Part shown: in pieces, positions 1 to 64,000 of the stretch
Layout: each line of letters opens with the position of its first letter
How positions within the stretch are numbered: position 1 is the stretch's first letter
From: Pedobacter sp. Bi126
GTDB lineage: Bacteria; Bacteroidota; Bacteroidia; Sphingobacteriales; Sphingobacteriaceae
NCBI RefSeq assembly: GCF_918698245.1
Contig: NZ_CAKKMS010000008.1
Span: 62,001 to 126,000, forward strand
Direction of reading: 5' to 3'
Length of the DNA stretch: 64,000 bases
Notes under the pieces: generated by a model
Databases searched by the model: none
The model's input: the letters and a program-made list of their open reading frames with translations, nothing else
What the model was told of the DNA's origin: nothing
Position numbers and translations under genes: made by a program

Positions 1-76
1 TTAAGAAAGCATATTCGTTAGACATGTCTTTAAAAACAACTGGTCTGTAGCTTGTTGGGTGCAAATCTTTTTTCAT
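1..76 (-). CDS. rpmE2: 50S ribosomal protein L31 type B, N-terminal part
   Basis: Translating the minus strand from the ATG at 76 gives 25 codons, beginning MKKDLHPTSYRPVVFKDMSN and running off the window edge. This is the characteristic N-terminus of the type B (zinc-independent) form of large-subunit protein L31, which carries no Cys in this segment, unlike the zinc-ribbon type A form. The rest of the gene lies to the left of the window. A Bacteroidota promoter can be seen about 115 bases upstream, so the mRNA would have an unusually long leader. The identification is firm despite the short stretch. Confidence 0.9.
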   Translation of the reverse strand, partial: MKKDLHPTSYRPVVFKDMSNEYAFL

Positions 77-190
77 TTGAATATTATTTTAAGTTATTTG
101 TGTGAAAGCATCAAGAACATTTTTGCAATTTGCTGGCAACAACGCTTATGACATTTCCTATTAGTCTTTCTACCTCTATTTTAGAGGATG

Positions 191-221
191 CAAATATCCT
201 AATTTTATTTTTGATTTACAA
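191..221 (-). promoter_or_regulatory. Putative promoter of rpmE2
   Basis: On the minus strand, GATATTTG (198 to 191) resembles the Bacteroidota -7 element TAnnTTTG with one mismatch. A TTG (221-219) lies 20 bases upstream of it, the spacing expected for the -33 element. The rpmH promoter in this window has the same 20-base spacing. Transcription would start near 185 and leave about 110 bases of leader before the L31 start codon. No other gene lies between 77 and 394. Confidence 0.5.
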
Positions 222-394
222 GCCTAAATTAAAATTTTAATTATAAGATTTCCAGGCATCTGTTTTAGTAAAACTGATTTAAACAATGTTTATTGTAAAA
301 CGATTGCTCCATCCACATATAATGCAACAAATCTAAAATTTTTGGACTGAATATTGTTTTTCAGATATTTAAAAAATATATGTAAATTTGATAT

Positions 395-562
395 ATGAGA
401 AAAGATAGCGAGTTTGATGGAATTATCCATTCTAGCAGTAGCGGAAAGCTCTACATTAAAAGCCCCGATTTCTTTGCGCAGCCAAGGATCAGACAAATGG
501 TGGGTGCTTTAATGGAATCGAGTATTTTCAAAAAGATAGAAAAGGATAAAAACAAGAAATAG
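395..562 (+). CDS. Small hypothetical protein, 55 aa
   Basis: A short open frame starts at ATG 395 and stops at TAG 560-562, nine bases before the start of the membrane-protein gene at 572. The product begins MRKDSEFDG and ends in a lysine-rich tail (KKIEKDKNKK). It is soluble, with no signal peptide or membrane segment. I do not recognise the family. The tight spacing on the same strand suggests translation together with the downstream gene, which is the main reason to believe it. The coding call is tentative. Confidence 0.45.
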   Translation: MRKDSEFDGIIHSSSSGKLYIKSPDFFAQPRIRQMVGALMESSIFKKIEKDKNKK

Positions 563-571
563 CCGATATAG

Positions 572-1261
572 ATGCCTTTTAACCTGCTCTTATTCCCTCT
601 TGTAGGCGGCTATTACATTCTTATTAGGTTCAGATACCTTAGATACGTACAATATCGGCTAGAAAACCAACGTGTACTGTTAAATTCTGCTTTTGCAGGC
701 ATCCTGCTTTTAGGTGTATGCTTTTTATTAAGAGGATTATTCATTGCCATTTTTCCTGAAACCGTTGAACAGTTAAGTAAACTACTCCCTATCCATACTC
801 CTTATTTCGGAACCACGAGCATGTCGTTATTTGTGGCTGTAGGTGCAACAGAAATCGCAAATCTTTTCATTAACAGGCTTAAGGCTATTAAAAGAGCGAT
901 AGCTACTTCAGGAAATGAATTTGAGCTTTTACTGAGTTCTTCTTTTTTTGATGCCCATCTCTTACAGTTTACCTTGGATAGCGGCAAATTTTACATTGGC
1001 TGGGTTAAAGAGCTGCCAAAACCCTTTACCACCAGTTATATCCGCATTACCCCTGCCTTTAGCGGCTACCGCAAGGCTGACGATAAAGAACTGGTTTTTA
1101 CCACTCAATATTTAACGGTTTATGCCAGTTATATTGAAGATGGCTCGGTTGCAAATACAGATGAGTTAAAAACCGACCTCGTACTAAAAGCGGATAAGAT
1201 CAATTCCGTTTCGTTTTTTGATATGGATATGTACAACCGTTTTAATCCTTCGCAAGGATAA
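572..1261 (+). CDS. Hypothetical membrane protein
   Basis: A 229-residue protein with hydrophobic segments at about residues 4-20, 39-61 and 82-99, followed by a soluble C-terminal part of about 110 residues rich in beta-type sequence. It has no cleavable signal peptide; the first segment looks like an uncleaved anchor. I do not recognise a named family. Position 9 bases behind the 55-residue frame suggests a two-gene transcript. The neighbour at 1272 is convergent, so the unit ends here. An inner-membrane protein with a cytoplasmic tail is likely; the function is unknown. Confidence 0.75.
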   Translation: MPFNLLLFPLVGGYYILIRFRYLRYVQYRLENQRVLLNSAFAGILLLGVCFLLRGLFIAIFPETVEQLSKLLPIHTPYFGTTSMSLFVAVGATEIANLFINRLKAIKRAIATSGNEFELLLSSSFFDAHLLQFTLDSGKFYIGWVKELPKPFTTSYIRITPAFSGYRKADDKELVFTTQYLTVYASYIEDGSVANTDELKTDLVLKADKINSVSFFDMDMYNRFNPSQG

Positions 1262-1271
1262 GCTTTTACTC

Positions 1272-1556
1272 CTAATCCTTCTTCTGACTGTATTTTTTCC
1301 AGGTTTCTATTTTGGCCTTCTGACGGGCAATATAGGCATCAGCAATTACTTCAGCCGAACTCGAGCCTTCAACCGTTTCCAGCAGTTCCTTTAATTTATA
1401 CTGATCTACATCTGCCTTATATAAGATCTGGATCAGTTTTGGAAAGTCGTTATCAATTAAATAAGCAAAGGCATCAACCAATGCATCGCGCAACTGATTA
1501 TCAGAAAGATGATCTGGTATATCGAAATCTTTGTTGATGATACTAATTAATGACAT
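1272..1556 (-). CDS. Hypothetical protein, 94 aa
   Basis: A small soluble protein, mostly helical, with an acidic N-terminal half and a charged C-terminus (KKYSQKKD). It has no Cys, signal peptide or membrane segment. It converges on the membrane-protein gene with only ten bases between the stop codons. Its mixed amino-acid content and normal start (ATG at 1556) support a real gene. I do not recognise a functional domain. Confidence 0.65.
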   Translation of the reverse strand: MSLISIINKDFDIPDHLSDNQLRDALVDAFAYLIDNDFPKLIQILYKADVDQYKLKELLETVEGSSSAEVIADAYIARQKAKIETWKKYSQKKD

Positions 1557-1650
1557 AGAATTAGGATTTTTTGGGATTATAGGATTTTAGGATCAGGGCT
1601 TTAAGATTACCTTTTTTATGCGCTTAACCAAGAACCACAGGCCAAAATTA

Positions 1651-1775
1651 AATAAACCTGATAATAGCGGCAGGTCCCGATTTAAGTACTATATTTTGTC
1701 TTTTATTTATGGTGTGCTTGCTTGTTTCACAGGTTTCATCGGGACTATAGCGGTTAGCAGGACTGAAGAGGCCAT
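1651..1775 (+). repeat. Dispersed intergenic repeat, copy A
   Basis: This segment, in an otherwise gene-free stretch (1557-1888), has a near-identical copy in the opposite orientation at 38073-38213. The two share a run of more than 40 identical bases (around 1709-1752). Within copy A, GTCCCGAT (1674-1681) is an exact inverted match to ATCGGGAC (1738-1745), so the centre can fold as a long hairpin. The flanks AAACCTGAT and GCAGGACTG recur in a third, diverged copy at 21421-21515. No coding frame runs through it. Confidence 0.75.
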
Positions 1776-1888
1776 GGAATAGGGATCTTTCGTTTTCAAA
1801 ATTATAATGGAGTTACTAACCGCTTTAAGATCCCTGCATGCGCGAGGATGACGGTATCGAAAACTAAATTCATCTTCCGTTTAATCTA

Positions 1889-2296
1889 TTATATCCATTT
1901 AATTTCCTGGCAGATCTCAATCAGTACGCCATTGGTATCTTTTGGATGTACAAAACACACCATTTTATTGTCTGCACCCTTTTTTGGCGACTCGCTGAGC
2001 AATACAAAACCTTCCTTATGCAGCCGTTCCATTTCTGCCAGGATATCATCAACCAGAAAAGCGACATGATGAATCCCCTCTCCTTTTTTTTCGATAAATT
2101 TAGCAATTGCACTATCTGGAGCCGTAGCCTGCAGCAGTTCGATCTTGTTTTCGCCAGTTTTAAAGAAAGCCGTATTTACAAACTCGGATGCAACTTGCTC
2201 AGTTTTATAGCAATCGGTATTCAATAGTTTCTGATAAATATCTATAGAACTGTTAAGGTCTTTTACCGCGATGCCGATGTGTTCTATCTTATTCAT
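1889..2296 (-). CDS. mce: Methylmalonyl-CoA epimerase
   Basis: A 135-residue vicinal-oxygen-chelate protein, the usual length for this enzyme. It interconverts (R)- and (S)-methylmalonyl-CoA between the mutase and propionate metabolism in the cytoplasm. The N-terminal HIGIAV motif (H6), EL at 53-54, HHVAF at 76-80 and GVLIE ending at E127 fit the family's metal ligands (His, Glu/Gln, His, Glu). It stands alone and diverges from iscS. Other VOC proteins such as glyoxalase I are possible, but the overall sequence is typical of Bacteroidota epimerases. Confidence 0.88.
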   Translation of the reverse strand: MNKIEHIGIAVKDLNSSIDIYQKLLNTDCYKTEQVASEFVNTAFFKTGENKIELLQATAPDSAIAKFIEKKGEGIHHVAFLVDDILAEMERLHKEGFVLLSESPKKGADNKMVCFVHPKDTNGVLIEICQEIKWI

Positions 2297-2383
2297 AGAT
2301 TATAAGGTTATGTGAATGTAAAAATGCGGCTTTTCTCTATAAGGTCATAGCTATTATTTATAATTGTTAAATAAGTTTTTTCG

Positions 2384-2391
2384 TATCTTTG
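2384..2391 (+). promoter_or_regulatory. Putative -7 element of the isc operon
   Basis: TATCTTTG matches the Bacteroidota -7 consensus TAnnTTTG exactly and lies 22 bases upstream of the iscS start codon. A TTG at 2364-2366 is 17 bases upstream, a little closer than the usual 19-21. No inverted repeat resembling an IscR site is evident around it. Confidence 0.6.
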
Positions 2392-2413
2392 TGTTATAAT
2401 TAACAGAATAGAG

Positions 2414-3625
2414 ATGAAACAGCCGATATATTTAGATAATAATGCTACTACCCCGTTAGATCCAAGGGTGTTGGAAGCAATGCTACCTTACTTTACAGAG
2501 AAATTTGGAAATGCCGCAAGTCGTAATCACGCGTTTGGCTGGGTGGCTGAAGAGGGTGTAGATTATGCCCGTGAGCAGGTAGCCAAACTAATCGGCTGTA
2601 CTGAAAAAGAAATCATTTTTACATCAGGTGCAACTGAGGCCGATAACCTGGCTATTAAAGGTGTATTTGAAATGTACAAAGAAAAAGGTAACCACATTAT
2701 AACTGCGGTTACTGAACATAAAGCAGTTTTAGATACCTGCAAACACTTAGAGAAAAACGGAGCACGTGTAACTTATTTAGGTGTTAAAGAAGACGGTTTA
2801 ATTGATTTAGCTGAATTAGAAGCTGCCATGACTCCTGAAACTATTTTAGTTTCGATTATGTATGGCAACAACGAAATTGGCGTAATCCAACCAGTTAAAG
2901 AAATTGCAGCTATTGCACACAAACATGGTGCTTTATTCATGACTGATGCTACGCAGGCAGTTGGCAAAATTCCGGTTGATGTAAATGCTGATGGTATTGA
3001 CTTAATGGCTTTCTCGGCACATAAAATGTACGGTCCGAAAGGTGTTGGTGTACTTTACGTTCGCCGTAAAAACCCAAGAGTTAAAGTTACTGCACAAATG
3101 GACGGTGGTGGCCACGAGCGCGGAATGCGTTCTGGTACATTAAACGTTCCAGGTATTGTTGGTTTAGGTAAAGCCTGCGAACTTTGCCGTTTAGAAATGG
3201 AAAGCGAATCAGTTCGTTTAGCTGCTTTACGTGATAAGTTAGAAACTACTTTGAACAAAATGGAAGAGAGTTATGTTAATGGTAATACACAACACCGTTT
3301 ACCACACGTAGCCAATATCTCTTTCAAATATGTTGAGGGTGAAGGTTTAATGATGGCGATGAGTGATTTAGCAGTATCTTCGGGATCAGCTTGTACTTCA
3401 GCATCTTTAGAACCATCATACGTTTTAAAAAGCTTAGGTTTATCTGATGATTTAGCGCACTCTTCTATCCGTTACGGTTTAGGAAGGTTTACAACTGAAG
3501 CAGAAATCGATCAGGCTATTGAAGTGACTCAAAAAGCGGTTAATCACTTAAGAGAACTTTCTCCACTTTGGGAAATGTTTAAAGAAGGAATTGACTTGAG
3601 TAAAATTGAGTGGGCGGAACACTAA
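2414..3625 (+). CDS. iscS: Cysteine desulfurase IscS
   Basis: A 403-residue PLP enzyme, almost the same length as E. coli IscS. It takes sulfur from L-cysteine and passes the persulfide to the scaffold IscU. Visible features are YLDNNATTP at the N-terminus, H102 of the TEHKA motif, D178 and Q181 contacting PLP, the Schiff-base lysine K204 in [10 protein letters not shown], and the persulfide cysteine C327 in [10 protein letters not shown]. The C-terminal extension (PLWEMFKEG) is typical of IscS rather than NifS or SufS. It heads iscS-iscU-iscA, 113 bases before iscU. Confidence 0.96.
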
Positions 3626-3738
3626 GCCAGTTTGGAGTTGGCAGTTAACAGTTTGGAGTACGCGAACTGGCAATTGAAAATTGGTAATTGAAAACTAAAA
3701 ATAAAATTGCTCCGTAAAGGAGATTAAAAAATAAAATC

Positions 3739-4152
3739 ATGGCATATTCAGAAAAAGTAATTGACCATTACAATAACCCACGTAACGTAGGTACTTTAAA
3801 TAAAGACAGCAAATTTGTAGGAACAGGATTAGTTGGTGCACCTGAGTGCGGCGATGTAATGCGTTTACAGATTGAAGTTGGAGAAGATAACGTAATCACT
3901 GATGCTAAATTTAAAACATTTGGTTGTGGTTCGGCTATTGCTTCTTCTTCTTTAGCTACAGAATGGTTAAAAGGAAAAACAATTGATGAGGCTTTGTCTA
4001 TCGACAACATGGATATTGTTGAAGAATTGGCTTTACCTCCAGTAAAAATTCACTGCTCGGTTTTGGCAGAAGATGCAATTAAATCGGCCATTAACGATTA
4101 TCGCGTTAAAAATGGTTTAGAAGCAATTGTGTTAGAAAAATCGCACCATTAA
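3739..4152 (+). CDS. iscU: Iron-sulfur cluster scaffold IscU
   Basis: A 137-residue scaffold on which [2Fe-2S] clusters are assembled from iron and the sulfur of IscS. The three ligand cysteines are present at C37 (APECGD), C63 (GCGSA) and C106, with H105 and the conserved D39. The LPPVKIHCS motif is the site recognised by the HscA chaperone in proteobacteria, yet hscA and hscB are not adjacent. Cotranscription with iscS and iscA is likely. The gap to iscA holds a perfect 17-bp inverted repeat. Confidence 0.96.
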   Translation: MAYSEKVIDHYNNPRNVGTLNKDSKFVGTGLVGAPECGDVMRLQIEVGEDNVITDAKFKTFGCGSAIASSSLATEWLKGKTIDEALSIDNMDIVEELALPPVKIHCSVLAEDAIKSAINDYRVKNGLEAIVLEKSHH

Positions 4153-4168
4153 TAGGTAACAAGACATA

Positions 4169-4216
4169 AGTATCTAGTATCAAGACTATAATAATTCAAT
4201 CTTGATACTAGATACT
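4169..4216 (+). repeat. 17-bp inverted repeat between iscU and iscA
   Basis: AGTATCTAGTATCAAGA (4169-4185) is exactly complementary to 4200-4216, with a 14-base loop. The hairpin lies between two genes of one operon and lacks a following T-run. It is therefore not an ordinary terminator and could act as an mRNA stability or processing element. It may also be one of the simple-word intergenic palindromes seen elsewhere in this window. Confidence 0.8.
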
Positions 4217-4230
4217 AAATACTCGATACT

Positions 4231-4557
4231 ATGATCACAATAACAGATAAAGCAAAAGAAAAAATCACCCACTTAATGCAGGATTCGGAAATGGGTTCTG
4301 ATTACTTTTTACGCGTTTCGGTAAAAGGTGGTGGCTGTTCTGGCTTATCATACAATTTAGATTTTGATAACGAAGAACAAAAAGGCGATCAGTTTTTTGA
4401 AGACAGGGGAATCAAAATTGCTTTGGATATGAAATCATTCCTTTATTTAGCCGGAACTGAACTCGACTTCACTGACGGTTTAAATGGAAAAGGTTTTAAC
4501 TTTATAAACCCAAATGCCAGCCGTAGCTGTGGCTGTGGCGAAAGCTTCTCTGTTTAA
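4231..4557 (+). CDS. iscA: A-type iron-sulfur carrier IscA
   Basis: A 108-residue HesB/IscA-family protein that carries Fe-S clusters to target apoproteins. The three invariant cysteines are visible: C36 in GGGCSGLS, and C100 and C102 in the C-terminal SCGCGESF motif. Length is standard for IscA/ErpA/SufA. Position directly behind iscU favours IscA over the other A-type proteins. A strong terminator follows 25 bases after the stop. No iscR, hscBA or fdx lies nearby, so the operon is reduced to three genes. Confidence 0.93.
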   Translation: MITITDKAKEKITHLMQDSEMGSDYFLRVSVKGGGCSGLSYNLDFDNEEQKGDQFFEDRGIKIALDMKSFLYLAGTELDFTDGLNGKGFNFINPNASRSCGCGESFSV

Positions 4558-4581
4558 AATCTTATAAAACGTATATTTAAG

Positions 4582-4610
4582 GGGCCCCGAAATTTTCGGG
4601 GCCCTTTTGC
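4582..4610 (+). terminator. Rho-independent terminator of the isc operon
   Basis: GGGCCCCG (4582-4589) pairs with CGGGGCCC (4597-4604) around the loop AAATTTT and is followed directly by a T-run. The stem can extend by A:T pairs on both sides. It ends the iscSUA transcript. Confidence 0.9.
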
Positions 4611-4667
4611 ATTTTTAAACCAAAAAGCCTTATAATTGTTAATTATAATTAGCGAACCAATACGAGC

Positions 4668-6584
4668 ATGCCATTAATAAACGAATTTTCAACCGTTCCT
4701 ACCTTGTTGCGGAATGTTGTAAAAAACATCCATAAACCTCAAGAAACCTTTTTGATTCATAAACAAGGTGCAGAATGGACTGAAATTTCTTATGAAGATA
4801 CTTTAAAAAGAGCCGACGCTGTTTCTGCCTTCTTTTTAGAGAAAGGAATAAAAAAAGGTGACCGATTAGGATTAATGATCGAGAATTCTCCTGAATACGT
4901 ATATTATGATCAGGGAATCCAGCAGATTGGTGTAATTAATGTTTCCATTTACCCTACACTTTCTGAACAGGAAGTAGCTTATATCATTAACGATTCTGGC
5001 ATAAAAGCTATTCTTATTGGGAATAACTTTCTATTCCGTAAAGTATTAAAGGTTGCAGCCAATTGCAAACAGTTAAAATATATTATTCCTGCCTTTAAAG
5101 ATTTTGAAAAAGTTGTTATTCCAGAGGACGTACATGTAGAAGTTATTGCCTTTTCTGATATTCTGGCACTTAAACATCAGGTTACGGCCGCCGAAAGGGC
5201 TGACATTGACCAATGCAGAAGTTTGGTTTTACCTGACGATGTTTCCTCTTTAATTTATACATCGGGAACAACAGGAACTCCAAAAGGTGTAATGCTTACC
5301 CATTTTAACTTTGTTAAGAATGTGGAGGTTTGCTTGCAACAGATCCCTGTGATCGATCAAACGGAAACTTTTCTTTCTTTTCTACCGCTATCCCACGTAT
5401 TCGAGCGTACAGCAACCTACCATGTTTGTTGCGCACAAGGCTGTAAAATTGCCTTCGCGCAGAGTTTAGAATTATTGGCCAAAAATATGGGAGAAGTTCG
5501 TCCTACGGTAATGAGCTGCGTTCCACGTTTATTGGAGCGGATACACGATAAAGCCATAAAAGGAGGAACAGCTGGTGGGGGCACAAAAGCAAAAATATTT
5601 ACCTGGGCTTTAGAAACGGGTAACAAATACCGTTTAGCAAAAGAGGCCGGAAAAAACCCAGGCTTCATTTTATCAGCTAAAAAAGGAATAGCAGAGAAAC
5701 TGGTTTTCAGTAAAATTAAAGAGAAAACCGGTGGACGTTTAAAGTTTATGATTTCAGGCGGTGCCGCCCTGCCTAAAAATGTGGGTGAATTTTTTGGCGA
5801 TCTGGGCATTAAAATATTGGAGGGATTTGGCTTAACAGAAACTTCGCCCGTAATGTCGGTTACCGAATACCACAGGCAGGTTTATGGCACTGTTGGTCGC
5901 GTAATCCCTGGTATTGAAGTGGGTATACAAGATGTCGAAACTAAAGAAATGCTCAGTATCCAAACGCACAATACTTTTAATGAAGAATTTGAATGCGCTG
6001 AAGGGGAAGTAATTGTACGCGGTCACTGCGTAATGAAAGGTTATTTTAACAAGCCAGCAGAAACAGCCGAAGCGATAGATAAAGACATGTGGTTCCATAC
6101 CGGAGATATTGGCCGTTTTTATAAAGGTAATCTGCAGATTACAGACCGTTTAAAAAACATGATCGTAAATGCCTATGGCAAGAATGTTTACCCTACCCCG
6201 GTAGAAAACATTTACCTGAAAAGCCCAAAAATTGATCAGCTTTTCTTAATCGGAGATAAACGTGAGTTTATTACAGCAATTATTATCCCGAACAAAGAAA
6301 CTTTAGAAGAAACCTTCAAACTCAAACCATCATTTTTTGAAGAGGCTGATCCTTTTATCCGCGATCAGGAAATTATAGATTGGATGGAACAGGATATTAA
6401 AAAAATATCAAACGAGCTGGCCAAATTTGAGCGCATTAAAAACTTTAAAATCAAGCGTAATCCTTTCAATATAGATGAAGGAGAAATTACCCCTACCATG
6501 AAAGTTAAACGCCGGATTGTAGAAAAGAAATATGCCGAAGCCATTAACGAAATGTATGAGGAAGGTATAGAAGCTGAATCATAA
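4668..6584 (+). CDS. Long-chain fatty acid-CoA ligase
   Basis: A 638-residue AMP-forming adenylate synthetase of the long-chain acyl-CoA synthetase (FadD/FAA1) type. It activates free fatty acids with ATP and CoA for degradation or lipid synthesis. The P-loop-like motif YTSGTTGTPKG starts at residue 197; GFGLTETSPV and WFHTGDIG follow, as does the hinge around TDRLKNMI. There is no signal peptide, so it is cytosolic or loosely membrane-associated. It is a single-gene unit between two terminators. Chain-length preference cannot be read from the sequence. Confidence 0.9.
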   Translation: MPLINEFSTVPTLLRNVVKNIHKPQETFLIHKQGAEWTEISYEDTLKRADAVSAFFLEKGIKKGDRLGLMIENSPEYVYYDQGIQQIGVINVSIYPTLSEQEVAYIINDSGIKAILIGNNFLFRKVLKVAANCKQLKYIIPAFKDFEKVVIPEDVHVEVIAFSDILALKHQVTAAERADIDQCRSLVLPDDVSSLIYTSGTTGTPKGVMLTHFNFVKNVEVCLQQIPVIDQTETFLSFLPLSHVFERTATYHVCCAQGCKIAFAQSLELLAKNMGEVRPTVMSCVPRLLERIHDKAIKGGTAGGGTKAKIFTWALETGNKYRLAKEAGKNPGFILSAKKGIAEKLVFSKIKEKTGGRLKFMISGGAALPKNVGEFFGDLGIKILEGFGLTETSPVMSVTEYHRQVYGTVGRVIPGIEVGIQDVETKEMLSIQTHNTFNEEFECAEGEVIVRGHCVMKGYFNKPAETAEAIDKDMWFHTGDIGRFYKGNLQITDRLKNMIVNAYGKNVYPTPVENIYLKSPKIDQLFLIGDKREFITAIIIPNKETLEETFKLKPSFFEEADPFIRDQEIIDWMEQDIKKISNELAKFERIKNFKIKRNPFNIDEGEITPTMKVKRRIVEKKYAEAINEMYEEGIEAES

Positions 6585-6590
6585 TTAAAC

Positions 6591-6637
6591 AAAGGGTCAT
6601 CATTACAAAATAAGTATGATGACCCTTTAATTTTTTT
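6591..6637. terminator. Bidirectional terminator
   Basis: AAAGGGTCATCAT (6591-6603) is exactly complementary to 6616-6628 and is followed by a T-run on the plus strand, with A-rich sequence on the left. It lies between the converging acyl-CoA synthetase and DUF2461 genes and can serve both. Confidence 0.85.
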
Positions 6638-6657
6638 CCGGCAATCCTAAAAATCAA

Positions 6658-7347
6658 CTACAGATCCATTCCATTTGCATCGGTTGTCAATATTTCGCTC
6701 ATATAATCAAAGAAAGGTCGCATGTTTTTAAATTCCCGATTACAATATCCTAAGTAATCTTTACTTAAAACTTCCTCATCGGTAAATCGATGAACTAACA
6801 AAAATTGCTTATAACGTAACAGATCGATATCCTGATGATCTCCATCAAAACCCTTTGGAGCAGTCTTTAATTGCTCGCCTTTCAAAGTTCCGAAGGAAGC
6901 AATAAAAGTTTTATCACTTAATATTGCTCTCAAGGGTTCGGCATCAAAAGCTATATTTTCCCTTATCAATTTCAAATCTTGTGGAGAAGGACCGAAAAAG
7001 CCACCAGCTACAAAACTATTGCCTGGTTCGATATGAAAATAGTAGCCACCCCTTCTTTGTTTACCTGCCCGTTTAAAACTTCCGCTCCAATGTGTTTTAT
7101 AAGGCGTTTTATCATTTGAAAAACGCGTGTCCCTGTAAATCCGGTATAAACTTTTCTTTCCCGATGGTGTTTCAATTACATCATGGGTATTCATGAGATC
7201 TAATAAATCCTGGGCAAAAGATTCTATGTATGTCAGTTCTTTCTGGTAAGCTGTTTTATGGTCATTAAACCACTCACGTTCGTTGTTATTTTTTAACAAC
7301 CTTAAAAACTCAAAACTAGAAGGTGGTATTTGTTTTATATCGGGCAT
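6658..7347 (-). CDS. DUF2461 family protein
   Basis: A 229-residue protein of the DUF2461 / TIGR02453 family, recognised from the N-terminal LKNNNEREWF, the central YRDTRFSNDKTPYK and the RGGYYFHIEPG segment. The family's biochemical role is not known. The protein is soluble and of normal length. It converges on the acyl-CoA synthetase gene and diverges from the alkyltransferase-like gene. Confidence 0.88.
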   Translation of the reverse strand: MPDIKQIPPSSFEFLRLLKNNNEREWFNDHKTAYQKELTYIESFAQDLLDLMNTHDVIETPSGKKSLYRIYRDTRFSNDKTPYKTHWSGSFKRAGKQRRGGYYFHIEPGNSFVAGGFFGPSPQDLKLIRENIAFDAEPLRAILSDKTFIASFGTLKGEQLKTAPKGFDGDHQDIDLLRYKQFLLVHRFTDEEVLSKDYLGYCNREFKNMRPFFDYMSEILTTDANGMDL

Positions 7348-7578
7348 CGTTTTTTAAATGGCTATTCACATCCAAACAAATATAACATCTGTAAAACACT
7401 AAATTCATATCGCTGAAAAATTTACTCAATGAATTACTTAAAAACTTCAGAAAGGGTCTGACCATGGAGTTGTTAATTAGACCCAAGAATTTACAGGAAG
7501 TCCTTGATAAAATAAATTTCCAATGACGAATTATGAAACAGATATATTTAATAGCTTTATGTATCATTTGCCAGAACG

Positions 7579-7905
7579 ATGAAACACGATTTATTTTTTG
7601 AACAGGTTTGGGATTTAACCAGAGAAATACCCAAAGGAAAGGTAACGTCATACGGAGCAATTGCAAAAGCCATTGGCACGCCTAATCTATCGAGAATGGT
7701 TGCCAGAGCCATTGGTGCCTGCGGATCAGCACAGCCTCCTGTTCCTTATTATAGGGTAATCAGCAGCAACGTCTTGCTCAGCGGCGATCCATCATCCACA
7801 GCTAAAAGACAGGAACTCCTCGAAAACGAAGGCGTTGAAATTAAAAACCTGAAAGTTCAAAACCTTAAAAAGGTATTCTGGGATCCATTAATTGATTTGG
7901 AATAA
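7579..7905 (+). CDS. Alkyltransferase-like DNA-binding protein (MGMT family)
   Basis: A 108-residue protein with the DNA-binding half of O6-methylguanine-DNA methyltransferase: helix-turn-helix region KVTSYGAIAKAIG and arginine finger around SRMVARAIG. The alkyl-acceptor motif PCHRV is here PYYRV (residues 56-60), with Tyr replacing both the reactive Cys and the His. It therefore cannot transfer alkyl groups. Known alkyltransferase-like proteins (ATLs, usually PWHRV) bind O6-alkylguanine and flag it for nucleotide excision repair; that role is inferred here. It is a single gene. Confidence 0.88.
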   Translation: MKHDLFFEQVWDLTREIPKGKVTSYGAIAKAIGTPNLSRMVARAIGACGSAQPPVPYYRVISSNVLLSGDPSSTAKRQELLENEGVEIKNLKVQNLKKVFWDPLIDLE

Positions 7906-8011
7906 ATACTATTGGTAAAGTTTCTGCGCATCAATTTTTATCCAATTGCTTTTAACATGCTAAAATGCGATGTTATATCTATAAAGCATTTAGTAATTAC
8001 AATAGCTTTCT

Positions 8012-8019
8012 TATCTTTG
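8012..8019 (+). promoter_or_regulatory. Promoter-like -7 element upstream of lysS
   Basis: TATCTTTG is an exact match to TAnnTTTG, 163 bases upstream of the lysS start. A second exact match lies nearer the gene. No -33 TTG is visible at the right spacing. It may give a long lysS leader or a short separate RNA. Confidence 0.35.
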
Positions 8020-8158
8020 CAACCATCTGTTTTAAGTGGATAGCTAATTGGTACTGAAAATTGAATTTTTTCCAATATTAATTCAAAATTTAATCAGCTA
8101 ATTATTTCTTTTTCATTAAAGCGCCAAAATTTAACAATAACAAAAAATGCAAGAGCAT

Positions 8159-8166
8159 TACTTTTG
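8159..8166 (+). promoter_or_regulatory. Putative -7 element of lysS
   Basis: TACTTTTG matches the Bacteroidota -7 consensus and is followed by a start region near 8172. This decides the lysS start: the upstream in-frame ATG at 8164 falls inside the promoter, so translation should begin at ATG 8182. Confidence 0.6.
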
Positions 8167-8181
8167 CAAAAAATACCTGAA

Positions 8182-9891
8182 ATGAGTATAGGATTATCAG
8201 AACAAGAAGTATTACGACGTGAGTCGCTAAAACAATTACGCGCGTTAGGCATTGAGCCTTATCCTGCAGAAGCTTATGAAGTAAATGCATATGCTGCAGA
8301 TATATTAGCTAATTATGAAGTAGATAAGACAGCGTACAAGACCGTAGTATTAGCAGGTAGAATTATGAGCCGCAATATTATGGGTGCTGCGTCTTTTACG
8401 GAGTTACAGGATTCTACCGGCAGAATTCAGATCTACTTAAAGCGCGACGAACTTTGTCCTGGTGATGATAAAACCTTATATAACACAGTATTTAAAAAAC
8501 TTTTAGATATTGGCGATTTCATTGGAGTTAAAGGATATGTATTCACTACGCAAACAGGAGAAATTTCTGTACATGTTACTGAATTTAAGGTGCTTTCTAA
8601 GTCACTGCGCCCGCTACCAATCGTAAAACGCGATGATGAAGGCAATGTTTATGATGGATTTACCAATCCGGAATTGCGTTACCGCATGCGTTATGTAGAT
8701 TTAACAGTAAACCCTGATTTTAAACAGATCTTCATTAAACGTAGCAAGGTGATTAACACCATGCGCAATTATTTTGATAACCAGGGTTGGATGGAAGTAG
8801 AAACGCCTATCCTCCAGCCTATTCATGGCGGTGCTGCTGCGCGTCCTTTTGCCACACACCACAATACTTTAGATATGCCGCTTTATTTGCGTATTGCAAA
8901 TGAGTTATATTTAAAAAGATTAATCGTTGCAGGTTTTGATGGTGTATATGAATTCGGTAAAATGTTCCGTAATGAAGGGATGGACCGTACGCATAATCCT
9001 GAATTTACTTCAATGGAAATTTATGTTGCCTATAAAGATTATATCTGGATGATGGCAATGGTTGAAGAATGTTTAGAAAAAGTGGCTATTGCGACAACTG
9101 GTGCAAGTGTAGTTAAAGTTGGGGCTAACGAAATTAACTTTGAAGGACCGTACGAAAAATTAACCATGTACGAGTCGATCCAAAAATATACCGGAATTGA
9201 TGTTTCGGCAATGACGGAGGAAGAAATTGCGCAGACTTGTAAAGATTTAGGCATCGAAACCGATGATACAATGGGCCGCGGTAAATTAATTGATGAAATT
9301 TTCGGTGCAAAGGTTGAAGCGAATTTAATTCAGCCAACCTACATTACCGATTACCCGATCGAAATGACACCGCTTGCTAAAAAGCACCGTACGGCAGAAG
9401 GTTTGGTAGAGCGTTTTGAGCTATTTGTTAATGGTAAAGAGATTGCAAATGCTTATTCAGAATTGAACGATCCTATTGACCAAAAAGAGCGTTTAGAAGA
9501 TCAGTTAAAGTTAGCTGCCCGCGGTGATGACGAGGCCATGGCCATGGATGATGATTTCGTACGTGCATTAGAATATGGTATGCCGCCTACTTCAGGTTTG
9601 GGCATTGGTATTGATCGTTTGGTGATGTTAATGACCAACCAAAGTACCATCCAGGAAGTTTTATTCTTCCCGCAGATGCGCCCGGAGAAAAAGAAAATAG
9701 AAATGACACCTGAAGAAACAGAATTATATTCATTGGTTTCAGAAGGCGAACAATATCTGTTAACTGAAGTAAAAGGAAAACTGGTCGATTGGAGTAACAA
9801 AAAATGGGATACAACCTTAAAAGCTTTAACAGGAAAAGGAATTTTAAAAGTTGCCAAAACAGACGACGGCTTATTCTTATCTCATAAATAA
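8182..9891 (+). CDS. lysS: Lysyl-tRNA synthetase, class II
   Basis: A 569-residue class IIb synthetase that charges tRNA-Lys. The N-terminal OB-fold anticodon-binding domain covers about residues 55-150. The catalytic core follows, with motif 1 around RYRMRYVDL, motif 2 [14 protein letters not shown] and motif 3 [11 protein letters not shown]-terminal extension of about 70 residues, present in Bacteroidota enzymes, follows the core. I chose ATG 8182 (MSIGLSEQE) rather than the in-frame ATG at 8164, because a -7 element overlaps the latter. A terminator lies at 9955-9990. Confidence 0.96.
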
Positions 9892-9954
9892 TCAATCTGA
9901 GCCCCGAAAAAGGGAATTCTGGATTTGATTTTAACAAAAACATAACATAAACTT

Positions 9955-9990
9955 AAAAGGCTTGCTAACAATTATTTAGCAAGCCTTTTC
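9955..9990 (+). terminator. Rho-independent terminator of lysS
   Basis: AAAAGGCTTGCTAA (9955-9968) is exactly complementary to 9976-9989, with a 7-base loop and a closing T-run. It separates lysS from the small gene at 10028. Confidence 0.9.
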
Positions 9991-10027
9991 TATATTTACG
10001 GCAATCGATAATTAAAATCATTGCGAT

Positions 10028-10240
10028 ATGAATACGTCAAGTTTAGAAATCAACGAAAGAGAATACTGCATTAAATTAAGCAAAGATGCTTTTGATTTAA
10101 CGCTGGTACGTCAGTTAATAAAAAGAATTCAGGCCGAGGCCTTATTCTTCTCAAGAGTACAAGCCGAAGAAGAAGATATCTTAAGCAAAAGAGCTCAAAG
10201 AGAAGAATTTGAAGGATTTGATTATTTAGGAGATAAGTAG
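10028..10240 (+). CDS. Small hypothetical protein, 70 aa
   Basis: A small, charged, helix-prone soluble protein (MNTSSLEINEREYCIKLSKD at the N-terminus) with a single Cys and no membrane segment. The domain is not recognised. It lies between the lysS terminator and a simple-word palindrome (10241-10318), so it is its own transcription unit. Clean codon use and a proper start support a real gene. Confidence 0.65.
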   Translation: MNTSSLEINEREYCIKLSKDAFDLTLVRQLIKRIQAEALFFSRVQAEEEDILSKRAQREEFEGFDYLGDK

Positions 10241-10318
10241 TCAGTTTTCAGTTGGTAATTCCCACTTAACAGTTAATTTAACAATTAACCAGTTAACCAA
10301 CTAAAACAATTAACCTCA

Positions 10319-10873
10319 CTAATCCACCTCCAAAGTTCCCTCTACCGAATCATCCATTGTTTTTCCTGTAATTACCGACGCTGCCATCTTTAAAAATGCA
10401 ACGGCAGTGCCGTGTTTGGTGTCCCAATAGTATCCCTCTGAAGGGATAACCTTAATCAAGGTAATATCAGGATCCTCTTTCCCTCCTTGAAACCAGGTTT
10501 TGATAAACGGGCTCCAAAGCTTGTCGATTTTAGCCTGATCCCTGCTGATTTCTGAAATTCCATAAATATTTACAAAACCCGAGTGTGCTCCGGCCTGAAA
10601 CAGCAAATGAGTAAACGGATCAGTTGAAATCTCATCATTTTTATGACTGTCTTTCATGCTCATGAACCATATATTCCCCTCATCATCGACCTGCTGAATA
10701 GCCATTGGCCTTACCGACAAGGGTACACCAGTTTTAATATTGGTACAGAAAAAACAGCTTTCAGCCTTTTCGGCTAAACTCCTAAGTTTTTCTATAGCTT
10801 CTTTGCCGCCTAAATCTTTAATGTTATTTTCTTCCTGAGTATTGTTGGTACTCCCTTCTTGTGATGTTGCCAT
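10319..10873 (-). CDS. Pyridoxamine 5'-phosphate oxidase-like flavin protein (general stress protein 26 type)
   Basis: A 184-residue protein whose core (residues about 25-165) fits the split-barrel FMN-binding fold of the general stress protein 26 group. Marks are RPMAIQQVDDEGNIWFMS, the HLLFQAG segment and WSPFIKTWFQGG. Members bind FMN or related flavins; the reaction of this subgroup is not established. The first 20 residues are polar and low-complexity. It is a monocistronic gene, convergent with the small gene at 10028. Confidence 0.8.
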   Translation of the reverse strand: MATSQEGSTNNTQEENNIKDLGGKEAIEKLRSLAEKAESCFFCTNIKTGVPLSVRPMAIQQVDDEGNIWFMSMKDSHKNDEISTDPFTHLLFQAGAHSGFVNIYGISEISRDQAKIDKLWSPFIKTWFQGGKEDPDITLIKVIPSEGYYWDTKHGTAVAFLKMAASVITGKTMDDSVEGTLEVD

Positions 10874-11037
10874 AGTATTAGATTTTATATAAACTACAAT
10901 GGAAAATAGCGTTTGGTTTTGATTTTTTGCGAGAGCGGTTGGCGAATGGCGTTAAGTAGGGCGCATAGTGTATGATTTATTGACTAAAAATTATGGAGTT
11001 TTAATCAAAGCCAATATCTTTATTTAATAGAAAGCCA

Positions 11038-11535
11038 ATGGACACAAAAAAACCGAAACCCTTTACTGCTGAAATCAAGATTATTGGCATCAATCCTTTT
11101 GTATTTGTACCGGAAGAAGCATTAAACTATGTTTTCCATCAAGCTGGGAAAGACAAAGGTCAGCTTCCAATTACAATGAAAATTGATGGGCATGAGTTTA
11201 AACAAACTTTGGTAAAATATGCGGGCGATTGGCGTTTGTACCTGAATACGCCGATGCGAAAAGCCGCAGGCAAAGCTATTGGAGATACCGCAAGCTTCGA
11301 AATTGAATTTGATACTGAAGAACGAACAATAAGGATAAACCCTAAGTTGGAACTGGCTTTAGTAGAAAATAAACAGGCTAGGGATGTATTTGACGGCCTT
11401 GCCCCCCATTTACAGAAGGAAATTATACGTTACATTGCCAACCTCAAAACGGAAGAATCGGTAAACCGCAATGTAAAAAAGGCGATTCAGTTTCTTTTGG
11501 GTAAAGAAAGATTCATCGGCAGAGATGGACTTTAA
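11038..11535 (+). CDS. DUF1905 / YdeI-type (OmdA) protein
   Basis: A 165-residue protein with an N-terminal DUF1905 beta-barrel domain (about residues 8-95) and a C-terminal helical segment with the YdeI/OmdA-type motif (LAPHLQKEIIRYIANLKTEESVNRNV). The latter occurs in proteins named for bacteriocin protection, but the role in Bacteroidota is unproven. It is cytosolic, of normal length and monocistronic. A roughly 187-base dispersed repeat follows its stop. Confidence 0.78.
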   Translation: MDTKKPKPFTAEIKIIGINPFVFVPEEALNYVFHQAGKDKGQLPITMKIDGHEFKQTLVKYAGDWRLYLNTPMRKAAGKAIGDTASFEIEFDTEERTIRINPKLELALVENKQARDVFDGLAPHLQKEIIRYIANLKTEESVNRNVKKAIQFLLGKERFIGRDGL

Positions 11536-11615
11536 TGGAAAATAGTACCATAGTTACAACGTTACCAACCTAAGTTTGAACGAACTACTGATTTTGCTTT
11601 TATCCATCAGCACAG

Positions 11616-11802
11616 TCTTGCCTCGGCTTGCCGCCGCCGAAGGGCTCTTTCTTTTTGCTGCCAAAAAGAAACAAAAACCACCGGCTGAAAATTTTTCTTT
11701 CGAAGCCAGTGGTAGGGCTAGGACAGTATAGCCCGAAAAATTTGTTAGGCCGGACTTGAGTAAAACGGAGATACAGTACTACGGCCTAGCTATGCGGAAA
11801 TA
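11616..11802 (+). repeat. Dispersed ~187-base element, copy 1
   Basis: It matches 30070-30256 in the same orientation over its whole length, with conserved blocks (CTTGCCTCGG, GCCGCCGAAGGGCTC, GGCTGAAAATTTTTC, CCCGAAAAATTTGTTAGGCC) and diverged spacers. A local hairpin TTCTTTTTG / CAAAAAGAA is kept in both copies with different loops. Copy 1 fills the gene-free stretch 11536-11912. No conserved reading frame is seen; this is a non-coding mobile or structured element. Confidence 0.8.
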
Positions 11803-11861
11803 TATGGGCACTTCAAGGCACTCATTGATATACAGAATAACGTCAATGTTAGCCCTTATTG

Positions 11862-11912
11862 ATTATAGTACAAAGGTCAATTGGTAACTGTCCTTTGTAC
11901 TATAATTTTGTT
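11862..11912 (+). terminator. Hairpin between the DUF1905 gene and dcp
   Basis: ATTATAGTACAAAGG (11862-11876) is exactly complementary to 11892-11906, with a 15-base loop, followed on the plus strand by TTTGTTTT. It lies just beyond the stop of the minus-strand peptidase gene and can serve transcripts from both sides, though the T-run is clear only on the plus strand. Confidence 0.6.
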
Positions 11913-13934
11913 TTACAACAATCCGCGTTTTTTAAGCATTGGTTTAATATCAGGATTATGCCCCCTGAAATTAAAGAACATTTTGCCAAGATCTTCGGTA
12001 TTTCCTTTGGACAGAATCATGTCCCTAAAACGCTGACCATTTGCCCTGGTCAGTCCCCCATTTTCCTGAAACCAAGAAAAGGCATCATTTTCAAGCATAG
12101 AAGTCCAGCTATAGGCGTAATAACCTGCGGCGTAGCCATTACTCCAGATATGCAGAAAATAGCTGGAGCGGTAACGTGGCGGTACATACGATAAGTTTAA
12201 ATTGGTTTTCTTTAAAGCTTCGGCTTCAAATTTGTCGACATCCTGTAATGGTGAACCCGGAGAAATCGTGTGCCACTGCATATCCAGATCGGCTGCTGCC
12301 AATGCTTCAGTAAAAATATACCCTTGGTTAAACGAACTCGCCTTTTTAATTTTATCTAATAAAGCTTGTGGCATCTGTGCTCCGGTTTGATAGTGAAGGG
12401 CATAATTCTTTAATATTTTTGGATCGGAAGCCCAATGCTCATTAAACTGTGAAGGAAATTCTACATAATCGCGGGCTACGTTTGCACCCGAAAGACTGGG
12501 ATATTGCTGGTTGGCAAACAGACCATGTAAACCGTGCCCAAATTCATGGAACATGGTTGTAACATCATCAAAACTAATTAATGCTGGTTTTCCGGTCTCG
12601 GGTTTGGTAAAATTGCAGACATTATAAATAACCGGTATCGTGCCGAATAGCTTAGATTGGGGAACAAGGTTATCCATCCAGGCACCACCATCTTTATTAT
12701 CACGCTTATAGTAATCACAATAAAACAAACCTAGCTGTTTTCCGTCTTTGTCTATCACATCAAAAACACGAACATCTTCCTGGTAAACAGGTAAATCTTT
12801 ACGTTCTTTAAAAGTAATGCCGTAAAGTTGTGTTGCAGCATAAAAAACACCGTTAATGAGTACTTTATTTAACTCGAAATAGGGTTTAACCTCGTTTTCA
12901 TCTAAATCGAATTTTGCTTTGCGAACTTGCTCGGCATAATAGTCCCAATCCCAGGGGGCTAATTTAAAGCCACCTTTTTGCTGATCAATTACGGCTTGTA
13001 TATCCGCCGCTTCACTTTTTGCTTTAGCGGTAGCAGCCGGAATAACTTTACTAAAAAAATCTTCAACTGCTTCGGGTGTTTTAGCCATCTGATTTTGTAA
13101 TTTCCAAGACGCATAATTTTTAAAGCCAAGCAATGCAGCCTGAGCAGAACGGATCTGCGCAATTCTTGAAATTATTTTACGGGTATCATTTGCATCACCT
13201 TTTTCAGCCCTGTTCCATGATTTATTAAAAAGTTCTTCTCGCTTGGCACGATCAGCCATTGATTGCAATTCGGGTTGTTGGGTAGTATTTTTTAAACCTT
13301 TGCCTGCTGCCTGCAATTGTGCGGTAAACTTTGCGCTCAAGGTAGCTTCTTCTTTGTTCAGTTCTTTAAGCTTGCCTTTGTCAGCATCAGATAGCTTTGC
13401 TCCTGCCAGTTCAAATTTTTGGCAATAATACTCCAGTAAGCGCAAGGATTCGGCATCCAGTTTCAGCTGATTCTTCTGTTTGTAAAGGGTTTCTACGCGG
13501 TTAAAAAGTTTGGTATTTAAATAGATGGCATCGGTATTTGCAGTTAATTTAGGGGCTTCCTCTTCTTTAACCTTTTGCAATTCGGGATTGGTATTGGCTC
13601 CTGTAAGCAGGTTAAAAACCATACTTGTCCGGTTCAGCAGTTGTCCGCTTTTTTCGATGGCCAGAATGGTATTTTCAAAGCTGGGTGCATCAGTCTGATC
13701 AGCAATTTTCTGGATTTCATTCATCTGCTGTTTCATCCCTTCCTCCAGTGCGGGTTTAAAATCGCCGTTTTTAATTTTGCCGAAGGCAGGCGCCTGAAAG
13801 GCAAGTTCGCTTGCTTTAAAAAAAGGATTAGCCGATGAGAAGCTTTCATTGCTTTCTTCAGCATCTTTTTTGTTATTGCAAGCACCTAGAATGGCAAAGA
13901 AGGCCAGCATCGGTAAATAAGATACTTTTTTCAT
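11913..13934 (-). CDS. dcp: M3 family peptidyl-dipeptidase, lipoprotein
   Basis: A 673-residue metallopeptidase of the thimet oligopeptidase/Dcp family, which removes C-terminal dipeptides from peptides. The zinc site HEFGH is at residues 463-467, with H463, E464 and H467, and the downstream Glu is in the following helix (around DYVEFPSQ). The N-terminus is a lipoprotein signal ending in the lipobox LGAC (C19), so the enzyme should be membrane-anchored outside the cytoplasm. The Asn run after C19 gives no clear hint of surface export. It is monocistronic, upstream of a terminator. Confidence 0.9.
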   Translation of the reverse strand: MKKVSYLPMLAFFAILGACNNKKDAEESNESFSSANPFFKASELAFQAPAFGKIKNGDFKPALEEGMKQQMNEIQKIADQTDAPSFENTILAIEKSGQLLNRTSMVFNLLTGANTNPELQKVKEEEAPKLTANTDAIYLNTKLFNRVETLYKQKNQLKLDAESLRLLEYYCQKFELAGAKLSDADKGKLKELNKEEATLSAKFTAQLQAAGKGLKNTTQQPELQSMADRAKREELFNKSWNRAEKGDANDTRKIISRIAQIRSAQAALLGFKNYASWKLQNQMAKTPEAVEDFFSKVIPAATAKAKSEAADIQAVIDQQKGGFKLAPWDWDYYAEQVRKAKFDLDENEVKPYFELNKVLINGVFYAATQLYGITFKERKDLPVYQEDVRVFDVIDKDGKQLGLFYCDYYKRDNKDGGAWMDNLVPQSKLFGTIPVIYNVCNFTKPETGKPALISFDDVTTMFHEFGHGLHGLFANQQYPSLSGANVARDYVEFPSQFNEHWASDPKILKNYALHYQTGAQMPQALLDKIKKASSFNQGYIFTEALAAADLDMQWHTISPGSPLQDVDKFEAEALKKTNLNLSYVPPRYRSSYFLHIWSNGYAAGYYAYSWTSMLENDAFSWFQENGGLTRANGQRFRDMILSKGNTEDLGKMFFNFRGHNPDIKPMLKKRGLL

Positions 13935-14014
13935 GAATATTTAAAGTTAGTTATCCATAAAAATAGTAATTTATACAGTGTAATTTTCAACAAACAAAAT
14001 TGAGCTGAAACAAA

Positions 14015-14042
14015 AAAGCCATTCCGGTTAAGAAATGGCTTT
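14015..14042 (-). terminator. Terminator of the gene at 14049-14588
   Basis: AAAGCCATT (14015-14023) pairs with AATGGCTTT (14034-14042). Read on the minus strand, a run of T follows the stem. It isolates the TPR-type membrane-protein gene from dcp. Confidence 0.75.
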
Positions 14043-14048
14043 AAAATT

Positions 14049-14588
14049 TTATCTGTAACGAACTTGCTGCTGCTTGTCCATCATGCCCATCTGATCCTTC
14101 ATTTGTTTAATCTGATCGGCCAGTAATTTATTTTTATCCGCTTTTTTCGCTTCAGCAAGATACATGGTTGCTTCGCGTTTGTTACGCTTAGCCATTGCAA
14201 TACCCGCTAAACTTAATTTTGCTAAAGCAATGTTATGATCCATTTGCATACCTAATGCAAGCGACTTTTTGAAATACTTCTCACTTTGCATCGGCGCTGT
14301 TCTGCTTTCAATTAATCCGATCAATAAATTATAATAACCATGTTGAACTTTGATCAACTGCGTTTCGTAATTGGTAATCCGATCTAAAAACATTTTTGCT
14401 TTAGGCATGTTATCTTTTCTAAGAAACCATTGTGCTAAAAGCATGTTCTCATTAAAGAAATAAGTTACAAGTACAATTATTCCCAATAAAATGGCAACAA
14501 TGCCCCATGGCCAAAAGCCGAAGATAAATAAAGCTACTGCGCCACCCAGTAAAGCAAACCCCGCAATTAATCTGATAATATTTGGCAT
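14049..14588 (-). CDS. Membrane protein with TPR-like tail
   Basis: A 179-residue protein with two adjacent hydrophobic helices at about residues 6-22 and 25-45, then a soluble helical region (about 50-170) of repeat-like helices containing YYNLLIGLIESR and AKLSLAGIAMAKRN. The tail is Gln- and Met-rich. The pattern suggests an inner-membrane hairpin with a cytoplasmic TPR-type interaction domain. I do not recognise a named family, and it is monocistronic. Confidence 0.7.
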   Translation of the reverse strand: MPNIIRLIAGFALLGGAVALFIFGFWPWGIVAILLGIIVLVTYFFNENMLLAQWFLRKDNMPKAKMFLDRITNYETQLIKVQHGYYNLLIGLIESRTAPMQSEKYFKKSLALGMQMDHNIALAKLSLAGIAMAKRNKREATMYLAEAKKADKNKLLADQIKQMKDQMGMMDKQQQVRYR

Positions 14589-14702
14589 AAATTTTATTCT
14601 AATTATTTTTTTTGCAAATATCGTGTTTAAATGGCAGAAATTAGATTTTAAAACAATAATTTCATTAAAAATTTAAAAGCTCACAAAAACCGTCTCTTAA
14701 AT

Positions 14703-15221
14703 ATGAAAATCCTATTATCCATCACCCTAATCGTACTTGCAATGAATGTTTCTGCACAGGAAGTTAATAAAAAAATCCACGATCAAGTCCACAATAAAGA
14801 TATTCTGATTAACGCCTGTACGCGTGAAGGAATTACCGCTTTTCCTGAGTTTAAAGAAATGTATGATCCACTTTATGCGGCGTATGTACCGGATGCAGCA
14901 ACCATGATCGAACTGAAAAAACTGGTTAAAAACGAAAAAATAAAAATTGTTTTGGGCACCTGGTGCGGCGATAGCAAAGCAAACGTACCAAACTTTCTTA
15001 AAATTTTAGATGCCTTACACTTTAAAGGGAAAAACGTAGAAATTATTGCAGTAGATGGAAATAAAAAGGCTGAAAACGGCATCCTAGACGGCCTGGATAT
15101 TGTAAGGGTACCAACATTTATTGTTCTTGATAAAAAAGGAAAAGAACTGGGACGGATTATAGAGGGACCAAAAACAACGCTCGAGGGTGATTTACTGGCG
15201 ATATATAAGAAGAAATCTTAA
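14703..15221 (+). CDS. Thioredoxin-fold periplasmic protein with single active-site Cys
   Basis: A 172-residue exported protein with a signal peptide (residues 1-18, ending VSAQ) and a thioredoxin fold. The active site is WCGDS, with C88 and Ser91, so the second (resolving) Cys is absent. The cis-Pro loop RVPTF is present. Lack of the second Cys argues against a classical disulfide reductase; monothiol or peroxide chemistry is possible. It is monocistronic, followed by a simple-word palindrome (15241-15402). Confidence 0.8.
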   Translation: MKILLSITLIVLAMNVSAQEVNKKIHDQVHNKDILINACTREGITAFPEFKEMYDPLYAAYVPDAATMIELKKLVKNEKIKIVLGTWCGDSKANVPNFLKILDALHFKGKNVEIIAVDGNKKAENGILDGLDIVRVPTFIVLDKKGKELGRIIEGPKTTLEGDLLAIYKKKS

Positions 15222-15420
15222 ACTTTTTAAGAAGATTTTGGTTCATAGTTTAATGGTCCATGGTCGATGGCCAAGGAGTTCAGACCTAATAGCTTAATAC
15301 TTACGGACTCAGTTTAATAATTTATAGATAACGGCCCATGGTCTAAACTGAACACCCAAACCATTGACCATAAACTATCAAACCATCAACCATATTACAT
15401 AAACATCTTACATAAAAAAC

Positions 15421-16101
15421 ATGTCTGCAGCATTAGAACCAGGTTGGTTAGCCGTTTTAGAGGAAGAATTTGAAAAAGACTACATGAAAAGCCTTAAATC
15501 TTTTTTACAGGAGGAGAAAAACAAAGGAGCCACGGTTTACCCAAAAGGTACTGATATTTTCAACGCATTAAATACCACACCATTTGACCAGGTAAAGATC
15601 GTGATTTTAGGTCAAGACCCCTATCATGGTGCTGGCCAGGCGCATGGCCTGTCATTTTCAGTACAACGCGGTGTAGCCGTTCCACCCTCGTTAAAAAACA
15701 TTTACAAAGAGCTGGAAACTGATATTGAAGATTTTAAAACACCAAACCATGGGAACTTAACGCATTGGGCAGAACAAGGCGTATTGTTGTTAAATGCAAC
15801 TTTAACCGTTCGTGCTTCGGAAGCAGGCTCGCATCAAAACCGTGGCTGGGAAATTTTCACTGATGAAATTATTAAAGCTCTATCTCAAAAACGCGAACAT
15901 ATCGTATTTCTGTTGTGGGGTAAATATGCGCAACAAAAAGCGGCTTTAATTGATCAGAAAAAACATTATGTACTTACGGCTGCCCATCCATCACCATTTT
16001 CGGCCTACAATGGCTTCTTTGGATCGAAACACTTCTCTAAAGCAAATCAGCTTTTAGTACAGAACAACTTAAGCCCTATCGACTGGAACTTACCAGCCTA
16101 A
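15421..16101 (+). CDS. ung: Uracil-DNA glycosylase, family 1
   Basis: A 226-residue enzyme that removes uracil from DNA. The catalytic motif GQDPYHG gives D66 and H69, N125 (LLLNA) contacts uracil, and [13 protein letters not shown] gives H189. Length is that of family 1 UDG. Its stop overlaps the next start as TAATG, so the alpha/beta hydrolase is probably translated by re-initiation. Confidence 0.96.
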
Positions 16102-16748
16102 TGAATACTTACTTTATCAGCGGTTTAGGTGCCGATAAAAGGATTTTTTCTAAGCTAAAGCTTAATGAAAACATCAATATGATTCATATCGATTGGATTA
16201 GTCCGAATAAAAACGAATCATTAGCTTCTTACGCCGAACGATTAAGTAAGGTGATTGACTTAAGCCAACCATTTGCTTTGGTTGGCGTTTCTTTTGGAGG
16301 GATGATTGCAGTGGAAATGGCCAAATTACTAAAACCTGCAACAACGATTATCATTTCGAGCACCATGTTAAGCACTCATCTGCCAGCATTATACCGTTTC
16401 GCAGGCAAGCTAGGTCTACTGAAATTTATCCCCGCTCAGTTTTTAAAATCATCGAACAAGCTCACTCAAAATTATTATTTCGGTACGCGTTCCAGTAGCG
16501 AGAAAACTTTGTTGAGCAAAATTATAAAAGATACCGATCCTTATTTTTTGAAATGGGCAATAGGGAGTATTTTAAGCTGGAAAAATAAAATCAGACCTAA
16601 AAACATCTACCATATCCACGGTACCAATGATAAAATTTTGTATTCGAAAATTGCTCAGCCAGATTTTGTGATTAAAAACGGAACACACTTTATGGTTTAT
16701 CAAAATGCTGATGAAATTTCTGGAATTATTGATAAATTGCTCTTGTAA
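16101..16748 (+). CDS. Alpha/beta hydrolase
   Basis: A 215-residue hydrolase. The nucleophile elbow is GVSFGGM, the acid is probably the Asp in HGTNDKIL and the base the His in NGTHFMV near the C-terminus. There is no signal peptide. The start codon overlaps the ung stop by one base (TAATG), so it is coupled to ung. The substrate is unknown; linkage to DNA repair may be accidental. Confidence 0.82.
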   Translation: MNTYFISGLGADKRIFSKLKLNENINMIHIDWISPNKNESLASYAERLSKVIDLSQPFALVGVSFGGMIAVEMAKLLKPATTIIISSTMLSTHLPALYRFAGKLGLLKFIPAQFLKSSNKLTQNYYFGTRSSSEKTLLSKIIKDTDPYFLKWAIGSILSWKNKIRPKNIYHIHGTNDKILYSKIAQPDFVIKNGTHFMVYQNADEISGIIDKLLL

Positions 16749-16804
16749 TTCTACCAACTAACGAATTACTTAAAAATCATCCTAAAAACATTATTAACTA
16801 ATTA

Positions 16805-17227
16805 ATGGATTTTATTGTGATCAATAAAACTTTTCTCGACCAATTAGAATACAAGGTTACAGGTGCTTGTATAGAAGTAAATAGAATTCTCGGCCCTGGC
16901 CTTCTCGAAAGTGTTTACCAGAAGTGCTTAATGAGAGAACTACAGCTACAAAACATAAATTTTACTACTGAACATCCTATTATACTTTCTTATAAGGATG
17001 TGCTACTAAACACAGAGCTCAAGGTAGATTTGGTGATTGAAAACTGCCTGGTATTAAAACTAAAAGCAGTTGAGCGTATATTACCCATTCATGAAGCACA
17101 GATTTTAACCTATATGAAATTACTAAAAATACCAAAAGGATTATTGATCAATTTCAATTCGACCAATATAGTTCATAACGGAAAAAAGAGTTTTGTTAAT
17201 GAATTTATGTACGATATAAACCCTTAA
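16805..17227 (+). CDS. GxxExxY protein
   Basis: A 140-residue member of the GxxExxY family (TIGR04256), found widely in Bacteroidota and related to PD-(D/E)XK nucleases. The namesake motif is present as GLLESVY with G32, E35 and Y38. In the nuclease-like core, D75 is kept but the usual ELK triad is KLK (K85, K87), so the metal-binding Glu is replaced by Lys. This copy may be catalytically inactive. It is monocistronic. Confidence 0.82.
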   Translation: MDFIVINKTFLDQLEYKVTGACIEVNRILGPGLLESVYQKCLMRELQLQNINFTTEHPIILSYKDVLLNTELKVDLVIENCLVLKLKAVERILPIHEAQILTYMKLLKIPKGLLINFNSTNIVHNGKKSFVNEFMYDINP

Positions 17228-17259
17228 ACATAAAAGCATGAACGCCCAACTTAGATGAT

Positions 17260-17310
17260 CTCAGGTGGCTTAGGTGGAAAAAAAATAGTGGACCACCTTA
17301 GTCACCTCAG
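17260..17310. repeat. Intergenic hairpin of simple words
   Basis: The segment CTCAGGTGGCTTAGGTGG (17260-17277) pairs with 17293-17310 at 15 of 18 positions. It lies between the convergent GxxExxY and Lrp genes and may end both transcripts. Similar palindromes occur elsewhere in the window. Confidence 0.65.
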
Positions 17311-17348
17311 GACACCTTAGCATTTTAGGTTGCCGTAATTACTTAGTG

Positions 17349-17819
17349 TTAATACTCCAAAGGCACAATTGGTTCTTTTTTCGTGGTCGACATAATCATC
17401 ATCGTTTGGAAAGTTTTAACCACAGAAATCTTACTGATTTTATCCATGATTAAACGTTCGTACGCTTTAATGTCTTTCACATAAACCTTTAACAAAAAAT
17501 CGGCCTGACCAGTAACGTGGTGACACTCCGTGATTTCCTTGATTTGATTTACTTCATCCAAAAAGATCTGAATGGTGTTATTTTTATGAAAATCGAGTTG
17601 AATCTGAATAAAGGTTTTTATACCTAAACCCAGTTTTTCTTCATCTACCAAGGCATGATAACTTTTAATATATCCAGCCATTTCAAGCTTGCGTACACGC
17701 TCTAAAGTTGGTGCAGGTGATAAACCAATTTCTTGGGATAAAAGCAAGTTGGTAATTCTTCCATTCTCTTGAAGAATTCTTAAAATTTTAAAGTCAATTT
17801 TATCTAATTCAGATGCCAT
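17349..17819 (-). CDS. Lrp/AsnC family transcriptional regulator
   Basis: A 156-residue Lrp-type regulator: N-terminal winged helix-turn-helix (residues about 5-60, LSQEIGLSPAPTLERVRKLE) and a C-terminal RAM/AsnC ligand-binding domain (about 65-145, HHVTGQADFLLKVYV). Family members respond to amino acids as octamers. It diverges from the mntR-like gene, with 127 bases between starts; no direct link to manganese is implied. Confidence 0.9.
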   Translation of the reverse strand: MASELDKIDFKILRILQENGRITNLLLSQEIGLSPAPTLERVRKLEMAGYIKSYHALVDEEKLGLGIKTFIQIQLDFHKNNTIQIFLDEVNQIKEITECHHVTGQADFLLKVYVKDIKAYERLIMDKISKISVVKTFQTMMIMSTTKKEPIVPLEY

Positions 17820-17907
17820 ATGGTGTTAAAGGTATTTGAGAATACAAACATAACCAAATTATATTCTAAATTTTAACATAATTTATCATATATATTTTAA
17901 ATAAAAA

Positions 17908-17927
17908 TTTTTAGATTTACCTAAAAA
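17908..17927 (+). promoter_or_regulatory. Candidate operator/promoter of the mntR-mntH unit
   Basis: TTTTTAG (17908-17914) and CTAAAAA (17921-17927) form a perfect palindrome with a 6-base spacer. It resembles DtxR/MntR operators such as TTTAGG-N6-CCTAAA in form. It overlaps TAGATTTA (17912-17919), a near match to the -7 element, so binding would block transcription. It is 20 bases upstream of the regulator's start codon. Confidence 0.6.
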
Positions 17928-17946
17928 TAAAATTAGATAAACATAA

Positions 17947-18609
17947 ATGCAAAGTTACACGGAAGAGAACTATCTAAAGACTATTTACCATCTGGCAGAG
18001 AAAACTACAAACGTTCAAACCAATGCCATTGCCGAGCAAATGCAAACCAAACCGGCATCTGTAACCGACATGATTAAGAAATTAGCTGAGAAGGGCTTAG
18101 TTGATTATATTAAATACCAAGGCGTTACTTTAACCGAAACAGGAAAAAATACAGCGATAGATATTGTACGTAAACATCGCTTATGGGAAGTTTTTCTGGT
18201 TGATAAATTAAACTTTAAGTGGGATGAGGTACATGATGTGGCTGAAGAGTTGGAACATATTAAATCAATTGAACTGATTGAAAGATTAGACGAGTTTTTA
18301 GGCTTTCCGAAAGCCGATCCTCATGGCGACCCCATTCCCGATAAAAACGGAAGATTTGCCAAAACCCAGTTTATTAAATTAATCGAACTAAAAATAGGTG
18401 ATCATGGCACCATTACCGGTGTTACCCAACATAGCTCGGCATTTTTAAAACATTTGGAGAAACTAGGCTTAACCTTAGGTAAAAAAATCCAGATCAGCGA
18501 TGTGACCGATTTCGATGGTTCAGTAGAAATCCTGTTATCCGGTAAACAAATTAATATTAGTAGAGAAGTTGCAAAACATATTTTAATCAGCAGTAATGGC
18601 AAAAACTGA
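17947..18609 (+). CDS. DtxR/MntR-type metal-dependent repressor
   Basis: A 220-residue DtxR-family regulator with an N-terminal winged helix (residues 1-65), a metal-binding dimerisation domain (about 70-145, with H77, E81, H96, E100/E101, E103 and H104 as ligand candidates) and a C-terminal FeoA/SH3-like domain (about 150-215). It probably represses itself and the downstream manganese transporter when Mn(II), or Fe(II), is plentiful. The reading frame overlaps mntH by 14 bases, showing a tight operon. A palindrome covers its promoter. Confidence 0.88.
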   Translation: MQSYTEENYLKTIYHLAEKTTNVQTNAIAEQMQTKPASVTDMIKKLAEKGLVDYIKYQGVTLTETGKNTAIDIVRKHRLWEVFLVDKLNFKWDEVHDVAEELEHIKSIELIERLDEFLGFPKADPHGDPIPDKNGRFAKTQFIKLIELKIGDHGTITGVTQHSSAFLKHLEKLGLTLGKKIQISDVTDFDGSVEILLSGKQINISREVAKHILISSNGKN

Positions 18610-20461
18610 ATCGTTAAGTGAAGTACATCAAAGTGTAAATACAGATAAAAGAAAAGGCTGGAGAAGAATTTTAGCTTTCATTGGTCCTGCTTATTTAATT
18701 AGTGTTGGCTACATGGATCCAGGCAACTGGGCAACCGATTTAGCAGGTGGCAGTAAATTCGGTTACCAATTAATTTGGGTTTTACTGATGTCGAATCTCA
18801 TTGCGTTACTTTTACAATCGTTAAGTGCCCGCTTGGGGATAGTAAGGGGACTGGATTTAGCACAGGCTTCTAAACAAGCTTATCCGCGCTGGGCCAATAT
18901 TCCATTATTTGGCTTAGCACAAACCGCAATTATAGCCTGCGATTTAGCCGAAATTATCGGGATGGCCATTGGTTTACAGCTCCTTTTTGGATTGCCATTA
19001 ATCTGGGGTATTTCAATTACCATTTTCGACACCATTTTATTGCTCTTTTTACTCAATAAAGGTATGCGCGCCATGGAAGGTTTTATCGTTTCGATGGTTT
19101 TTATTGTCGGAATTTCCTTTCTGGTTGAAATGTTTATTGTAGAACCCTCGCTTAAAGAAGTGGCCAAAGGTTTTGAACCCTCTATACTAAATGGTGATGC
19201 GCTTTATATTGCTATTGGGATTATTGGTGCTACGGTGATGCCACATAACCTATATCTGCATTCATCTTTAGTACAAACCAGGAAGATTGAGCGCAGCAAT
19301 AAAGGAATTAAGGAGGCCTTAAAATTTAACCTCATTGACACAACGGTTGCATTAAACCTTGCTTTTTTTGTTAATGCCGCCATACTGATTCTTGCTGCAG
19401 CTGCTTTTTATAAAAATGGATTGCACGAGGTAGCCGAAATTCAGGATGCACATAAACTTCTTTCCAATATTTTCGGCGATGTTGCCCCAACCCTATTTGC
19501 GATAGCGTTAATCGCCGCCGGACAAAGCTCTACTGTTACCGGAACTTTAGCTGGACAGATTATTATGGAAGGTCACATTAACTTAAGGATTCAACCTTGG
19601 TTACGGCGCATGATTACACGTCTTTTGGCTATTATTCCTGCATTTTTCACTATATTACATTATGGCGAAAATGCACTTGGTGGCTTGTTGGTATTGAGTC
19701 AGGTGGTATTAAGTTTGCAATTGGGTTTTGCCATTATTCCATTAATTCATTTTACATCAGATAAAAAACTGATGAAAGATTTTGCAATTAAACCCTGGGT
19801 TAAAGTATTGGCATGGGCAAGTGCTTTAGCTATTATCGCATTGAATGTTAAACTGGTAATTGAAGAGATAAGTGGCTGGGCAAAAGAGGCTAACACCTGG
19901 TGGATTTATGTGATTGTAATACCGGCATTAATCCTAATCGTTTTACTCCTGCTTTATGTTTTCTTCCACCCATTATTAGAAGAGAAAAGGAATGCTTCAA
20001 AACAGCTTGTACCACATGGAAATGCTTTGGATATTGGAAAAATAGACAAAATCAGTTATAAGCGGATTGGAATTGCTGTAGATTTCTCTAAAAACGATCG
20101 AAACACCATCAGGCATGCTTTAATTCAGGGTGGTAAAGAGGCACACTATTACCTTATCCATATCGTAGAAACTGCTGCAGCCCGCTATCTTGGCAATGAA
20201 GTAATGGACCATGAAACGCAGAGTGATGCTGCAAACCTGGAGAAATACAGGGCTAATCTGGAAGATCTTGGATATGATTCTACGCCTTTTATTGGTTTTG
20301 GAAGTACCGGTAAAGCCATAGCCGATATCAGCAACAGAAATGAGATGGAGCTATTGGTAATGGGTGCGCATGGTCATAAAGGCTTAAAAGACCTTATTTT
20401 CGGCACTACGGTTGATTCTGTACGGCATAAGGTAAATATTCCGGTTTTGATTATCCGGTAA
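18596..20461 (+). CDS. mntH: Nramp manganese transporter fused to UspA domain
   Basis: A 621-residue protein. Residues 1-460 are an Nramp proton-coupled metal transporter with the TM1 motif DPGN (residues 41-44) and the TM6 motif MPHN (215-218), both of which bind Mn(II)/Fe(II). From about residue 487 a universal-stress domain follows, with the ATP-binding signature GAHGHKGLKDLIFGTT. Ordinary MntH (about 412-450 residues) lacks this domain, so it may sense ATP or control transport. Start ATG 18596 overlaps the regulator by 14 bases. Confidence 0.93.
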   Translation: MAKTESLSEVHQSVNTDKRKGWRRILAFIGPAYLISVGYMDPGNWATDLAGGSKFGYQLIWVLLMSNLIALLLQSLSARLGIVRGLDLAQASKQAYPRWANIPLFGLAQTAIIACDLAEIIGMAIGLQLLFGLPLIWGISITIFDTILLLFLLNKGMRAMEGFIVSMVFIVGISFLVEMFIVEPSLKEVAKGFEPSILNGDALYIAIGIIGATVMPHNLYLHSSLVQTRKIERSNKGIKEALKFNLIDTTVALNLAFFVNAAILILAAAAFYKNGLHEVAEIQDAHKLLSNIFGDVAPTLFAIALIAAGQSSTVTGTLAGQIIMEGHINLRIQPWLRRMITRLLAIIPAFFTILHYGENALGGLLVLSQVVLSLQLGFAIIPLIHFTSDKKLMKDFAIKPWVKVLAWASALAIIALNVKLVIEEISGWAKEANTWWIYVIVIPALILIVLLLLYVFFHPLLEEKRNASKQLVPHGNALDIGKIDKISYKRIGIAVDFSKNDRNTIRHALIQGGKEAHYYLIHIVETAAARYLGNEVMDHETQSDAANLEKYRANLEDLGYDSTPFIGFGSTGKAIADISNRNEMELLVMGAHGHKGLKDLIFGTTVDSVRHKVNIPVLIIR

Positions 20462-20510
20462 AATTTAGACTTGTCCTTTAGCTTATAACTTACTCATTGT
20501 TGTAATATAA

Positions 20511-20578
20511 TTAACCACAGATCAAAAGGATAAACACTGATATCAAAATCCGTGCTTATCAGTATAATCTGTGGCTAA
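20511..20578. repeat. Convergent-gene hairpin (CCACAGAT type)
   Basis: TTAACCACAGAT (20511-20522) pairs with 20567-20578 at 11 of 12 positions. It lies between the mntH and thioredoxin-like stop codons and could end both transcripts. I recognise the sequence type as a common intergenic palindrome in this phylum. Confidence 0.6.
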
Positions 20579-20587
20579 AAAATAAGA

Positions 20588-21067
20588 TTATTTACCTACT
20601 ACCGTCATTAGCTTTTTTACGCCACCATCTCCCGATTGGTACATCAGCAATTTACCAGTTGAAGAATATAAGTACATTGATGGGTATTGTTTTGGCAAAA
20701 AGGTTGGGATAAACATGCGTTTTTTGTCCTGCAATACCAATACATTGGGCTTGGTGTTTAAACCTTTGGCGTAAGAATTGAAAAACTGCGGAATGATATA
20801 GCCCTCATCCATGGTAATCATGTAAATATTAACATCTTTAAACTTGGCGTAATTGGTGTTCAGGTTTTTACTTTCCCTCTGGCAATGCTCACAAGTACAA
20901 TCAAATAAGATAAAAAGGTTCTTTTTTCCCTGTTTAATATCATTATTTGAAAATGGTTTTCCATCCAGTTTGTAAAAAGTGAATTGTGGCAATAAAGTAG
21001 GTTGCTGTGCTTTTACCTGAAAAGTAACGGTTAACAATAAGATTAAAAGTAGGTTCCTGAATTTCAT
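20588..21067 (-). CDS. Exported thioredoxin/TlpA-like protein
   Basis: A 159-residue protein with a signal peptide (residues 1-20, ending KAQQ) and a thioredoxin-like fold. The active site is FDCTCEHCQRE: CEHC at residues 59-62 is the CxxC pair and an extra Cys (C57) precedes it. A TlpA/redoxin role in the periplasm is likely. The start is ATG 21067. It converges with mntH and is monocistronic. Confidence 0.78.
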   Translation of the reverse strand: MKFRNLLLILLLTVTFQVKAQQPTLLPQFTFYKLDGKPFSNNDIKQGKKNLFILFDCTCEHCQRESKNLNTNYAKFKDVNIYMITMDEGYIIPQFFNSYAKGLNTKPNVLVLQDKKRMFIPTFLPKQYPSMYLYSSTGKLLMYQSGDGGVKKLMTVVGK

Positions 21068-21187
21068 TTTTGAGATTTAAAGTCCAAACTTAAACGAATA
21101 AATACGAACATAATAATATATCCTTAGCTTTTACAAACAGATGAACATTTTTATTGATTCCTAACCTGGGGTTTTAGTTTAAAAATC

Positions 21188-21306
21188 GTCGTCATCTCGA
21201 CTGAAGCGCAGTCCCGAACTTTCGGGAGAGAGATCTATCGAGACAGATTTAGCTTCGCTGAGCCTTCGGGTTCTCGACTGCGTTGCACTTCGCTCGAAAT
21301 GACGAC
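21188..21306. repeat. Palindromic intergenic repeat (GTCATCTCGA type)
   Basis: The outer ends GTCGTCATCTCGA (21188-21200) and TCGAAATGACGAC (21294-21306) are complementary except at one position. An inner GTCCCGAA...TTCGGGA hairpin is visible as well. Related elements with the same ends lie at 47008-47096 and 55896-56003. Confidence 0.75.
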
Positions 21307-21420
21307 CTCTTACCACTTCTCCCATAAAACAAGAGCCTGGTTGGCGGATGAAAGGGCTAAGCAGGGGCCATTCTTATCTATGGGCGGGATGAAGGGCTTG
21401 AGTCTCTTGCACGGGCCCAT

Positions 21421-21515
21421 CTTAAATAAACCTGATTGACGCGGAAACCAAAAGCTTTTTCTGCTTTTGTTGGAGCAAAAGCAGGACTGAGGCTGCCAAA
21501 AGAACTGTCCATACA
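21421..21515 (+). repeat. Dispersed repeat, copy C (diverged)
   Basis: It shares the flanks AAATAAACCTGAT, AGCAGGACTG-like and GCCAAAAGAACTGT with copies A (1651-1775) and B (38073-38213, complement). The centre is different: CCAAAAGC...GCTTTTG forms its own hairpin. The 70-residue open frame on the minus strand here is not credible as a gene. The stretch 21068-21700 holds nothing else but this and the palindrome before it. Confidence 0.5.
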
Positions 21516-21700
21516 TTTCCAAATCATAAGACCCTAAAAAATATTGCAGTTTGCGTAAAAAATAAACTGTGACCGCTACAAGCCTTAACTTAATGTGATT
21601 AAAACTAAATTATCACATCAATTTTTAGGATATTTGCAATCCGGCATATATATTTTATGCCATTGCCGAATATTACAACAACATATACTTTATTACAATT

Positions 21701-22150
21701 TTGAAAAACGACATCAACATAAAGAATAAAAGAGCATATTTCGACTACAATCTTTTAGATAAATACGTAGCAGGGATTGCCCTTTTAGGAACTGAAATAA
21801 AAGCAATCAGACAAGGTAAAGCCAATATGACCGATGCATTTTGCATGTTTATTGGGGGGAACCTTTATGTACGCAACCTTCATGTTTCGGAATACTCACA
21901 CAGTTCTTTCTATCATCACGATATTAAACGCGACCGCGCCTTATTACTGCAGAAGAAAGAAATTAGAAAATTAAAGCTTAAAGGCGAAGAAAAAGGTTAT
22001 ACCATAGTTCCATTGCGCATTTTTATCAACGAAAGAGGTTTCGCTAAAATAGAAATTGCACTGGCTCAAGGTAAAAAAGAATTCGACAAACGCGATAGCA
22101 TTAAAGATAGAGATACCAAACGTGAGTTAGATAGAGCGATGAAGAGATAG
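21701..22150 (+). CDS. smpB: SsrA-binding protein SmpB
   Basis: A 149-residue RNA-binding protein that partners tmRNA in ribosome rescue. Recognised from NKRAYFDYNLLDKYVAGIALLGTEIKAIRQGKAN at the N-terminus and the basic tail KRELDRAMKR. The start is a TTG at 21701: the only ATG upstream (21657) reads into a stop after 15 codons in another frame. A GATATTTG element (21629-21636) could be the -7 box. The tmRNA gene is not in the window. Confidence 0.93.
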   Translation: MKNDINIKNKRAYFDYNLLDKYVAGIALLGTEIKAIRQGKANMTDAFCMFIGGNLYVRNLHVSEYSHSSFYHHDIKRDRALLLQKKEIRKLKLKGEEKGYTIVPLRIFINERGFAKIEIALAQGKKEFDKRDSIKDRDTKRELDRAMKR

Positions 22151-22173
22151 GTTAGTTTGGAGTTGAGGGTTTA

Positions 22174-22351
22174 GAGTTTGGAGCTATTTTTCGTGGTGTC
22201 AGATATTCTTATCTGACACTAAATCTATTTTTGCGCTTTATTCACCTAATAGTCAATCGTTTCTTAATATACTTATTAGTCAGATGGTAACATCTGACTG
22301 CACATTTAAAATTAGGAGTTTAATTTTTACTTAAACTCCTATCTCCAAACT
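22174..22351. repeat. Triple hairpin between smpB and pcm
   Basis: Three perfect hairpins follow one another: GTGTCAGATA/TATCTGACAC (22196-22219), AGTCAGATG/CATCTGACT (22278-22299) and AGGAGTTTAA/TTAAACTCCT (22314-22340). Around them, AGTTTGGAG near 22174 matches CTCCAAACT near 22343. The first two share the GTCAGAT word. They could terminate both convergent genes. Confidence 0.7.
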
Positions 22352-22354
22352 TGT

Positions 22355-23011
22355 TTACCACGCTTGGTCGCCCACTAAAGGCACAAACCTAAAGGTATCC
22401 AACACAATTTTTTCGTAGTCGGTTTCACTTACGCGGATGACAGTAACCATTTTCTGGGTTTTCTCATCTCCTACCGGAATGACCAGAATGCCACCTATTT
22501 TTAATTGCTTTAATAAGATTTCTGGAACCAAAGGAGCACCAGCGGTAACGATTATTTTGTCGTACGGTGCATGAGCAGCAATTCCTTTCGAGCCATCACC
22601 ACAGTAAAAAGTAGGCCGGTAGCCCATTCCAGGTAAAACCTGAATGGTTCTGTTGTAGATATTCTCTTGTCTTTCGATGGTAAAAACATTTGCGCCCAGT
22701 TCCATTAAAATACAGGTTTGATAGCCTGAACCCGTTCCGATCTCGAGTACCTTATCTCCTTTTTTAATGTGTAGCAGTTCACTTTGGTAAGCAACCGTAT
22801 AAGGCTGGGATATAGTTTGCCCATCACCTATTGGAAAAGCAATATCTTTGTAGGCTTGGTTCCAAAAAGTTTCATCAAAAAAGAAATGACGTGGAACTTT
22901 ACCTATGGCTGTTAACACATTTTCATCTTCAATTCCGCGAGATTTTAACAACTCAACCAGTTTTTTTCTCGCTCCACGTTCCCGGTAATTATCAACAAAT
23001 TTATACGCCAT
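22355..23011 (-). CDS. pcm: Protein-L-isoaspartate O-methyltransferase
   Basis: A 218-residue enzyme that methylates damaged isoaspartyl residues using S-adenosylmethionine. The SAM-binding motif I is VLEIGTGSGYQ; RHFFFDETFW and QTISQPYTVAYQSELL are family hallmarks. Translation likely begins at ATG 23011 (MAYKFVDNYRERG) rather than the TTG three codons upstream. It is monocistronic; the gene converges on smpB. Confidence 0.93.
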   Translation of the reverse strand: MAYKFVDNYRERGARKKLVELLKSRGIEDENVLTAIGKVPRHFFFDETFWNQAYKDIAFPIGDGQTISQPYTVAYQSELLHIKKGDKVLEIGTGSGYQTCILMELGANVFTIERQENIYNRTIQVLPGMGYRPTFYCGDGSKGIAAHAPYDKIIVTAGAPLVPEILLKQLKIGGILVIPVGDEKTQKMVTVIRVSETDYEKIVLDTFRFVPLVGDQAW

Positions 23012-23213
23012 GAGCTTCAAAATTAGCTTTTTTTAACGGGGGATACAATGATTAAATGAGAGATTGTTTCAATTATTGGGTTATTAAATAATGATTACCT
23101 GAGTTAGAGAATGATACATTATCCACATCTGAGAAGGATTGAATGAGCGAATTATTGAATGAGAGATTGAACAAACCCATCCAATCATTCAAAATTCAGT
23201 CATTCACTCATTT

Positions 23214-25694
23214 CTAATACGGATCCACATCTATTTGAGTAAAAATGCCTTTAAATTCTTTGGTAGCGTTAAATTGAGTCAGGGTTTCTCTCAATGCATC
23301 TTTAACTTTTTGAATGGCAGTATGCTTATCAGCCTTGATAATGATCTGTTTGATATAAAGATTGCGAACACGACTTACCAGAGGTTGCTCTGGACCTAAA
23401 ACCCGTTTGCCAAATTTTCCTTTAAGGATATTTGCAAGCGTGAATGCCGCATGATCCAGTACATGAGAATCTTTATGTTTTACATACAAGAATATCATTC
23501 TGGAAAAAGGCGGATATAAAAATTTTTCCCGTTCTACGATTTCGTCGTTGTACATGCCTTCATAATCGTTGTTTACCACTTGCTTGATAATACGGTTTTC
23601 GGCATCGTAAGTCTGAATACAGACATTCCCTTGATCAGCCCTTCTCCCTGCCCTACCTGCAACCTGCGCCAATAACTGGAAACTCCTTTCGTAGGCACGG
23701 AAATCAGGATAACCTAAAAGCGTATCGGCATTAATTACCCCAATAAGGTTCAGGTTATCGAAGTCCAGCCCTTTAGCTACCATTTGTGTGCCGATTAAAA
23801 TGTCGGTTTTCTTTTCTTGAAAATCGTTTAAGATCTGTTGGAGCCCATTTTTTGTCCTTGTACTATCCATGTCCAACCGGGCAATGGTAACTTCAGGGTA
23901 AAGCAACCTGAGTTCTTCTTCAATACGCTCAGTACCAAATCCTTTTTGCTCTACATGCACCGAACCACAGGCCGGACAGATATTTACGCTACTTTGTTGA
24001 TAGCCACAATAATGGCAATGTAATTTACCACTGCTTTTATGATAGGTTAAACTTACATCGCAGTTTACACATTTTGGAGTATAACCACAGGTAGCACAGA
24101 TCAGGATAGTAGCATATCCTCTTCTGTTCTGAAATAACACAATCTGTTCCTTTTTAGAAAGCGCCAGATCGATATCTTTTATCAATACACTCGAAAAATA
24201 CGAGCTCATTGTTTTTTTCTTCGTTTCTTCCGAAATACTTACCACCTGCTGGTTTGGAAGCTGAACACCACCGAAACGTTCTTTCATCTCTACAAGTCCA
24301 TATTTACCTTGTAAAGCATTATAATAGCTCTCAAGTGATGGTGTGGCAGAGCCTAAAACCACTTTGGCCTGATGCAGATAACCTAAATAAATGGCCGCAT
24401 CTCTTGCCTGGTAGCGTGGTGCAGGATCGTATTGTTTGTAAGATGGTTCGTGTTCCTCATCAACAACAATTAATTTAAGGTGTTGAAAAGGAAGAAAAAC
24501 GGCTGAGCGAGCACCAAGAATTACCTTGTAGGCGCCTGTCCGCACTTTATTCCAGATTTCTACCCTTTCGCTATTATTGAATTTAGAATGGTACACCCCG
24601 ATCGAATTTCCAAAATAACGCTTAATCCGTTCTACAATCTGTGTCGTTAAGGCAATTTCGGGCAACAGGAACAATACCTGACCATCTGTATCTTGAATAA
24701 TCTTTTCAATCAGCTTGATATAAACCTGTGTTTTTCCAGATGCGGTAACACCATGCAGCAAAACCACCTCCTTCTCTTCAAAATATTGATTAATCTGACT
24801 CAATGCCTTCTGTTGCCCTTCGTTCAGTTCGAAATTCACACTGAATTCTTCATCGTTAGCGGCCAGGCGACTAACCGGCCTTTTCATCACCACAAAAATA
24901 TCTTTGTCGGTTAAAGCTTTTAATGCTGTTGGTCCACAATTACTTTCCTCTAAAAGCTGCTCTTTAGAGATCGGAAGATTTGATTTTTGCAGTTTCAGGT
25001 AAGCCAATAAAGCGTCTAATTGTTTAGGTGCCCTATCCAAAACATTAAAAAGCTGTTTCAGATTTTCTTCATCACTATAAAAATCATTTAATATGATGAA
25101 CGATTTAAGTAAAGGTTTATATTTTTGCACCACCTCCTCAGCTACGAGAATCAATTCTTTATCGAGCAAATGATTGATGATCGGATATACTGTTTTCTGT
25201 CCAAGGAGCTTGGAAACATCATTAACAGTAAGTTTCTGTTGCTGTTTCAGTGCATTGATAATGATTTCTTCCTTATCGGTAAGTTCGGTATCTTCATTGT
25301 AATCTTCGCGAAGAATCAAGATCGTTTCGCTGGCCAGTTTTAAACTTGCTGGCAAAGCAGCCGCCATTACATCACCTTCATTGCACATGTAATAATTGGT
25401 CATCCATGTCCAGAATTTAAGCTGCATGGGTGTAATTACAGGCTCAGTATCTACTACATCGATAATATATTTTGCCTCATAAACCGTTGGGGGTACAGTG
25501 CTGATGCCGCTAATTAAAGCGGTATAAATTTTATGCTTTCCAAACTGAACAACCACACGTTTTCCGACGGCAACCTGATCGTTTAAATCGAAAGGTACCC
25601 GATAAGTATAGTTTTTCGCCAAAGATAATGGCAAAATAACTTCAACAAAAAGTGTTTCTCTTTCTGCAAAAATATCATTTTCGAAAGTATTCAT
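23214..25694 (-). CDS. priA: Primosomal replication helicase PriA
   Basis: An 826-residue 3'-to-5' DNA helicase that restarts replication forks. The N-terminal DNA-binding domain (about 15-200) precedes Walker A GVTASGKT (residues 315-322) and the DEEH box with EPSYKQ. Two zinc clusters follow (CATCGYTPKCVNC and HCHYCGY...ICPACG), then the helicase C-terminal lobe with QVAGRAGR. The start codon overlaps the stop of the DUF423 gene by one base (TAATG on the minus strand), so the two are translationally linked. Confidence 0.95.
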   Translation of the reverse strand: MNTFENDIFAERETLFVEVILPLSLAKNYTYRVPFDLNDQVAVGKRVVVQFGKHKIYTALISGISTVPPTVYEAKYIIDVVDTEPVITPMQLKFWTWMTNYYMCNEGDVMAAALPASLKLASETILILREDYNEDTELTDKEEIIINALKQQQKLTVNDVSKLLGQKTVYPIINHLLDKELILVAEEVVQKYKPLLKSFIILNDFYSDEENLKQLFNVLDRAPKQLDALLAYLKLQKSNLPISKEQLLEESNCGPTALKALTDKDIFVVMKRPVSRLAANDEEFSVNFELNEGQQKALSQINQYFEEKEVVLLHGVTASGKTQVYIKLIEKIIQDTDGQVLFLLPEIALTTQIVERIKRYFGNSIGVYHSKFNNSERVEIWNKVRTGAYKVILGARSAVFLPFQHLKLIVVDEEHEPSYKQYDPAPRYQARDAAIYLGYLHQAKVVLGSATPSLESYYNALQGKYGLVEMKERFGGVQLPNQQVVSISEETKKKTMSSYFSSVLIKDIDLALSKKEQIVLFQNRRGYATILICATCGYTPKCVNCDVSLTYHKSSGKLHCHYCGYQQSSVNICPACGSVHVEQKGFGTERIEEELRLLYPEVTIARLDMDSTRTKNGLQQILNDFQEKKTDILIGTQMVAKGLDFDNLNLIGVINADTLLGYPDFRAYERSFQLLAQVAGRAGRRADQGNVCIQTYDAENRIIKQVVNNDYEGMYNDEIVEREKFLYPPFSRMIFLYVKHKDSHVLDHAAFTLANILKGKFGKRVLGPEQPLVSRVRNLYIKQIIIKADKHTAIQKVKDALRETLTQFNATKEFKGIFTQIDVDPY

Positions 25695-26080
25695 TATTTA
25701 TCTTTAAATGCTGCAAAAAAGAGCATTATCCATCCCAATACAAATAAAAGCCCACCAATTGGCGTTATTGGACCAATAAATTCAGTAAATCCTAAATGCG
25801 ATATGCTTCGGGTAGCCAATAAATATAACGACCCTGAAAAAAGGATAATCCCAAACGTGAAGCAGAAATAAGCGATATTAATGAGCTTGTTTCTGTAACG
25901 TGCAAAGGTAGAAAGGTACAATAGTGCAAATGTATGATAGAACTGATAATCAACACCTTTTTGCCAAATTTCTAATGATGGCCCATCAATTAGGGCCTTT
26001 AGGCCATGAGCACCAAATGCACCCAGCAGAACAGCAACAGCACCAAAAAAAGAAGCAGTAAGGATTATTCGTTTATTCAT
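25694..26080 (-). CDS. DUF423 family small membrane protein
   Basis: A 128-residue inner-membrane protein with four hydrophobic helices (about 6-26, 48-60, 68-87 and 101-125) and the family motif GAFGAHGL. DUF423 (YgdD) proteins have no established function. It is first in an operon with priA, which overlaps it by one base. Confidence 0.88.
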   Translation of the reverse strand: MNKRIILTASFFGAVAVLLGAFGAHGLKALIDGPSLEIWQKGVDYQFYHTFALLYLSTFARYRNKLINIAYFCFTFGIILFSGSLYLLATRSISHLGFTEFIGPITPIGGLLFVLGWIMLFFAAFKDK

Positions 26081-26170
26081 AGTTATTTGCTAGTAGCAAT
26101 CGCTAAATTAATAAATTGACAAAGAACTTCTCACTAATCAATGTAATAAATTAAATTTGTTGCACAGCAG

Positions 26171-27739
26171 ATGAAAAAAATCGTAATTCTAATAAGTGCA
26201 TTATTTTTAGGTGTAGCCTTTATGGCCTACGTCTATTTTTCGAAATTGGGAATTGATAATGATGCGAAAGATCTGGCGCTGCAATCGGCAACCAATAATG
26301 CCGCATTGGTATTTTCTTTTCAGAACGATAAAGGTTTTTACGACATCATTGAAGGGCAACAGCTTATCCAACAGGTTTTAGGGAAGGATAAAATGAACCT
26401 GTTAAAACAGCTAAAAACAAGTATCATCGACGATAATCTGCTAAACAGATACCTGAAAGATCAGCAGGTTTATATTAGTGTACTGCCCGACTCGAACAAA
26501 ACCCTGAACTTCTTAATCACCGTACAGATACAACGTGATAATGACATCAAAAAATTTTACGAACAGTTAAAATTAAAAAAAGCGATTAGCGAAAAGGCTA
26601 AAGACCTATACACGGTGAAGCTCAATGACAGCTTATCGGTTTATTTAGGCGTTCATGACCAGGTATTAACAGCTTCAACATCGCTCAAACTGATCAATGA
26701 TGCCAATGTACGTTTAACAGAAAATCCCTTTACCGAATATATTAAGCAGAATAACCGTCAAATTAAAAATGTGCTCACCCATGTTTATATCAATTTTAAC
26801 CAGGCGCCCTTACTACTCAAAAATATTATAGCCGGCAACATTAATGGAGAAATTTCAATTTTTAATAAACAGAACAGTTTTGCCGTGCTTAATTATAATT
26901 TCAGTAAAGAAAAAATCCTTTTCAGCGGCAATACAGAGTTAAAAGATCAGTATAACTACCTTAAACTATTCGAAAATACCACTGCACAAAATACATCTAT
27001 CCAAAATATCCTGCCTGATAATACAGCAAACTATGCACTTTATGCCTATGATGATTACGGTAAATGGCTCAAAAAGTTGAATGGTTGGCAGGAACAAACG
27101 AAAATACTTCCCAAAACCAATGCGGTAATAAAAAAGGTAAAAGATGAATACAGAACAGATTTAAATCTGATTTTTACTACTTATACTAAAAATCAATTTA
27201 TTCTTTTTCAGTTAAGCACCAGCGAAAAACTGGGTGCAATTATATTATCAGATGGGGAAAAAGTAAAACAGTTGTTGCTTGATGTAAGTGCAGATTACAA
27301 TGAAGAGATTAAGCTCTTTAAATCGTCTGATATCCTATATAGTTACTTTGGCGAACCATTTAAAAAATTCAGCAGGCCATATTATACTATTGTAGATAAT
27401 AACTTGGTTGTGGCCAATAATGCGAGTACAGTTCAATCATTTTTAAATGATTATAAGCATAACAGGCTCTTAATACAGACCCCACAATATTTAGATGCAG
27501 TAAACCAGATTTCAACTACTTCGAATGTGAGTTATTACATCAACACCAAAAATTCGGCAGATATTTTCAGGAACAATATTCAGCTTCCATTTTATAAACA
27601 TTTGAGGGCCGATAGCGGTTTAAAAAATTTCGATACTTTTTATTACCAAATGAGTGCAGACAAAAACAAGTTTATCACTAACTTGCTTTTAAACAAATAT
27701 TTAAAGCCAGAAATACCAGATTCGTTAAGTAACCGTTAA
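26171..27739 (+). CDS. Exported or anchored hypothetical protein (DUF3352-like)
   Basis: A 522-residue protein with one N-terminal hydrophobic segment (residues 4-24) and a large extracytoplasmic part rich in beta-type and Asn-rich sequence. It resembles long periplasmic proteins of the DUF3352 kind but I cannot fix the family. It is followed 31 bases later by an outer-membrane barrel gene, with no terminator between, so the two probably form an envelope operon. Confidence 0.7.
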   Translation: MKKIVILISALFLGVAFMAYVYFSKLGIDNDAKDLALQSATNNAALVFSFQNDKGFYDIIEGQQLIQQVLGKDKMNLLKQLKTSIIDDNLLNRYLKDQQVYISVLPDSNKTLNFLITVQIQRDNDIKKFYEQLKLKKAISEKAKDLYTVKLNDSLSVYLGVHDQVLTASTSLKLINDANVRLTENPFTEYIKQNNRQIKNVLTHVYINFNQAPLLLKNIIAGNINGEISIFNKQNSFAVLNYNFSKEKILFSGNTELKDQYNYLKLFENTTAQNTSIQNILPDNTANYALYAYDDYGKWLKKLNGWQEQTKILPKTNAVIKKVKDEYRTDLNLIFTTYTKNQFILFQLSTSEKLGAIILSDGEKVKQLLLDVSADYNEEIKLFKSSDILYSYFGEPFKKFSRPYYTIVDNNLVVANNASTVQSFLNDYKHNRLLIQTPQYLDAVNQISTTSNVSYYINTKNSADIFRNNIQLPFYKHLRADSGLKNFDTFYYQMSADKNKFITNLLLNKYLKPEIPDSLSNR

Positions 27740-27770
27740 TAAGGAAACAAGCCCAGAAAAACTATTTTAC

Positions 27771-29177
27771 ATGAAGAAACTTTTACTTGCGTTACTGGCA
27801 TTAGCCAGCTTCGGGGTTGCAAATGCACAACAATATGCACTTTTTGGCACCAAAACAATGTTTGATGCCTTCGAAAACCCATCTCAAAAATCTTTCACCC
27901 TGGATTCATCGCGAAGATTTTCTTCCAATTTTTTCCTGCCCTATTTTGGAACAAATGCCATTAACAAAGGAAGCTCTAAATTTGCGATAAGAAAATTAAC
28001 ACAGGAAGGTGTTTTTGATACAAGAAGTTTACCGATTGGTACCGGAGAAGTGAACCATTTTTTCGAAAACAGCAATATTTATGTAGCTGCATTCAGACTT
28101 TTCAAATCTTATAAGTATCAAAAGGAGATGGGTTTTTCGTGGCAGATCAGGTCTGATGCACATATAGATTACACAAATGAAAGTCTTGCTATTTTCGATT
28201 CTTTTGAAAGATTTAACAAAGGACAGCAATATACCGGAATATTCGATTCTAAAGGGTATGAACAAAGTTACCATCAGTTTAGCTTTACCTACAGGGAAAA
28301 CTGGGACAAGAGGCTTGCTTTTGGGCTAAAGGCGAGTTTATTGAGCGGAATTTTATACAACAAACTCGATATAGCTGATTCTTATTTATTTATTGATCCA
28401 GCTGCTTCTGCATTATTGATCGGACTGAATGGTAACTACTCGAGCAATTTTTCTGATTTTGACGAGGTAAACAAGAAAAACTTCTTTCCCAATTTTAAAA
28501 ATCCTGGCGTATCATTAAGTTTTGGAACGAATTATACCACTAAAAAAGGCTTGTTTTTAATGGCCAATATTAAAGATTTAGGTTTTATCTGGTGGCGGAG
28601 CAACACACAGCGCACTACGATAAATCAATCTAAAATAATTGAAAATCTAGAGGATCAATCTAATACCAACCAGGAAATAAAGGACATTTTTCTGCTTTCT
28701 GAACAGAGCAAAAAGTTTTTAGCACCTACCAATGCCAAACTGGATATTTATCTATCTAAACGCTATGGATTTTACAAACCAGGGTTGGCCGTTTCGAAAA
28801 ATCTGTTTTACAAAGGTGGAGATATTGCTTTTGTAAATACTTTTATTGCTAATGATTTTTCGGGAAGTATTACCCCATTGTATAACTTAAACGGTGTTTT
28901 TATGGTTGGACTGCAGGCAAAATACCAAACTCCGAATTTCGAATTATTTATAGGCACCGACAATTTAATGGCTACCAGTTTCCAAACCATGGGCATGATT
29001 AAAAATGATGCTACGGTAGGCAGCGGTCCAAATGGCGCTTCTTTTTATATGGGTGTGGGCATCAAATTCGGTAACGTGGTTAACCATCCGCAGTTTGCCG
29101 ACGTAATACCTGGCATAAATGATAATGAAGGCGGAAGTTTTTTTAAAAGTTTGTTTTCGATCTTTAAAAGAAGATAA
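27771..29177 (+). CDS. Outer-membrane beta-barrel protein (DUF5723-like)
   Basis: A 468-residue protein with a signal peptide (1-19, VANAQQ) and a Gly/aromatic-rich alternating pattern through the body, typical of an outer-membrane beta-barrel. It resembles the DUF5723 family of Bacteroidota. It probably shares an mRNA with the preceding anchored protein. The C-terminus is SLFSIFKRR rather than an aromatic end, which is unusual for a barrel. Confidence 0.75.
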   Translation: MKKLLLALLALASFGVANAQQYALFGTKTMFDAFENPSQKSFTLDSSRRFSSNFFLPYFGTNAINKGSSKFAIRKLTQEGVFDTRSLPIGTGEVNHFFENSNIYVAAFRLFKSYKYQKEMGFSWQIRSDAHIDYTNESLAIFDSFERFNKGQQYTGIFDSKGYEQSYHQFSFTYRENWDKRLAFGLKASLLSGILYNKLDIADSYLFIDPAASALLIGLNGNYSSNFSDFDEVNKKNFFPNFKNPGVSLSFGTNYTTKKGLFLMANIKDLGFIWWRSNTQRTTINQSKIIENLEDQSNTNQEIKDIFLLSEQSKKFLAPTNAKLDIYLSKRYGFYKPGLAVSKNLFYKGGDIAFVNTFIANDFSGSITPLYNLNGVFMVGLQAKYQTPNFELFIGTDNLMATSFQTMGMIKNDATVGSGPNGASFYMGVGIKFGNVVNHPQFADVIPGINDNEGGSFFKSLFSIFKRR

Positions 29178-29182
29178 CCGAC

Positions 29183-29878
29183 TTAGCCCTGTGCTTGTTG
29201 TTTTTTAGATTGCGTAACGACAAAATCTTTCAGGTAAAAAGGTTCGAAATAGGCTACATCTTCAAATTTACCGTTGCTGAAAGCTTTGTTAGCTAACCGC
29301 GACATGTATGTTGCAGCATTGAAATTAGCCTCATCAAACTTTGCATTTTGGTGTGTTAAAACTTCAGCGCACTTGGCTGCTCCATCGCCTAAAAAAGTAA
29401 CAGTTTGCGGTGAAAGATAATCAGTGAAACTTGTTTCATCAATAATTTTTGCTTCAGTTGGCGTGATTACGTTTAGAGAACGGTCGAAAATTGAGGTATA
29501 CACTTCCATTCTGCGGGCATCGATCATTGGACAGATTAAACCAAAATAATCAGGATTTTCCATTAAGAAACCTGCAGCCATCATCTCTAGCGTTTCAATA
29601 GCGATTAATGGCTTATCTAGCGCATAACAGAGTCCTTTTGCCGTAGAAACACCAATTCGAAGCCCTGTGTAAGACCCTGGGCCTTTACTTACCGCAACAG
29701 CATCCAATTCCTGATAGCTTACGCCTGCCGTTTTAAGCACCTCATCAATAAACAGGGTTAAATTAGCAGCATGCAGGTTTTGTCCTTTTTCTTCTTTAAA
29801 TGAAATCGTTTCGCCGTTGATAGATAGCGCTACAGAACAAATTGCAGTAGCCGTTTCTATTTGAAGTATTTTAGCCAT
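29183..29878 (-). CDS. tsaB: tRNA threonylcarbamoyladenosine protein TsaB
   Basis: A 231-residue protein of the t6A tRNA modification complex, supporting TsaD. The ASKHA-type motifs GPGSYTGLRIG and the N-terminal MAKILQIETAT identify it. The same frame stays open a further 127 codons upstream to 30259, but that part comes from the dispersed repeat, so the start is ATG 29878. It converges with the barrel gene. Confidence 0.92.
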   Translation of the reverse strand: MAKILQIETATAICSVALSINGETISFKEEKGQNLHAANLTLFIDEVLKTAGVSYQELDAVAVSKGPGSYTGLRIGVSTAKGLCYALDKPLIAIETLEMMAAGFLMENPDYFGLICPMIDARRMEVYTSIFDRSLNVITPTEAKIIDETSFTDYLSPQTVTFLGDGAAKCAEVLTHQNAKFDEANFNAATYMSRLANKAFSNGKFEDVAYFEPFYLKDFVVTQSKKQQAQG

Positions 29879-29991
29879 TGCGCAAAGATAAGTAAAAATG
29901 AAAGAGAAGATAAGTTTAGAGTTGAGAGTTTGGCGTTTGGAGTCAATTAACCGATTTAAACAATTAACTGGGGCAATTATCCATCGTGGTG

Positions 29992-30323
29992 TGTCATCCT
30001 GAGGGTTAATTAATTGTTTAAAATCAACATGAGTGACGTACAATTGATGTCTTTTGCCATACGTCACGATCTTGCCTCGGCTCACCGCCGCCGAAGGGCT
30101 CTTTCTTTTTGGCATCAAAAAGAAACAAAAAATGCCGGCTGAAAATTTTTCTTTCGAAGCTAGTGGGTTGGCTTGAGGAGTGCGGCCCGAAAAATTTGTT
30201 AGGCCGGGTTTAAGTAGAACGGGGATACGGTGCTGCGGTCTAGTTGGGCGGAAATACAAAATCAGTTAAAAGATTGATTAATAAAGTCTTGTAAAATAAC
30301 GTCAATGGTAGCGTAGTCGAAGG
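29992..30323 (+). repeat. Composite repeat, copy 1
   Basis: Left arm 29992-30037 (TGTCATCCTGAGGGTTAATT...) and right arm 30301-30323 (GTCAATGGTAGCGTAGTCGA...) enclose the ~187-base element (30070-30256). The same two arms, in the same order, enclose a different palindrome at 31533-31803. The left arms match at about 40 of 46 positions, and the right arms are identical over 23 bases. The gene-free stretch 29879-30459 holds this and simple-word sequence only. Confidence 0.75.
30070..30256 (+). repeat. Dispersed ~187-base element, copy 2
   Basis: It matches 11616-11802 (same strand), including the kept hairpin TTCTTTTTG / CAAAAAGAA and the blocks GGCTGAAAATTTTTC and AAATTTGTTAGGCCGG. It lies inside the composite repeat 29992-30323. 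The open frame that crosses it upstream of tsaB is accidental. Confidence 0.8.
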
Positions 30324-30459
30324 ATCTTTACTCGAATTTCGACTCAATTTAACCAACTTACAATCTAAAAGATTCTTCAGCTCGCTCATATCCCCTGCCT
30401 CGAAACGACGAATGTAGTATGAACTAATGACTAATGAACAACTGAACTAATAAACCCAT

Positions 30460-30690
30460 CTAAGGAACAGGATCGTGACCATGTTTGCCCCATGGATGAC
30501 AACGACCAATGCGCTTCAGTGCCATCCAGCCACCTTTAAATGGGCCGTGCTTTTTAATGGCTTCTATCCCATACTGCGAGCAAGTTGGCGTAAACCTGCA
30601 ATTTGCACCCAGCATTGGCGAAATGGCATATTGATACACCTTGATTAAACCTAAAAAAAACCATCCGAAAATTTTATTGATGAATTTCAT
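30460..30690 (-). CDS. yidD: Membrane protein insertion efficiency factor YidD
   Basis: A 76-residue YidD protein, which aids the YidC insertase. The hallmark motif [11 protein letters not shown] (Cys pair) and the C-terminal [14 protein letters not shown] are clear, with an amphipathic N-terminal helix. It overlaps rnpA by 17 bases, the arrangement seen in most bacteria. The whole unit is rpmH-rnpA-yidD. Confidence 0.93.
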
Positions 30691-31072
30691 TTGGCTGGAT
30701 TAAATTTTGAAAACGTTTAAAAGTAGCAATCAGTTTTTTCTCGATAAAGGCAAAATCATATTTTTCTTTACCCACAAACTGAATAGAAATCAAAAGCAAT
30801 CCCCTATCATTAGGTAAAGGCAAATATAATTTATCTTGTTTATTTAGGCGATAAGCTTCGCGTATGCGGCGCTTGAGCAGATTGCGATCTACTGCCCGTT
30901 TATATCTTTTTTTAGGAACGTTGATTACCACCTGCGCTTGCACATCAGCCGGTTGATCGACAAAAAGATAAGAAATCCGGAAGGGGTATAATAAAAAAGA
31001 AGAACCGTTTTTAAACAACAGGTCTAAATGTTTCCTGCTGCATAACCGTTCTTCTTTCCTGAATGTGTACAT
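30674..31072 (-). CDS. rnpA: Ribonuclease P protein component
   Basis: A 132-residue basic protein that forms RNase P with its RNA to mature tRNA 5' ends. The family motif [18 protein letters not shown] is present. It lies between rpmH and yidD, overlapping yidD by 17 bases. Its start ATG 31072 is 67 bases after the rpmH stop. Confidence 0.95.
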
Positions 31073-31139
31073 ATATTTTTGATTGATAACTGCAGATTTT
31101 GATCTGCCGATCCCGAATTAACGGAAAAGCAATCAAAAA

Positions 31140-31298
31140 TTATGCTTTATGCTTGCGTTCGTCAGAAACCGTTAATCTTTTTCTTCCTTTAGCACGACGT
31201 GATGCTAATACTCGTCTGCCGTTAGCTGTTGCCATTCTTTCGCGGAAGCCGTGTTTGTTTCTTCTCTTTCTTTGCGAAGGTTGGTATGTTCTTTTCAT
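31140..31298 (-). CDS. rpmH: 50S ribosomal protein L34
   Basis: A 52-codon gene: [20 protein letters not shown] at the N-terminus, then [20 protein letters not shown], the invariant L34 core, and a short tail SDERKHKA. It is the first gene of rpmH-rnpA-yidD. An exact -7 element with a -33 TTG lies just upstream (31333-31363). Confidence 0.97.
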
Positions 31299-31332
31299 GA
31301 CTGTATATTATCTATTGTAAAATTAAGAGGTG

Positions 31333-31363
31333 CAAATATAAAGCGATTTCTCTACAAATGCAA
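31333..31363 (-). promoter_or_regulatory. Promoter of rpmH-rnpA-yidD
   Basis: On the minus strand, TATATTTG (31340 to 31333) fits TAnnTTTG exactly and a TTG (31363-31361) is 20 bases upstream. This is the best-formed promoter in the window and would give a leader of about 30 bases. Confidence 0.7.
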
Positions 31364-31532
31364 GAGTGATTAATTATTATTTTTTCTATTTAAGTGCAAA
31401 TGTAATAATTCTTTTGAAAAAGATGCCCAGTGGGTACTTAAAATATGTGCTTGTATGTTTTATTATTTCACCAAACCTCCTACAGAACGAAATATAAATA
31501 TTTTTTTTCCACCCATGATCTATCCGATGCAA

Positions 31533-31803
31533 TGTCATCCTGAGGGTTAATTTATTTTATAAAATCAATATTAATGACAGGAGAATTTAAGAGATTAAAT
31601 CCCCTCCAAGTATCGTCATTGCGAGAAGGCTTTTTCAGCCGACGAAGCAATCTTACAACGATCGCTACTAGCGTGCGCATTAAGATTATTCATTTTTGCA
31701 GTTGCTTTTAAAGGCATTCATGAGCTCACTCTGTTCGGTTATCTTCGTGCCTCGCAATGACGACCTTTCTAGGGAGGTCTGTCAATGGTAGCGTAGTCGA
31801 AGG
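31533..31803 (+). repeat. Composite repeat, copy 2
   Basis: It has the same outer arms as copy 1 (left 31533-31578, right 31781-31803), but the inside is a different nested palindrome: TCGTCATTGCGAG (31613-31625) exactly complementary to 31751-31763. Between them are AGCAATCT and a second, weaker pairing. It lies beyond the rpmH promoter in the gene-free stretch 31299-31974; copy 1 lies beyond yidD. Confidence 0.75.
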
Positions 31804-31974
31804 GCAAAAAGATTGTAACGGAAAGCAGGGCCAACAATAATTTTAGCACTCAATTGCTTTCCAAAAAAGATCTTCATTTTCCCTATCAGTTGCCATCTCA
31901 TCAACCAACAAAAAACTCAGTAATATCATTTCGGTCGGTGAGACACCAACCGATAGATTCATTCGAAGGGTAAA

Positions 31975-32709
31975 TTACAAGCCCAACGCGGCTTTCAATT
32001 TCACGTAGCCGGTTTTGCTTACAGGCAGCCATATATCAGACTTTAATAACACAACATAACTATCTTTCTCTTTTAGCTCTATTTTGGTCACCTGGGCCAG
32101 GTTAATGATGTATGACCTATGGATACGGATAAACTGGCTCACATCGAGCGTTTGTTCGAAATAAGCCATCGTTTTATTCTTATAGAAAGCACCGTCAACA
32201 GTACTTAATTTCACATAATCATCATCAGCCTCTAAATAGTTGATATCGGCAACAGGAATAATTTTAATTACACCATCTTTTTTAACCACTACCCTATTGT
32301 TTTGTGCCGGACTTAAAGCCGCTGCATCCAAAACAGCCTCCGTATTTTCGGTTTGATTTAATTTGTTCGGCAGTTTTTTAATGGCCGCATCAAAGCGCGA
32401 TTTATCGATGGGTTTAAGCAAATAATCTACTGCATTAACCTCAAAAGCTTTAATGGCATATTCATCAAAAGCTGTAGTAAAAATTACTGCAGGTTTATCT
32501 TCAACGAGCTCGAGCATTTCGAAACCGCTTATTTTAGGCATTTGGATATCCAGAAAAATTAAATCAGGCTTATGCAGGGTAATGGCTTTTAAACCTTCGA
32601 ACCCATCACCACATTCGGCTACAATCTCTATTTCTGCATGATCTGAAAGGTAATATTTTACAATATCTCTTGCTAAAGGCTCATCGTCAATTAGTATTGT
32701 TCTGATCAT
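31975..32709 (-). CDS. LytTR-family response regulator
   Basis: A 244-residue regulator with a receiver domain (phospho-Asp D54, Lys K99) and a LytTR DNA-binding domain (about residues 135-240). It partners the LytS-type kinase that precedes it, with which it overlaps by 23 bases. It is the last gene of an operon with the LiaF-like and DUF4288 genes, which suggests envelope stress control. Confidence 0.93.
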   Translation of the reverse strand: MIRTILIDDEPLARDIVKYYLSDHAEIEIVAECGDGFEGLKAITLHKPDLIFLDIQMPKISGFEMLELVEDKPAVIFTTAFDEYAIKAFEVNAVDYLLKPIDKSRFDAAIKKLPNKLNQTENTEAVLDAAALSPAQNNRVVVKKDGVIKIIPVADINYLEADDDYVKLSTVDGAFYKNKTMAYFEQTLDVSQFIRIHRSYIINLAQVTKIELKEKDSYVVLLKSDIWLPVSKTGYVKLKAALGL

Positions 32710-33748
32710 TTTTTTGTGGAATTTTTAGGGTGGTAATATATAAATTATTTGCCTCAATATCGGTTTGCAACAGATGGGTATTCGCAAATAACAGATATAA
32801 CCTGCGTTTAATGGCACTTAAACCAAATCCTGTTCCTCCGGCAGCCTTCATTTCTGGATCAAAAGGATTTTGTACCCGGATCTGCAAAATATTATACTCA
32901 ACGGTAACATCTATCTTGATGGTAATGCCTGCGGAAGTGTTATAAAGTCCGAATTTAATAGCATTCTCTACAATGGGCTGCAATAGTGTACCTGGCAAAC
33001 AAAGGTTTAAAGTATCTTCAGCCACATTAACTTCGATATTTAACCTGTGGCTAAACCTCACCTTCTCAATATCAAGATACAATTGGATGTACTCCATTTC
33101 CTCTTCTACCGAAACCCACAATTCGTCATCACGTTTTAGGGTTCCACGAAGAAAAGAAGCTAATTTCATTATCATTACGCCTGCCTCTTTCGGATTAACC
33201 ATGGTAAGTGCAAATACCGAGTTTAAGCTATTGAAAAGAAAATGCGGCTGTAATTGGTGTCTTAACTTATTTAACTCGGCCTCTTTGGCTAAACTTTTAG
33301 CTGCCGATAGTCTTTCGTGTGTTTCTGATTGCTCTTCTAATCTATACCATAAAATATTAGCCAAAGCACACCAGGCTAAACACATAAAAGAAATTAAACC
33401 CCTAAAGGCAAAAGAGAAATTGTAAAAATCTTTATATTCCTTATAATCAGAAAAAATATAGAGCACCACATATTTTGAAGCGAAAATAATCACAAAAGTA
33501 AGCGCAAGCGTGATGATCAGTACGTACAGTATCCGCTCATTTTTTGGCTGGTAATACCCAAGCATGTTACTGATGCCAATGCAGGCCAAAGCCAATAAAA
33601 AATTATTGGTTAAGCTATCGGTTATTGATATCCACCAGGAAAAATTAACTACATAATGCAATCCTGCACCACACAAAACAGTCCACACTATTGCTATGGT
33701 AAGCGATATTTTCTGTATTTGCGGAACGGATAAAGGTCTAGTTGTCAA
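32687..33748 (-). CDS. LytS/YehU-type sensor histidine kinase
   Basis: A 353-residue kinase with four predicted membrane helices in the first 135 residues, a short coiled-coil (140-160) and the His_kinase motif RHQLQPHFLFNSLNSVF with H169 as phospho-acceptor. A C-terminal HATPase domain follows (GTGFGLSAIKRR). It overlaps the regulator gene by 23 bases and the DUF4288 gene by 11. It probably responds to the cell envelope. Confidence 0.92.
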   Translation of the reverse strand: MTTRPLSVPQIQKISLTIAIVWTVLCGAGLHYVVNFSWWISITDSLTNNFLLALACIGISNMLGYYQPKNERILYVLIITLALTFVIIFASKYVVLYIFSDYKEYKDFYNFSFAFRGLISFMCLAWCALANILWYRLEEQSETHERLSAAKSLAKEAELNKLRHQLQPHFLFNSLNSVFALTMVNPKEAGVMIMKLASFLRGTLKRDDELWVSVEEEMEYIQLYLDIEKVRFSHRLNIEVNVAEDTLNLCLPGTLLQPIVENAIKFGLYNTSAGITIKIDVTVEYNILQIRVQNPFDPEMKAAGGTGFGLSAIKRRLYLLFANTHLLQTDIEANNLYITTLKIPQKNDQNNTN

Positions 33749-34085
33749 AATGGTTTTGATTAGTTAATGATTTATTGCGGTGCGCTAGCTTTTCCAGGTA
33801 TTGCGCAACCGATTTTGGCTCAACAATCCTGGAACTTACTTCTACACCATCAGCAAGTTCTTCCACTGCCGATATTCCACCTACACCTAAAAACTTCCAT
33901 ACCACTTTATCACCATTACAATTATTAAAAGATGGGTTAAAATGTACAGCATTTAATTTGGCTTTATCTAAAGCCTGCGCAATCCCCTCTGCCTGGATTA
34001 AACGCGTTTGTTCATTAAACTGGGGCGTATGTTTTCCCTCACCACAAATTACCTGATAGATACAATTTACTGCAAACCATTTCAT
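33738..34085 (-). CDS. DUF4288 family protein
   Basis: A 115-residue soluble protein beginning MKWFAVNCIYQVICG, the DUF4288 pattern, with FNEQTRLI and KFLGVGGISAVEEL after it. No function is known for the family. It overlaps the kinase start by 11 bases and lies 23 bases downstream of the LiaF-like gene. Its operon position suggests it works with the signalling pair. Confidence 0.8.
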   Translation of the reverse strand: MKWFAVNCIYQVICGEGKHTPQFNEQTRLIQAEGIAQALDKAKLNAVHFNPSFNNCNGDKVVWKFLGVGGISAVEELADGVEVSSRIVEPKSVAQYLEKLAHRNKSLTNQNHFDN

Positions 34086-34108
34086 AGGCGATGTTTTATA
34101 ATAAATGT

Positions 34109-34873
34109 TTAGAAACTTTTAATTTCGATCCCTCCAAATAAAGCCGTCCCATCTAAAATCAATGTTTTTTTCATCTCTGCAACCGGCATTACATGCGATC
34201 TTTTATCTTCAACGCTACCAAATAATGCCGTTACGTTCGATTTTATTGCCCAGTTTTGTGGTACAATTAATTTGATTCCTCCAAAAACTGCCGTTACATC
34301 AAGCGACACCGTTTCAGGGAAATCAGCCTGAGTCATTACAATATCTGCTCCTCCAAATACAGCCGTAATATCGCCGCCCTGAAAGTTTTTAGAGTAGACC
34401 GTTTGGTTACTTCCCCCAAAAACGGCCATTACATCAATAAGATCATTATTATTTGTGGTCTTCTGATCGGCAGCTGTATCAAAATCGAAATCGGCTTTAT
34501 GCTTATCTTTAGGTTTTTTCTTAAACACAAAAGCATCCTTTGGTCTGAAGATTAAAAACCCACCTACTATAACCAAACCAATACCTAAAGCGTATTTAGA
34601 TAAATCAAGATCTAACCCAGGTATATTACTTAAGGTATTGTAAGCGCCGATCAAAATCAAAATTAGCCAGGCTATTCCTTTAAAGTTACGACGAACGCCG
34701 ATAAATACACCAAGTGCAATTAAAAAATTAGACCAGCTGAATATCCATCTCGGAATATTTAGTCCCATGTTGTTCAATAGAAATGCAAATCCGATGATGA
34801 CTATGATGAAACCACTCCAAACTCGTCCTGAGTTTTTAATGTGGTTGTTATCGTTTTTATTAAGATTATCCAT
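34109..34873 (-). CDS. LiaF-like membrane protein with repeated AVFGG segments
   Basis: A 254-residue protein. The N-terminal half has four hydrophobic segments (about 20-38, 46-60, 68-85 and 95-110). The C-terminal domain (145-254) contains five evenly spaced repeats of the type DITAVFGGAD (at about residues 150, 171, 195, 216 and 244), the beta-helical motif of LiaF-type C-terminal domains. LiaF in Firmicutes inhibits the LiaSR system. Here it heads the operon with a LytS/LytTR pair. Confidence 0.85.
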   Translation of the reverse strand: MDNLNKNDNNHIKNSGRVWSGFIIVIIGFAFLLNNMGLNIPRWIFSWSNFLIALGVFIGVRRNFKGIAWLILILIGAYNTLSNIPGLDLDLSKYALGIGLVIVGGFLIFRPKDAFVFKKKPKDKHKADFDFDTAADQKTTNNNDLIDVMAVFGGSNQTVYSKNFQGGDITAVFGGADIVMTQADFPETVSLDVTAVFGGIKLIVPQNWAIKSNVTALFGSVEDKRSHVMPVAEMKKTLILDGTALFGGIEIKSF

Positions 34874-35005
34874 GTGTGTTCATATTTAATAATCCAAAAG
34901 TATTGATAAACAATACATCATAATATACACAAGGTGCAAGAACTCGGTAAAAGACGGTAAGTGCCCTTATTTTATCGGTGAAAATTATTTTGTTATTTTG
35001 ATGGT

Positions 35006-35878
35006 ATGAAATTTTCACTATTAATGTTTGTTTTTGCTATTTCTACCAGCTTATATGCACAGGAAATAAGTAACCATTATAAGATTTACGATGTAAAAAA
35101 ACAGAAATCCATTTCAATGAACGATATTGTTACTGATATGGACAAGGCTGATGTTTTATTCTTTGGCGAAGATCATAATGATTCTATAGGTCATTATCTG
35201 GAAGCAGCGCTTTTTAAAAGACTTCATTCAAAATATCCATTAAAAACGGTACTGTCTTTAGAAATGTTCCATACCGATGTACAACCTGAGGTAGACGAAT
35301 ACCTGGCAGGATTAATTTCAGAAAAGAACTTTATCAAAGAAGGCAGGGCCTGGGGCAATTACAAAGATTATAAACCTTTAATGGAGTACGCCAAACAAAA
35401 TAAGCTAAAAGTTATTGCTGCAAATGCCGCTGCGCGTTACAGCAATGCCGTTACCATGGGAGGGCTTAAAGTTTTAGAAAATTTCCCAAAAACATCATTT
35501 AATTTTTTACCACCCTTACCCATTGATACGGCTCAGGGTAGGTATTATGAAAAATTTACAGAAACTCTGGGTGGCCACAGCATGGGCTCGATGAAGATTT
35601 ACCAAACGCAAAATTTATGGGATGCGACCATGGCATGGTCTATAAATAAGTTTCTTAAGGCAAACAGAGGCTTTAAGGTTTTTCAGCTTAATGGCCGTTT
35701 CCATAGCGATGAAAAACTGGGAACATTAGCAAAACTTGCACAATCAAATCCAAAATTAAAAATCCTGAACATTTCGTCATTTTCTGACGAAAGCTTTGCC
35801 AATCCCAATTGGGAAAAATTTAAAAATCTTGGCGATTATATCATTATAACCGATCCAAGTGTAAAAAGAAGTTATTAA
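35006..35878 (+). CDS. ChaN-like haem-regulated protein
   Basis: A 290-residue protein with a signal peptide (1-18, LYAQ) and the ChaN/Cofac_haem_bdg family pattern: LFFGEDHNDSIGHYLE near the start, SLEMFHTDVQPEVDEYL, and LNGRFHSD. Family members bind haem; ChaN is a haem-binding lipoprotein of Campylobacter. No lipobox is seen here, so it should be a soluble periplasmic protein. It is monocistronic. Confidence 0.85.
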   Translation: MKFSLLMFVFAISTSLYAQEISNHYKIYDVKKQKSISMNDIVTDMDKADVLFFGEDHNDSIGHYLEAALFKRLHSKYPLKTVLSLEMFHTDVQPEVDEYLAGLISEKNFIKEGRAWGNYKDYKPLMEYAKQNKLKVIAANAAARYSNAVTMGGLKVLENFPKTSFNFLPPLPIDTAQGRYYEKFTETLGGHSMGSMKIYQTQNLWDATMAWSINKFLKANRGFKVFQLNGRFHSDEKLGTLAKLAQSNPKLKILNISSFSDESFANPNWEKFKNLGDYIIITDPSVKRSY

Positions 35879-35885
35879 AGCAAAA

Positions 35886-35914
35886 AAGCCGCCCCTTTTT
35901 ACATCTGGGACGGC
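35886..35914 (-). terminator. Terminator of mscL
   Basis: On the minus strand, AGCCGTCCC pairs with GGGGCGGCT with one non-canonical position and is followed by a run of six T. On the plus strand the same hairpin can end chaN transcripts. Confidence 0.75.
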
Positions 35915-35922
35915 TATTGATA

Positions 35923-36312
35923 TTATGCTTTTGCTTTTAATAAATCTCTGATTTCGGTTAAAAGCACTTCTTCTTTTGTAGGTACGGGAGGAGCCGAAGG
36001 CGCAGCTTCTTCTTTCTTTTTTAAATTATTGGCACCTTTAATAATAAGGAAAAGAACGAATGCAACAATAATAAAGGTGATTACCTGCGAAAGGAAATTC
36101 CCATATTTTATCGCGGTACCTGCAATGGTAAGTTTGCTTAAGTCTTCCAGTCCTGCTGCTTTTAGTGCCGGCCCCAAAACCGCTGGAGTTATTATATCTT
36201 CAACCAGAGAACTAACAATTTTGCCAAATGCAGCACCAATGATTACACCCACAGCTAAATCGAGTACATTTCCCTTAACTGCAAATTCTTTAAATTCTTT
36301 AATAATGCCCAT
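35923..36312 (-). CDS. mscL: Large-conductance mechanosensitive channel MscL
   Basis: A 129-residue channel that opens under membrane tension to relieve osmotic downshock. The N-terminal helix, TM1 ([26 protein letters not shown]) and TM2 ([22 protein letters not shown]) are clear, followed by an Ala/Pro linker and a C-terminal helical bundle. Monocistronic, with its own terminator. Confidence 0.95.
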
Positions 36313-36448
36313 ATTTCATTAAGTTTTAGTTTTTTATTACTAAAGTAGCAAACATTAAACTCAATACAAACGTTTAGCAAATAATTTTAAAACCAAACAT
36401 ATCGATAGCATTTAAGTCAATTCAGCAGAATATCTGAAATCTATTGTT

Positions 36449-36456
36449 TATTTTTG
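36449..36456 (+). promoter_or_regulatory. Putative -7 element of rpoN
   Basis: TATTTTTG fits the -7 consensus and lies 22 bases upstream of the ATG at 36478. It includes the upstream in-frame TTG (36454), so translation cannot begin there. Confidence 0.6.
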
Positions 36457-36477
36457 CCCCATCCTTTTATATTTACT

Positions 36478-37950
36478 ATGCTTAAGCAACACTTACAACA
36501 AAAATTATTACAAAAGTTATCACCGCAACAAATACAGTTTATTAAACTGTTGCAGGTGCCAACCGTTGCTTTAGATACCCGTGTAAAAGAAGAACTTGAA
36601 GAAAACCCAGCGCTTGAAGACCCAAGCTTAATGACTCAGGATGAGCCAAAGAGTGAATATGATGATCTGAATGACGGGCCCGAAGATTACGAACAATCAT
36701 CAGAAGATACCAGCATGGATGAATTTAATGTAGATGATTATTTACAGGACGATTCTACCAACGATTATAGCACCAACTATAATAATGGCGATGACGATGA
36801 AGAGAAAAAAGAAACTCCAATTGCCATTGAAAGTACTTTTTTTGAAAGTTTACAGGAGCAATTAGACCTTATTCCATTATCCGATCAGGATTTCATTATT
36901 GGTAAACAGATTATCGGGAGTTTAGATGATGATGGTTATTTACGCCGTCCGCTGGGCTCCATGATTGATGACCTTGCCTTTTCTCAGAATGTTATGGTTG
37001 AGGAAGAGGATGTACTGGAAATGTTAAAACTGATTCAAAGTTTCGACCCTCCAGGCATTGGTGCAAGAGACCTGAAAGAATGTTTGTTGATCCAGTTAAA
37101 AAGGAAAGACCCGAACAATCCGATTATAGTAAAAGCAATGAATGTTGTAGAAAACTATCTGGATGAGTTTACGCGTAAACATTACGATAAATTAGAAAAA
37201 AGCTTAGGTTTAGATAGTGAAGAACTTAAAGAGGTTGTAAACGAAATTTTGCGTTTAAACCCAAAACCAGGTGATGCCAATCAGGTTACCACCAAACAAA
37301 TGCAGATTATTCCTGATTTCCATATCAGTAATAATGATGGCGTATTGATTTTGACGCTAAATTCGAAAAATGCACCAGAACTAAAGGTAAGCAGATCTTA
37401 CCAGGAGATGTTTGAGCATTACGACAAAGCTTCATCAAAAGATAAAAAGCTGAAAGAGGCCGTGCAGTTTGTGAAGCAAAAATTAGACTCCGCCCGATGG
37501 TTTATCGATGCGATTAAACAAAGACAACAAACTTTGTTAAAAACCATGAATGCCATTATGCACTACCAATATGAATATTTTTTAACAGCCGATGAGCGTA
37601 AAATGCGCCCAATGATCTTAAAAGATATTGCCGATAAAATTGATATGGATATTTCAACCGTATCAAGGGTGGCAAATTCTAAATACGTGCAGACTGAATT
37701 TGGTACTTTCTTATTAAAATCATTCTTCTCAGAAGCAATACAAACCGAAAATGGTGAAGAAGTTTCGAATAAAGAGGTTAAAAAAATATTGGAAGACTGT
37801 ATTGGGAACGAAGATAAACGCAAACCTTTGGCTGATGAAAAATTAACCGAAATTTTAAAAGATAGAGGTTATAACATTGCCCGAAGAACCGTTGCAAAAT
37901 ATCGTGAACAAATGAATATTCCGGTAGCAAGGCTAAGAAAAGAACTTTAG
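36478..37950 (+). CDS. rpoN: RNA polymerase sigma-54 factor
   Basis: A 490-residue sigma factor. The N-terminal Gln/Leu-rich activator region (MLKQHLQQKLLQKLSPQQIQ) is followed by a long acidic linker (about 55-110), the core-binding domain, the helix-turn-helix (about 370-410) and the C-terminal RpoN box ARRTVAKYRE near residue 480. ATG 36478 is preferred because a -7 element covers the upstream frame. No bEBP or modulation gene is adjacent. Confidence 0.95.
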   Translation: MLKQHLQQKLLQKLSPQQIQFIKLLQVPTVALDTRVKEELEENPALEDPSLMTQDEPKSEYDDLNDGPEDYEQSSEDTSMDEFNVDDYLQDDSTNDYSTNYNNGDDDEEKKETPIAIESTFFESLQEQLDLIPLSDQDFIIGKQIIGSLDDDGYLRRPLGSMIDDLAFSQNVMVEEEDVLEMLKLIQSFDPPGIGARDLKECLLIQLKRKDPNNPIIVKAMNVVENYLDEFTRKHYDKLEKSLGLDSEELKEVVNEILRLNPKPGDANQVTTKQMQIIPDFHISNNDGVLILTLNSKNAPELKVSRSYQEMFEHYDKASSKDKKLKEAVQFVKQKLDSARWFIDAIKQRQQTLLKTMNAIMHYQYEYFLTADERKMRPMILKDIADKIDMDISTVSRVANSKYVQTEFGTFLLKSFFSEAIQTENGEEVSNKEVKKILEDCIGNEDKRKPLADEKLTEILKDRGYNIARRTVAKYREQMNIPVARLRKEL

Positions 37951-37954
37951 CCAG

Positions 37955-38023
37955 TTGGCAGTTATCTGTTTACAATTCAAGTTTACAGTTACTTATTTAA
38001 ATTATTGAATTGTAAATTGCCAA
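37955..38023 (+). terminator. Long hairpin after rpoN
   Basis: TTTACAATTCAA (37969-37980) is exactly complementary to 38005-38016. The outer words TTGGCA (37955-37960) and TGCCAA (38018-38023) also pair. It probably ends rpoN transcripts, though no clear T-run follows. Confidence 0.55.
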
Positions 38024-38072
38024 AGAAAGCGTTGCGAGCCAAATATAACTAGTGTATTTATTGTGACTGGGA

Positions 38073-38213
38073 AATGAACAGTTCTGTGTGCTTGGCCGTC
38101 TGCAGTCCTGCCATTCGCTATAGTCCCGATGAAACCTGTGAAACAAGCAAGCACACCATAAAAAGCGAAAAATAGTGCTTAAATCGGGAGCTGCCGCTGC
38201 TGTCAGGTTTAAA
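38073..38213 (-). repeat. Dispersed repeat, copy B
   Basis: Read on the minus strand it repeats copy A (1651-1775), including more than 40 identical bases over ATGGTGTGCTTGCTTGTTTC and beyond, and the GCAGGACTG end. It also shares the GAACTGTTCAT edge with copy C. It lies in the gene-free stretch 37951-38415. Confidence 0.75.
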
Positions 38214-38260
38214 CACAAAGTTGGTGCACCCTGCAACCTCAAAAATGAAAAACTGCCCTA

Positions 38261-38375
38261 GCCATTTAGCCCCGGTTGCAGCGCTACCCTGCAGCGAGGA
38301 GGTACGACGAAGCGAAGCGTAAAAGCGAAAGACGGGAGGAAACTTCCTGTTCTATACAGGTTTTGCGCTCCGATT
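38261..38375 (+). repeat. GC-rich intergenic repeat
   Basis: Next to copy B lies CTAGCCATTTAGCCCCGGTT..., with GCAGCGAGGAGGTACGACGA and GACGGGAG inside. It is much richer in GC than the surroundings. I recognise the style as a common Sphingobacteriaceae intergenic element from memory only; there is no second copy in this window. Confidence 0.4.
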
Positions 38376-38415
38376 TACAAGCTGAATATTTTGCAGAAGC
38401 CTAAACACCAGCATG

Positions 38416-39426
38416 TTACCACATTTTAATATACGATGGCACCTTATAGATATTATTCAACAATAGGCCCAATACAATTTCATGGCTGCCGTTACTCACC
38501 TGATTTAATTGTGAAGTGGTAAAATCGTACGAATAAGTTAAATTAACCATTTTCCCAACATTGAAACCTGCCATTGCTGCAAACGAATCATCTTTACGAT
38601 AACTCCCTCCTAACCATATTTTGTCTTTAAAAGCCAGTTTAAGGTTTAAATCAACAGAAACCGGTGCAGGTGATACGTATTTTACCATCACCGATGGTAT
38701 TGCAGCAATTTCATCATCAAAGAAAAACTTATATCCTGCCGTAGCAAAATAATGTGGTGCCTCTTTGCCTAAATTATAACTATTATCGCCGGTGAAGCTT
38801 AATTTTTGTGGTAAAATCTGCTGTACCGATAAACCGGCAAACAACCTTGCGCCATATAACCATAAACCAATACTCAAATCGGGTTTCACCTGGTTAATCA
38901 GCGCCCTGTTCATAATCGGATCTATTGGTGTGTCGAAAGTAAGTGCATTTACATCTAACGAAATACTCGAAATGCCCGCAGCAACACCTGCCGAAAGATT
39001 AAAATTATTACTCAATTGAAGATGGTAAGCGTAAGTAACGTTTGCGTCCAGTCTTTTTATTGGGCCAGTTTTATCCAACACGGCCGTTACCCCCATTCCA
39101 TGATGCGATGGCGACGACATGTAGTTTTGCATATAATTACGGTCCATCGGATTACCTGTTTGCTCGGGGAAAGAAGTTAGCGCATTACTCCACAATTGAT
39201 TATCGCCCAATGCCCAATGTGCCGATACAAATGAAGTTTGAGGCGCATCGGTAATACCTGACCATTGTTTACGGTAACCGGCTTTAAAATCAACGTAATT
39301 TTCAATTCCTGAGAGCGCCGGATTTAGCAGATACTGATTAAAAATGTATTGGGTATACTGTGGCTTTTGTTGTGCAAACCCCTTAAATGTTGCAAAAAGT
39401 GCAAATATGATGATGAGCTTCTTCAA
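38416..39426 (-). CDS. PorP/SprF type IX secretion membrane protein
   Basis: A 336-residue outer-membrane protein with a signal peptide (1-18, GFAQ) and the PorP/SprF pattern QYTQYIFNQYLLNPALSG. SprF-type proteins accompany large adhesins such as SprB in gliding and surface display. It begins one base after the stop of the giant protein gene, so the pair is cotranscribed. It probably helps export that partner. Confidence 0.9.
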   Translation of the reverse strand: MKKLIIIFALFATFKGFAQQKPQYTQYIFNQYLLNPALSGIENYVDFKAGYRKQWSGITDAPQTSFVSAHWALGDNQLWSNALTSFPEQTGNPMDRNYMQNYMSSPSHHGMGVTAVLDKTGPIKRLDANVTYAYHLQLSNNFNLSAGVAAGISSISLDVNALTFDTPIDPIMNRALINQVKPDLSIGLWLYGARLFAGLSVQQILPQKLSFTGDNSYNLGKEAPHYFATAGYKFFFDDEIAAIPSVMVKYVSPAPVSVDLNLKLAFKDKIWLGGSYRKDDSFAAMAGFNVGKMVNLTYSYDFTTSQLNQVSNGSHEIVLGLLLNNIYKVPSYIKMW

Positions 39427-39427
39427 T

Positions 39428-42400
39428 TTATCTGATTATAGTGAGCGGGCCAGTTATTGTTTTTCGTCCGTTACGCGGGTTGATAATATAATAATAAACA
39501 CCTACCGGAAGCGGTTCATTTCGGTAATTCCCATCAAAAGGAATTTTATATCCAGTGCTAAAAAATACCCTGTTTCCATTTCTGTTAAAAATTTCGACGG
39601 TAGCATTTGGATAAGAGTCTAAATATTTAATGATCCAGGTATCGTTTACATTATCGCCATTTGGCGTAAAGGTATTAGGTGGATTTAATACTTGCAAAAC
39701 TTTTACCAATACCGTCGATGTTGTGGCGCATCCGTCAGGCTGTGTGGTTGCTGTAAGCGTATACTCAGTATCGTTATCTGGTGATGCAATTGGATTTAAT
39801 ACATCCGTTTTATTCAAACCTGTTGCAGGCGACCAATTATATTTCAAATTAGTACCTTCTGCAGTGGCGGGGATCTCGATCTGTCCGCCTGCCAGGATAT
39901 AAATTAATGTACCTGCATTGGCCACAGGAGATTTATATACCTCAATTGTATTGGCAATGGAACTAGGACAACCATTACTCCCCGTAAATGTATAAGTGAT
40001 GGTATGCGGCCCAAGCCCTGCAATTTTCGGATTAAAAGTACCATCTTCCTTTATGCCATCTCCAGAATATTTGCCATCACCTCCGGTCACCTCTTCTTCA
40101 GCTTTCTGTTTTGCCTGTGTAATTAAAACGGTGCCATCGGCCTCGCAAACCGGAGCCATATCATCAAACACCAATTGTGGTACTGGTTTTAAGATAAGTG
40201 TTTTATCCGAAAATTTAGAACAATTTTCTCCTGAATAAGCCACAAGCCTGATGTTGAATGTACGATCTGCGGTGCCACCAAAACTGTCGTACTTAAGAAC
40301 AAAAACTTCGTTATTATCCGGATAAGGGATTGTTTTATAAATGGAAGTTTCCCTACCAAAATCTCTGTAAATCTCGATTTTTGTAATGTTGCCTGTAAAT
40401 ACAGTAGACATATTTTTGATCATGATATCCTCGCTCACACAGCTATGGTCGTTAATAATTTCAAAATCTGCTGTTTTAACATCACCGTTAACGGTAAACT
40501 GTTTTGGCCTAAAGCTTTCGCAACCATCCGGGTTCTTCACAATCAGCGTTACATTATAATTTCCTGTGGCTGTCGGCGTAAAAGCACCATCGACACCCGT
40601 TGTAGTGGCTATTACATTATTGTTATTATCCATGTATTGCCATACAAAAGTTAAACCGGTTGTACTTCCGTCTGCATTCTTGGAGGTATTTTTAAATCTG
40701 GCCACGCCATCGGCTAAACAAAAATCAGGAAGTTCGAAATCAGCAGATTGTGGATCAATTACGGTTACAATTTTACTTTTCACTAAACTTACACATCCTT
40801 TATCACTTTCTGTCGTTAGTGTAATGGTATAAGAACCAATAGCACCGTATTGATGGATGGGGTGCTGTTCAGTAGAAGGCGTACTTCCATCCCCAAAATC
40901 CCAGGTCCACTTCACAATAGTTCCGGGGCTTTCAATCGTTGATTTTTCGGTTAAAATTATCGGTCTGCCTACACATAAACCTTTCACATCAAAATCGGAT
41001 ACAGGCTGAGGATTAATCACGATTGGAAATGCGGAAGATGTTCCTGAACATTTCGAATCTGTTGTAGCGGTTAAAACTACATTATAAGCACCTGGGCGAT
41101 CGTAAACATGAATAGGGTTCTGTTCAGTAGATGTTTTTTCGTCACCAAAATCCCATAACCATTGTGTAATGCTCCTCGAATTTGAATTGGATGCACTTGT
41201 GTCGGTAAATTGAACACCATTGGATTGGCAACCAGTGGCTGGTAATTCGAATGCCGCTGTAGGTTGATTATCAACTGAAAAATCAATGATCAATTCTTCT
41301 GTATTACCACAATTATCTGCGTTGGGCTTAGTGGCAATTACTTTAAACTGATAATCGCCAGGATTGGGATAATTCAGGTCGTTAGGATACTTATAAGTGT
41401 AATACGTATTATTATCATTTGGCCTCGTAAAGGTCTTTATTGCCACCGGATTATCATCCGTAAAGTTTGCCGCTCCCTCAATCACCCAATCTATTTTAAT
41501 GGCCTGATAGGGCAAGTTTATAGTTAAACTGATGGGCTCCCCTAAACAACCGCTGCTAATGGGTTGTCCCGTAACCATACTGGTAGGCTGAAAAGTAAAG
41601 TTCTGAATATTTGCACCAGCTAAGTACGCATAAGATTCTACCGGCCCATAACCGTATGAAATCGCCGAAAAACCACCTGCTGCAGATAATCTGTGCTGGG
41701 GCTGCGTATTGGTTACATCAATTACAGCATAACTAAAAGTGTTATCAATAGCTATAAAATTATTCACCGGATTCCCATCCAGTCTGAACGAAGCTATATC
41801 TGCTGTTTTAATAATTACATTCAGGTAGTATTTCAAGATCTGGGTAGGCACTCCTACTGATCCCAAATCCGAGAAAACCGTAATATTATTTAGTGTCTGC
41901 TCTACAGGATTAAGCACCGTTATTTCAGGGTCACCCGGAAATTGATATTGGTTGGTATTGCTGCCATTGTTTAGATTACAAGTTTGAGAAGTCTGGTATT
42001 GTGCCACAGCAATTGGTTTAGAACCAGAAATTACATTTGCTGAAGTAGAGAAAAAGGTAACTACCACTCCCTTATTATATGGATTAGAAAGCGGGGTTCC
42101 ATTGGCGCTAGTAGTACTCCCATTAACGGTTAATATAGTATTATCGTCAGCTACAATTATCCTCACAATATCGGTATTACCATGAAGTGTATTATAAAAA
42201 GGTGCAGTTACAAAATTTTTTCCCCATGCAGAAACTGGAAAAACCTGCTGATACAGGTTATCGCCACCACCCGGATTGCGGCTATTACCTTCATTGCAAA
42301 ATGCTGCCCAGGTATTACCTGTAAATACGGCTACAGGATTACAGTTTAAGGCTTTAATGTGGCTTCCTGTTAAATCACCAACTGATTGATATTGATAAAC

Positions 42401-42985
42401 ATCCCCACTATCCAACTTAATGGTAAATGTCGTATTTGCCGCCCTTCCCCCATATCTCTCGTTTTGTTTAGGGGTAATTTCGACATCTGTATTATCAACC
42501 GTCGCCACAATTGTAAATTGTGAAAAGCCTTGTTGATTTCCATGGTTTTCATAGCTAAAAGCATAATATTCTTGTCCTAAAGTATTGGTAGGCAATACTA
42601 AAGTACCTCCCGTACGGGCATTATTAGAAATAATGCTATACAATGATATTGCTTTAGTGGTAACCACGTGAATGGCTTTATTGGATTCTATTAAATTGGA
42701 GCTACTCATTAATACTGCATAATCATTTGGATTGATCACAAATGGTAAACAGGTATTGGCAGGTACTGTAGCGCCTGCCGGAGAAATTAAAGTATTACCG
42801 ACATAAACTTTATATTCAGTAGCCTGATCTGCAGATAAAAATAAGGTTAACCTTGACCTATCCCCATCGATATGGCCGGCATAAGGAACATAAAAATCTT
42901 TTCCCTTATTTGATGTGTTTTGAGCAAAAGATAAAGATGTTGCAAAAAGCAAGATAAGCAAAACCAATAACCAATGCCTGCTCAT
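39428..42985 (-). CDS. Giant secreted protein: IgGFc-binding-like, PKD and gliding-type C-terminal domains
   Basis: An 1185-residue cell-surface protein. After the signal peptide (1-21) comes an N-terminal domain (about 25-450) resembling the IgGFc-binding N-terminal domain. At least two PKD repeats follow (WLWDFGDEKTS and WTWDFGDGSTP, near residues 590-760), then further beta-sandwich segments. The C-terminus (NTFTPNGDNVNDTW...VGVYYYII) is the gliding-motility-associated C-terminal domain that marks type IX secretion cargo. It is cotranscribed with the downstream PorP/SprF gene. Confidence 0.9.
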   Translation of the reverse strand: MSRHWLLVLLILLFATSLSFAQNTSNKGKDFYVPYAGHIDGDRSRLTLFLSADQATEYKVYVGNTLISPAGATVPANTCLPFVINPNDYAVLMSSSNLIESNKAIHVVTTKAISLYSIISNNARTGGTLVLPTNTLGQEYYAFSYENHGNQQGFSQFTIVATVDNTDVEITPKQNERYGGRAANTTFTIKLDSGDVYQYQSVGDLTGSHIKALNCNPVAVFTGNTWAAFCNEGNSRNPGGGDNLYQQVFPVSAWGKNFVTAPFYNTLHGNTDIVRIIVADDNTILTVNGSTTSANGTPLSNPYNKGVVVTFFSTSANVISGSKPIAVAQYQTSQTCNLNNGSNTNQYQFPGDPEITVLNPVEQTLNNITVFSDLGSVGVPTQILKYYLNVIIKTADIASFRLDGNPVNNFIAIDNTFSYAVIDVTNTQPQHRLSAAGGFSAISYGYGPVESYAYLAGANIQNFTFQPTSMVTGQPISSGCLGEPISLTINLPYQAIKIDWVIEGAANFTDDNPVAIKTFTRPNDNNTYYTYKYPNDLNYPNPGDYQFKVIATKPNADNCGNTEELIIDFSVDNQPTAAFELPATGCQSNGVQFTDTSASNSNSRSITQWLWDFGDEKTSTEQNPIHVYDRPGAYNVVLTATTDSKCSGTSSAFPIVINPQPVSDFDVKGLCVGRPIILTEKSTIESPGTIVKWTWDFGDGSTPSTEQHPIHQYGAIGSYTITLTTESDKGCVSLVKSKIVTVIDPQSADFELPDFCLADGVARFKNTSKNADGSTTGLTFVWQYMDNNNNVIATTTGVDGAFTPTATGNYNVTLIVKNPDGCESFRPKQFTVNGDVKTADFEIINDHSCVSEDIMIKNMSTVFTGNITKIEIYRDFGRETSIYKTIPYPDNNEVFVLKYDSFGGTADRTFNIRLVAYSGENCSKFSDKTLILKPVPQLVFDDMAPVCEADGTVLITQAKQKAEEEVTGGDGKYSGDGIKEDGTFNPKIAGLGPHTITYTFTGSNGCPSSIANTIEVYKSPVANAGTLIYILAGGQIEIPATAEGTNLKYNWSPATGLNKTDVLNPIASPDNDTEYTLTATTQPDGCATTSTVLVKVLQVLNPPNTFTPNGDNVNDTWIIKYLDSYPNATVEIFNRNGNRVFFSTGYKIPFDGNYRNEPLPVGVYYYIINPRNGRKTITGPLTIIR

Positions 42986-43196
42986 TACCTATCAGTTTAA
43001 TTTGAAAACGTTATACATGTTTGTTTGATTAGATATGCAATATACTATTAATCAAATCACAAGAAAAAACAATTGGTAGAATTTTAACAATTTAAGCGGA
43101 AAAAATCACCTTTCGTGTAATAAACCACGGCAGTGGTGTAAAAAAGTTTTACATAAATGTATAATTCTTATGAGAAGAATTAATAAGATAAAACCA

Positions 43197-43220
43197 AAAA
43201 GCCACTATTAAAAGTGGCTA
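43197..43220 (-). terminator. Terminator of the gene at 43233-43445
   Basis: AGCCACT pairs with AGTGGCT around a short A/T loop, and a T-run follows on the minus strand. Confidence 0.65.
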
Positions 43221-43232
43221 AATGATAAAAAT

Positions 43233-43445
43233 TCAGTTACTACCCTGATCTGACTGATCACCGCTACCGTATTTTGCGGAGAAATCTTTGGCTTTTTCGT
43301 CTGCAGCATTATCGTTATGCTCTTCAGGCTCCAGGTTTTCATCTAATCGGTCATTCCAATCATTTATTCCTTTAACCGGATGTTTTGCATTTTTTGCTGT
43401 AAAATCGGATTTTGATTTAGCCAGATCTTGTTTTTGATTTTCCAT
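43233..43445 (-). CDS. Small charged hypothetical protein, 70 aa
   Basis: A soluble, highly charged protein beginning MENQKQDLAKS and ending GSGDQSDQGSN, with no Cys. The frame is open upstream to a TTG at 43502, but the ATG at 43445 is the likely start. It lies 58 bases downstream of tatA on the same strand and could share its transcript. I do not recognise a family. Confidence 0.6.
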   Translation of the reverse strand: MENQKQDLAKSKSDFTAKNAKHPVKGINDWNDRLDENLEPEEHNDNAADEKAKDFSAKYGSGDQSDQGSN

Positions 43446-43502
43446 GTTGGCGTTTATTTTAGTTAAAACAGCGCCACTAACAGAAAGTTTTGTTTGTTGC
43501 AA

Positions 43503-43643
43503 TTATTTAACCGGAGGTTCGTCTTTGGCATCTTTAAATTCTTTCACACTTCTCCCTATTCCCCTCATCAATTCAGGTAATTTTTTGCCACCAAAAATAA
43601 GCAGAATAACCACTCCTATTAAAATAATTTCTATTGCAGACAT
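43503..43643 (-). CDS. tatA: Sec-independent translocase protein TatA, short
   Basis: A 46-residue frame, ATG 43643 to TAA 43503, reads MSAIEIILIGVVILLIFGGK then KLPELMRGIGRSVKEFKDAK. This is the TatA/B pattern: a single membrane helix, FGGKKLPELMRGIG hinge and amphipathic helix, which form the Tat protein-export pore. It is shorter than usual (about 55-90 residues), because the tail after the amphipathic helix is only DEPPVK. TatC is not adjacent. Confidence 0.88.
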   Translation of the reverse strand: MSAIEIILIGVVILLIFGGKKLPELMRGIGRSVKEFKDAKDEPPVK

Positions 43644-43811
43644 ATCTTTATATTTTTCACAATATACGAATAGTTTTATCGGTTAATTTGTTCATTGTTC
43701 ATTAGTTCTTTATGTGCGCAAGAAGATTCTGACCCCAAATATTCGGGACAGGAAGACGGAACTAAAGATACTAATGCTTGCCGCCATCCCCTTAACATCA
43801 ACTGCCTACTG

Positions 43812-44666
43812 TTACACCAACAAAGCATTCAAAGTTCTTGTTTTTATCTTTGGCACCGCTCCATGACGCATAAATTCGGCGAAACCTTTTAACTGTTTGA
43901 TTGATTTAATGGCTTCATATCCTTCATAAGAAGTTCTGATTTTGTTTAGCAACATGGTATCTGTTTTAAACATATCACTTTCAACCAACACCCCTTTATT
44001 CAGAAATTTCTTAATTAATTCGGCCATTTTGCCGTTGGCGTAAAGGTGAAGCGGTAGTTTAAACACGTCATTATTCAGTTTTTCAAAAGCTTCATTAATC
44101 CAAGCCACCTCAGTTTCTGCATTCACCGCTATTTTCCCATCCTTCAACACAATGGAAGTCAAAAACTCGCGGGCACGCTGACGGGAAATTACCCCACCAT
44201 GAATACCGTCACGCAAAGTGTAGTCCAAACGATCGGCACAGAGCCCTGGCAGTGGCTGTTCTAAAATATCAAACGTACCATACAGAATCTGGTTAACATT
44301 GTATCCATAATTCAACAGCACATCAGGCACTTCCGATCTGCATAAAACTTCAGCGAAAACCTTTTCATGATAGTCTTCATCTGTATTGTCGAAAACATAA
44401 TCGCCCACATGAGAAAAAGCGGTATGCGAAATATCGTGTAGCAACCCCGCAATTTGTTCCAGTTCCGAACCACCAAGCATCCTGATCAACATGGTAACTC
44501 CTATGGCATGCTCCAACCGCGAATGGCAGATATCTGGATTGACCAAAAATATAGCACCGCTTTGATGAATTCCGCCTAACCTTTTTAAAGCATCGGTATT
44601 TAACAGATCAGAAAATACCATTGGCAGTTCCATTTTGCCATATAAAAAATCGTTTACCTGGATCAT
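43812..44666 (-). CDS. HD domain phosphohydrolase
   Basis: A 284-residue protein with an HD-type metal site: HSRLEHAIGV (H48, H52 region) and LLHDISHTAFSH. It resembles the small dGTPase/YdhJ-like phosphohydrolase family, which removes phosphates from nucleotides, but the substrate cannot be read here. It is soluble and monocistronic, and diverges from the TetR-AarF pair. Confidence 0.85.
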   Translation of the reverse strand: MIQVNDFLYGKMELPMVFSDLLNTDALKRLGGIHQSGAIFLVNPDICHSRLEHAIGVTMLIRMLGGSELEQIAGLLHDISHTAFSHVGDYVFDNTDEDYHEKVFAEVLCRSEVPDVLLNYGYNVNQILYGTFDILEQPLPGLCADRLDYTLRDGIHGGVISRQRAREFLTSIVLKDGKIAVNAETEVAWINEAFEKLNNDVFKLPLHLYANGKMAELIKKFLNKGVLVESDMFKTDTMLLNKIRTSYEGYEAIKSIKQLKGFAEFMRHGAVPKIKTRTLNALLV

Positions 44667-44891
44667 CTTGCTTTATTTAGTTATAAGGAATAATTAAAAA
44701 CAAAAATACTAATTATTTTAGTTTTTTAATAAAAAAATATCAACAATATAATTTGGAAAAAACTAAAATAATTAGTCAAAAACCAACTTTCAAATATTTT
44801 GAAAGCTATTATTACAATTTCATGATCAACAAAAAACCAACTATAAAAACAAGCCAATAAATTAAACGTTATACTTGTAAAAAACAGGTAT

Positions 44892-45545
44892 ATGGCAACT
44901 GCTCAGCAAATTAGAAAAGCATATTTAGATTATGTTTTAACAAACAATGAAAAACCAAAATCGGTTTATGTTTTTGTGAAAAAGCTTAAAATTGCGGAAG
45001 CCGATTTTTATCAGTTTTTCTCTTCTTTTGAAAGCATTGAAAAAACAATCTGGTTCGAACTTACTTTCGAAACCATTAACAAAATTAAAGAGCAGGAAGT
45101 TTGGCCCCAGTACACAGCTAGGGAAAAAATGCTTTCTTTCTTTTACAGTTACCTCGAAAACCTGAAGAACGAACGCAGTTTTGTAATTTACAGCTTAAAG
45201 AATCACCGTGGTAAATTTTCCACTCCTGATGTACTTGCTGGCGTAAAACCTATTTTCGAAAACTTTGCACAAGAAATTATTGAAGAAGGTTTAGATAGCG
45301 GGGAGCTTGCCGAGCGCCGCTTTCTAAGTAAAAGATACAAAGATGCCTTATGGATCCAGTTTGCATTTATTGTTAATTTTTGGATCAACGATGATAGTGA
45401 AGGTTTCGAAAAAAGCGATGAGGCCATCGAAAAAGGCATTAATGTAACTTTCGATCTTTTTCAGCATTCGCCAATTGATAATTTATTGGAATACGGGAAG
45501 TTTTTAACCAGGAATGGGAAGTTTGCAGAAAAGATGAGGTTTTAA
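44892..45545 (+). CDS. TetR-family regulator
   Basis: A 217-residue protein with a degenerate N-terminal helix-turn-helix (residues about 5-55) and a helical ligand-binding domain. The recognition helix is unusually polar (FVKKLKIAEADFYQFF). It lies 7 bases upstream of the AarF kinase gene, so both are one operon. It may respond to a lipid or quinone-related signal, but this is inference. Confidence 0.78.
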   Translation: MATAQQIRKAYLDYVLTNNEKPKSVYVFVKKLKIAEADFYQFFSSFESIEKTIWFELTFETINKIKEQEVWPQYTAREKMLSFFYSYLENLKNERSFVIYSLKNHRGKFSTPDVLAGVKPIFENFAQEIIEEGLDSGELAERRFLSKRYKDALWIQFAFIVNFWINDDSEGFEKSDEAIEKGINVTFDLFQHSPIDNLLEYGKFLTRNGKFAEKMRF

Positions 45546-45552
45546 ATACCAG

Positions 45553-46857
45553 ATGAAGACACAAAAAAGTATTCCAACAACAAAGGTAGAACGTTCGGCA
45601 AAATTTGTTAAAACAGGTATTCAGATCGGGGGCAATTACATTAAACATTATTCGAAAAAACTGTTTAACCCTGAAATGGACCGAGAACAGCTTAACGAGG
45701 ACAATGCAACCGACATCTATAAATCGCTGAGCGAATTAAAGGGCAGTGCCTTAAAAATCGCACAGATGTTAAGTATGGATAAGAATATCCTGCCTAAATC
45801 TTACGTTGATAAATTTACCCAATCTCAATACAATGCTCCACCCCTTTCAGGTCCGTTAATTGTTAGAACTTTCACCAAAAATTTCGGTAAAACACCTGAA
45901 AATATTTTCGATAGTTTTAACTTAAGCTCCAGCAATGCAGCTTCTATTGGACAGGTGCATCAAGCGATGCTTAATGGTAAAAAACTCGCCATTAAAATTC
46001 AATACCCTGGTGTTGGAGACAGTATTTCTTCTGATCTGAAACTGGTAAAACCTTTCGCTTTCCGTTTATTGGGCATGTCGGAAAGAGAATTGAATATCTA
46101 TATTAAAGAAGTTGAAGAACGTTTGCTCGAAGAAACAGATTACGAACTGGAAGTTAAACGTTCTATCGAATTTTCAGAAGCCTGTAAAAACCTCGATCAT
46201 GTTGTATTTCCAAAGTACTATCCAGAATTATCAGGAAAGCGGATCATTACCATGGACTGGATTGATGGTTTGCATTTAAAAGAATTTTTACAAACGAATC
46301 CTTCTCAGGAATTACGTAATAAAATCGGACAGGCGCTGTGGGATTTCTATAATTTCCAACAGCATGAGCTAAGGGCTGTGCATGCAGATCCACATCCTGG
46401 AAATTTTATGATTACGCCTGATGAAAACCTTGGCGTAATAGATTTTGGCTGTATTAAAGAAATGCCTGATGATTTCTATTACCCGTTTTTCGCCTTAATT
46501 TCTACTGATGTAATTAATGATAAAAATAAAACGATAGATGCATTTAGAAAACTGGATATGATCCATGCCGACGATTCTCCTGAGCAGATTGAGTTTTACC
46601 ATAAATCGTATAGGGAGATGATCAGTCTGTTTGCCAAACCCTATACCAGTAAATTTTTCGATTTTAGTAAACCTGATTTTTTTGAGCAACTGTATGTCTA
46701 TGGCGAAAAAATTTCTAAAATGCCAGAATTTAAACAGGCCCGCGGCGTAAAACATTTTATTTATGTTAACCGGACTAATTTTGGGCTGTATACGATATTA
46801 CATGAATTAAAAGCAACGGTTAAAACAGATACATTTAAGCCTAATATCAATGTGTAA
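45553..46857 (+). CDS. AarF/ABC1/UbiB-family atypical kinase
   Basis: A 434-residue ABC1-type protein-kinase-like protein. The family's KxGQ region is here LKGSALKIAQML, the Ala-rich loop is AASIGQVHQA, the catalytic-loop equivalent is VHADPHPGNF and the metal site IDFGCIKE. Family members support quinone synthesis or lipid handling through ATPase activity. No C-terminal membrane helices are evident. It is translated with the TetR gene. Confidence 0.9.
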   Translation: MKTQKSIPTTKVERSAKFVKTGIQIGGNYIKHYSKKLFNPEMDREQLNEDNATDIYKSLSELKGSALKIAQMLSMDKNILPKSYVDKFTQSQYNAPPLSGPLIVRTFTKNFGKTPENIFDSFNLSSSNAASIGQVHQAMLNGKKLAIKIQYPGVGDSISSDLKLVKPFAFRLLGMSERELNIYIKEVEERLLEETDYELEVKRSIEFSEACKNLDHVVFPKYYPELSGKRIITMDWIDGLHLKEFLQTNPSQELRNKIGQALWDFYNFQQHELRAVHADPHPGNFMITPDENLGVIDFGCIKEMPDDFYYPFFALISTDVINDKNKTIDAFRKLDMIHADDSPEQIEFYHKSYREMISLFAKPYTSKFFDFSKPDFFEQLYVYGEKISKMPEFKQARGVKHFIYVNRTNFGLYTILHELKATVKTDTFKPNINV

Positions 46858-47007
46858 ACACATCATTTCTACAGCGCAGAGGAATAATCTATAAGTTATT
46901 TGAATATTGGTTCCTCATTGCGTGATCAATACTGACCATTAAGAAATTAAGAACATTAAGATTTTATCTATGATGCTGTAGAGGAAGTGATCCCTCAAGA
47001 AAAATCC

Positions 47008-47096
47008 GTCATTTCGAGCGTAGCCGAGAAATCTGATAGTTGTTATAAAATAATTTTAATGATTTCTCCATTCCGTTGCACTCCAGTCGAAATGAC
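47008..47096. repeat. Palindromic intergenic repeat (GTCATTTCGA type)
   Basis: GTCATTTCGA (47008-47017) is exactly complementary to TCGAAATGAC (47087-47096). The inner sequence (GATTTCTCCATTCCGTTGCA) also occurs at 55896-56003. It lies between the AarF and receiver genes. Confidence 0.7.
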
Positions 47097-47120
47097 GACT
47101 GTTCGATTGTATAAGAAAAT

Positions 47121-47477
47121 CTAGCTGTTTTTCTTCACTACTTCAACCATATGATCGAGATCAAACGGTTTTTCGATATAGTCATCGGCTTTGCATTCTT
47201 CTGCCTGCTGAGGTAAATTATTTGATGTAGAAGTTAACACAGCCGATACATCTTCTGTTTCAGGGTCAGATTTAAGTTCTTTAATCACCTGTGATCCTCT
47301 CTTTTTTCCCTTAATGTGATCATCTACAATCACTACATCAGGTTCAATTTCATCTATTTTATCTATAGGCTCGGTTGTCAATGATGCCGTAACATCAAAT
47401 CCCTCCTCTTCCAATACATGGTCCATTATATCAAGGATATCTTTATTATCCTGAACAAGCACAACCTTTTTCTTCAT
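47121..47477 (-). CDS. Stand-alone receiver-domain protein
   Basis: A 118-residue single receiver domain with no output domain. Phospho-Asp is D52 (VVIVDDH), the switch residue T82 region is LTSTSN and Lys is K103 (IEKPFD). The first acidic pair is D10 with an Asn neighbour (VQDNKD). I chose ATG 47477 over an ATG 24 bases upstream. It may act by protein contact, as CheY does. It is monocistronic. Confidence 0.88.
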   Translation of the reverse strand: MKKKVVLVQDNKDILDIMDHVLEEEGFDVTASLTTEPIDKIDEIEPDVVIVDDHIKGKKRGSQVIKELKSDPETEDVSAVLTSTSNNLPQQAEECKADDYIEKPFDLDHMVEVVKKNS

Positions 47478-47748
47478 AAATAAACAGACTAAAATTCTCA
47501 TTAAATATAAAGAAAAAGACTAGATCAATAAAAGATCTTAAAATATTTTACAAATGCTTGGTAAAAGTTTCAAGTTTTCGTCTTGAATTAATGCCTGTTC
47601 GTCGAGTATTAACTATCGATTGTATAAAAACGCAACATTGCCTGCAACGTTTTTCATTTCACTGCGTCTTATCATCAAAACTATAACAAAAAAGACTTAA
47701 ACATTTAAATAACAATTAATTAACATTTAATTATTAAATAAAAATATT

Positions 47749-48351
47749 ATGAAAACCTCAATCAAAACCCTAATCGCCACTTCATTAACCGCAATCGTTC
47801 TATCATCAGCTCTGTTTACTACAAGCGTTTCTGCAACAGAAAAAGAGCCGGATGCAATTTTAAAAATATCAGCTTTTAAAAGAATTTCTGTAAAAGGAAA
47901 TGTAGAAGTAACCATTATCCAGCGGAGTAACCCAGGCATTTCTTATACTGATGATAATACAGGAACAGCAAAAGTGATGCAGGATGGTGATAATTTAAAA
48001 ATCACTTCAACCAGTACTGAAAAAGCAAAACTAACTGTTTATGTAAACGATTTTTACAGAATAGAAGCATCAGAAAATGCAATTGTTAAAACTGAAGGAA
48101 AACTAAAAACTAAATATCTTCAGATCTTTTTAAAAGGAAATGCACATGCCGAAATCAATACCAGCTCAGAGGGTTTGTACACTGTAATTGCCGATAATGC
48201 AGATTTAAAATTAAGTGGTTCAACTGATCAACATACTTTGGTTATGGGTAAATCACAAAAATTAACCATCGATAGATTTGCTGCTTTAAAAACGAACGTC
48301 AGCTCTGTAGAAACTTTTGCAATTGAAAAAGAAATTGCTGCAATCAAATAA
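47749..48351 (+). CDS. DUF2807 (GIN-domain) exported protein
   Basis: A 200-residue protein with a signal peptide (1-29) and a beta-helical GIN domain of the DUF2807 family: ISVKGNVEVTIIQ, YRIEASENAIVKTEG, KGNAHAEINT, ADNADLKLSG. Family members are surface or periplasmic with unknown roles. It is followed by a perfect terminator. Confidence 0.85.
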   Translation: MKTSIKTLIATSLTAIVLSSALFTTSVSATEKEPDAILKISAFKRISVKGNVEVTIIQRSNPGISYTDDNTGTAKVMQDGDNLKITSTSTEKAKLTVYVNDFYRIEASENAIVKTEGKLKTKYLQIFLKGNAHAEINTSSEGLYTVIADNADLKLSGSTDQHTLVMGKSQKLTIDRFAALKTNVSSVETFAIEKEIAAIK

Positions 48352-48372
48352 TATAAAACACACAAATGAAAT

Positions 48373-48405
48373 AAGGCTTTCTGATCTGATCAGAAAGCCT
48401 TTTGT
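48373..48405 (+). terminator. Terminator of the DUF2807 gene
   Basis: AAGGCTTTCTGA (48373-48384) is exactly complementary to 48390-48401 with a 5-base loop and a T-run. Confidence 0.9.
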
Positions 48406-48457
48406 TATTAAACATAATATAGTACAAACTTCTAAGGAGGCTTTATCATAAATATAG

Positions 48458-48553
48458 GTTGCCATCCTGTCCAAAGGACTCCTACGGAGAACCTGTCGAA
48501 GGACCTGTTTAAATGCTCCGCAAGGCGTTTCGAAAGCTCAACGTGACAAGTTC
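48458..48553. repeat. Degenerate REP-like intergenic element
   Basis: GCCATCCTGTCC, CCTGTCGAAGGACC and TTTCGAAAGCTCAACGTGAC recall the usual GTCATCCTGAGC...GACGT repeat style, but they are degenerate. No coding frame is convincing. Confidence 0.45.
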
Positions 48554-48607
48554 GAATGGAATCAATATGATACTGCCTTTAACTTGTAGCGTCGCTGACC
48601 TGTAGTT

Positions 48608-51034
48608 TTAGTGCTGTAACACTTTCGCAATTTCCTTCTCGATGGATTTGATCTCTTTAGGTTTAAGTTTTTTAGCAGCATCTGTTTTACCTGCTACTTT
48701 ACTTTCCAGATATTTTACGCCTACCCTTAAAGCTTTTAACCCAGAAACACCTTGAAGTTCATCTAGTTCAAGCTGCTCTAAATCGTCGTTTAAATAGCCT
48801 TGAACCTGCATATATTTAATGTACTCCATATATTCTTTGGCTTCTTCAGGATTGAAATAAACCATTGCGATTTTATGGGGCTGTGTTAAACGTTCGGTTG
48901 TACCTTTAACCAATACTTTATCGATACGTTTTTTAACTACTTCGTAACGGATGTTGTAAGCACCTTCTACATCAAAACGGCGTTCATCGTTCCTAAAGCT
49001 AATATCAATTGCATTAGAGTGGATAAAGATCAGCTGTGTGGTTTCTAATGCACGGGGCATTTCACCAATTAATCCTTTCGATAAACGCGCGATATCGACC
49101 ATTGAAGTTAACTGCCATAAACGAATATTTTTGAGATACAACAAATCAAATGGGCGATCTGGTGCAATTTCCTGTCCGATGTAAATATCGTACTCCACGC
49201 CATCAGTCCTGAATTTGGCAAAATAACAAGGGTACGAAGCCTGTAAATTAGCCTGCGATTTCTCCAGGTACTGACTCACTTCGGTATTGATCAGCTGCAT
49301 CGAAATTTCCAACTGCCTGCGATTTGCAAATGCAGCACCGGTTTCCGGAACAATAACTTCGAAATAACGATCTACAAACTCAGCTGTTATCGGGTAGTTT
49401 CCTTTTATAATTGATAAGAAAGGGTAAACTTCGATTTCTAAAAACTCGTTCAGTTTATTTTCTTCGTTTGATGAAGCAAAATCGCCGATGCGTTTAATCC
49501 AATCTTTACAATTGAACAATAGTTTATCGGTAAGTTCTAGAGAAACATGCTTGCGGATAGCCTTTAAAGTATCAATTAAACTGTTTAACTGTACTTCCAT
49601 ATCATCTTTTAAAGCTTTATTCCGCTCTATGGTAGAATTACGGATATCAATCGCGCCAAACAGCGGATACATATGTTTAAAGGTGATCGTTTCGATTTCC
49701 TTTAATTTATGGTAACTGTTATTCTGCTGAAGAAAATGCCAAACAGCTTCGTTAAACTTCCATTGTACCGATGGTTGCAAGGCGGTAAACTTATCCATCA
49801 ACACTTCGTCCATTTTAGCATCAAATTCTTCGATACTGTATTGGAAAAGCTGACCGATTAAAGGCATCGCCGGACGTAACCTCGATAAAAGTTTATCATC
49901 AACCAATACTTCCTCGCTAGAATAAACTTCTAAAACACCAGCCAACTGCGTATTGTAGTAAACAGGCAGTACGGAGTAAGAACAAACACCGGCAGCTTTT
50001 AAAACCCTCAAAAAAGGATCTTTATCGATCTGATCGTCGTTAATTGAGCTTACAAAAATGGCCCTTGGGTTTTCTTTATACTTATCAACCAACGAATAGA
50101 AAACTTCTTCTTCCAGATTGGATGATTTTGCCGAATTAATCAGCATACTTTGTGAAAACTCCTGGTTATCGAAAACCAACTTATTGTTAACGGTTAAAAA
50201 AGGCATTAAACCAAATTCGAGTTTTCCGTTTCCACTAAGGGTTTTTAAGGCATGGATTACATGTGTATAGGCTTCGGTTTGATAATTGTGATTAACAAGC
50301 GCATCGCGGATACCATCTATAGCATGTTGCAAGGTCACATCTGTTATTGAGATGATGCTGAATCCTTCAAAGTGAAAATCTTGTAAAGGCAGGTGCTTTA
50401 CCAGGTATTCCAGTTCGGTTTCGTCTTGAAAATGCTTGCCCAGTTCTTCAAAATTAAGTTCAGGTAAATCGCCCTTATGCATAATATCTACAAACTTCGT
50501 ATCGGTTTGGATATTGTAGTATTGTGTCAGTTTTGTTTCCTGATTAATATGAGCATAAATGATCTCATTTTTCAGCACTGAAGTAAAGTTATAAAAACGG
50601 CCTAAAATAACATTGTAGATAAACTTTAGTTGTTTTTTCTCAATAGGCTCGTTGTCTTTCGTTACCTTATTTTTAGGATCATGATCCTTAAAAAATTTAT
50701 AGAATGCATTGGTGCTAAAGAAAATCTGATCTGGAATTGGCGTACTTAAAGCCCAAAACAAATCATCTTCATTATCCATTAAAGGGGTTAGGATTGTAAA
50801 AATTAATTCTAAGGTATCTTTATATTGGGATAAATCTTCTGCACTGATGTTGCCAAGCAGCACATCGTCTTTTTCAATTTTTTGAAGTAAAAACCTGTAA
50901 AATTCAGATTTTACCGATTTTTCTGTTTTCAATCTGCCTTTTAAATATTCCACAAGTGGGCGGAAAGACAGAGATGATTCTACCTGGCAATGTATACATT
51001 CGTTTTTATGTAGTTGTATTACATTGGTATTCAT
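48608..51034 (-). CDS. GAF-like multi-domain protein
   Basis: An 808-residue soluble protein without signal peptide. A GAF-like domain (about 350-410, YYNTQLAGVLEVYSSEE) is followed by a region with FGAIDIRNST (residues 459-468), which recalls the metal-binding segment of class III nucleotide cyclases, then two long helical segments. The complete cyclase active site is not visible. Only the N-terminal CIHC pair (near residue 13) suggests metal. Function unknown; possibly a signalling protein. Confidence 0.72.
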   Translation of the reverse strand: MNTNVIQLHKNECIHCQVESSLSFRPLVEYLKGRLKTEKSVKSEFYRFLLQKIEKDDVLLGNISAEDLSQYKDTLELIFTILTPLMDNEDDLFWALSTPIPDQIFFSTNAFYKFFKDHDPKNKVTKDNEPIEKKQLKFIYNVILGRFYNFTSVLKNEIIYAHINQETKLTQYYNIQTDTKFVDIMHKGDLPELNFEELGKHFQDETELEYLVKHLPLQDFHFEGFSIISITDVTLQHAIDGIRDALVNHNYQTEAYTHVIHALKTLSGNGKLEFGLMPFLTVNNKLVFDNQEFSQSMLINSAKSSNLEEEVFYSLVDKYKENPRAIFVSSINDDQIDKDPFLRVLKAAGVCSYSVLPVYYNTQLAGVLEVYSSEEVLVDDKLLSRLRPAMPLIGQLFQYSIEEFDAKMDEVLMDKFTALQPSVQWKFNEAVWHFLQQNNSYHKLKEIETITFKHMYPLFGAIDIRNSTIERNKALKDDMEVQLNSLIDTLKAIRKHVSLELTDKLLFNCKDWIKRIGDFASSNEENKLNEFLEIEVYPFLSIIKGNYPITAEFVDRYFEVIVPETGAAFANRRQLEISMQLINTEVSQYLEKSQANLQASYPCYFAKFRTDGVEYDIYIGQEIAPDRPFDLLYLKNIRLWQLTSMVDIARLSKGLIGEMPRALETTQLIFIHSNAIDISFRNDERRFDVEGAYNIRYEVVKKRIDKVLVKGTTERLTQPHKIAMVYFNPEEAKEYMEYIKYMQVQGYLNDDLEQLELDELQGVSGLKALRVGVKYLESKVAGKTDAAKKLKPKEIKSIEKEIAKVLQH

Positions 51035-51175
51035 TGTATAAGTTTTGCTATAGTGTAAATTTTATAGTTATCTATTTAATTATTAATTCATTGCAAAGAT
51101 ACATACTCGTTAAAGCAATGTTCGTCTGCTGAACGTAATACTTGGATATTACATCTATTAATATGTTACACAAAT

Positions 51176-54100
51176 TTAGTACCTAAAATTAAGCGATACG
51201 TATGGATACCAGCCATCAGACGAGTGTCCCATCACAAAACGCACAACTGTAAGTGATGCCGGAGCGAAGTAAACGCCCCCTCCTACACCGTGGTGCCATA
51301 ATGTAGAAGTTTCGTCACGTTTCCAAACCCGCCCTACATCATAAAAACCAAGCAGGCCAACTTGTCCGGGTAAAACATAACTAACCAGGTCGCCAAGTTT
51401 GGCCCTAAGCTCCAAGTTGTTATAAAAAGTATGTTCGCCGGCAAACCTAAACTGGCGGTAACCTAAGAGATTACCTTGCCCGCCCAGATATAAAGCCTGA
51501 TAAAAAGCTGGTTTACCAATGGTTACCCCTCCGCCAAAACGATCTGCCAGAATGAAGTTTTTCCTGCCATCAAGGTTTTTGTACAAGGCTATACTGGCCG
51601 TAAACTGTCCGTAAGAATTTGAATATCTGTTAACGCCTTTATAACCCAAAATTTTAAAATCAACATAACTGCCCAAGGTTGGTAACAAATCATTATCGCG
51701 GGTATTGTTGGTGAAATTTACAAATGCACCTGCAAACATCTTTTCGTTTCGTACCGTTATTGAATCAGATGAATGTAAGCGTGATGGATTTTCGATAAAA
51801 CGGCCATCGTTATCTTCCTGATTATATTTATAATATTGATATGACGGGCCAACGCTAAAGGTAGATTTCGGGCGGCGCCACCTGATTGAAGCATCAACCT
51901 GATAAAGGTTGAAACGTGCGCGGTAGTACCTAATGTTGTCTCCATCATTGAAAGGTGTTTCGTTGCCCAAGCCAAAGAAATTTTGTGTGTTATTTGGTGC
52001 AAAAGCATCGGCTTTTAAAACAAAATCGCCCTTACCTAAAGCTTTTAGCCATTCGCCTTTATAGTTAAACCTAAAAGCTTTTGTAGAGAATGAATGTAAA
52101 AAAGAAATAGTCTGCGAATTGCCATAAGGCTGTTTTCTGAAACCAGGATTAGTTTGTTTGTAGATCAAACCCAATAAAAGGCCATCATCTTGATTGTAAC
52201 CTGCATTTAACAACCACGAACTCCGGCGGTACATATCTTTTGGTATGTAACTGAAGTTCGAGGTATCATTAGAAATAATTTTCCTTATTTTATTGGCATC
52301 CTCTCCATTGTAAGTTGCTTTATCGGTTCTACCGTATAACTTTACAGATCCGTTGCTGTTTGCAAAATTGTAAACTTTAGCGCCCTTGCCCCCGATAATC
52401 CGCAATTTAATATTTGAATTTTTATTGTTTAGAATCAAGCTGTCATTACCATTGTGCATGTACACCCTGATTTCTTTGGTTACTTTGGGATCGAATTTCC
52501 GATCGAAGAGTTCATCTTTGATATTACCTTCTTTAGAAATTTTATTGATTTTAACGCGTAACCCATCGTTTTCAGCATCGGTAATCTGAATCAGTTCATT
52601 TTTATTGCTTACTTCGATATCTACAATGCGGTTAAAGAAATGATAATATTGGTTCATTAACTTTGGCAAAGTGGCTATCCGGTTACGCATCTGTGCTAAA
52701 AAGGCATCGTGATGTAATGAATAACTTGGTTCAGGGAGTTTTTTTAGTGCTTTTTCGAAAACGGCATCGTTATAGTTTGCGCAGAAATCTTTCACAATTT
52801 TATCAAACTCTTCTTCATCAATATTAGCGGTCCAGCGGCTGCTGATTTCTCTTCCTTCCCATAAAAACCAATTGATATTTTTTATACCACGTTCATAACC
52901 CTGCATCATGGGTAATAATGACGAAGATTGTGTGTATCGCTGTAAAAGGCCGTCAGATCTGAAAAATACCTGATCGCGATCTCTTGGTACCGGCGAATAA
53001 AGCGAACCATCTTTAGTTTTGGTTTCTTTCCAGCGCCATTGGTCTTCATGTCTGTCCCAATCGCCCAATAACACATCAAACGCCCTGGCTTTTACCCAGG
53101 CAGGCCCGTCTAATCTATTGTCGTTATCTTCGGTTAGTTTTTTATCCATTTTCGGAGAACTGTCTGATTCTCCTGTGGGTTCTCTTTCTTCGAACAAACA
53201 CAAAGTATTGGCAAATGCAGATTCAAACTCTCCAAGATTATCATCAGGAGAAACCCAGCCAATAATCGGGTTGCTATGCGCAATACCGCCAGCCTTAGCA
53301 AGTTCGGGAACTACCAGTGCCGAAAAGGGATGCTGCGCCGACATGTTATCCTTTATAACATCTTTAGCAAAAGTTTCGCGCAGTGCGGCAGGCAAAAGTA
53401 CTTCAGGGTATTTCTCCACACTACGCAATACATATTCTTTACCGTTTTTATCTTCTAATCGTAGAGAACGCGATTGATTGCCTCCACCGCGCTGAGTCGC
53501 TTTTAAACCACCCATCATTTGAGAAACCCGTAACACAGGAACCTTTGTTTTTGCAGCATATTCTTTACGGTAATTTTCGCCAAAAATAGTACGATGAAAA
53601 CGCCCAACGCTATCATATTCGGGCTTAATACGTACAAAAATACTATCAGCGGTAATCGGTTTATCTCTATTCCTTATTATTTTAGGGATGGTTTCGAACT
53701 TTTTAATGTAACTGTAAACTCTTTTAACGCTCGTATCCGAATAAATGTAATATTCGTAGCGCATATCATTGTTTTTCAACTGATCGGCAACCACGTAGCC
53801 CTGCTGCATTTCGTGAAACAAAGAAGTTTTACCCTCTTTATTTGGCGACACCTTTGAACCCGAACCGCTTATAACCTGCAATTGTTTGCCTTTAATCAAC
53901 TGTAAACCATGCTCATGCCCCGCTACATAGGTTACATTTGGATAATCGCCAAATACACCTGTTACTGATTTAATCATATCCTTATAAGCAGGGTGATTTA
54001 AATCTTCAGGACTTAATAAAGTGGAACGCAACATCGGGTAAATAGAGCCCAAAACAGGCAATGGGATATATAGATTTTTATCCAGCGAGGTGAGCGGAAA

Positions 54101-54778
54101 AATGTGGTTCCTCAAATTGAAATAACCGCCATGTGGGCCGTAACTCTGAAATGGATGATGTGAGGCTAAAAGAATAACCTTGTCTTTGTTCTCTTCGAGT
54201 AACTGTTCCATTTTCACTAAAACCTCATCTTTGGTACGGCATTCGCATTCGCCGTTAGGGTTTGATTTATTGTATGGAAAAACCCACCATTCACTATCGT
54301 AAGCAATGATGGTTAATTTATCGGTTAATTTAATGGCCACAGGATCAGGGCATCCGTTTTCTGGTATTAGCCTCAGTAATGGATCGTTCTGTGCTTTAAG
54401 GAAATCATCCTGCGCTTTGATTTTGGCTAAACCTTTGGGGCCAGATTTATCCCAATCGTGGTTGCCGGGAACAAAATAAACCGCAGCACCCATTTTACGC
54501 ATAGGCTCGAATTGGGAACGGAGGATTTTCTTGGTTTCTTCCTCTTCAACGCTACCTGGCAGGCCCATCCCTGTTGGATAAATATTATCACCCAAATATA
54601 CAACGGTTGTTTTTTTGGGAAGTATTTGTTTGGCAGCATTTTTTAAATCCTGCATCTGCGCAGGGTTCATTTCGCCAGCATCGCCAAAAAGAATTACACG
54701 ATATTTCACATCATCCTGCGCAAGGGCAATGAAGTTGATTAAAAATAAGATGGTAAAAAGGGTAAATCTTTTAATCAT
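51176..54778 (-). CDS. Metallophosphoesterase fused to outer-membrane barrel
   Basis: A 1200-residue protein with a signal peptide (1-20, ALAQ). The N-terminal third is a calcineurin-type phosphatase: D33 (FGDAGE), D64-N65 (GDNIY), GNHDWD, ASHHPF and GHEHG motifs. A middle region (about 350-830) follows. The last 370 residues are an Omp85/BamA-type barrel ending in ...FRY, with GGGVYFAPAS. A phosphatase displayed by its own outer-membrane barrel is probable. Substrate unknown; phosphate release is an inference. Confidence 0.88.
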   Translation of the reverse strand: MIKRFTLFTILFLINFIALAQDDVKYRVILFGDAGEMNPAQMQDLKNAAKQILPKKTTVVYLGDNIYPTGMGLPGSVEEEETKKILRSQFEPMRKMGAAVYFVPGNHDWDKSGPKGLAKIKAQDDFLKAQNDPLLRLIPENGCPDPVAIKLTDKLTIIAYDSEWWVFPYNKSNPNGECECRTKDEVLVKMEQLLEENKDKVILLASHHPFQSYGPHGGYFNLRNHIFPLTSLDKNLYIPLPVLGSIYPMLRSTLLSPEDLNHPAYKDMIKSVTGVFGDYPNVTYVAGHEHGLQLIKGKQLQVISGSGSKVSPNKEGKTSLFHEMQQGYVVADQLKNNDMRYEYYIYSDTSVKRVYSYIKKFETIPKIIRNRDKPITADSIFVRIKPEYDSVGRFHRTIFGENYRKEYAAKTKVPVLRVSQMMGGLKATQRGGGNQSRSLRLEDKNGKEYVLRSVEKYPEVLLPAALRETFAKDVIKDNMSAQHPFSALVVPELAKAGGIAHSNPIIGWVSPDDNLGEFESAFANTLCLFEEREPTGESDSSPKMDKKLTEDNDNRLDGPAWVKARAFDVLLGDWDRHEDQWRWKETKTKDGSLYSPVPRDRDQVFFRSDGLLQRYTQSSSLLPMMQGYERGIKNINWFLWEGREISSRWTANIDEEEFDKIVKDFCANYNDAVFEKALKKLPEPSYSLHHDAFLAQMRNRIATLPKLMNQYYHFFNRIVDIEVSNKNELIQITDAENDGLRVKINKISKEGNIKDELFDRKFDPKVTKEIRVYMHNGNDSLILNNKNSNIKLRIIGGKGAKVYNFANSNGSVKLYGRTDKATYNGEDANKIRKIISNDTSNFSYIPKDMYRRSSWLLNAGYNQDDGLLLGLIYKQTNPGFRKQPYGNSQTISFLHSFSTKAFRFNYKGEWLKALGKGDFVLKADAFAPNNTQNFFGLGNETPFNDGDNIRYYRARFNLYQVDASIRWRRPKSTFSVGPSYQYYKYNQEDNDGRFIENPSRLHSSDSITVRNEKMFAGAFVNFTNNTRDNDLLPTLGSYVDFKILGYKGVNRYSNSYGQFTASIALYKNLDGRKNFILADRFGGGVTIGKPAFYQALYLGGQGNLLGYRQFRFAGEHTFYNNLELRAKLGDLVSYVLPGQVGLLGFYDVGRVWKRDETSTLWHHGVGGGVYFAPASLTVVRFVMGHSSDGWYPYVSLNFRY

Positions 54779-54847
54779 AGACTCAGCGTTTGTATAAAGA
54801 TAGGTATTTTAAAATTTATTTTATTTCTTGAGGATTTTTCCCATTGC

Positions 54848-54917
54848 ACCGTCATGCTGAATTTATTTCAGCATCTATATAGCAGGAAAGATCCTGAAAC
54901 AAGTTCAGGATGACGGT
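54848..54917. repeat. Palindromic intergenic repeat (GTCATGCTGAA type)
   Basis: ACCGTCA (54848-54854) is inverted at 54911-54917 (TGACGGT), and GCTGAA pairs with TTCAGG-type words inside. It lies between the phosphatase and propeller genes. Confidence 0.65.
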
Positions 54918-54936
54918 CGCCAAATGAAAACAGGAT

Positions 54937-55842
54937 TTACTTTTTCAATTTAAACATTAAAATGTTTCCTGCCGATAATGTACCACCTTCGTTAGAGATG
55001 TAAAGGTTCTGATCGCGATCAAATGCAATACCTTCTGGTTGATTAAAAAAATCTCCTTTTAGCGGATATGTTGCTTTAATTTTAAAGTTTGCATCAGTAA
55101 CAACCAATAGTTTATTCATTGATGAAAGCACATACCACTCGTTAGTTGATGGGTTTTTAGCCAAAGCAGAAGGACGGAACTTAATTTTGGCTTCGCCTGA
55201 TAGGTCAGCTATTTCTTTATAAGACAAGGCAAAAGTTCCACTTTCGGTAAATTTACCATCAGCATATTTAAAGGCATAAATATCCGTCTGATCGCTTTTA
55301 TTTTTCTTAATTTCTTTAGTTAATACATACACTAGGCCCGTTTTTTCGTCTGCGGCCAAGCCTTCATATTCGGCTTTGGGAACCAGGTCTTTGGTTTTAA
55401 CCACATCTGCAACTTCAGGTTTATTGATCTCGCTAATGGGAAAGCTATGCAGTTCGCCATTACTTTTTAACACAATTACAGTGTTATTTAAGATAGCCAG
55501 ATCTTCATAATCGCCTTTGCCACCAAATTTGGTAAATTTCGATTCTTTATCGGTTAAACCCAGATGAAACAAATCTCCATCTTCATCCTGAATTGCAAAT
55601 ACTTCTTTAGGATCACCATTATGAAATACAATTCCGGAAATTTCGAATAAATTTTGCGGCATGTTATATTTTACAGGATTGGCTAAATCGTAAGGAAGGT
55701 TTGATTTTTCTGCTCCACCATTGGAAACGGTTTCCGTAGAATCACCTTTTTTATCATCGCGATTACCATTTACGCACGAAATGCCCAAAAAGGCAACTGA
55801 AATTAGCAAGCTAGAGGCGAGGAAAGTTTTATTGTATTTCAT
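54937..55842 (-). CDS. SdiA-regulated/phytase-like beta-propeller lipoprotein
   Basis: A 301-residue protein with a lipoprotein signal ending in LGISC (C23) and a disordered linker (Thr/Ser/Lys-rich, 25-50). A beta-propeller follows, with repeats such as YEGLAADEKTGLVYVL and PEGIAFDRDQNLYIS, the SdiA-regulated/esterase-like phytase pattern. It should be anchored to a membrane. A role in phosphate-ester handling is possible but only suggested by family likeness and neighbours. Confidence 0.78.
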   Translation of the reverse strand: MKYNKTFLASSLLISVAFLGISCVNGNRDDKKGDSTETVSNGGAEKSNLPYDLANPVKYNMPQNLFEISGIVFHNGDPKEVFAIQDEDGDLFHLGLTDKESKFTKFGGKGDYEDLAILNNTVIVLKSNGELHSFPISEINKPEVADVVKTKDLVPKAEYEGLAADEKTGLVYVLTKEIKKNKSDQTDIYAFKYADGKFTESGTFALSYKEIADLSGEAKIKFRPSALAKNPSTNEWYVLSSMNKLLVVTDANFKIKATYPLKGDFFNQPEGIAFDRDQNLYISNEGGTLSAGNILMFKLKK

Positions 55843-55895
55843 AAGGGTAAAATTTAATGCTTGTTTATTTATTAATCGTTATCTCAACAGCATAG

Positions 55896-56003
55896 CCGTC
55901 ATCTCGACCGTAGCGTTACAAAGGAACTCATTTGGAGGAGAGATCTATCAAAGATCATTTTCTATAGATTTCTCCATTCCGTTGCACTCCAGTCGAAATA
56001 ACG
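55896..56003. repeat. Palindromic intergenic repeat (GTCATCTCGA type)
   Basis: CGTCATCTCGA (55896-55906) is nearly complementary to TCGAAATAACGA (55993-56003), and the inside repeats the ATTTCTCCATTCCGTTGCAC words of the element at 47008. It lies between the ppk1 stop and the propeller gene. Confidence 0.65.
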
Positions 56004-56032
56004 ATCGTACGGTGAGGACACAGACCACGGCA

Positions 56033-58072
56033 CTATTTATTTTTTAATAATTGATAAATATCGTATTGAGACTCGACAAGAGCCCCACTACCTTTAACAG
56101 GAATATTGTTCATGTTTTCATCTATACAAACCGCCTGTACGTTATCTTGTTTTTGGATTTCGATAATATCTATCATTTCTTGCTTAATCTGCTCGTTATG
56201 AATCGGAAAGCAAACTTCAATTCTTCGATAGATATTACGGTTCATCCAATCGGCAGAGCCTAGGTATACATCGTTTTTGCCTAGATTATGAAAAATAAAA
56301 ACACGTCCGTGCTCTAAATAACGATCTACAATACGGGTAACCTTAATATTTTCGCTCATTCCTGTTACGCCTGGAATTAAGCGACAAATACTCCGGACAA
56401 TCAGTTCGATCTTTACCCCTGCCTGCGAAGCCTCGTAAAGTTTGTTGATCAATACTTTTTCTTCGAGATTATTCATTTTAATGGTAATACCCGATGGTTT
56501 GCCTTGTTTGGCATGTTCAATTTCGCGATCTATCAAGTCAAGAAAAACTTGCTGTAAATTAAACTGTGCTACCAATAAATGATTAAATTTAATCAGGTCC
56601 GCAGAAGTAGGTTTAACCCTTTTTGCCAGAAAGATAAAAAGCAGTTCTACCTCGCGCAGCATTTCTTTATTGGCCGTCATTAAAATATGATCGGTATAAA
56701 AAGCTGCTGTGCTTTCATTAAAGTTTCCGGTAGAAAACAAACCAGAATAACGCATGCGGTCACCTGTCTGGCGTTTTACCAAAGCTACTTTGGCATGAAC
56801 TTTTAAAGCGGTTACACTGTAAATAATATCAACGCCAACCTCCTTCATTTTCTTGGCCCATTTGATGTTGTTGGCCTCATCAAAACGGGCTTTAAGCTCT
56901 ACCAAAACAGTTACTTTTTTACCGTTTTTTGCAGCGCTGATTAAAGCGTTAACAATTTTCGAATCGCTGGCTACACGATAAAGCGTAACATAGATTTCCC
57001 GAACCTCAGCATCAATAGCCGCTTCGTTAAAAAAACGCAATACACTATCGTAACTCTGGTAAGGTGTATGCACTATAATATCGTTTTTATAAATGGCCTC
57101 GGTTAAAGATCCATCTATGAGGTCGGTATTGCAGATTTTTGGCCAGTTTTGGTTGGATAATTTTGGCGAATTAATTGGAAAACCCATAAAATCTTTCAGG
57201 TTATGGTATTGTCCGCCTTCCATCCTATTGGCTTTTTTTAAATTGAAAAGCTTTTTGAGCAATTCGAAAACGTTGGCCGGTATGCCTGGCTGGTGAAGAA
57301 AACGTGTAGCCAAGCCCGAATCGCGTTTGAGCAACTGCTTCTCCAATTGTTCGGATAAACTGCCCGAATATTCATCTTTCAAATCAATTTCGGCATCTCT
57401 GGTAATTTTGAAGCTATAACATCCTGTAACTTCAGCTTCCGGAAAAATACGGTCTAAATGAAAACGCACGATATCATCCAGAAAAACAATAAAGGTTTCA
57501 TCACCTGATTCTACCTTATAAAAACGGGGTAACTGGTTGGAAGGAATATTTAAAATAACAACTTCAGCATCTTCTTTCTTTTTTAGCGTAATCAGAAAGT
57601 ACAGTTCATTATTTGAGGGAAAGAAGTTGGTATCAGCATTAATGTAAACAGGCTGCAAAAAGGCCATTACCTGACTCAAAAAATATCGGGTTATATTTTT
57701 CTGAATTTCTGCAGGGAATGGTTGTCCATAAATTAAGTTTATCTTATTCTCTTTAAGCAAGGGAATAAGGTCTGATTTAAGTACCTTACCGTAACGCTGC
57801 TGCTGTTCTGAAATAAGCAAATTGGCCGTATTGAGCAAATTATCGTCAATCTGGATATCATTATCTTCCTTATTGCTCAATTTCTCTAAAGCGAGTAACA
57901 CGGGCATTCTTACACGATAAAACTCATCAAGGTTGGAAGAGAATATCGACAAAAACTTAATGCGTTCTAAAAGTGGAACAGTACTTCGCTCGGCTTCCAT
58001 TAAAATACGCTCGTTAAACTTTAACCAGCTTAAATCTCTATTAAAAAAAGAGGTTTCAACTATCTGTTCCAT
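56033..58072 (-). CDS. ppk1: Polyphosphate kinase 1
   Basis: A 679-residue enzyme that makes polyphosphate from ATP. The N-terminal FFNRDLSWLKFNERIL motif, the autophosphorylated H426 in KVHAKV and H595 in IFHNLG, plus LGSADWMNRN, identify it. Normal length. Its start overlaps the HD-Pycsar-like gene stop by one base (TAATG), so the pair is translationally coupled. Confidence 0.96.
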   Translation of the reverse strand: MEQIVETSFFNRDLSWLKFNERILMEAERSTVPLLERIKFLSIFSSNLDEFYRVRMPVLLALEKLSNKEDNDIQIDDNLLNTANLLISEQQQRYGKVLKSDLIPLLKENKINLIYGQPFPAEIQKNITRYFLSQVMAFLQPVYINADTNFFPSNNELYFLITLKKKEDAEVVILNIPSNQLPRFYKVESGDETFIVFLDDIVRFHLDRIFPEAEVTGCYSFKITRDAEIDLKDEYSGSLSEQLEKQLLKRDSGLATRFLHQPGIPANVFELLKKLFNLKKANRMEGGQYHNLKDFMGFPINSPKLSNQNWPKICNTDLIDGSLTEAIYKNDIIVHTPYQSYDSVLRFFNEAAIDAEVREIYVTLYRVASDSKIVNALISAAKNGKKVTVLVELKARFDEANNIKWAKKMKEVGVDIIYSVTALKVHAKVALVKRQTGDRMRYSGLFSTGNFNESTAAFYTDHILMTANKEMLREVELLFIFLAKRVKPTSADLIKFNHLLVAQFNLQQVFLDLIDREIEHAKQGKPSGITIKMNNLEEKVLINKLYEASQAGVKIELIVRSICRLIPGVTGMSENIKVTRIVDRYLEHGRVFIFHNLGKNDVYLGSADWMNRNIYRRIEVCFPIHNEQIKQEMIDIIEIQKQDNVQAVCIDENMNNIPVKGSGALVESQYDIYQLLKNK

Positions 58073-59298
58073 TAAAGTTTACCGTAAGCTGCGTAAGCAA
58101 TTACAAATGCAAATACTGCTGCAATTAAACCAAACATGAAAATATTGTAAGCCAGGCGGATCAGTTTATACTTTCTGCCCAAAACTACACCTTGTGAGTA
58201 TACATCGGTGATCAAGGTACCATATAAAAAGTCTTTATCGTTCATCACCTTAATCATACCATCGGTATAACTGGGTAGGCTCATTTTATAAAAGTTACCA
58301 AAAAACAATAAGTTTACCTTTTTATTATCCATATCTTCCTGAGTGAATTCTCCCTTAGGGATAGCCGGACGGGTTGATAAAATGGAAACCACCACACAGG
58401 TTAAACTCACTATTAACAAAATAAATGTGGGAATAATCAGGTTGCCATGGTCTTCCAATCGCCTTAACAATAAACTCACGATCAGGGAAAGCATGATCGA
58501 ATTTACGGTGATCAGGATATGAGCCTTGTTATCGGCCATGTCACTCAGGCGTTGGTTATTGGCTGAGGTAATCCTAAACATCGTTTCGATCCCTTTATCC
58601 GGCCGATCGTCTTTATCCTTTTTCTTTTTATCTTTCTCTTTCTCTTTCTCGATGACAGGGGCAAAGTTTACGGGTTCTGCCAATTCGGTGCTAATTTCTT
58701 CCTGCGGTGTTAATTTACTTTTCAGTTTGTTGATATTCTTCTGTTTCTGATCGCTCAGCAACAGGTTGGCATAATCGGTATGGTAGTGATGCGATTCCAT
58801 AAACTGGATATCTTTTTTACGCCAATCAAGCTTACTGATATCTTTTTTATAGATCAGTTCATTTTCCTTGTGCATCAATTTCCCCTTTGCGCGGAAATCG
58901 GGCAAACCTAAATGGAACAGATCTGCATCGCAAATGATTTTATCAATTTCATTTTTAGGGTTCTGAGGAATTTTAGTGGCCAATATTGCACTTTTAACAT
59001 GGTCACGGATTTCTTGACTGACCTGATGTTTCGCTAAAAAATTATCAGCCAGTTCTGCTCCTTTTGCTTCGTGGTTTAGTGCATCTTCAAAATATCCCGT
59101 ATCGTGAAAATAGGCCGCAACAGTTACAGAGAAAAAATCCTGTTCATTAAGCTGATAATGATTGGCAATTTGCTGTGCAGCATTTACCACTTCTTGTGTA
59201 TGTTCCAGGTTATGATAAACCAAGCGTGGATCGTTATGGGTATGGAAGTAATCGCCAACGTGCTTTTCTACATCTTCCTGCAATTTTTTATAGTTCAT
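58072..59298 (-). CDS. HD phosphohydrolase fused to Pycsar-type membrane effector (DUF5706)
   Basis: A 408-residue protein. Residues 1-190 are an HD domain (H29, H33, H65-D66, H76) with the usual metal pattern. A charged linker (about 215-240, KEKEKDKKKKDKDD) leads to a C-terminal region with membrane helices at about 275-295, 298-320 and 384-405, of the DUF5706/PycTM type used as effectors in Pycsar anti-phage systems. No pyrimidine cyclase gene is adjacent. It precedes ppk1 by one-base overlap, which argues for a house role rather than a defence one. Confidence 0.85.
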   Translation of the reverse strand: MNYKKLQEDVEKHVGDYFHTHNDPRLVYHNLEHTQEVVNAAQQIANHYQLNEQDFFSVTVAAYFHDTGYFEDALNHEAKGAELADNFLAKHQVSQEIRDHVKSAILATKIPQNPKNEIDKIICDADLFHLGLPDFRAKGKLMHKENELIYKKDISKLDWRKKDIQFMESHHYHTDYANLLLSDQKQKNINKLKSKLTPQEEISTELAEPVNFAPVIEKEKEKDKKKKDKDDRPDKGIETMFRITSANNQRLSDMADNKAHILITVNSIMLSLIVSLLLRRLEDHGNLIIPTFILLIVSLTCVVVSILSTRPAIPKGEFTQEDMDNKKVNLLFFGNFYKMSLPSYTDGMIKVMNDKDFLYGTLITDVYSQGVVLGRKYKLIRLAYNIFMFGLIAAVFAFVIAYAAYGKL

Positions 59299-59794
59299 GA
59301 GTGTATTCGGGGTTGCGGTAATTTATTATGACGATGGAAATGCATTTCTTGAAAATGTTTAAAGCTGAAAATTGTACTATTTTTTTTATGATTATAAAAT
59401 TACGCTAATTTTTTAAAAACAACGCTGATCTCCCCTTAACAATAATAATGCCTTGTTTATTTTACAATTAGATTTAGAAATGATTAAATTTAGCACTATA
59501 ATCTCCCGCGACCAGGTTATTTCTTGTTAAAAAAAGATTATAATCTGATATAAACAGCACATTTATTAACTCCGGAAAATTCTAATTTGCGCTTATTAGC
59601 TTGTAGTTGATAAGCAATAGTATTTTGAGTTGGCACTAATAGCCTGAATGATAGCAATTATGGTATTTATAATTGTTAATACATCTTAGCGCTTAAAAGT
59701 TGATTTGCTTATTCTAAAAACTAGCCTCGATTTTACAAAACCAAATATAAAAGATACAAACACCATATACTACTCAAAATTTCCTGAATAAATA
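59299..59794. other. Gene-free stretch upstream of the alpha-galactosidase gene
   Basis: 496 bases, very AT-rich, between two divergent genes. I see no repeat, hairpin or credible small frame; it should hold the promoters of both neighbours. Confidence 0.5.
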
Positions 59795-61978
59795 ATGAAA
59801 AGAAAAACTACTTTTTTTTTACTCTCAATGACAATCGGCTTAAACAGCTTAGCGCAAAAAACGATAGAAATTGCTACAAAAAACAATGTACTGATTTTAG
59901 AAACAGATCGTGATAACACTTTATTATCGACATACCTGGGCAAAAAATTAGATAATGCAAGCGAATACCCAAGTATACAAGCATTAGATAAATACAAACC
60001 CGGCTCTGATGACCTTTTAAATAAACGTGAAGCTTACATTGCTTCCGGCTCGCTTAATTTATTAGAACCGGCATTAACCGTAACCCATGCTGATGGAAAC
60101 AAATCTACTGTATTAACATTTTCGGATGTAAAAACTGAACAGCTGGATCAGAACAGAAAATTAACCAGTATTATTCTTAAAGACTTAAAATACAACTTTC
60201 AGGTTACTTTAAAATACCTGGCCTATTTTAATGAAAATGTAATTGAGCAATGGGCCGAAATTGAACATAAAGAAAAAGGCACAATAGTATTAAACAAATA
60301 TGCTTCGGCAAATCTTACCCTGAGTGGAAAAAAATTCTTCCTTAAAAACCAATATAGTGGTGCTACACGCGAAATGCGATCGGAAGAACAGCAATTGCTG
60401 CATGGCATAAAAACCATCGATTCTAAACTAGGAACCAGAACAAACCTGCTTCATTCTTCTTCGTTTATGGTTTCGATAGATCAGCCTGCAACTGAGGATA
60501 CGGGCGAAGTAATTGCCGGATCGTTAGCATGGACAGGGAACTTTAAGTTAGATTTTGAAACTTTTGATGAGTATTACCTCAGGATAACGGCCGGGATTAA
60601 TAATTTTTCTTCGAACTATACTTTAAAGGCTGGCGAAAACTTCATTACTCCCCGCTTTATTTATACCTATTCATCGGCAGGAAAAGGTTTAGCCAGCAGA
60701 AATTTACATGATTGGGCCAGAAACTATCAAATATTAGATGGAAAAGGCGAAAGATCTACCATCTTAAACAACTGGGAGACTACTTATTTCGATTTTAATG
60801 ATGAAAAATTAAACGAATTAACAAAAGATACCAAAAAGCTAGGGGTTGATGTTTTTTTATTGGACGATGGTTGGTTCGGCAACAAATACCCACGTAACGG
60901 TTCTACTTCTGGCCTGGGAGATTGGCAGTATAACAAGCAAAAGCTAAAAAATGGAATCAGTTCATTAGGTAAAGAAGCCACAGCAAGCGGTGTAAAATTT
61001 GGTATCTGGATCGAGCCCGAAATGGTGAATCCTAAAAGTGAGTTATACGAAAACCATCCCGATTGGATTATCAGACAGCCTGAAAGAAAAGAATATTACA
61101 TGCGCAACCAGTTGGTGTTGGATTTAACCAACCGCAAGGTTCAGGATTTTATTTACAAAACCGTTGACGATATTTTTAAGGAAGTGCCAGAAGTTGCTTT
61201 CATTAAATGGGATTGTAACTCCTTAATATACAACGCCAACTCTCCTACTTTAAAAAATCAGGATCATTTTTATCTTGAATATATCAGGGGATTAAATAGC
61301 GTATTGGAGCGGATTAGAAAAAAATACCCTAAAACACCAATGATGCTGTGTGCCGGAGGTGGTTCGAGAGTAGATTATGCTGCACTACAACATTTCACCG
61401 AATTTTGGCCTAGCGATAATACCAATCCCTACGACCGCATCTTTATTCAGTGGGAATATTCGTATTATTTCCCTTCTATTGCTGTAGATAACCACATTAC
61501 CGACATGGGTAAACAGCCTATTAAATTTAAAACAGATGTGGCCATGATGGGAAAACTCGGTTATGATGTACGTGTAAATGAGCTCAGTAAAAATGATTTA
61601 CTTTTTAGTCAGAATGCCGTTAAAACCTATAATAACTTTAAAGATATTATCTGGCATGGCCAGCAGTACCGTTTGCAGGATCCTTATGAAAATAAAATAG
61701 CTTCAATTGCCTACGTAAACGAAGCAAAAGACCAGGCTATCGTTTTTAATTATTATGTGGCCACCCTTTTCACCAATGGTGTAATATTACCGATTAAACT
61801 AAAAGGATTGGATCCCACCAAAAAGTATAAAATAGAAGAAATTAATCTGTACCCTGGTGCTAAATCGCCAATTGACAGCACTAAAGTTTACTCTGGCGAC
61901 TTTTTAATGAAGGTAGGTTTTAATCCAGAAGCCAATGCTTACAGAACCAGCGTGGTTTTAAAGGTACAGGCGATATAA
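59795..61978 (+). CDS. GH36 alpha-galactosidase
   Basis: A 727-residue exported glycosidase that removes alpha-galactose from oligosaccharides. Signal peptide 1-20 (SLAQ), N-terminal beta-sandwich (about 25-310) and (beta/alpha)8 catalytic domain. The nucleophile is D473 (IKWDCN), the acid/base D541 (WPSDNTNP). Convergent with a ROK kinase gene; no SusC/SusD pair is near. Confidence 0.93.
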   Translation: MKRKTTFFLLSMTIGLNSLAQKTIEIATKNNVLILETDRDNTLLSTYLGKKLDNASEYPSIQALDKYKPGSDDLLNKREAYIASGSLNLLEPALTVTHADGNKSTVLTFSDVKTEQLDQNRKLTSIILKDLKYNFQVTLKYLAYFNENVIEQWAEIEHKEKGTIVLNKYASANLTLSGKKFFLKNQYSGATREMRSEEQQLLHGIKTIDSKLGTRTNLLHSSSFMVSIDQPATEDTGEVIAGSLAWTGNFKLDFETFDEYYLRITAGINNFSSNYTLKAGENFITPRFIYTYSSAGKGLASRNLHDWARNYQILDGKGERSTILNNWETTYFDFNDEKLNELTKDTKKLGVDVFLLDDGWFGNKYPRNGSTSGLGDWQYNKQKLKNGISSLGKEATASGVKFGIWIEPEMVNPKSELYENHPDWIIRQPERKEYYMRNQLVLDLTNRKVQDFIYKTVDDIFKEVPEVAFIKWDCNSLIYNANSPTLKNQDHFYLEYIRGLNSVLERIRKKYPKTPMMLCAGGGSRVDYAALQHFTEFWPSDNTNPYDRIFIQWEYSYYFPSIAVDNHITDMGKQPIKFKTDVAMMGKLGYDVRVNELSKNDLLFSQNAVKTYNNFKDIIWHGQQYRLQDPYENKIASIAYVNEAKDQAIVFNYYVATLFTNGVILPIKLKGLDPTKKYKIEEINLYPGAKSPIDSTKVYSGDFLMKVGFNPEANAYRTSVVLKVQAI

Positions 61979-62053
61979 ACTGTTTAAAAACATAAACTTA
62001 TGGTATTAAGGGTAGCTTTTCGCCTTCTTTTTTTTATAGGCCCATAATACATT

Positions 62054-62102
62054 TTTAAGAAAAAAGAATATTCTATTTTTTAGAATATCCTTTTTTCTTA
62101 AA
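62054..62102. terminator. Bidirectional terminator
   Basis: A 22-bp arm (62054-62075) is complementary to 62081-62102 with one mismatch and a 5-base loop. It lies between the converging galactosidase and ROK genes. Confidence 0.75.
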
Positions 62103-62170
62103 TTCAATATTTTTAGTTTCCTACTGATCCGCTGAAAAGCATTCGAACTAGTGCTATTTTTTCTGAAAAA

Positions 62171-63112
62171 TTATTCCGTTGCATAATCAAATGCCTTAAA
62201 CTTTTGGAAAACATTTGCTGCACAGCCTAACAAACCAGCCTTGTTGCCCAGCTTGGCCGCAACTACCAATTCATTTCCAGGTGTAATAGGGACCGCTAAT
62301 GTTTTTATTCTTCTTTCTATCTCCCGGACATAGAAGGCACCTGATTCGCTTATGCCGCCACCAATTACAATTTTTTGCGGACTAAACACATTTATAAAAC
62401 TAATAATGCCCGTAGCCAGGTAATCGAAATGCGATTCCATAGCTTCAACGGCATATTCTTCTCTAGCTAGGTATTTTTCTACCATATATTTACCATCAAT
62501 CTCTTCTGGTGAATTAGGGTTGATAGACTGATAATGGTTAAGCAGGGCAGATACCGACGCATAAGCTTCTAAACAACCGCGACCCCCGCAGGCACATGCA
62601 ACCCCACGATGTTGTACAACAATATGCCCTAACTCTGTACCTCTATTTCTAAATCCTCCATAAAGCTTGTTATCAATCATCACGGCGCCTCCAACTCCCG
62701 TGCCAACGGTAAGAAAAACCACATCGCTACAATCTTTGGCCGCCCCGTAAGTCATCTCTCCTAACCCCATTAAATTGGCATCATTATCCATTACAATATT
62801 ATAACGTGTTACTTCTTGCAGAATTTCGCCTAAAGCCAATTGCTTAAACCCGGGTAAATTGTCGGCACCGGCAATAATCTTGTTGTTATAAATAGTCCCC
62901 GGAAAACCTATACCTACCCCCAGAATAGGGTTTTTAAATTTTTTAGCACAGGTATTGATCGCTTCCACAATAACTGCAATAATTGCACCCTGAGTTTTTG
63001 CATTCTTTAGCGATACAATAATGGAATATAAAATTTTGCCTTTTTGGTTTACTACTCCACATTTGAGTGAAGATCCACCTACATCAATTCCGATAGCATA
63101 CGATTGTTCCAT
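62171..63112 (-). CDS. ROK-family sugar kinase
   Basis: A 313-residue ROK kinase that phosphorylates glucose or another hexose. The ATP-phosphate motif is IGIDVGGSSLKCG, the catalytic Asp is in MDNDANLMGLGE and the zinc site is CACGGRGCLE. There is no helix-turn-helix, so it is a kinase not a repressor. I chose ATG 63112 over the in-frame ATG 63136. It is probably linked with the galactosidase in sugar use. Confidence 0.9.
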   Translation of the reverse strand: MEQSYAIGIDVGGSSLKCGVVNQKGKILYSIIVSLKNAKTQGAIIAVIVEAINTCAKKFKNPILGVGIGFPGTIYNNKIIAGADNLPGFKQLALGEILQEVTRYNIVMDNDANLMGLGEMTYGAAKDCSDVVFLTVGTGVGGAVMIDNKLYGGFRNRGTELGHIVVQHRGVACACGGRGCLEAYASVSALLNHYQSINPNSPEEIDGKYMVEKYLAREEYAVEAMESHFDYLATGIISFINVFSPQKIVIGGGISESGAFYVREIERRIKTLAVPITPGNELVVAAKLGNKAGLLGCAANVFQKFKAFDYATE

Positions 63113-63510
63113 GTTGAAATTATTTAAAATAATCATATATAGAACCTAGTTTAAATCTTTTTTGCATTTCTTTTTTGGACATGTTTTTTCAATATCATTT
63201 TATATTCGAATCTAATATAAGCTAAAAATAGAATCCGATAAGCCTTAGCCTGTTAGATTTCATCTCAAAACCTTTCAATATTGATTAAAAAGAGAAATAT
63301 ACACTTAACAGTAATCATTTTTAGGCAACACAGCCATAAACGTAATACTTTTAAGCGTGAGGAATGCAGCGAATAGCTAAACCCTTATTCAGTTTGGGGC
63401 ACACGGCTACTAAATCTTCATCACTAAGCAGTTTTTTCCTACTATATTACATATTTCGCTTAAAAATAACCCACCGAGCTAGCTATAAGCAGTCTCCTTT
63501 TTTAGAAAAA
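63113..63510. other. Gene-free stretch between ROK kinase and isomerase genes
   Basis: About 400 AT-rich bases between two minus-strand genes. It probably holds the promoter of the ROK gene. I see no repeat, and the 88-residue plus-strand frame at 63364-63630 overlaps the isomerase gene and has no family likeness. Confidence 0.5.
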
Positions 63511-64000
63511 CTACAAATATCTTTTTCTCCAAACCTGCATCATAAATACATTTATTTCCCATTGATCGGCAACTGGGAGGTTGGTAAACGGAATGGTTGG
63601 CATATAACTGGGCGGGCCAAATTCGGTTAACATAGTGAGGATTTTACCTTGTTGTTTTTTAATGGCAACAACTTTGTCCCACCAGGCAAAATGTGCATCA
63701 ACCGCTTGCCTCCATTCCAGCGCTCTCGGATCGCTTACCTGTGGTCCTTCTGCGTGGCCAACCCTGGAGTGAACATGATCGGTACGTGAAATGGCAAGTG
63801 CCACAGTTTCTGGTTGATCTTCGAGTAAACTTTCGCTCACATTGCACCAATGAGAAATATCGAGGGTTAACCTTAAATCAGGGTTTTTCTCTAAATATTG
63901 TAATGATGCCGGAGCTGAATAAAGCATACGCGACCGATGGGTTTCATGATAAATTGGAACTCCTGTTTCTTTGGCATACTGAACAGTAAAATCAATGAAT
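63511..64000 (-). CDS. Sugar phosphate isomerase/epimerase, C-terminal part
   Basis: The frame is open from the window edge; the N-terminus lies outside. It reads HETHRSRMLYS and LTLDISHWCNVSESLLED, the metal-binding TIM-barrel pattern of xylose isomerase-like sugar phosphate isomerases/epimerases, and ends in QVWRKRYL. An internal Met at 63927 is not the start, because the family pattern continues upstream (FIDFTVQYAKETGVPIYHE). It is likely part of carbohydrate use with the preceding genes. Confidence 0.82.
   Translation of the reverse strand, partial: FIDFTVQYAKETGVPIYHETHRSRMLYSAPASLQYLEKNPDLRLTLDISHWCNVSESLLEDQPETVALAISRTDHVHSRVGHAEGPQVSDPRALEWRQAVDAHFAWWDKVVAIKKQQGKILTMLTEFGPPSYMPTIPFTNLPVADQWEINVFMMQVWRKRYL

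Follow-up and report, generated by a model that had tools for sequence, protein, structure and literature searches.

Flavo-1 (Rfam RF01705) was described in 2010 by comparative genomics in Bacteroidetes, as probably an RNA and not cis-regulatory (PMC2864571). Its Rfam entry carries the type 'Gene; sRNA' with function unknown, and the available text of a review names the family in its treatment of the most abundant small RNAs (PMC9029176), so that its status as RNA or DNA affects many annotations. In the transcriptome of Flavobacterium psychrophilum, the accessible part of the report places Flavo-1 sense or antisense of transcribed regions with no preference, and many copies in none (PMC9723704). 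Our search of the literature on Flavo-1 and RF01705, whose scope mostly excluded subscription papers, found no account of Flavo-1 as a DNA repeat. To this known family we add a tip that is swapped at orthologous sites and a pattern of base pairs that appears to fit DNA better than RNA.

Three dispersed copies in the window (the whole 64,000-nt stretch of DNA analysed), designated A, B and C, are related members of Flavo-1, a known hairpin family. With default settings, Rfam gives no match in the window; the identification comes from a permissive Rfam scan of eight loci. Copies A, B and C match the model at 24.2 bits (1650-1768), 33.0 bits (38100-38214) and 35.3 bits (21424-21492), respectively, all below the cut-off of 42. 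Each aligns with the model end to end, leaving 56, 50 and 0 tip bases unshown, respectively, and two loci with exactly the same frame ends exceed the cut-off (L040, 53.9 bits; L038, 42.4 bits); the best score in the source genome is 67 bits. By BLAST, copies A and B share 87% identity across query bases 3-124. Whether copy C belongs with them, or only two copies exist, was the point on which the original prediction could have failed; copy C shares both the frame, AAACCTGA...GCAGGACTG, and the Rfam family. The features are as follows.

1628..1800, plus strand: copy A, whole element, delimited by orthologue conservation in 11 genomes and composed of 5' outer part, frame, centre, frame and 3' outer part ending TTTTCAAA.
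1654..1765, plus strand: copy A, frame plus centre (AAACCTGA...GCAGGACTG), from the pattern and the Rfam match.
1683..1734, plus strand: copy A, tip insert, which makes the loop 51 bases longer than in the nearest orthologues, whose tip reads CCCGATTCTTCATCGGG.
38067..38230, minus strand: copy B, whole element, with probable outer limits drawn from the 3' signature CATTTCC and the 5' outer part rather than from orthologues.
38103..38210, minus strand: copy B, frame and long centre, the latter with a tip insert like that of copy A, from the pattern and the Rfam match.
21405..21523, plus strand: copy C, whole element, ending ACATTTCCAAA, with probable outer limits.
21428..21489, plus strand: copy C, frame and short centre hairpin AAAAGC..GCTTTT, a centre kept in the relative G030.
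1272..1556, minus strand: 94-aa ORF on one side of copy A, used as orthology anchor.
1889..2296, minus strand: 135-aa ORF flanking copy A opposite the first, also an orthology anchor, a putative protein of the glyoxalase/methylmalonyl-CoA epimerase type.

The element originally proposed stands, its length of about 125 bases does not: those bases are the middle only, and conservation around copy A runs from about 1628 to 1800.

Both genes flanking copy A can be placed at 21 loci (the source genome included), 12 of which carry the frame between them and 9 none. An alignment of 11 of the 12 frame-bearing loci (alignment A2, omitting the more divergent L103), with region borders set post hoc once the alignment had been inspected, gives mean pairwise identities of 0.41 for the left flank, 0.65 for the 5' outer part, 0.85 for the left frame, 0.41 for the centre, 0.83 for the right frame, 0.69 for the 3' outer part and 0.30 for the right flank. 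Among these 11 genomes the centre is no better conserved than the flanks, and the conserved ends extend about 20-35 bases past the Rfam model. Other hairpins form the centre at this locus in G029, G020, G007 and G008. The base of Flavo-1 is fixed at a given site and its tip is exchanged between species, which bears out, at orthologous sites here and in the comparison with G030 below, the idea of a dispersed family in which the frame is conserved and the centre replaceable. Upstream of copy A (window 1557-1620) lies a run of AGGATTTTTAGGATTA-like units, of which G026 has several tandem copies (L094 intergenic region).

Two main readings of the family compete. In the one we hold somewhat more probable than all the others together, Flavo-1 is a dispersed intergenic DNA hairpin element with a constant lower stem and outer ends, whose free tip takes insertions and replacements. 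In the other, which we judge rather unlikely, it is a structured small RNA present in many copies, whose constant core binds something and whose peripheral stem-loop varies; its Rfam type, the entry as probably RNA in the table of the discovery paper (PMC2864571, available text) and the retention of position and outer ends in 11 genomes all speak for such an RNA. Since the element at the copy A locus is conserved and its intergenic flanks are not, site-specific selection may act, a point against the DNA hairpin.

Copy A as a BLAST query gives 43 matches at E up to 10 in the source genome (6.29 Mb). The exact ends AAACCTGA..GCAGGACTG, 30-60 bases apart, occur 23 times compared with 0 for a reversed-pattern control; the search ends derive from copies picked by eye, and this control and the Rfam model serve as independent checks. 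With the model, the genome has at least 91 matches at E up to 10, at least 87 at E 0.01 or better and at least 58 over the cut-off, an undercount because scoring covered 150 of 1394 first-look candidates and the list lacks copies A and B. A control search at E up to 10 yields matches in 10 of 14 control genomes, over the cut-off in none of the 14. At E 0.001 the family is found in all eight same-genus genomes (15 to 97 matches each), in 0/4 others of the class and in 0/14 controls, and at E 1e-7 in at least 49 of 198 sampled genomes of the class, with at most 22 candidates scored per genome.

The element is roughly 120-175 bp long, dispersed and intergenic. Its lower stem consists of eight pairs in an alignment of 46 of the 57 copies collected from the source genome (alignment A1), which leaves out five copies with centres over 112 bases, three odd-ended ones (L056, L057 and L081) and three near-duplicates (L061, L068 and L083). 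The stem comprises CCTG/CAGG, one T-A pair, one pair that covaries freely and a block of 2 bp (AGCG/AGCG), with conserved purine mismatches among them; the block also occurs as AATG/AATG or AACG/AGTG with pairing preserved. The freely covarying pair (columns 54/143) reads U-A in 15 copies, G-C in 13, A-U in 10, C-G in 7 and G-U in 1, and is never broken. In copies A and B the long centre consists of a short CCCGAT..ATCGGG hairpin whose tip is extended by about 50 bases. Beyond the model, a 3' end of type CTTTCCAAA is common to many copies, about 25-36 bases past GGACTG; similar ends occur in copies of G168, and several distant genomes end in AGCTCC instead. Among the Rfam matches, L056, L057, L081 and L210 have altered ends (GCATGAGGGATAGC, GCGTTAACGATGG) with 3' ends to match and may form a subfamily that differs in its base. 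A hint of pairing between the outer ends (flank columns up -9/down +12, z 5.9, the best of 2,250 column pairs) is blurred by indels, and RNAalifold finds no outer helix on the copy A orthologues; we do not claim one. Inspection by eye gave no consistent match to a Bacteroidota promoter motif beside the element, or to integron attC sites.

The lower stem of the Flavo-1 consensus, with its covariation, recurs in these copies. In A1, 97.0% of 368 cells are paired compared with 75.0% in shuffled alignments, changes on both sides of a pair number 80 against a shuffled mean of 20.6, and the covariation score is 0.573 against 0.135 shuffled and 0.03-0.15 in slid controls; none of 500 shuffles reaches either the paired fraction or the covariation score. 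Weaker counts are six pairs with two-sided change (reached by 21/500 shuffles) and 15 further pair types (65/500). A1 was assembled from copies chosen by their ends plus the best Rfam hits, the latter favouring Watson-Crick pairs, and the four outermost pairs (48-51/146-149) are fixed by the search ends in 23 of the 46 copies, the other pairs being free. Both the strong covariation and the mismatches conserved in the core favour a small RNA, and a lower stem of isolated pairs among conserved purine mismatches, as in structured RNAs, tells against a DNA hairpin.

The kind of pair change points the other way. As a criterion of our own, which is not a definition of the family, sense-strand RNA helices tolerate G-U and not A-C pairs. 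G-U occupies 3 of the 368 cells of the eight core pairs, and the four core pairs free of the search pattern (184 cells) comprise 171 Watson-Crick, 2 G-T, 2 A-C and 9 other combinations. In the tips of the source genome's copies, where 50 of 56 distinct centres contain a helix and G-T and A-C were scored alike, 440 pairs comprise 419 Watson-Crick, 8 G-T, 7 A-C and 6 others; the excess of G-U over A-C expected of a structured small RNA is absent, unlike in tRNAs of the same genome, where 300 acceptor- and T-stem pairs (25 distinct tRNAs from 30 loci of 50 tRNA matches) comprise 272 Watson-Crick, 27 G-T, 0 A-C and 1 other. The Fisher p values for tip helices against tRNAs, 2.5e-4 and 1.2e-5, are guides only because copies are not independent and copying between them could yield the same pattern; few G-U pairs could likewise arise if pairs change by such copying rather than by stepwise mutation. 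Twenty distant copies (257 Watson-Crick pairs, 0 other) carry no weight, being top-scoring hits biased to perfect pairing. Judged on these counts, pair changes in Flavo-1 seem to fit DNA palindromes better than RNA.

Gene context shows no preferred orientation of the element. Of 57 copies collected, 54 have both neighbours called (ORFs of at least 90 aa) and 52 of these are intergenic, between tandem genes in 29 cases, convergent genes in 13 and divergent genes in 10; between tandem genes, 18 copies lie opposite to the genes and 11 on the same strand. Hairpins in intergenic positions would suit a cis-acting mRNA element, such as an attenuator, terminator or UTR element, and we rejected that reading, which we regard as very improbable, on this random-looking orientation. 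The lack of a preferred orientation also counts against a small RNA, as do dozens of copies per genome, many of them outside transcribed regions in F. psychrophilum (PMC9723704, accessible part). We favour the DNA hairpin repeat over RNA because G-U is scarce despite strong covariation and the intergenic copies lie in any orientation.

Comparison with the relative G030, which is 92% identical to the source genome over 1.7 kb around copy A, shows how the tip changes. Thirty-four of the 46 loci queried could be placed; reading the alignments, we judged the element retained at 23, half or decayed at three (L047, L066 and L069) and absent at eight (L005, L031, L041, L052, L055, L058, L062 and L071), where a script threshold called L066 present and L007 uncertain and left L039 and L064 unscored. 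Five of the 23 retained loci have an altered centre (L007, L039, L045, L064 and L004), and copy A is a further case. Between the source genome and G030, L007 differs in the presence of the tip insert, L045 by a short hairpin versus a long one with a repeat starting GTCATGCTGAGGCACGAAGC, and L064 by a CTTTTTG..CAAAAAG hairpin with a GTCATTCTGAGCG-type repeat versus one of the CCCGAT..ATCGGG type; at L004 inner pairs are swapped on both arms. Half copies are broken in or near the tip (L047 and L066, in both of which the surviving half ends near the tip, and L014). None of the 34 loci offers a clean empty site with a target duplication, a point against the DNA hairpin; at loci without the element the intergenic sequence is mostly replaced altogether, which makes a duplication unreadable. 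In two comparisons (L041/L152 and L032/L170) the element-free allele retains the last bases of the element (CTTTTCAAA-like), which a deletion and a target site fit equally.

The long tip insert recurs elsewhere. The pattern GCTTGCTTGTTTCACAGG occurs 13 times in the genome with up to two mismatches and four more times with three, compared with two in all for the reversed control. Eleven of the 13 lie inside Flavo-1 frames, among them L014 with its 5' half only, and the remaining two, in other repeats (L013 and L011), likewise occupy the loop of a CCGAT..ATCGG hairpin. L005 is one more Flavo-1 copy with such an insert, shortened and not matched by the pattern. Insertion targeted to the CCGAT..ATCGG loop, or exchange through the shared arms, would fit this distribution.

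Further repeats lie in or beside the copies. The tips of L064, L066, L067 and L078 contain all or part of a GTCATYCTGAGCGTAGTCGAAG-type palindrome, which looks like the CGTC-tagged REPs in the available text of PMC3733652. A second palindromic repeat, TTTCGGTCGGTGAGACACCAACCGATAG, follows several copies within their tandem units (L049 1401-1460 and 1601-1660; L019 1190-1230 and 1580-1620). Several copies, among them B (window 38230-38350), L019 and L049, are preceded by about 150 conserved bases (CTTCCCGTTTTTCGCTTTTACGCTTCGCT...GGGGCTA...CATTTCATTT), perhaps a degenerate neighbouring element.

High copy number, intergenic position, a hairpin and clusters both tandem and inverted would also characterize a mobile repeat of the REP type that a RAYT/IS200-like Y1 transposase mobilizes in trans, a reading we consider improbable. 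Some clusters are tandem duplications: at C1:1085043-1085623 four matches alternate in orientation, with two pairs 352-353 bases apart. The copies most alike are neighbours at 94% (L060/L061 and L074/L083), and, the L060 group aside, no two separate sites match better over more than 100 bases than A and B (87% over 123 bases), which indicates little recent hopping and weighs against such a repeat. In its favour, L068 is 88-91% alike to L060/L061 on a different contig over 227-259 bases that extend beyond the element; with both near contig ends, this likeness may reflect either recent movement or adjacency across a gap in the assembly.

The transposase link raised originally finds no support in this genome: none of its four Y1-type transposase-like genes has a Flavo-1 frame within 1.5 kb, and the nearest copy noticed lies 1.6 kb from the Y1 gene at C7:102700, a point for the REP-type reading. 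Among 198 genomes sampled from the class, 140 have a Y1 match, somewhat more often with Flavo-1 (41/49) than without it (99/149; p 0.03, uncorrected for relatedness, and presuming the same 198 genomes in both searches, as the handles agree), again in favour of that reading. Eight Flavo-1-positive genomes lack a Y1 match at E 1e-5, which argues against it, the more so as some have many copies: 18 Flavo-1 matches at E 1e-7 in G210, a same-genus genome with a completeness rating of 100%, and 21 matches in G044; weaker Y1 relatives could escape at that threshold.

Returning to the DNA hairpin, the base would fold when single-stranded, during replication or under supercoiling, and some protein would read the folded base; the lack of a partner found for it counts against this proposal. 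The tip, exposed and unread, would be prone to breakage and insertion and would accept other palindromic repeats by insertion or replacement, leaving a replaceable centre, and the frame itself may once have spread as a mobile repeat. In a fuller form, offered tentatively, Flavo-1 would be a DNA site and not an RNA, folding as a single strand for a protein to read and kept at its sites across species; its tip would be a landing pad for palindromic repeats that replace one another, and the tip insert, about 50 bases long, would be a miniature element in its own right that enters CCGAT/ATCGG-type loops, as suggested by its occurrence in loops of that kind both in Flavo-1 and in two further repeats. 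A base that is kept while its tip is swapped would be a natural record of palindromes breaking and capturing other repeats, and with a count of G-U against A-C the choice between RNA and DNA can be tested in many genomes from sequence alone.

Compared with the described systems, the window copies share with Flavo-1 RNA (RF01705) the core, the alternating pairs, the variable tip, the occurrence in Bacteroidetes and the many copies per genome. They differ in scoring 24-35 bits, below the cut-off, in having, at the copy A locus, conserved ends that reach beyond the model and, in A and B, in long tip inserts that are unshown bases outside the model positions. MITEs, defined in the available text of PMC3733652 as dispersed, non-coding and 70-300 bp long, resemble Flavo-1 in these respects, whereas incidental inspection revealed no terminal inverted repeats of 15-30 bp in Flavo-1, and the 34 loci compared with G030 no target duplication. 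REP/BIME sequences of the GTAG and CGTC families are, like Flavo-1, short intergenic palindromes present in high copy and in groups. A replaceable centre in a conserved frame is not quite as unusual among REP-like elements as the original prediction held, given published REPs with variable loops or inside longer palindromes (PMC3733652, available text) and a family already named Flavo-1. By contrast with these repeats, no GTAG or CGTC tag was seen by eye at the Flavo-1 ends AAACCTGA and GCAGGACTG, no RAYT gene is linked to it, and Flavo-1 is longer, with a complex, mismatch-rich base.
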